This document shows, piece after piece, positions 1 through 17,656 of a stretch of DNA of 17,656 bases. The notes beneath the pieces were generated by a model. It saw only the letters and a list, made by a program, of their open reading frames with translations. It was not told the DNA's origin and did not search any database. Location of the stretch: positions 1-17,656 of the forward strand of contig CAMLKW010000074.1 of assembly GCA_946480605.1 (NCBI GenBank). Direction: 5' to 3'. A program made the position numbers and the translations under genes. Position 1 is the stretch's first letter. Every line of letters starts with the position of its first letter. The DNA is from an uncultured Roseateles sp. (lineage in GTDB: Bacteria; Pseudomonadota; Gammaproteobacteria; Burkholderiales; Burkholderiaceae).

Positions 1-2
1 TC

Positions 3-719
3 GCGCCGCTGCAGGGCCTCAAGTTCCGCGGTGCGCTGTGGTATCAGGGCGAGAGCAACACCGGCCGTGCCGCGGCCTATGCCGGCGACTTCCAGAAGCT
101 GATCACCGACTGGCGCACGCAGTTCGGCCAGCCGCAACTGCCGTTCTTCTTCGTGCAGCTGGCGTCCTACCTGCCGCTGCAGAACAACCGCCCCGGCCAT
201 GGCGGCTGGGCGGAGCTGCGCGCCTCCCAGGCAGCGGCGCTGGCGCTGCCGCACACCGGCATGGCCGTGGCCATCGACGTGGGCGACGCGGTGGACATTC
301 ACCCGCGCAACAAGCGTGCGCTGGGCCTGCGCCTGGCGCAACTGGCGCTGCATGACCAGGGCCTGCGCGCCGCGCCGGCCACGGGCCCGCAACTGGCGAA
401 GACCGAGGTGCGCGGCAGCGAGGTCTGGCTGACCTTCAGGCATACGGCCGGCGGCCTGCGCACGGCCAAGGCCGGCGAGGCGCTGCGCGGCTTCCTGCTG
501 GCCGGCGCCGACCGCCGCTTCGTGCCGGCCACCGCGCGCATCGAGGGCAATGCCGTCGTGCTCGGCAGCCCCGACGTGAAGGCGCCGCTGGCCGCGCGCT
601 ATGCCTGGGTGGACAACCCCAGCGAGTCCAACCTCGTCGGCGCCGACGGCCTGCCCGCCGCGCCGCTGCGCAGCGACGACTGGCCGCTGGACACGGCGGG
701 CAGGAAGTATCCAAACTGA
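3..719 (+). CDS. Sialate O-acetylesterase-like (SASA family) carbohydrate esterase, C-terminal part
   Basis: The reading frame is open from the left edge and ends at TGA 717-719, so the N-terminus, including the expected SGNH nucleophile serine, lies outside the window. The visible 238 residues contain the SASA-family block GALWYQGESN (about residues 10-19 of the fragment) and the block DIHPRNK near residue 98, which carries the D-x-H pair expected to complete the catalytic site. The family hydrolyses O-acetyl esters on carbohydrates. Although members are often named sialate esterases, those found beside xylanases usually act as acetyl-xylan or xylo-oligosaccharide esterases, and the GH115/GH8/GH10 genes 4 kb away favour that here (inference). 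The protein is probably periplasmic or secreted, but the signal peptide cannot be seen. Family assignment is secure; the substrate is not. Confidence 0.88.
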   Translation, partial: APLQGLKFRGALWYQGESNTGRAAAYAGDFQKLITDWRTQFGQPQLPFFFVQLASYLPLQNNRPGHGGWAELRASQAAALALPHTGMAVAIDVGDAVDIHPRNKRALGLRLAQLALHDQGLRAAPATGPQLAKTEVRGSEVWLTFRHTAGGLRTAKAGEALRGFLLAGADRRFVPATARIEGNAVVLGSPDVKAPLAARYAWVDNPSESNLVGADGLPAAPLRSDDWPLDTAGRKYPN

Positions 720-759
720 GCTGGCGGCGCTCGGGCAAGACGCCGTCGCTGCAATGACT

Positions 760-817
760 CCCTCGCCCCTGGCGGGAGAGGGGCCCAAACCGCCGCACCG
801 AGAGGCGGTGGCCCTTT
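760..817 (+). terminator. Stem-loop cluster with short T run after the esterase gene
   Basis: Two adjacent inverted repeats follow the esterase stop by about 40 bases. The first, 760-782, pairs CCCTC-g-CCC with GGG-a-GAGGG around a five-base loop. The second pairs GGGCC (781-785) with GGCCC (810-814), plus an inner CCGCC (790-794) with GGCGG (804-808), and is followed by TTT at 815-817. The second fits a rho-independent terminator for the + strand gene, but the T run is short. The two stems share bases 781-782 and so may be alternatives. The first stem resembles small palindromes common in GC-rich proteobacterial intergenic DNA. Confidence 0.4.
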
Positions 818-859
818 CAGGGATGTGCCGCCCCCGCCGCCTTCAAACCTCGTGGTCCA

Positions 860-1900
860 CTACCTGTATGAAGTCGCGGCTTGCCGGGGTGCGCTGGTCA
901 ACTCCGAGTCTCTACCGATCTCGTCGAGGACCAGTTTTACGTCAGAAGTCATGCCGCTACCGTCGGCTAGCGTGGTCGTCGTCTGCAGTCGCACATCAAC
1001 GTTGTGGCGCAGGGCCAGGCGATCGCTGAGGCGCAAGCGCAGTTGGCCAGCGCCATCGGCGCGAATCTGCATGGCTGAGTTCTGGACGCTTGGCTGCTGG
1101 AACTCAAACTTCAGAACGCCCTCGGCATGTACTTGCATGGTGGACACCGGGGCCACGGCATCGGACATGACGGAGATATCCGTGGACGCGCGGATGTCGA
1201 AGTCGGCAATGCCATCCTGTACGCGGAGCAGCGTGTAGCGCCCCCTCAGAACCCCGCCCATGCTGGCGGCTTGCTGTGACTGCGGAGGCGGAGACAGGGT
1301 CACATGCAAAGGAAGGTCTATGGACTCGCCGACTCGCAGCTTGACACCGTCAAGTGCGGCGGGTGCACCGAAGGCCACGAGCCGAAAGGTCTTCTCCTGA
1401 GCCTCCGGTATCAGCACGGTCTTTCCGCCCAAGACCGCACTTTCGTAGCGGCTGGTGTTCGAGTCGAATAGGCCTGTGAAGCGCATGGGCGGCTGGGCAG
1501 CCTGCTCCGACATGTATTGCTCCGTTGCATCCAGCTTTATCTTCTGCATGGGCCCCAACACCACGAGGGATTTCACGACCATGCGACCTCGATCGTCGAG
1601 CGGGCCGGTATGGACCGTTTGCTGCCCGGCCGTTCGCAGGCTCAAGTTCATATGAGGCCTTGCAGCCTCGGCCTTTGCGTTCGCTTTGAACTCCTCGAGT
1701 TCTGTATCGCTCAGGCCGGGTCGCGGCTGTCGCTCCATGCGCAGGTCCATGTCTGCGCGCATGTCGAATTGCTGATGGGTGTTGGGAAGCGGTTTGACGC
1801 GAAACTCGAAAATCGCTTCATCGCCCTGGGCGAGGACGCTCCCGAAGGCGCCGAAAGCAATGCTGAACTCGAACACTCGGCGGACGATGCAACGCATCAT
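860..1900 (-). CDS. Secreted protein of unknown function
   Basis: A 346-residue protein not recognised as any family. The start is placed at the first of two tandem ATG codons (1900-1898) because a GGGAG ribosome-binding site lies ten bases upstream; a TTG at 1921 would add seven residues. The N-terminus (MMRCIVRR, a hydrophobic stretch, then VLA-QG) is a typical Sec signal peptide with likely cleavage after about residue 24. The mature part is rich in alternating polar and hydrophobic residues that suggest beta structure, with no cysteine after the signal region and no obvious catalytic motif. Its codon use is less GC-biased than that of the flanking genes. It runs in the same direction as the TonB-like gene but is separated from it by 230 bases, so it probably has its own promoter. 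Periplasmic or outer-surface location is inferred. Confidence 0.72.
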   Translation of the reverse strand: MMRCIVRRVFEFSIAFGAFGSVLAQGDEAIFEFRVKPLPNTHQQFDMRADMDLRMERQPRPGLSDTELEEFKANAKAEAARPHMNLSLRTAGQQTVHTGPLDDRGRMVVKSLVVLGPMQKIKLDATEQYMSEQAAQPPMRFTGLFDSNTSRYESAVLGGKTVLIPEAQEKTFRLVAFGAPAALDGVKLRVGESIDLPLHVTLSPPPQSQQAASMGGVLRGRYTLLRVQDGIADFDIRASTDISVMSDAVAPVSTMQVHAEGVLKFEFQQPSVQNSAMQIRADGAGQLRLRLSDRLALRHNVDVRLQTTTTLADGSGMTSDVKLVLDEIGRDSELTSAPRQAATSYR

Positions 1901-1986
1901 GGTGCCAATACTCCCTATCAATTTGTTGTGCGTGGCATCTTAGGCTTCAGCGATTTCCCTCTGTGCCGCTCGCGTGCCGGGTCATG

Positions 1987-2009
1987 CAATTGCTGACGGT
2001 CAGCAACTG
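1987..2009. promoter_or_regulatory. Near-perfect dyad, operator- or terminator-like
   Basis: CAATTGCTGAC and GTCAGCAACTG flank a single central G at 1998; ten of eleven positions pair. It lies 87-109 bases upstream of the secreted protein start (minus strand) and about 120 bases downstream of the TonB-like gene stop. No T tract follows on either strand, which disfavours an intrinsic terminator and leaves an operator for a dimeric regulator as the simpler reading. No cognate regulator is evident in the window. Confidence 0.3.
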
Positions 2010-2130
2010 CAGCCGCCTACGCCATCGTCTATCAGCCGTTCTTCGGCGCGTTGATCGTTCATCCGTGACAGCCCCACCGTGACGGGTGACGGGCCCATCG
2101 CGCCGCCGGTGGTGGTGTGCCCGCGGACGT

Positions 2131-3600
2131 TCAGTACAAGCGCACCGCGCTGTCGAACTGCCAGGTCCGCCTGATCTCCACCACGTCGTAGTCCCGCAGC
2201 AGCGCCGGCGCAAACGCCGGGTAGTTCTCCTGGCTCTGCACGATGCGCCGGATCGCGTCGTCCACGGCCGGCACGCCGCTGGAGCGCACGAAGGTGATGG
2301 ACTCCACCGAGCCGTTGCTGCGCACGGCCACGGTGACCATGGCCTGAGTGTGCGGCTGGCGGGCCAGGTCGCGGGCCACCTCGGGCGTCACGTTCTGCTC
2401 GATCTTGCGCACCCAGGCCTCGCCATAGGCCGCCAGCGCGGCATGGCTGTCCACGCGGCCGAACAGGCGGCCGCGGCGCGCGGGTGCCCAGTCGGGGCGC
2501 TGGCGTTCGGCGTCGCGCCGGGCGGCCTCCTCATCCAACTGGCGGCCGATGGCGCGCTTGCGGGCCTCGCGCTGCTCTTCCTCGACCTGGACCTGCGCTT
2601 TGGCGGCGGCGAGCTGGGCTGCGGCCAGCCGGGCCGCTTCCTGTCGCGCGGCCTCGGCGCGGGCGGCTTCCTGGCGCTGCGCTTCAGCGCGCGCGGCCTC
2701 GGCACGCGCAGCCTCCTGGCGCAGCGCCTCCTGCCGCGCCGTCTCCAGTTGCTGAGCGCCCTGCTGGGCCTGCTGGACTGCGGCGCCGAGCTGGGCCAGC
2801 TCACCGGCGCGGTTGCCGCTGGTCGCGGGGCGCAGGCCTGTGCCGGCACGGCTCAAGGCCTGCACGGCAGGCGCGGACGCCGCCGTCGCAACCAGCGTGG
2901 CGACGGCGGCGCTGGGCAGCACCCGCGCCGCTGCCGCAGCGTCCAGAACGGTACTGTCGGTGCGCTTGTCCAGCCGCAGGCCGCTGCCGGTGCGGCGCAG
3001 CGGCTCGACGGCCGGCGCCGATGCGGCGTCCAGCGCCGCAATGGCAGCCTCCGCGCGCAGCATGGCCAGTTGGGCCGGCTCGGCGCTGCGGTCCTCGCGC
3101 GGGCGCAGCGACTCGCGAGCTCGCGCCAGCGGCTCCAGCGCGGGGCTGGAGGCGGACGGCATCGTGGCGATGGCGGCCGTCGGCAAGGCCGGATCGGTGA
3201 GCACGGTCCAGTGCTCGGGCCGCGCGCGCTCGACGGCAATCAGTGCCCGCGCCGGCGGCGCAGGGGGCGGCTCCGCAGTGTCTGTCAGGCGCACCTCGGT
3301 GGTCGAGGTGTCGGCGGCATCGGGCTCGGCGGATGGTTCGGCCTGCACCGATGGGGCTGCGTCGGCTGGTGCTTCGGCTTCAGCGGCAGGTGCGAGTACC
3401 GCAGCAGGCGGCGCCGGGAGTGGCTGCAACTGCACGCGCAGTTCAGCGGCCTCGGCGCGGCGCTGGTGCCAGGGCAGTTCCAGGCCGGGCAGGCCGTCGC
3501 CCTGGCCGAAGCTCAGCGACAGCAGCAGCGCATGCGCCAGCAGCGACGCGATCAGCGCAGGCGGCAGGCGCCTGCCGCGGCCCGCCGCCTTCAGCCGCAC
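2131..3600 (-). CDS. TonB-family energy transducer with TolA-like coiled coil
   Basis: The 489-residue protein has TonB architecture. A short basic cytoplasmic N-terminus is followed by one membrane segment (about residues 13-31) carrying the SxxxH signature (S19, H23) that TonB proteins use to engage ExbB/ExbD. A long Pro/Ala-rich periplasmic span follows, then an Ala/Glu/Arg/Gln-rich coiled coil of repeated RQEAARAEA-type units (about 275-368), then a TonB C-terminal domain (about 390-489) with the usual VxVxxxGxVxxxxxxxSSG pattern. The GTG start at 3600 is supported by a GAGGA site just upstream and has no in-frame ATG before it. At 489 residues it is much longer than classical TonB (about 240). 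No exbB/exbD and no TonB-dependent receptor lie beside it, so it is an orphan here. A role in energising uptake of xylan fragments is possible but only inferred from proximity; a TolA-like envelope role is the alternative. Confidence 0.82.
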   Translation of the reverse strand: MRLKAAGRGRRLPPALIASLLAHALLLSLSFGQGDGLPGLELPWHQRRAEAAELRVQLQPLPAPPAAVLAPAAEAEAPADAAPSVQAEPSAEPDAADTSTTEVRLTDTAEPPPAPPARALIAVERARPEHWTVLTDPALPTAAIATMPSASSPALEPLARARESLRPREDRSAEPAQLAMLRAEAAIAALDAASAPAVEPLRRTGSGLRLDKRTDSTVLDAAAAARVLPSAAVATLVATAASAPAVQALSRAGTGLRPATSGNRAGELAQLGAAVQQAQQGAQQLETARQEALRQEAARAEAARAEAQRQEAARAEAARQEAARLAAAQLAAAKAQVQVEEEQREARKRAIGRQLDEEAARRDAERQRPDWAPARRGRLFGRVDSHAALAAYGEAWVRKIEQNVTPEVARDLARQPHTQAMVTVAVRSNGSVESITFVRSSGVPAVDDAIRRIVQSQENYPAFAPALLRDYDVVEIRRTWQFDSAVRLY

Positions 3601-3673
3601 GCCGTCCTCGCCTGTGCCGTTGTGATGTGCCTGCCCATGGTCGGCGGCATTGTCGGCGCGGCATAGGGCACGC

Positions 3674-3716
3674 CGCGTCTGCCGCGCCCACCGGATCGGG
3701 TGGGCGGGAAGACGCG
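3674..3716. terminator. Large two-part hairpin
   Basis: An outer stem pairs CGCGTCT (3674-3680) with AGACGCG (3710-3716), and an inner stem pairs CGCCCACC (3685-3692) with GGTGGGCG (3699-3706) around a six-base loop, with small internal bulges between them. Fifteen base pairs in all would make a very stable RNA structure. It begins eight bases past the minus-strand stop at 3724-3726, the position expected for a transcription end structure. No U tract follows on either strand, so it may act with Rho or protect a 3' end rather than being a classic intrinsic terminator. Confidence 0.42.
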
Positions 3717-3723
3717 CGCGGGC

Positions 3724-3882
3724 TCACTTCGCGCCGAACAGCGCCGGATGCTGATGGCCAGGCCAGCACGCGTGGCCGGCGGCGTCATCGGCTTGGTGGC
3801 CGGTCGCGCGCAACAGCGTGGCCAGCGGGTTGGCCGTTGGCGCCGACGTTTGCCCTGCGCACTGTTGCCGCACACGACGGCC
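3724..3882 (-). pseudogene. Possible 3' remnant of an unidentified gene
   Basis: On the minus strand a frame ending at TGA 3726-3724 encodes about 53 residues with protein-like composition (a stretch such as NPLATLLRATGHQADDAAGH, and an end reading HPALFGAK) before running into an in-frame stop at 3885-3883. It has no start codon with a ribosome-binding site. The large hairpin immediately downstream suggests a genuine former gene end whose 5' part has been lost or frameshifted. I do not recognise the family. The alternative is that this is chance open frame in GC-rich DNA. Confidence 0.2.
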
Positions 3883-3885
3883 TCA

Positions 3886-4331
3886 TGCGTCGTCTTGGGG
3901 CCCCGCTGCAACCAGGTGCTGCGGCGCATTTCGCCGCTGCACGGATCCGCCATTCGGGGGCCGTAGGCATTGACGACGGGACCGCCCCCACGGATGACGC
4001 TGTAGCGCACAGAAACCCCTGCATTTCGCAACAGTCGAGTACGAGCTTCTGCCCGTATTGAGAATCTGCACTTTCCCCTAGTCAGCGGTTCAGGGCATGT
4101 GCCGTCGCATATTCGCGACCCAAGCCCCCCCTAATTTATCGACCATGCGTAAAAACCCCCAAACCCAGGACCAACAGCGGACTTGAAAAACAATCATCGC
4201 GTTGATCGTAGTGGCCACACCGGAGCGCTAGCATGGATTGCCGCTGCCGACTTGTTAGCGCATTTTGGGGAGATCAGCGGCATTCGAAGTGTTATCCCTT
4301 CAATCCCAATATTGAGGACAGAGGAAAATAG
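3886..4331. other. Gene-free stretch, increasingly AT-rich
   Basis: No convincing coding region is visible; short frames on both strands lack start signals and familiar composition. From about 4050 onward the base composition drops well below the surrounding GC level and A-runs appear. Two partial matches to the LacI-family operator pattern occur: a right half-site in 4220-4233 (ending TAGCA) and a left half-site in 4253-4266 (beginning TGTTAGCG). A possible -35 element TTGAAA lies at 4183-4188 without a convincing -10. The stretch presumably carries the promoter and leader of the small secreted protein gene that follows. Confidence 0.4.
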
Positions 4332-4682
4332 ATGAAAAAATCACTCGCTTCACTTTTTTTGGTCGCCACGGCAAACATCTTGCTAGCAATCCCGGCAATT
4401 GCTTCCAGTGGCAGCTCGACCTTTTATGCACCTTCCCATGATGAAGATGGCGGTTGCCGCGAAGCCGGATACAACGAATATGACAATGTCTTTTTTTACG
4501 ACTGGACCATCCCCGCTCTAGCCGACGGCGAGAGTGTGACAGTCACCCCGACCCTGTATTGGCAGAATCCGGGCACCCAATCCCCGCCACCCTCTGGCGC
4601 AGGTTATGAGTACACCTTCACCTGCAACAACGGCACGCTGTCCAGCCCTGGCGCGGGCGCCCCCTGGGGAACCTGGATTTAA
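4332..4682 (+). CDS. Small secreted protein of unknown function
   Basis: A 116-residue product starting at ATG 4332, preceded by an AGAGGA ribosome-binding site about seven bases upstream. The N-terminus (MKKSLASLFLVATANILL, then AIA-SS) is a clear Sec signal peptide cleaved near residue 24. The mature chain of about 92 residues is rich in Ser, Gly, Tyr and Pro, has two cysteines that could form one disulfide, and ends in PWGTWI. No family recognised. Base and codon use (AAA, TTT, AAC, ATT frequent) differ sharply from the neighbours, which suggests acquisition from elsewhere or a non-core role. It stands alone between the TonB-like and GH115-GH8 genes, both on the other strand. The signal peptide and ribosome-binding site make it likely to be real. 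Confidence 0.65.
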   Translation: MKKSLASLFLVATANILLAIPAIASSGSSTFYAPSHDEDGGCREAGYNEYDNVFFYDWTIPALADGESVTVTPTLYWQNPGTQSPPPSGAGYEYTFTCNNGTLSSPGAGAPWGTWI

Positions 4683-5045
4683 GAAAACCGACTGTAGGCA
4701 TCGGTGTAAACAATAGTCCCGATGAGAATGCAATCTCCGCTGACTCACACCATGAGCCAGCGAGCTGAGGGAGTGCAGGCTCCGAAAAAGACGGAAGCGC
4801 GCACATGGTCATGTGCCGCATCCAACCCCCTCCCAGGATATGGCTGCCGGAGTTCAATCGCAGCCTCGGCAGCGAGGCATGGTGCGAGCAGGCGCTGATT
4901 GGCGCTTCGCAGAATCCCTCTCCCCTGACGCCCATTAAACCTACCAACGACGCAGGCTTGGGCGGTCAGCTTGGGGATTGTTGGCCGATATTCGGGCCCA
5001 TTCTGCGTCTGCGGACGCCGGTTACGCCGGTTACGCCGGTGCATT
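4683..5045. other. Gene-free stretch between the small secreted gene and GH115-GH8
   Basis: No gene with a good start signal is seen. A plus-strand frame at 4805-5059 (84 residues) has unremarkable composition, no ribosome-binding site, and runs into the GH115-GH8 3' end, so it is not called. The segment contains an imperfect inverted repeat GGCCGA/TCGGGCC around 4983-4999 and a 9-bp tandem repeat at 5015-5041. No clear intrinsic terminator for the minus-strand GH115-GH8 gene was found. Confidence 0.4.
5015..5041. repeat. 9-bp tandem repeat, three copies
   Basis: Three head-to-tail copies of ACGCCGGTT, the third ending in G instead of T. The array ends five bases before the GH115-GH8 stop codon, on the downstream side of that gene. 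It is divisible by three and would read as a repeated Val-Thr-Pro or Val-Thr-Gly tripeptide on either strand, but no supported gene covers it. It could be a slippage product or a trace of a lost coding region. Confidence 0.6.
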
Positions 5046-8000
5046 TCACCAGGCCCTGAACCGCCCCGTGACATGTAGCAGGTTCATGAACTGAAGCAGG
5101 CCGTCGTAGTACCGCCACTGGCCGGCGGGCGGCGCCAGCGCCCAGAGGTCGTCGACGAAGCGCTTGCCCAGTGACTTGTCGACGAGCAGCGCAGCCACGG
5201 CATTGCTGGAAAGCAGCCCCTTGGAGGGCTCGTCGTTCAGCGGCTTGCCGTCCAGCGTGTAGAGGTGGGGATAGGGCTTGCCGCCGGCGCCCTGCGCGGC
5301 AAAGAAGCTCAGCAGCCGGGTGCTGAGGCCGGCGGCGGTCGGGTTCTTGCCCCACCAGGCCTGGTCCACGCTCCAGTTCACCGCGGTGCGGAAGGCGTCG
5401 TAACGGAAGTCCTCATGGCCCTCCAGCACCTTGGGGCGGCCGTCGAAGTGCGCGTAGTCGGGCGTAAGGCCGGTCTTGGGGTGCGCGGCCTTGCTGAAGT
5501 AGGCGCGGCTGATGTCGGCGATCTCACGCCAGCGCTGGCGGTCCTCGGCCTTGGCGGCGCGGCGCGCCCAGATCTCGTAGAAGGCCGGCAGGTGGTAGGA
5601 CGGGTCGCTGAAGTCGGCCGCGTCGCCCACCGGCACGAAGACGACCTGGCCGTGCTGGGGCGAGAACATCGAGCGCGCGCCTTCCTTGATGCCGCCATTC
5701 ATCGCCTCCTTGTGCAGCATGGCGGTCAGGATCTCCTGCGCCTGGGCCTCGTAGTTGTAGACGCCTCCGCCGCTGCCCCAGCGCGAGGCGGCCATCAGCA
5801 ACGCGGTGGCCATGTACTCCTCGCCGTCGGAGGCAGGTACGGCGTTCTTGCCGAAACCGGCGCAGCCCTCGGGCTTGCACTGCCAGCGGAAGTAGCTCTG
5901 CCGCGGGCCGGAGCGGTAGCGCATATGGGTCCAGGCCCAGTTCCACAGCGCGTCGAAGTCGGCCTTGCGGCCCATCTGCACGGCAATCATCATCCCGTAG
6001 GACATGCCTTCGCTGCGCACGTCGTCGTTGCCCACGTCCAGCACATAGGACGCGGGGCCGTCGGGCGTGGGCGCGGCGGGGTAGACGATGCGCTGATCCT
6101 TGCCGCCCTCGAACAGCGATTTCCAATAACCGTCCAGCTTGGCGGTGATGTCGGCCTCGCTGATGTCCGGCCGCAGCTCGCGCAGCAGGTTGCGGTACTC
6201 GCCGCTTTCGGCGGCACCAGCCGCCGCCACCGTGCCACGTTGCGTGCCGGGCTGCAGCACCAACTTCTGCAGCAGCGCGTTGTCGTCCAGCCGCCAGACG
6301 CGGATGACATGCCGGCCCGCCGGCAGCGTGACCGCGTCGGCGCTCAGCACGAAGCCGTTGTCCATCACGGCGCGGTACCAGTCGCGCTTCTCGCGGGTGT
6401 CCGCGGCGTTGGGCGTGGGGGTCAGGTTCAGCGTCAAGGTCTGCGCGGGGCGGTCGCCGATGGCCACGGCCACGCGGACGCCACCGGTCTTGCGCACGTC
6501 CAGTGTCGGCAGCATGTGCAGCTGCAGGGTCCAGCTGCCGGGCTGCGCCAGGTCCACGTCGTACTCCAGGCGCACGTTGTCGGCCACCGTCGTGGACGCG
6601 CGGCCCTGCGGCAGCGCGACGACGGCGCCCCGGCCGTGGCCGAGATTGGGAATGGCCGTCCAGGTCAGGCCCTTGGCGCTGGTGGCGCGGGCGAACTGCG
6701 TGGCTTCGATGACGTGGCCTTCAGGCGCAGCCCCCTGCTTCTTGGCAGTCAGCTGCCGCTGCACCACCGACGCATCCGCCGTGCCGGCCACACGCTGCAC
6801 GGCCGGCATGATGTCCTTGTCCGGCTGCTGCCAGTTCGTGTAGCCGATGTGGGTCTGCAGCATCATGCCGTCCCACTTGCCGCCCGCGATGGCGTGGTAC
6901 TGGTCGCGGATGGCGCGGTCGCGCGCGAAGGCGGCCTCGGCGCGGTCGGCAAAGACGTTGGCGCGCGGGTCACCGGCCTTGGCGAGCTTGTGGTTCCAGG
7001 CCGCCGCGTAGTACAGCCGGTAGAGGTTGCCCAGCGCGATGACCGGGTGCTCGACCAGCTGGAAGTAGGCGTCGTGCTGGTCCGCGCGCAGCCGGGCCTT
7101 GACCTGCGCGACGCGCGCCTCCAGCGCATCCCACTCGGCCACCCGGCGGCCGAAGTCGCCGCCATCCAGCGCGTCGGCGGTGGCGTTGCCCAGCGGGAAA
7201 GTGGTCGGGTCGATCAGCTCCGGCTTGCGACGCGCGGCGTACTGGGCGTAGCGCGTGACCAGTTCGCCAATCTCGGCCGCGTGCGTGGCGCCGAAAGTGG
7301 CAGCCGCCCAGTCCTTCGGGTAGGCCTTCAGCGCATCGGCCGTCATGGCCTTGGGCGCCCAGGCCATGTCCAGGAAGAAATGGATGGGGTACTCCACCGG
7401 CTTGATGTCGCCGACGTTGACGATCCACAGCGCGTCGGCGCCGTGCTCGCGCGCCAGGTCCATCTGCTGCCAGACCTTCTCGATCTGGTTGGTGTTCAGC
7501 CACTTGTAGTTGCGCGGCGCGCCGACGTAGTCGAAGTGGTAGTACACGCCGTAGCCACCCTGGCGCCTGGCGGCGCCGGGCTCGGGCAGGCGGCGGATCT
7601 GGCCCCAGTTGTCGTCGGCGAACAGCAGCAGCACGTCGTCGGGCACCTTGAGCCCCGCGTCGTAGTAGTCCTGCACCTCCTTGTAGAGCGCCCACATCTG
7701 CGGCGTCTTCTCGGTGGGCTGCTTCGTCACGTCGGCAATGATCTGGCGCTGGTCCCTGACGATGCCTTCCAGCAGCGCCGTCGCGGTGTGCTCGCTCATG
7801 GGCTCGTCGCCGTCGCCGCGCATGCCGACCGTCACCAGCGTGTCGAAGGCCGTGCCGTCGGGCCGGCCCATCATGCGCTGAATGCCGCCGCGCCAGAACT
7901 CGCGCAACTGCGGCGCGTTCTTCGCGTAGTCCCACGCACCGCCCTTGTTGCGCTGCCACTCGTCGTGCGCGCGGCTCATGGGCTCGTGGTGGGACGTGCC

Positions 8001-8834
8001 CATGACGATGCCCATCTCATCGGCCAGCACCATGTTGCGCGGGTCGTCGGCCAGGAAGGCGCGCGGCGGCCACATGGCGGGCCACAGGTAGTTGGCCTTC
8101 AGGCGCAGCAGCAGCTCGAAGACATGGGCGTACATCCTGGCGTTGGTGCCGCCGAACTTCTTCTGCGCCCAGGTGGTGAGCGCGGGGGCCTCGTCGTTGA
8201 TGAAGATGCCGCGGTACTTGACATGCGGCTGGTCGCCGCGCTGGCCGGCCGTCACGAACACGTCGGCCTTCCGCTCGACCGACACGTCCGCCCACCAGTG
8301 CCAGGGGCTGACTCCGATGCGGGCGGACAGGTCGTAGGCGCCGAACACCGCGCCGCGGCGGTCCGAACCGGCGATGACCAGCGCACGCTCCACGCCCGGG
8401 AAGGGTCGGTCGACGACGACCTGGCGGAAGGCCTCCCAGCGCCCCTTCAGGTCGGCCGCCTGCAGCTTGCCGCGACGCTGCAAGTCATCCAGCAGCGGGC
8501 TGCGGCCCAGCTCGGCGATCAGCACCAACTCGCGCGGCGCCCCGGCCGCGTCTTGCAGCAGCCGCGACTCGCGACCGGACACGCGCTGCAGATCGGCCGC
8601 AAAGCTGCGGCTCGCATGCTGCAGCGCCGGATCGGCACCGGCCTCGACCAGCACCGCGGCCGGCTGGCCCGCACGCACCAGACCGAAGCTCTGCCCCCCA
8701 TCGCGCGCGCATACCGAGGCCGGCGCGTTGCACGCAAAGGTGGCCACACTGGCGGACACCAGCCCCAGGCCCAGCACGAGCTGCCTGAACCGGGACAACA
8801 AGGGCCGGGCTTCGGCCTGAGAATTGAACATCAT
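5046..8834 (-). CDS. Exported GH115 alpha-glucuronidase fused to GH8 xylanase/exo-oligoxylanase
   Basis: A single 1262-codon frame. Residues 1 to about 40 form a Sec signal peptide (basic region, then LVLGLGLVSASVATFA). Residues about 45-863 match GH115 alpha-1,2-glucuronidases, which remove (4-O-methyl-)glucuronic acid from xylan: family blocks GIFINDEAP (209-217), KANYLWPAMW (246-255), GTSHHEPM (279-286), ADDNWG (406-411) and HFDYVGAPRNYKWLNT (433-448), then the C-terminal beta domain (about 711-863). A 13-residue Ala/Gly linker leads to a complete GH8 domain (about 877-1262): SEGMSYGMM with the likely general acid E942, DGEEYMATAL with D1003, and YDAFR with the likely base D1146. The DGEEY pattern is closest to reducing-end xylose-releasing exo-oligoxylanases (Rex), but endo-xylanase cannot be excluded. 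Each family normally occurs as a separate protein. No good Shine-Dalgarno precedes the tandem ATGs at 8834/8831. It is divergent from the GH10 gene. Confidence 0.93.
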   Translation of the reverse strand: MMFNSQAEARPLLSRFRQLVLGLGLVSASVATFACNAPASVCARDGGQSFGLVRAGQPAAVLVEAGADPALQHASRSFAADLQRVSGRESRLLQDAAGAPRELVLIAELGRSPLLDDLQRRGKLQAADLKGRWEAFRQVVVDRPFPGVERALVIAGSDRRGAVFGAYDLSARIGVSPWHWWADVSVERKADVFVTAGQRGDQPHVKYRGIFINDEAPALTTWAQKKFGGTNARMYAHVFELLLRLKANYLWPAMWPPRAFLADDPRNMVLADEMGIVMGTSHHEPMSRAHDEWQRNKGGAWDYAKNAPQLREFWRGGIQRMMGRPDGTAFDTLVTVGMRGDGDEPMSEHTATALLEGIVRDQRQIIADVTKQPTEKTPQMWALYKEVQDYYDAGLKVPDDVLLLFADDNWGQIRRLPEPGAARRQGGYGVYYHFDYVGAPRNYKWLNTNQIEKVWQQMDLAREHGADALWIVNVGDIKPVEYPIHFFLDMAWAPKAMTADALKAYPKDWAAATFGATHAAEIGELVTRYAQYAARRKPELIDPTTFPLGNATADALDGGDFGRRVAEWDALEARVAQVKARLRADQHDAYFQLVEHPVIALGNLYRLYYAAAWNHKLAKAGDPRANVFADRAEAAFARDRAIRDQYHAIAGGKWDGMMLQTHIGYTNWQQPDKDIMPAVQRVAGTADASVVQRQLTAKKQGAAPEGHVIEATQFARATSAKGLTWTAIPNLGHGRGAVVALPQGRASTTVADNVRLEYDVDLAQPGSWTLQLHMLPTLDVRKTGGVRVAVAIGDRPAQTLTLNLTPTPNAADTREKRDWYRAVMDNGFVLSADAVTLPAGRHVIRVWRLDDNALLQKLVLQPGTQRGTVAAAGAAESGEYRNLLRELRPDISEADITAKLDGYWKSLFEGGKDQRIVYPAAPTPDGPASYVLDVGNDDVRSEGMSYGMMIAVQMGRKADFDALWNWAWTHMRYRSGPRQSYFRWQCKPEGCAGFGKNAVPASDGEEYMATALLMAASRWGSGGGVYNYEAQAQEILTAMLHKEAMNGGIKEGARSMFSPQHGQVVFVPVGDAADFSDPSYHLPAFYEIWARRAAKAEDRQRWREIADISRAYFSKAAHPKTGLTPDYAHFDGRPKVLEGHEDFRYDAFRTAVNWSVDQAWWGKNPTAAGLSTRLLSFFAAQGAGGKPYPHLYTLDGKPLNDEPSKGLLSSNAVAALLVDKSLGKRFVDDLWALAPPAGQWRYYDGLLQFMNLLHVTGRFRAW

Positions 8835-8843
8835 GACTTAAAA

Positions 8844-8857
8844 TGGTTGCGCGATCA
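8844..8857. promoter_or_regulatory. Candidate LacI-type operator near the GH115-GH8 start
   Basis: TGGTTGCGCGATCA matches the LacI-family pattern TGNTANCGNTANCA at all but two fixed positions, has the central CG, and five of its seven position pairs are symmetrical. It sits nine bases upstream of the GH115-GH8 start codon on the minus strand, where a bound repressor would block transcription. It is weaker than the site at 8933-8946. Confidence 0.35.
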
Positions 8858-8872
8858 TTTGAAGTCTACAGA

Positions 8873-8900
8873 GTTATATTCTTGTGAATTCCCCTGGGAA
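8873..8900 (-). promoter_or_regulatory. Possible GH115-GH8 promoter elements and a palindrome
   Basis: Read on the minus strand, TATAAC (8878-8873) could serve as a -10 element about 40 bases ahead of the GH115-GH8 start; the corresponding -35 region is poor. Overlapping the -35 position is the perfect palindrome TTCCC-CT-GGGAA (8889-8900), whose TTCCCC arm also pairs with GGGGAA at 8913-8918. The AT-rich composition of this 114-base gap contrasts with the genes on both sides, as expected for a divergent promoter. Confidence 0.3.
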
Positions 8901-8930
8901 ACCACTAAATTCGGGGAACAAACAAATTCA

Positions 8931-8946
8931 TATGATAGCGATAACA
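8931..8946 (+). promoter_or_regulatory. LacI-family operator consensus overlapping a -10 element before the GH10 gene
   Basis: TGATAGCGATAACA at 8933-8946 satisfies every fixed position of the LacI-family operator pattern TGNTANCGNTANCA and differs at two of fourteen bases from TGGTAGCGCTAACA, the xylose-operon operator described for Caulobacter XylR as I recall it. It overlaps TATGAT (8931-8936), a good sigma-70 -10 element, and ends two bases before the GH10 ATG. Binding would occlude both promoter and start. The matching -35 is weak, so activation by another factor is possible. No LacI-family gene is in the window. Confidence 0.55.
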
Positions 8947-8948
8947 AC

Positions 8949-10103
8949 ATGCTGATCCCCACGCAAGCCAAAAGGCCGCCATCGCGACGCGCCGTCATCC
9001 AGGCGCTGACCCTGGGAGTCGGCGGCATCTCCCTGGCCGGCCGCGCGACGCCGCCCGGCGACGAACCGACGCTGGATGCGCTGGCGCGCATGAAGGGGCT
9101 GCGCTTTGGCAGCACGCTGGGCAGCCTGGGGCGCAGCTCGCGCTTCCATGACGCGGCCTACCGCGAGCTCACCGGCCGCGAATGCAGCGTGCTGGTGGCC
9201 GAGAACGAGACCAAGTGGCCGCAGATGCGGCCCGACCCGAGCCGGCCCTACGACTTCCGTGCCGCCGATGAGATGTTCGCCTGGGCCCGGAGCCGCGGCA
9301 TGGCGCTGCGCGGCCATACGCTGCTGTGGCTGGAGCCCAAGTGGCTGCCCGGCTGGGTCAATGCGCTGCACTACGGCAGCGGCGATGGCGAGGCCGCCCG
9401 CCGCGTGCTGGACGAGCACATCCGCACCACCTGCGGCCATTTCGGCGACAGCATCGAGAGCTGGGACGTCGTCAACGAGGCCATCGCCCCCGAGACGGGC
9501 GAGTTGCGCCGCAATGTGTTCTCGGCCCCGATCGGGGGCGTCGAGCAGATCGACCTCGCCTTCCGCCTGGCCCGCCAGCATGCCCCCAAGGCCCAACTGG
9601 TCTACAACGACTACATGAGCTGGGGCGACGGCAACAACGCCCGCCACCGCGCCGGCGTGCTGAAGCTGCTGACCGAGCTGAAGCGCCGCGGCACACCGGT
9701 GCAGGCGCTGGGCATCCAGGGCCATATAGGCGCGAACATGAGCGAAGCGCCGGCCCGGCGGGCCGCAGAATGGCGGCGCTGGCTGGACGATGTGATGGCG
9801 CTGGACCTGGACATCCTCATCACCGAGTTCGACGTCAACGACAAGGGCCTGCCCGCCGACTTCGCGCTGCGTGACGCCGCCGTGGCTGCCGCCGCGCGCG
9901 ACTGGCTGGATGTGACGCTGGCCGTGCCGCGCCTGAACCGCTTCCTGTGCTGGGGTCTGGGCGACAAGTACAGCTGGCTGCATGATTTCGACCCGCGTGA
10001 GGACAAGCTGCGCAAACGCCCCCTGCCCTACGACGACCAACTGCGTGCCAAGCCGCTGCGCACCGCAATTGCCGACGCGCTGCGCGCCATGCCCGCACGC
10101 TGA
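8949..10103 (+). CDS. GH10 endo-1,4-beta-xylanase
   Basis: A 384-residue retaining xylanase that cuts the beta-1,4-xylan backbone internally. The catalytic domain spans about residues 45-380 and shows the family blocks: TKWPQMRPD (88-96), RGHTLLWLEPKW (121-132), acid/base E177 in SWDVVNEAI, YNDY (219-222), GIQGHI (255-260), and nucleophile E293 in ILITEFDVND. The N-terminus reads KRPPSRRAVIQAL followed by a hydrophobic stretch and AGRA, compatible with a twin-arginine (Tat) signal; Sec export is the alternative. No carbohydrate-binding module is present. The ATG at 8949 is chosen because protein homology begins shortly after it and the open frame upstream is only the antisense of the GH115-GH8 gene. 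A strong ribosome-binding site is lacking. It heads a same-strand gene run, 20 bases before the aldehyde dehydrogenase. Confidence 0.94.
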   Translation: MLIPTQAKRPPSRRAVIQALTLGVGGISLAGRATPPGDEPTLDALARMKGLRFGSTLGSLGRSSRFHDAAYRELTGRECSVLVAENETKWPQMRPDPSRPYDFRAADEMFAWARSRGMALRGHTLLWLEPKWLPGWVNALHYGSGDGEAARRVLDEHIRTTCGHFGDSIESWDVVNEAIAPETGELRRNVFSAPIGGVEQIDLAFRLARQHAPKAQLVYNDYMSWGDGNNARHRAGVLKLLTELKRRGTPVQALGIQGHIGANMSEAPARRAAEWRRWLDDVMALDLDILITEFDVNDKGLPADFALRDAAVAAAARDWLDVTLAVPRLNRFLCWGLGDKYSWLHDFDPREDKLRKRPLPYDDQLRAKPLRTAIADALRAMPAR

Positions 10104-10123
10104 ACCCACTTCTGCATTCCCAC

Positions 10124-11529
10124 ATGACCCCGATCGACAGCACCCCCGCGCAGATCCGTGCGGCCTGCGACACCGCCGCCCAGGCCGGGCCCGCGTGGGC
10201 CGCACTGCCCATCAAGCGGCGCGCCGCCCACCTCAACGCGCTGGCCGACGCACTGCAAGCCGCCCGCGACGCGCTGGTGCCGCTGGCCGATGAGGAAACC
10301 AACCTGGGCGCGGCGCGCCTGAACGGCGAACTGGACCGCACCGCCTTCCAGCTGCGCGGTTTTGCCGAGCAGTTGCTGGCCGGCAAGGCCCAGCCGGTGC
10401 AGGACGACGCCGCCGTGCCTGGCGCCCCGCCCGCCGGCCGCCCGCACCTGACCCGTGTGACTGTGCCGGTAGGCCCGGTCGCCAATTTCGCGGCCAGCAA
10501 CTTCCCGTTCGCGTTCAGCGTGCTGGGCGGCGACACCGCGTCGGCACTGGCCGCCGGCTGCACCGTGGTCGTCAAGGCCCACCCTGGCCACCCCAAGCTG
10601 TCGCGCGCCGTGTTCGAGCTGGCCACGGCCCAACTGCCCGCGGGCGTGCTGCAGATGGTGGAAGGCGCCGGCATCCCGGTCGGCGTGGGCCTGGTGCGCG
10701 ACGAGGCGATTGCCGCCGCCACCTTCACCGGCAGCGTGCGCGGCGGCGTGGCGCTGTGGCGCGAGGCCAATGCCCGCCCGCGGCCCATCCCCTTCTACGG
10801 CGAGCTGGGCTCGATCAACCCGGTCGTCGCGCTGCCCGAGGCGCTGGCCCACAACGGTGCGGCGCTGGCCGCGCAGCTGGCCGGCAGCATCGTGCTGGGC
10901 TGCGGCCAGTTCTGCACCAGTCCCGGCATCGTCATCGTGCGCGACGACGAGGCCGGCCGGGCCTTCGTCAAGCAGCTGGCCGAGGGCTTGGCTGCGGCCA
11001 ACCCGCACGCGATGCTGAACGCCACCATCCGCGCGGGCTTCAATGCCGGCGTGGCCCGGCTGCACGGCCGCAACGGCGTGAAGTCGCTGCTCGCCCTGCC
11101 TGCCCGCGAAGCGGCTCCTGGTGCCCATCTCTTTGCCACCGATGCCGCCAGCTTCCTCGCCGACGAGGTGCTGCGCGAAGAAGTCTTCGGCCCCAGCTGC
11201 GTCGTCGTCACCGTGCGCGACCTGGACGAGACGCTGCAGGTGCTGCAGGCCGTCGAAGGCACGCTGACCGTCACGCTGTGGGGCGCCGACGCCGACACGG
11301 CCGACAACCGCCGCCTGGTGCGCGCGGCGCAGGCCGTCGCCGGCCGCGTGCTGTTCGCCGGCGTGCCGACCGGCGTGGCCGTCACGGCCGCGCAGCAGCA
11401 CGGTGGCCCGTGGCCGTCGTCCACCAACGGCTTCAGCACCAGCGTGGGCTATGCGGCGATGGAGCGCTTCCTGCGCCCGGTCGCGCTGCAGGATGCGCCG
11501 GCCTGGCTGATCGACGCGCGAGGTCAGGC

Positions 11530-11533
<4 letters not shown>
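10124..11533 (+). CDS. NADP-type aldehyde dehydrogenase, probably alpha-ketoglutarate-semialdehyde dehydrogenase
   Basis: A 469-residue ALDH-superfamily protein with catalytic C264 (LGCGQFCTSPG), general base E227 (YGELGS), the FTGS turn (201-204) and K151 in VVVKAHPGHP. The VGPVANFAASNFPFAFS block and AHPGHP are typical of the NADP-preferring group that includes bacterial alpha-ketoglutarate-semialdehyde (2,5-dioxopentanoate) dehydrogenases and Vibrio fatty-aldehyde dehydrogenase. In the oxidative pentose pathway this enzyme makes 2-oxoglutarate; if the adjacent RraA-type protein is an aldolase, glycolaldehyde could be the substrate instead. It appears to lack roughly the first 25-30 residues usual for this group, with no in-frame ATG upstream. 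Its stop overlaps the dehydratase start by four bases (ATGA), indicating translational coupling. Cytoplasmic. Confidence 0.9.
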
Positions 11534-13254
<1,721 letters not shown>

Positions 13255-13256
13255 CC

Positions 13257-13967
13257 ATGAACCCAGACACCCGCAAGAAGCTCATGGGCGTCAGCACCGC
13301 CACGCTGTGCACGGCGCTGTTCAAGCGCGGCCTGAAGAATCAGCTCATCCAGGGCGTGCTGCCGCTCAACCCCGGCCTGCCCAACATGGTGGGCCCGGCC
13401 TACACGCTGCGCTACATGCCGGCGCGCGAGGACCTGAACGGCATCGAGGTCTTCAAGAACCGCGCCCACCCGCAGCGCGTGGCCGTCGAGGAGTGCCCCG
13501 AGGGTGCTGTGCTCGTCATCGACAGCCGCAAGGACGCCCGTGCCGCCTCGGCCGGGGGCATCCTCGTCGCGCGGCTGATGGTGCGTGGCTGTGCCGGCGT
13601 CGTCACCGACGGCGGCTTCCGCGACAGCCCGGACATCGCCAAGTACACGATGCCGGCCTACCACTCGCGCCCCAGCGCCCCGACCAACCTCACGCTGCAC
13701 CAGGCCATCGCCATCAACGAGCCCATCGGTTGCGGCGACGCGCCGGTGTTCCCGGGCGACGTCATCGTCGGCGATGCCGAAGGCGTCATCGTCATCCCGG
13801 CCCACCTGGCCGACGAGATCGCCAACGAAGCGGTCGAGATGACCGTGTTCGAGGACTTCGTGCAGGAGACCGTCATGGCCGGCCGCAGCGTGCTGGGCCT
13901 GTACCCACCGACCGACCCGGACGTGGCCGGCCTGTTCGCCGCCTGGCGGGCCGCAAAAGGCCGCTGA
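13257..13967 (+). CDS. RraA / HMG-CHA aldolase-family protein
   Basis: A 236-residue member of the RraA-like fold, which includes RNase E inhibitor RraA and class II pyruvate aldolases acting on 4-hydroxy-4-methyl-2-oxoglutarate. The aldolase-type metal/pyruvate motif is present as GG-x-RD (G119, G120, R122, D123), matching the R123/D124 pair recalled for the Pseudomonas enzyme, with the preceding GGILVARLMVRG helix and the downstream GCGDAPVFPGD block (158-168). Retention of the catalytic Arg-Asp argues for an enzyme rather than an RNase regulator. The gene begins two bases after the dehydratase stop and ends directly against the ROK start (TGAATG), so it is translated with them. A role as 2-keto-3-deoxypentonate aldolase or dehydratase is inferred from position only. 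Confidence 0.87.
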   Translation: MNPDTRKKLMGVSTATLCTALFKRGLKNQLIQGVLPLNPGLPNMVGPAYTLRYMPAREDLNGIEVFKNRAHPQRVAVEECPEGAVLVIDSRKDARAASAGGILVARLMVRGCAGVVTDGGFRDSPDIAKYTMPAYHSRPSAPTNLTLHQAIAINEPIGCGDAPVFPGDVIVGDAEGVIVIPAHLADEIANEAVEMTVFEDFVQETVMAGRSVLGLYPPTDPDVAGLFAAWRAAKGR

Positions 13968-15098
13968 ATGCTGACGAAAGCCGAGAACCACAGCGGGCAG
14001 GCCCAGCTCAAGCGCGGCAACTGCATGGCGATCATTCGCCAGCTGCGCGTGCATCCGGGCCAGTCGCGCGTGGACTTGGCGAACGCGCTCGGCCTCACCA
14101 AGTCCACCGTCAGCACCCTCACCCGCGAGCTCATCGACGGCGGCTGGCTGCTGGAGCGCGAGGTGCTCGTCACGGGCGACATCGGCCGTCGCCCAACGCC
14201 GCTGTTCGTCGACCCGACACGGCTGCTGCTGCTGGGCACCCAGGTCGGCATCGGCGTCGTGCGCGTGGTGCTGACCTCGCTGACGGGCGACGTGCTGGCG
14301 GCCCGCAGCGCCGGCTACGACACCAGCCTCGACGTCGAGGCCTGCATCGGTGAGCTGACCCGCACCATGCTGGCCGTGGCAGCCAAGCGCGGCGAGGCGC
14401 AACGCATCATCGGCATCGGCGTGGGCCTGCCCGGCGGCGTGGACCAGGCCCGCGACCAGCTCGTCTTCGCGCCTCACGTGCACTGGCACCAGGTGCCCTT
14501 CGGCGCGCTGCTGCGCGAGGCGCTGCACGCCACACCGCTGTCCGGCGTGCCCGTCTTCATGCAGAACGACGCCGACGTCGCCGCCCTGGGCGAGAGCGAG
14601 TTCAACCCGTCATCCTCGGCCGACCCGCTGCTGCTGGTCCTGGTCGGCGAAGGCGTGGGCGCGGGGCTGGTGGTGGGCGGCCGGCTGCTGACCGGCGCGC
14701 GCGGCCTGGCCGGCGAGGTCGGCCACATGGTGCTGCAGATCGACGGCCCGCGCTGCTCCTGCGGCCGCCGCGGCTGCGCCGAGGCGCTGATCGGCAACCG
14801 GGCGCTCATGCGGCAGGACGGCGACGCCCCCGACCTCGCCAGGGCCGGGCAGTACCTGGGCGTGCTGCTGCAGAACCTGGCCGTCGCCTACGACCCGGCC
14901 TGCATCGTGCTGGGCGGCCCGGCCCTTGAGCTGGGCGATGCGCTGCTGGCGCCGGTGCGCGAGACGCTGCAGCAGTACGCGCAGGCGGCAGGTCTGCCCG
15001 AGCCGACGCTGCGCGTGGCCCGCTTCGGCGCCGACGCCATCGCCGTGGGCGCCGCCGCGCTGGCGGGCTATCAGCTCACGCAGTCCACGCTGGCCTAA
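13968..15098 (+). CDS. ROK-family transcriptional regulator
   Basis: A 376-residue regulator of the XylR/NagC type. Residues about 20-62 form a winged helix-turn-helix (QSRVDLANALGLTKSTVSTL), and about 85-370 a ROK sugar-kinase-like domain with IGVGLPGG (149-156), QNDADVAALGE (199-209), GEVGH (249-253) and the zinc motif CSCGRRGCAE (263-272). In this family a sugar or sugar acid binds the kinase-like domain and releases DNA. The ATG lies directly on the RraA stop codon (TGAATG), so it is the last gene of the xylanase/dehydratase run and probably controls it by feedback through xylose, xylonate or a xylo-oligosaccharide (inference). Its TAA overlaps the stop codon of the convergent TerB-like gene. 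The ligand is unknown. Confidence 0.9.
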   Translation: MLTKAENHSGQAQLKRGNCMAIIRQLRVHPGQSRVDLANALGLTKSTVSTLTRELIDGGWLLEREVLVTGDIGRRPTPLFVDPTRLLLLGTQVGIGVVRVVLTSLTGDVLAARSAGYDTSLDVEACIGELTRTMLAVAAKRGEAQRIIGIGVGLPGGVDQARDQLVFAPHVHWHQVPFGALLREALHATPLSGVPVFMQNDADVAALGESEFNPSSSADPLLLVLVGEGVGAGLVVGGRLLTGARGLAGEVGHMVLQIDGPRCSCGRRGCAEALIGNRALMRQDGDAPDLARAGQYLGVLLQNLAVAYDPACIVLGGPALELGDALLAPVRETLQQYAQAAGLPEPTLRVARFGADAIAVGAAALAGYQLTQSTLA

Positions 15099-16099
15099 GA
15101 GCGCCCGACCCGCTTCCTGATCTCGGCGATGCCCGTGTTGAGCAGGTCGGCCGAACGCATGGCCACGTCCTGGACCTGGCCGGCGGCCACCGGCAGCTTC
15201 TCCTGCGCCCAGGACGCGGCCTTCTGCGCCGACTGCTGCACCTGCGCGGCCGCCTGGCCGGCGGCGGACTGAAGCTCCTGTGCCGAGGGCAGGCGATCGC
15301 GGGTCCACGCGGCGGCTTCCACGGCCGACGTTCCGAGCTGCTCCGCCCCCGCCTTCGCACTGGCCCAGGCCTTGGTGAGCGCGGTGTCCGGCTGCTGAAG
15401 CAACAAGGCCTGGCAGGTCGCAAGCGCCGCTTCCTCGTCAGCGGACAGCGGCCCGCCCGCCTCCAGCAGCCGGCGCAGAAACTGCGCGAGGTCGGCGGCG
15501 ATGGCGGCGTGGTTGCAGTCCGGGTTGGCGTGCAGGAAGGCCGACAGCTCCGCGGCCATCTCCTCGACCGAGCCCTGCCGGACGCGCGGCTCGATCTGCG
15601 CCAGGGCACGGGCGACGAAATCCGCGTCCAGGCCCCACTCATCCACCAGATGCGCCACCAGCGCCGCCCGCTCGGCGGGCTCGATCTCGCCATCCACCGC
15701 CGCCAGCCGCAGCGCCAGCGGCGCGATCAGGTCAAACAGTGCCAGGCCCAGCGTGTCCAGCGGCGTGTTCAGGAACTTCGGGATCTCGATGACGCGCGAG
15801 CCCTTGGTGTCGCCCAACCAGCGGTACAGGCCATAGCAGGCGCCGCCCGAGGCCAGCGCGGCGACCGCCACCCAGCCCACCGGCGTCGCTGCCGCACCCA
15901 GCCCCATCGCAGCGGCCTTGGCCAGCGCCGCCCCGCCGCCCGCCGCGCCCAGCACGTCCCAGATCTCGCGCGTGCGGTTGATCATGCGCAGCGAGGCGTA
16001 GGCGTTCTCGCCGATGGCCAGCTTGGCCTTGAAGCGCAGCGGCTCGGCGACCACGCGGGCCACGCCGTCGAACACGACGATGGATGGGCTGACAGTCAC
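15095..16099 (-). CDS. TerB-like domain protein with glycine-rich hydrophobic segment
   Basis: A 334-residue protein. The GTG start at 16099 is chosen because GGAGAG lies six bases upstream; the open frame continues far upstream only as antisense of the hydrolase gene. Residues about 50-96 are a Gly/Ala-rich hydrophobic stretch (GAAGGG, then AAATPVGWVAVAALASGGACYGLYRWLG), likely one or two membrane-associated helices. Residues about 118-230 resemble the TerB/DjlA-type helical bundle, with the typical LAAVDGEIEPAERAAL loop whose acidic residues can bind metal. The C-terminal 100 residues are Ala/Gln-rich repeats of the form SAxxAASWAQEKLP, probably amphipathic helices. The function of such stand-alone TerB-like proteins is unclear; envelope or stress roles are guessed for the family. 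It shares no evident role with the xylan genes. Confidence 0.75.
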   Translation of the reverse strand: MTVSPSIVVFDGVARVVAEPLRFKAKLAIGENAYASLRMINRTREIWDVLGAAGGGAALAKAAAMGLGAAATPVGWVAVAALASGGACYGLYRWLGDTKGSRVIEIPKFLNTPLDTLGLALFDLIAPLALRLAAVDGEIEPAERAALVAHLVDEWGLDADFVARALAQIEPRVRQGSVEEMAAELSAFLHANPDCNHAAIAADLAQFLRRLLEAGGPLSADEEAALATCQALLLQQPDTALTKAWASAKAGAEQLGTSAVEAAAWTRDRLPSAQELQSAAGQAAAQVQQSAQKAASWAQEKLPVAAGQVQDVAMRSADLLNTGIAEIRKRVGRS

Positions 16100-16195
16100 G
16101 GCGGCTCTCCGGATGCTGAGGCGATGGCACCCGAGCATAGGGCCATGAACCTTTTCCGCGATTCGCCGACTACCGGGCGTCATCGAGGAGAAATC

Positions 16196-17638
16196 ATGAG
16201 ACCACGACTTGCCCTGGCCGCGCTGCTGCTGGGTTCGGCCGCTGCGGCGGCCCCGCCGGCGATGCTGACCGACGTGCAGGAGCAGACGCTGGCGGCGCGC
16301 GACGGCAGCGTCCTGCGGCTCACCCGGGCGCAGGTGCGGGTGCCGGAGTCGCGAGCCCGGCCGGACGGCCCGGTCATCGAGCTGGCCGTGGTGCGCATCC
16401 GGCGCGGCGACACGCCCTCGGGCCGCCCGCACGTGCTGCTGGCCGGCGGCCCCGGCGACTCGGGCGTGCGGGTCGCGCTGGAGCTGGCGACGCAGGGCGG
16501 CGCGGCGCTGGCCGAGGTGTTCGACGGCGATCTGGTCGGCATCGACCAGCGCGGCACCGGCGACTCGCGTCCCCATCTGCGCAGCGCACGGCGCTACGAC
16601 CTGCCGCTGGACGAGCCCGCCTCTGCGCCAACCTGGCTGCCACGCATCGAGCAGGCCAGCCGCACGGTGGCCGACGAGATGCGGGCACGCGGCATCGACC
16701 TGCAGGCCTACAACACCGAGGAGAGCGCCGACGACATCGACGCGGTCCGGCACGCCCTGGGCGAGGCGCGCTGGACGCTGTGGGGCCGCAGCTACGGCAG
16801 CCACCTGGCGCTGGCCACCGCGCGCCGGCACCCGCAGGGGGTGGAGCGGCTGGTGCTGGTCAGCCCCGAAGGGCCGGACCACACCTGGAAGCTGCCGTCG
16901 CAGACGGATGCGGTGCTGCAGCGCATCGCCGAGCGCGCCGCTGCGCCCGACATGGTGGCGCAGTTGCGCGAGGCCACCGCCCGCCTCGCCCGCGCGCCGG
17001 TGCGGCTGGAGGTGCCGGACCCGGCCGGCGGGCCCGGCGTGAGCCTGGTGCTGGGCGCGCTGGACCTGCAGTGGACGATTGCGCAGGTCATCGGCGATCC
17101 GCGTGCGCTGGCCACGCTGCCAGCGGCGGCGCGGGAGATGAGCTCTGGCGACTTCAGGCGCATCGGTCCGCTGGCCTTGCAGTTGCGCCGCCAGGCCGGG
17201 GTGGGGTCGGCCATGAAGGTCATGATGGACCTCGCCTCGCACGCCAGCGCCGACCGCCTGGCGCGCATCGACCGCGAGGCGCCCGGCGCCGTGCTGGGCG
17301 ACGCGATGAACTGGCCCGGCCGCCACCTGCATGCCGCGTGGGGTGCCCGACCGCTGCCGGACACGTTCCGCCAGCCGGTCGGCGTCACCGTGCCCACGCT
17401 GCTGCTGGCGGGCGACCTGGATGCGCGCACGCCGGTGGAGAACGCTCGCGAGATCGCGGCGGCGCTGCCGGATGCGCGGGTGGTGGTCGTGGAGAACGCG
17501 GCCCACCAGTTCGACCTGTTCGGCCAGCCGCCGCTGCGCCGTCTGCTGGCGCGCTTCCTGCGCGGCGAGGCCGACCTGCCCACCCGGGTCACACTGCCGC
17601 CACTGCGCTTCGCGGGCCTGTCCCCGGCACGACCATGA
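16196..17638 (+). CDS. Secreted alpha/beta-hydrolase, S33 tripeptidyl-aminopeptidase-like
   Basis: A 480-residue exported hydrolase. The ATG at 16196 follows GAGGAGA by six bases and opens a good signal peptide (MRPRLALAALLLGSAAAAA); an in-frame ATG at 16145 lacks such a site. The oxyanion block AGGPGDSG (83-90), DQRGTGDS (117-124), nucleophile S199 in GRSYGSH, acid D409 in GDLDARTP and base H437 in NAAHQFD form the S33 prolyl/tripeptidyl-aminopeptidase pattern, with a helical cap between about 225 and 395. Members release N-terminal residues from peptides in the periplasm or outside the cell; some are esterases, so the substrate is uncertain. It is divergent from the TerB-like gene with a 96-base gap, and its TGA overlaps the next start codon (ATGA). 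Confidence 0.88.
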   Translation: MRPRLALAALLLGSAAAAAPPAMLTDVQEQTLAARDGSVLRLTRAQVRVPESRARPDGPVIELAVVRIRRGDTPSGRPHVLLAGGPGDSGVRVALELATQGGAALAEVFDGDLVGIDQRGTGDSRPHLRSARRYDLPLDEPASAPTWLPRIEQASRTVADEMRARGIDLQAYNTEESADDIDAVRHALGEARWTLWGRSYGSHLALATARRHPQGVERLVLVSPEGPDHTWKLPSQTDAVLQRIAERAAAPDMVAQLREATARLARAPVRLEVPDPAGGPGVSLVLGALDLQWTIAQVIGDPRALATLPAAAREMSSGDFRRIGPLALQLRRQAGVGSAMKVMMDLASHASADRLARIDREAPGAVLGDAMNWPGRHLHAAWGARPLPDTFRQPVGVTVPTLLLAGDLDARTPVENAREIAAALPDARVVVVENAAHQFDLFGQPPLRRLLARFLRGEADLPTRVTLPPLRFAGLSPARP

Positions 17639-17656
17639 GCCCCGCCCACCCGCCCA
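17635..17656 (+). CDS. Probable start of a downstream gene, cut by the window edge
   Basis: An ATG overlaps the peptidase stop (ATGA), the arrangement used repeatedly in this locus for coupled genes, and the frame stays open for the seven residues visible (MSPAHPP). Nothing can be said about the product. It may be chance, but the four-base overlap makes a coupled second gene plausible. Confidence 0.35.

Follow-up and report, generated by a model that had tools for sequence, protein, structure and literature searches.

A GH115-GH8 fusion gene of Roseateles-type bacteria encodes a putative bifunctional xylanolytic enzyme

Introduction

The nearest characterised analogue of the protein described here is BeCE15A-Rex8A of Bacteroides eggerthii, in which, as in our fusion, an enzyme acting on glucuronic acid stands N-terminal to a xylan-active GH8 and is joined to it by a short potential linker (PMC8417218). 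At the same time, the N-terminal half of that protein is a glucuronoyl esterase (CE15) and not a GH115, its GH8 has been proven to be a Rex enzyme, and its few homologues found are from Bacteroidetes (PMC8417218). The alpha-glucuronidases BoAgu115A and wtsAgu115A are dimers with an A-B-C-D domain layout that the fusion has in common with them; unlike the fusion, they have no second catalytic domain (PMC3879575, PMC9063842). In such four-domain xylan-active GH115 dimers, one protomer contributes its domain D to the lining of its partner's xylan cleft (PMC3879575, PMC9063842). For the GH8 half the reference is TtGH8 of Teredinibacter turnerae (PDB 6g00), which is a single-domain endo-xylanase from a shipworm symbiont, in contrast to a two-enzyme fusion, with E73 as catalytic acid and D281 as catalytic base, both shared with the GH8 of the fusion (PMC6173055).

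Here we describe a gene of an uncultured Roseateles sp. that joins GH115 and GH8, found in a window of 17,656 nucleotides (the whole stretch of DNA analysed). The GH115-GH8 architecture is new and the modules themselves are known; no characterised GH115-GH8 enzyme was found in the literature searched, in agreement with an earlier sequence-only reading of this DNA, which knew of none.

Results and Discussion

The fusion is encoded by a single open reading frame of 1262 aa with an ATG start and no internal stops (Table 1). Its product (computed mass 139.7 kDa, or 136.1 kDa without residues 1-34) matches PF15979, PF17829 and PF01270 (the last at residues 936-1254, E 4.6e-28), each time with a score beyond the curated cut-off, which bears out the sequence-only reading in placing GH115 and GH8 in one frame. 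GH115, GH115_C and GH8 are all present in 69 of the 120 best homologues listed, excluding an assembly artefact, a frameshift or chance. No stop or frameshift between the halves, which would have spoken against a fusion, was seen either in the window or in 13 whole-genome loci, all of them open across the joint; these loci, which have no stop codon in the part matched, also exclude a sequencing error. With the fusion present in the listed homologues and, within the genus, as one frame in 13 of 20 genomes, the gene is no assembly accident, and its confinement to one strain can be rejected.

Table 1. Features of the fusion gene and its surroundings, in window coordinates.
Feature	Residues	Position	Strand	Basis or remark
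Fusion gene, GH115-GH8 protein		5046..8834	-	ORF, Pfam domains, homologues
N-terminal export signal, hydrophobic (putative)	1-34	8733..8834	-	read by eye
GH115 catalytic domain, PF15979	201-540	7215..8234	-	Pfam E 4.7e-148
R339 and D343 of GH115 catalytic domain	339, 343	7806-7820	-	
GH115_C, domain D, PF17829	709-864	6243..6710	-	Pfam E 2.7e-28
Tether between the two enzymes	about 863-872	6219..6248	-	low conservation, variable length
GH8 catalytic domain	873-1262	5049..6218	-	
GH8 acid E942	942	6009-6011	-	
GH8 D1003	1003	5826-5828	-	
GH8 base D1146	1146	5397-5399	-	
LacI-family-type operator (candidate) TGATAGCGATAACA		8933..8946	+	divergent promoter
GH10 xylanase, divergent		8949..10103	+	start codon by eye, uncertain
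Aldehyde dehydrogenase, L-arabinonate dehydratase, RraA-like protein, ROK regulator		10124..15098	+	

Both halves are under selection, with median dN/dS values (14 genes, 91 pairs) of 0.36 for GH115 and 0.29 for GH8, compared with 0.64 for the tether (79 of the 91 pairs usable), and, judged from sequence, both look functional. Conservation falls to 0.30 over residues 1-34, against 0.85 in the GH115 core, and 18 of the 19 fusions aligned have Cys35 and Cys42, the remaining one showing a gap there; the hydrophobic N-terminus suggests that the protein is probably exported. A full-length model (residues 64-1262, from an alignment of close relatives only) was poor (pLDDT 71.8, pTM 0.61), so the arrangement of the domains is unreadable from it.

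We think it reasonably probable that the fusion is a bifunctional xylanolytic enzyme, secreted or periplasmic, in bacteria of the Roseateles/Pelomonas type, combining GH115 debranching with a probably endo-acting GH8. The GH115 half would take (4-O-methyl)glucuronic acid off glucuronoxylan at internal positions; the backbone stretch thus exposed would be hydrolysed by the GH8 half, which is probably a TtGH8-type endo-beta-1,4-xylanase. Such an architecture could serve as a ready-made enzyme for hardwood glucuronoxylan.

Outside the genus, samples of 399 genomes from the family, 399 from the order, 398 from the phylum and 395 from Bacteroidota yielded no fusion (overlapping samples, with at most two candidates per genome scored and E cut-offs of 1e-50 for the family and 1e-40 for the other three). 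A similar GH8 occurs in 2571 long proteins; among the best 120 of these, 68 carry GH115 and 52 carry other partners, with PF15979 in none of those 52. Neighbouring GH8 and GH115 matches were seen in at least 4 of the 53 Bacteroidota genomes having a match (two candidates per genome scored), as separate frames with 81-238 bases between them in G1182, G1207 and G1427 and at a distance of 2.2 kb in G1501.

Some relatives have GH115 and GH8 as two genes, which indicates that the fusion is dispensable. For example, Roseateles cellulosilyticus P8 has a separate GH115 (P0070, 75% identical to that of the fusion) and GH8 (P0178, 77%) at the same locus, with an Sde182-type gene between them. P0173 is not one of these split forms: it is a fragment with GH115_C and GH8. 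Our trees were quick ones with SH-aLRT support only, and many of their forks are weakly supported; a single origin with the split forms outside the fused clade was rejected for both the concatenated tree (p-AU 1.2e-7) and the GH8 tree (p-AU 1.2e-5), as was a single clade of all split forms (p-AU 3.2e-5). A clade of P0174, P0177 and P0178 was not rejected (p 0.16), and the fused P0055 is sister of the split P0074, presumed to be paired with P0176 from the longest contig of 12760 bases given for both (among the standalone GH8 rows P0174 and P0176-P0180, nearness to the own GH115 is known for P0178 only). The split forms nest within the fused group, and the fused or split state has therefore changed more than once, either by one fusion followed by splittings or by several fusions.

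This history bears on the strongest competing explanation, that neighbouring co-regulated genes were joined neutrally, with equal amounts of the two enzymes and no kinetic consequence, which we hold to be quite possible, at somewhat below even chances. Fused and split forms alternating in the trees, the separate genes at the same locus in R. cellulosilyticus, a tether that ranges from 2 to 21 residues, and the finding that fused BeCE15A-Rex8A did not differ significantly from a mixture of its domains (PMC8417218) all agree with it, while the fused form being the commonest state seen (13/20 genomes; 69/120 listed homologues) argues against it. Joining a debranching to a backbone-cutting enzyme may or may not bring a benefit, the nearest characterised analogue showing no significant gain, and the closely related fused and split versions described here would allow the same enzyme pair to be compared joined and apart.

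Turning to the GH8 half of the proposed bifunctional enzyme, the three acids that the sequence-only reading had picked out, E942, D1003 and D1146, lie at those positions and align with E73, D133 and D281 of TtGH8. Their equivalents are invariant in 61/61 aligned fusions, and the acid E942 and the base D1146 are also invariant in 60 GH8 rows, standalone ones included. TtGH8 is the best solved match of the GH8 half, both by sequence (201 of 383 positions identical, 52%) and by structure of a good GH8 model, and, with an endo-xylanase as nearest relative, debranching plus backbone cutting appears likelier for the fusion than debranching plus end-trimming. Of the earlier proposal that the fusion couples debranching with end-processing, the first part is kept and the second has become less likely. 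An exo-type (Rex) GH8 that trims oligosaccharide ends is accordingly somewhat doubtful in our view, given the closeness to TtGH8 and given that the Leu-His-Pro loop (a two-residue, Rex8A-type insertion) is absent from the GH8 half in the alignment, the stretch at this point being of equal length in 60/61 fusions and three residues longer in one. At the same time, BeRex8A also lacks the loop yet is a Rex, and the missing loop is therefore no proof of endo action. Marks of the TtGH8 type are open +2/+3 subsites and action on polymeric xylan.

The 13-residue Ala/Gly linker of the sequence-only reading is a linker in part: residues 871-882 (AAGAAESGEYRN) line up with AAGAVATGEYRN, the N-terminus of the domain in TtGH8, and belong to the native GH8 start, which places the true tether at about residues 863-872. 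Conservation of residues 863-877 is 0.41, and the distance from the GH115_C end to the GH8 'RN' varies from 2 to 21 residues in 61 fusions (18 in the window). That the one frame yields two proteins, through an internal start or proteolysis in the Ala-rich tether, would fit the poor conservation of the tether and the signal-like N-termini (by eye) of standalone GH8 relatives, which suggest separate exported proteins, but is very unlikely, as a GH8 made from an internal start would be without an export signal and the window and the 13 loci are open across the joint. Such an N-terminus is shared by P0177 and P0178, the latter differing in this from the fused GH8.

The GH115 half retains the barrel residues at which mutation makes BoAgu115A less active (15/15 identical in the window protein by alignment, including R328, D332, E375 and H422), and the same 15 are invariant in 61/61 aligned fusions; the BoAgu115A table has 4 further residues, which do not affect activity. 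Alignment to BoAgu115A and SdeAgu115A, domain D included, gives a four-domain layout without the C+ insertion, and by analogy the GH115 module of the fusion may dimerise like the characterised four-domain xylan-active GH115 enzymes. Mutating E782, E785, Y788 or Y792 in domain D of BoAgu115A lowers activity (PMC3879575), and 0/4 of these residues are kept in the fusions, whose profile has P, G, E and E, which makes the argument for a dimer with crossed clefts an indirect one. An invariant Trp819 of the fusions aligns three residues past Y792. Tyr771 of wtsAgu115A is reportedly not conserved across all xylan-specific GH115 members (PMC9063842), suggesting that the domain-D cleft residues are not general to GH115.

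Being joined to domain D by a short tether, GH8 might sit near the debranching cleft of the partner protomer. A more far-reaching version of the proposed bifunctional enzyme, a crossed two-enzyme machine in which one protomer of a GH115 dimer clears the chain and the GH8 of the other cuts it, with this coupling gained and undone repeatedly, strikes us as unlikely; if it were true, the genus would be a natural experiment and a direct test of the kinetic benefit from fusion.

Divergent from the fusion gene is a GH10 xylanase (PF00331, with E 7.9e-73 when the frame is taken from 8928; the frame from 8949 opens MLIPTQ). The genes beyond it include an L-arabinonate dehydratase (NF009559, 1050.7 bits against a cut-off of 882) and are predicted to serve sugar-acid catabolism beside the xylan enzymes; the gene order, whole or partial, recurs in Roseateles loci L001, L002, L007 and L036. 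The motif TGNTANCGNTANCA, which we take to be the general LacI-family consensus, has a single match in the window and 0 in 200 shuffles. This candidate operator ends two bases before the presumed GH10 ATG, which makes either the GH10 start or the operator role uncertain. It resembles the Xanthomonas xyl-box (PMC10380989), and the presence of a GH10 xylanase, sugar-acid genes and a xyl-box-like operator at the locus counts for a xylanolytic reading.

Of 108 loci, duplicates included, 18 have the exact motif in the 600 bases upstream. Across 17 Roseateles-type loci (the window included, with L002 split, L098 broken and L111 unfused) the operator is exact in 5, has one mismatch in 2 and two mismatches in 10, a level of two or fewer mismatches that block shuffles reach as well, 4-23 times in 200 for each locus. 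A core, CGCTAYCA, spotted post hoc and lacking a dedicated control, is present in 17/17 related loci.

Domain architecture and catalytic residues

The sequence-only reading placed GH115 and GH8 in one uninterrupted frame, and this is borne out by the ORF reading of the window, which gives a single open frame of 1262 codons, and by the Pfam domains (listed in the table below). By eye, residues 1–34 look like an export signal. The GH115-GH8 architecture is real and conserved, is built of known modules, and is apparently uncharacterised: among the open-licence PMC papers listed by literature searches, no GH115-GH8 enzyme was found.

The mutation table of the characterised alpha-glucuronidase BoAgu115A lists 23 residues (PMC3879575); those mapped here are the 15 in the catalytic barrel and the four in domain D. 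All 15 catalytic-barrel residues whose mutation lowers activity are identical in the aligned window protein. D343 aligns with D332 of BoAgu115A; the counterpart of D332 in wtsAgu115A is D303, the residue proposed as general acid (PMC9063842). The GH8 acids E942, D1003 and D1146 stand at the positions previously assigned to them, and E942 and D1146 match the catalytic acid (E73) and the base (D281) in the Teredinibacter turnerae endo-xylanase TtGH8 (PMC6173055). These three acids and the 15 barrel residues are invariant in 61/61 aligned fusions (the window protein plus 60 out of 65 listed homologues that reach 1200 aa).

The nearest published fusion found is BeCE15A-Rex8A, a Bacteroides eggerthii CE15-GH8 enzyme whose full-length form and mixed domains performed alike (PMC8417218). 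The GH115-GH8 protein is likely bifunctional.

Features of the window (residues refer to the fusion protein)
Feature	Position	Strand or place	Basis
GH115-GH8 fusion gene	5046-8834	-	ORF reading
PF15979 GH115	residues 201-540	- strand gene	Pfam, above cut-off
PF17829 GH115_C	residues 709-864	- strand gene	Pfam, above cut-off
PF01270 GH8	residues 936-1254	- strand gene	Pfam, above cut-off
LacI-family-type putative operator TGNTANCGNTANCA	8933-8946	divergent promoter	motif match
GH10 xylanase		divergent from fusion gene	profile matches
Aldehyde dehydrogenase		after GH10 xylanase gene	profile matches
Sugar-acid dehydratase (NCBIfam: L-arabinonate dehydratase)		after aldehyde dehydrogenase	profile matches
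RraA-like protein, then ROK regulator		after dehydratase	profile matches
Alanine-rich TonB-family protein	2131-3600	-	TIGR01352
116-aa ORF, signal-like start	4332-4682	+	no Pfam match

The joint and a possible arrangement

The first residues of the TtGH8 domain align with 871–882, and similar N-termini (GAAVSGVYRN, GAAETGLYRN) occur in standalone relatives, P0184 and P0186 among them. Much of the 13-residue "Ala/Gly linker" described earlier is therefore GH8, leaving a tether of about ten residues; across the 61 fusions, 2 to 21 residues separate the fixed anchors on either side of it. The tether is poorly conserved, at 0.41 over residues 863–877 versus 0.85 in the GH115 core and 0.86 in GH8 (19 sequences). 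Purifying selection acts on GH115 and GH8 alike, with median dN/dS of 0.36 and 0.29 against 0.64 for the tether (14 genes), values that are rough because codon use in these genes is very G+C-rich.

The four-domain GH115 layout, with the C+ insertion absent, makes it a reasonable proposal that the protein would form a GH115 dimer, with GH8 placed near the partner's cleft. BoAgu115A itself acts where a decorated xylose has other xyloses on its flanks. Against the proposed dimer arrangement, the BoAgu115A domain-D cleft residues are not kept in the fusion (0/4 of those tested); E782, E785, Y788 and Y792 lie opposite P, G, E and E in the fusion profile. Trp819, three aligned positions past Y792, is invariant. 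The full-length predicted model is too poor to inform the proposal.

Distribution and history

All three domains occur in 69 of the best 120 listed homologues, 65 of these being at least 1200 aa; the names given are Roseateles or Pelomonas, plus a single Rubrivivax and an unspecified Burkholderiales MAG. Of the 20 genomes that the search database groups in the genus of R. caseinilyticus, 13 carry the one-frame fusion and three gave no match. The two genes are separate in R. cellulosilyticus (G002), GH8 stands alone at the edge of a contig in G018, and the relatives in G020 are distant and unfused. In G014 (C97; L098, L101) a fusion copy is broken between two frames near the start of the GH115_C region, which may reflect either true decay or an assembly error. 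Outside the genus, no fusion was found in overlapping samples of 399 family, 399 order, 398 phylum and 395 Bacteroidota genomes, with at most two candidates scored per genome. GH8/GH115 adjacency does exist beyond Roseateles, in Bacteroidota, with gene order reversed: in separate frames, the GH8 match lies 81–238 bases upstream of GH115 in G1427:C31, G1207:C5 and G1182:C66, and 2.2 kb upstream in G1501:C202.

Fused and standalone Roseateles-type sequences form one group for GH8 (SH-aLRT 100%) and for GH115 (98%), with split forms nested within the fused group. The simplest reading is a single early fusion that later came apart several times; alternatively, adjoining genes may have fused independently on several occasions. 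Fused rows as one clade were rejected (p-AU 1.2e-7, concatenated; 1.2e-5, GH8 alone), as was a single split clade (p-AU 3.2e-5). The six standalone GH8 rows in those tests have signal-like N-termini by eye, and an adjoining GH115 is known for one and inferred for another. At L111, in another genome of the family, an unfused GH115 sits beside the dehydratase gene in a locus of this type. In R. cellulosilyticus (L002), the unfused GH115 and GH8 genes are separated by a third (12656-14113, +), whose product has a nucleoside-hydrolase-like Sde182 domain and an Sde0182_C domain.

Locus and putative operator

The GH10-to-ROK gene order is seen again, whole or in part, in relatives. The putative operator is the sole match to its motif in the window (0 in 200 shuffles) and ends 2 bases ahead of the presumed GH10 ATG. 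In sequence it closely resembles TGGTAGCGCTAACA, the xyl-box to which the XylR repressor binds in Xanthomonas (PMC10380989). The operator's core CGCTAYCA is present in all 17 of the Roseateles-type loci that were examined, and 5 of these have the 14-base motif exactly. We infer that the locus is under xylose control.

Relatives of the TonB-family protein directly follow GH8 in L001 and L002, and one lies ~8.7 kb downstream in L036. The 116-aa ORF falls within 4001-5000, where the GC content of the window is lowest (0.556).
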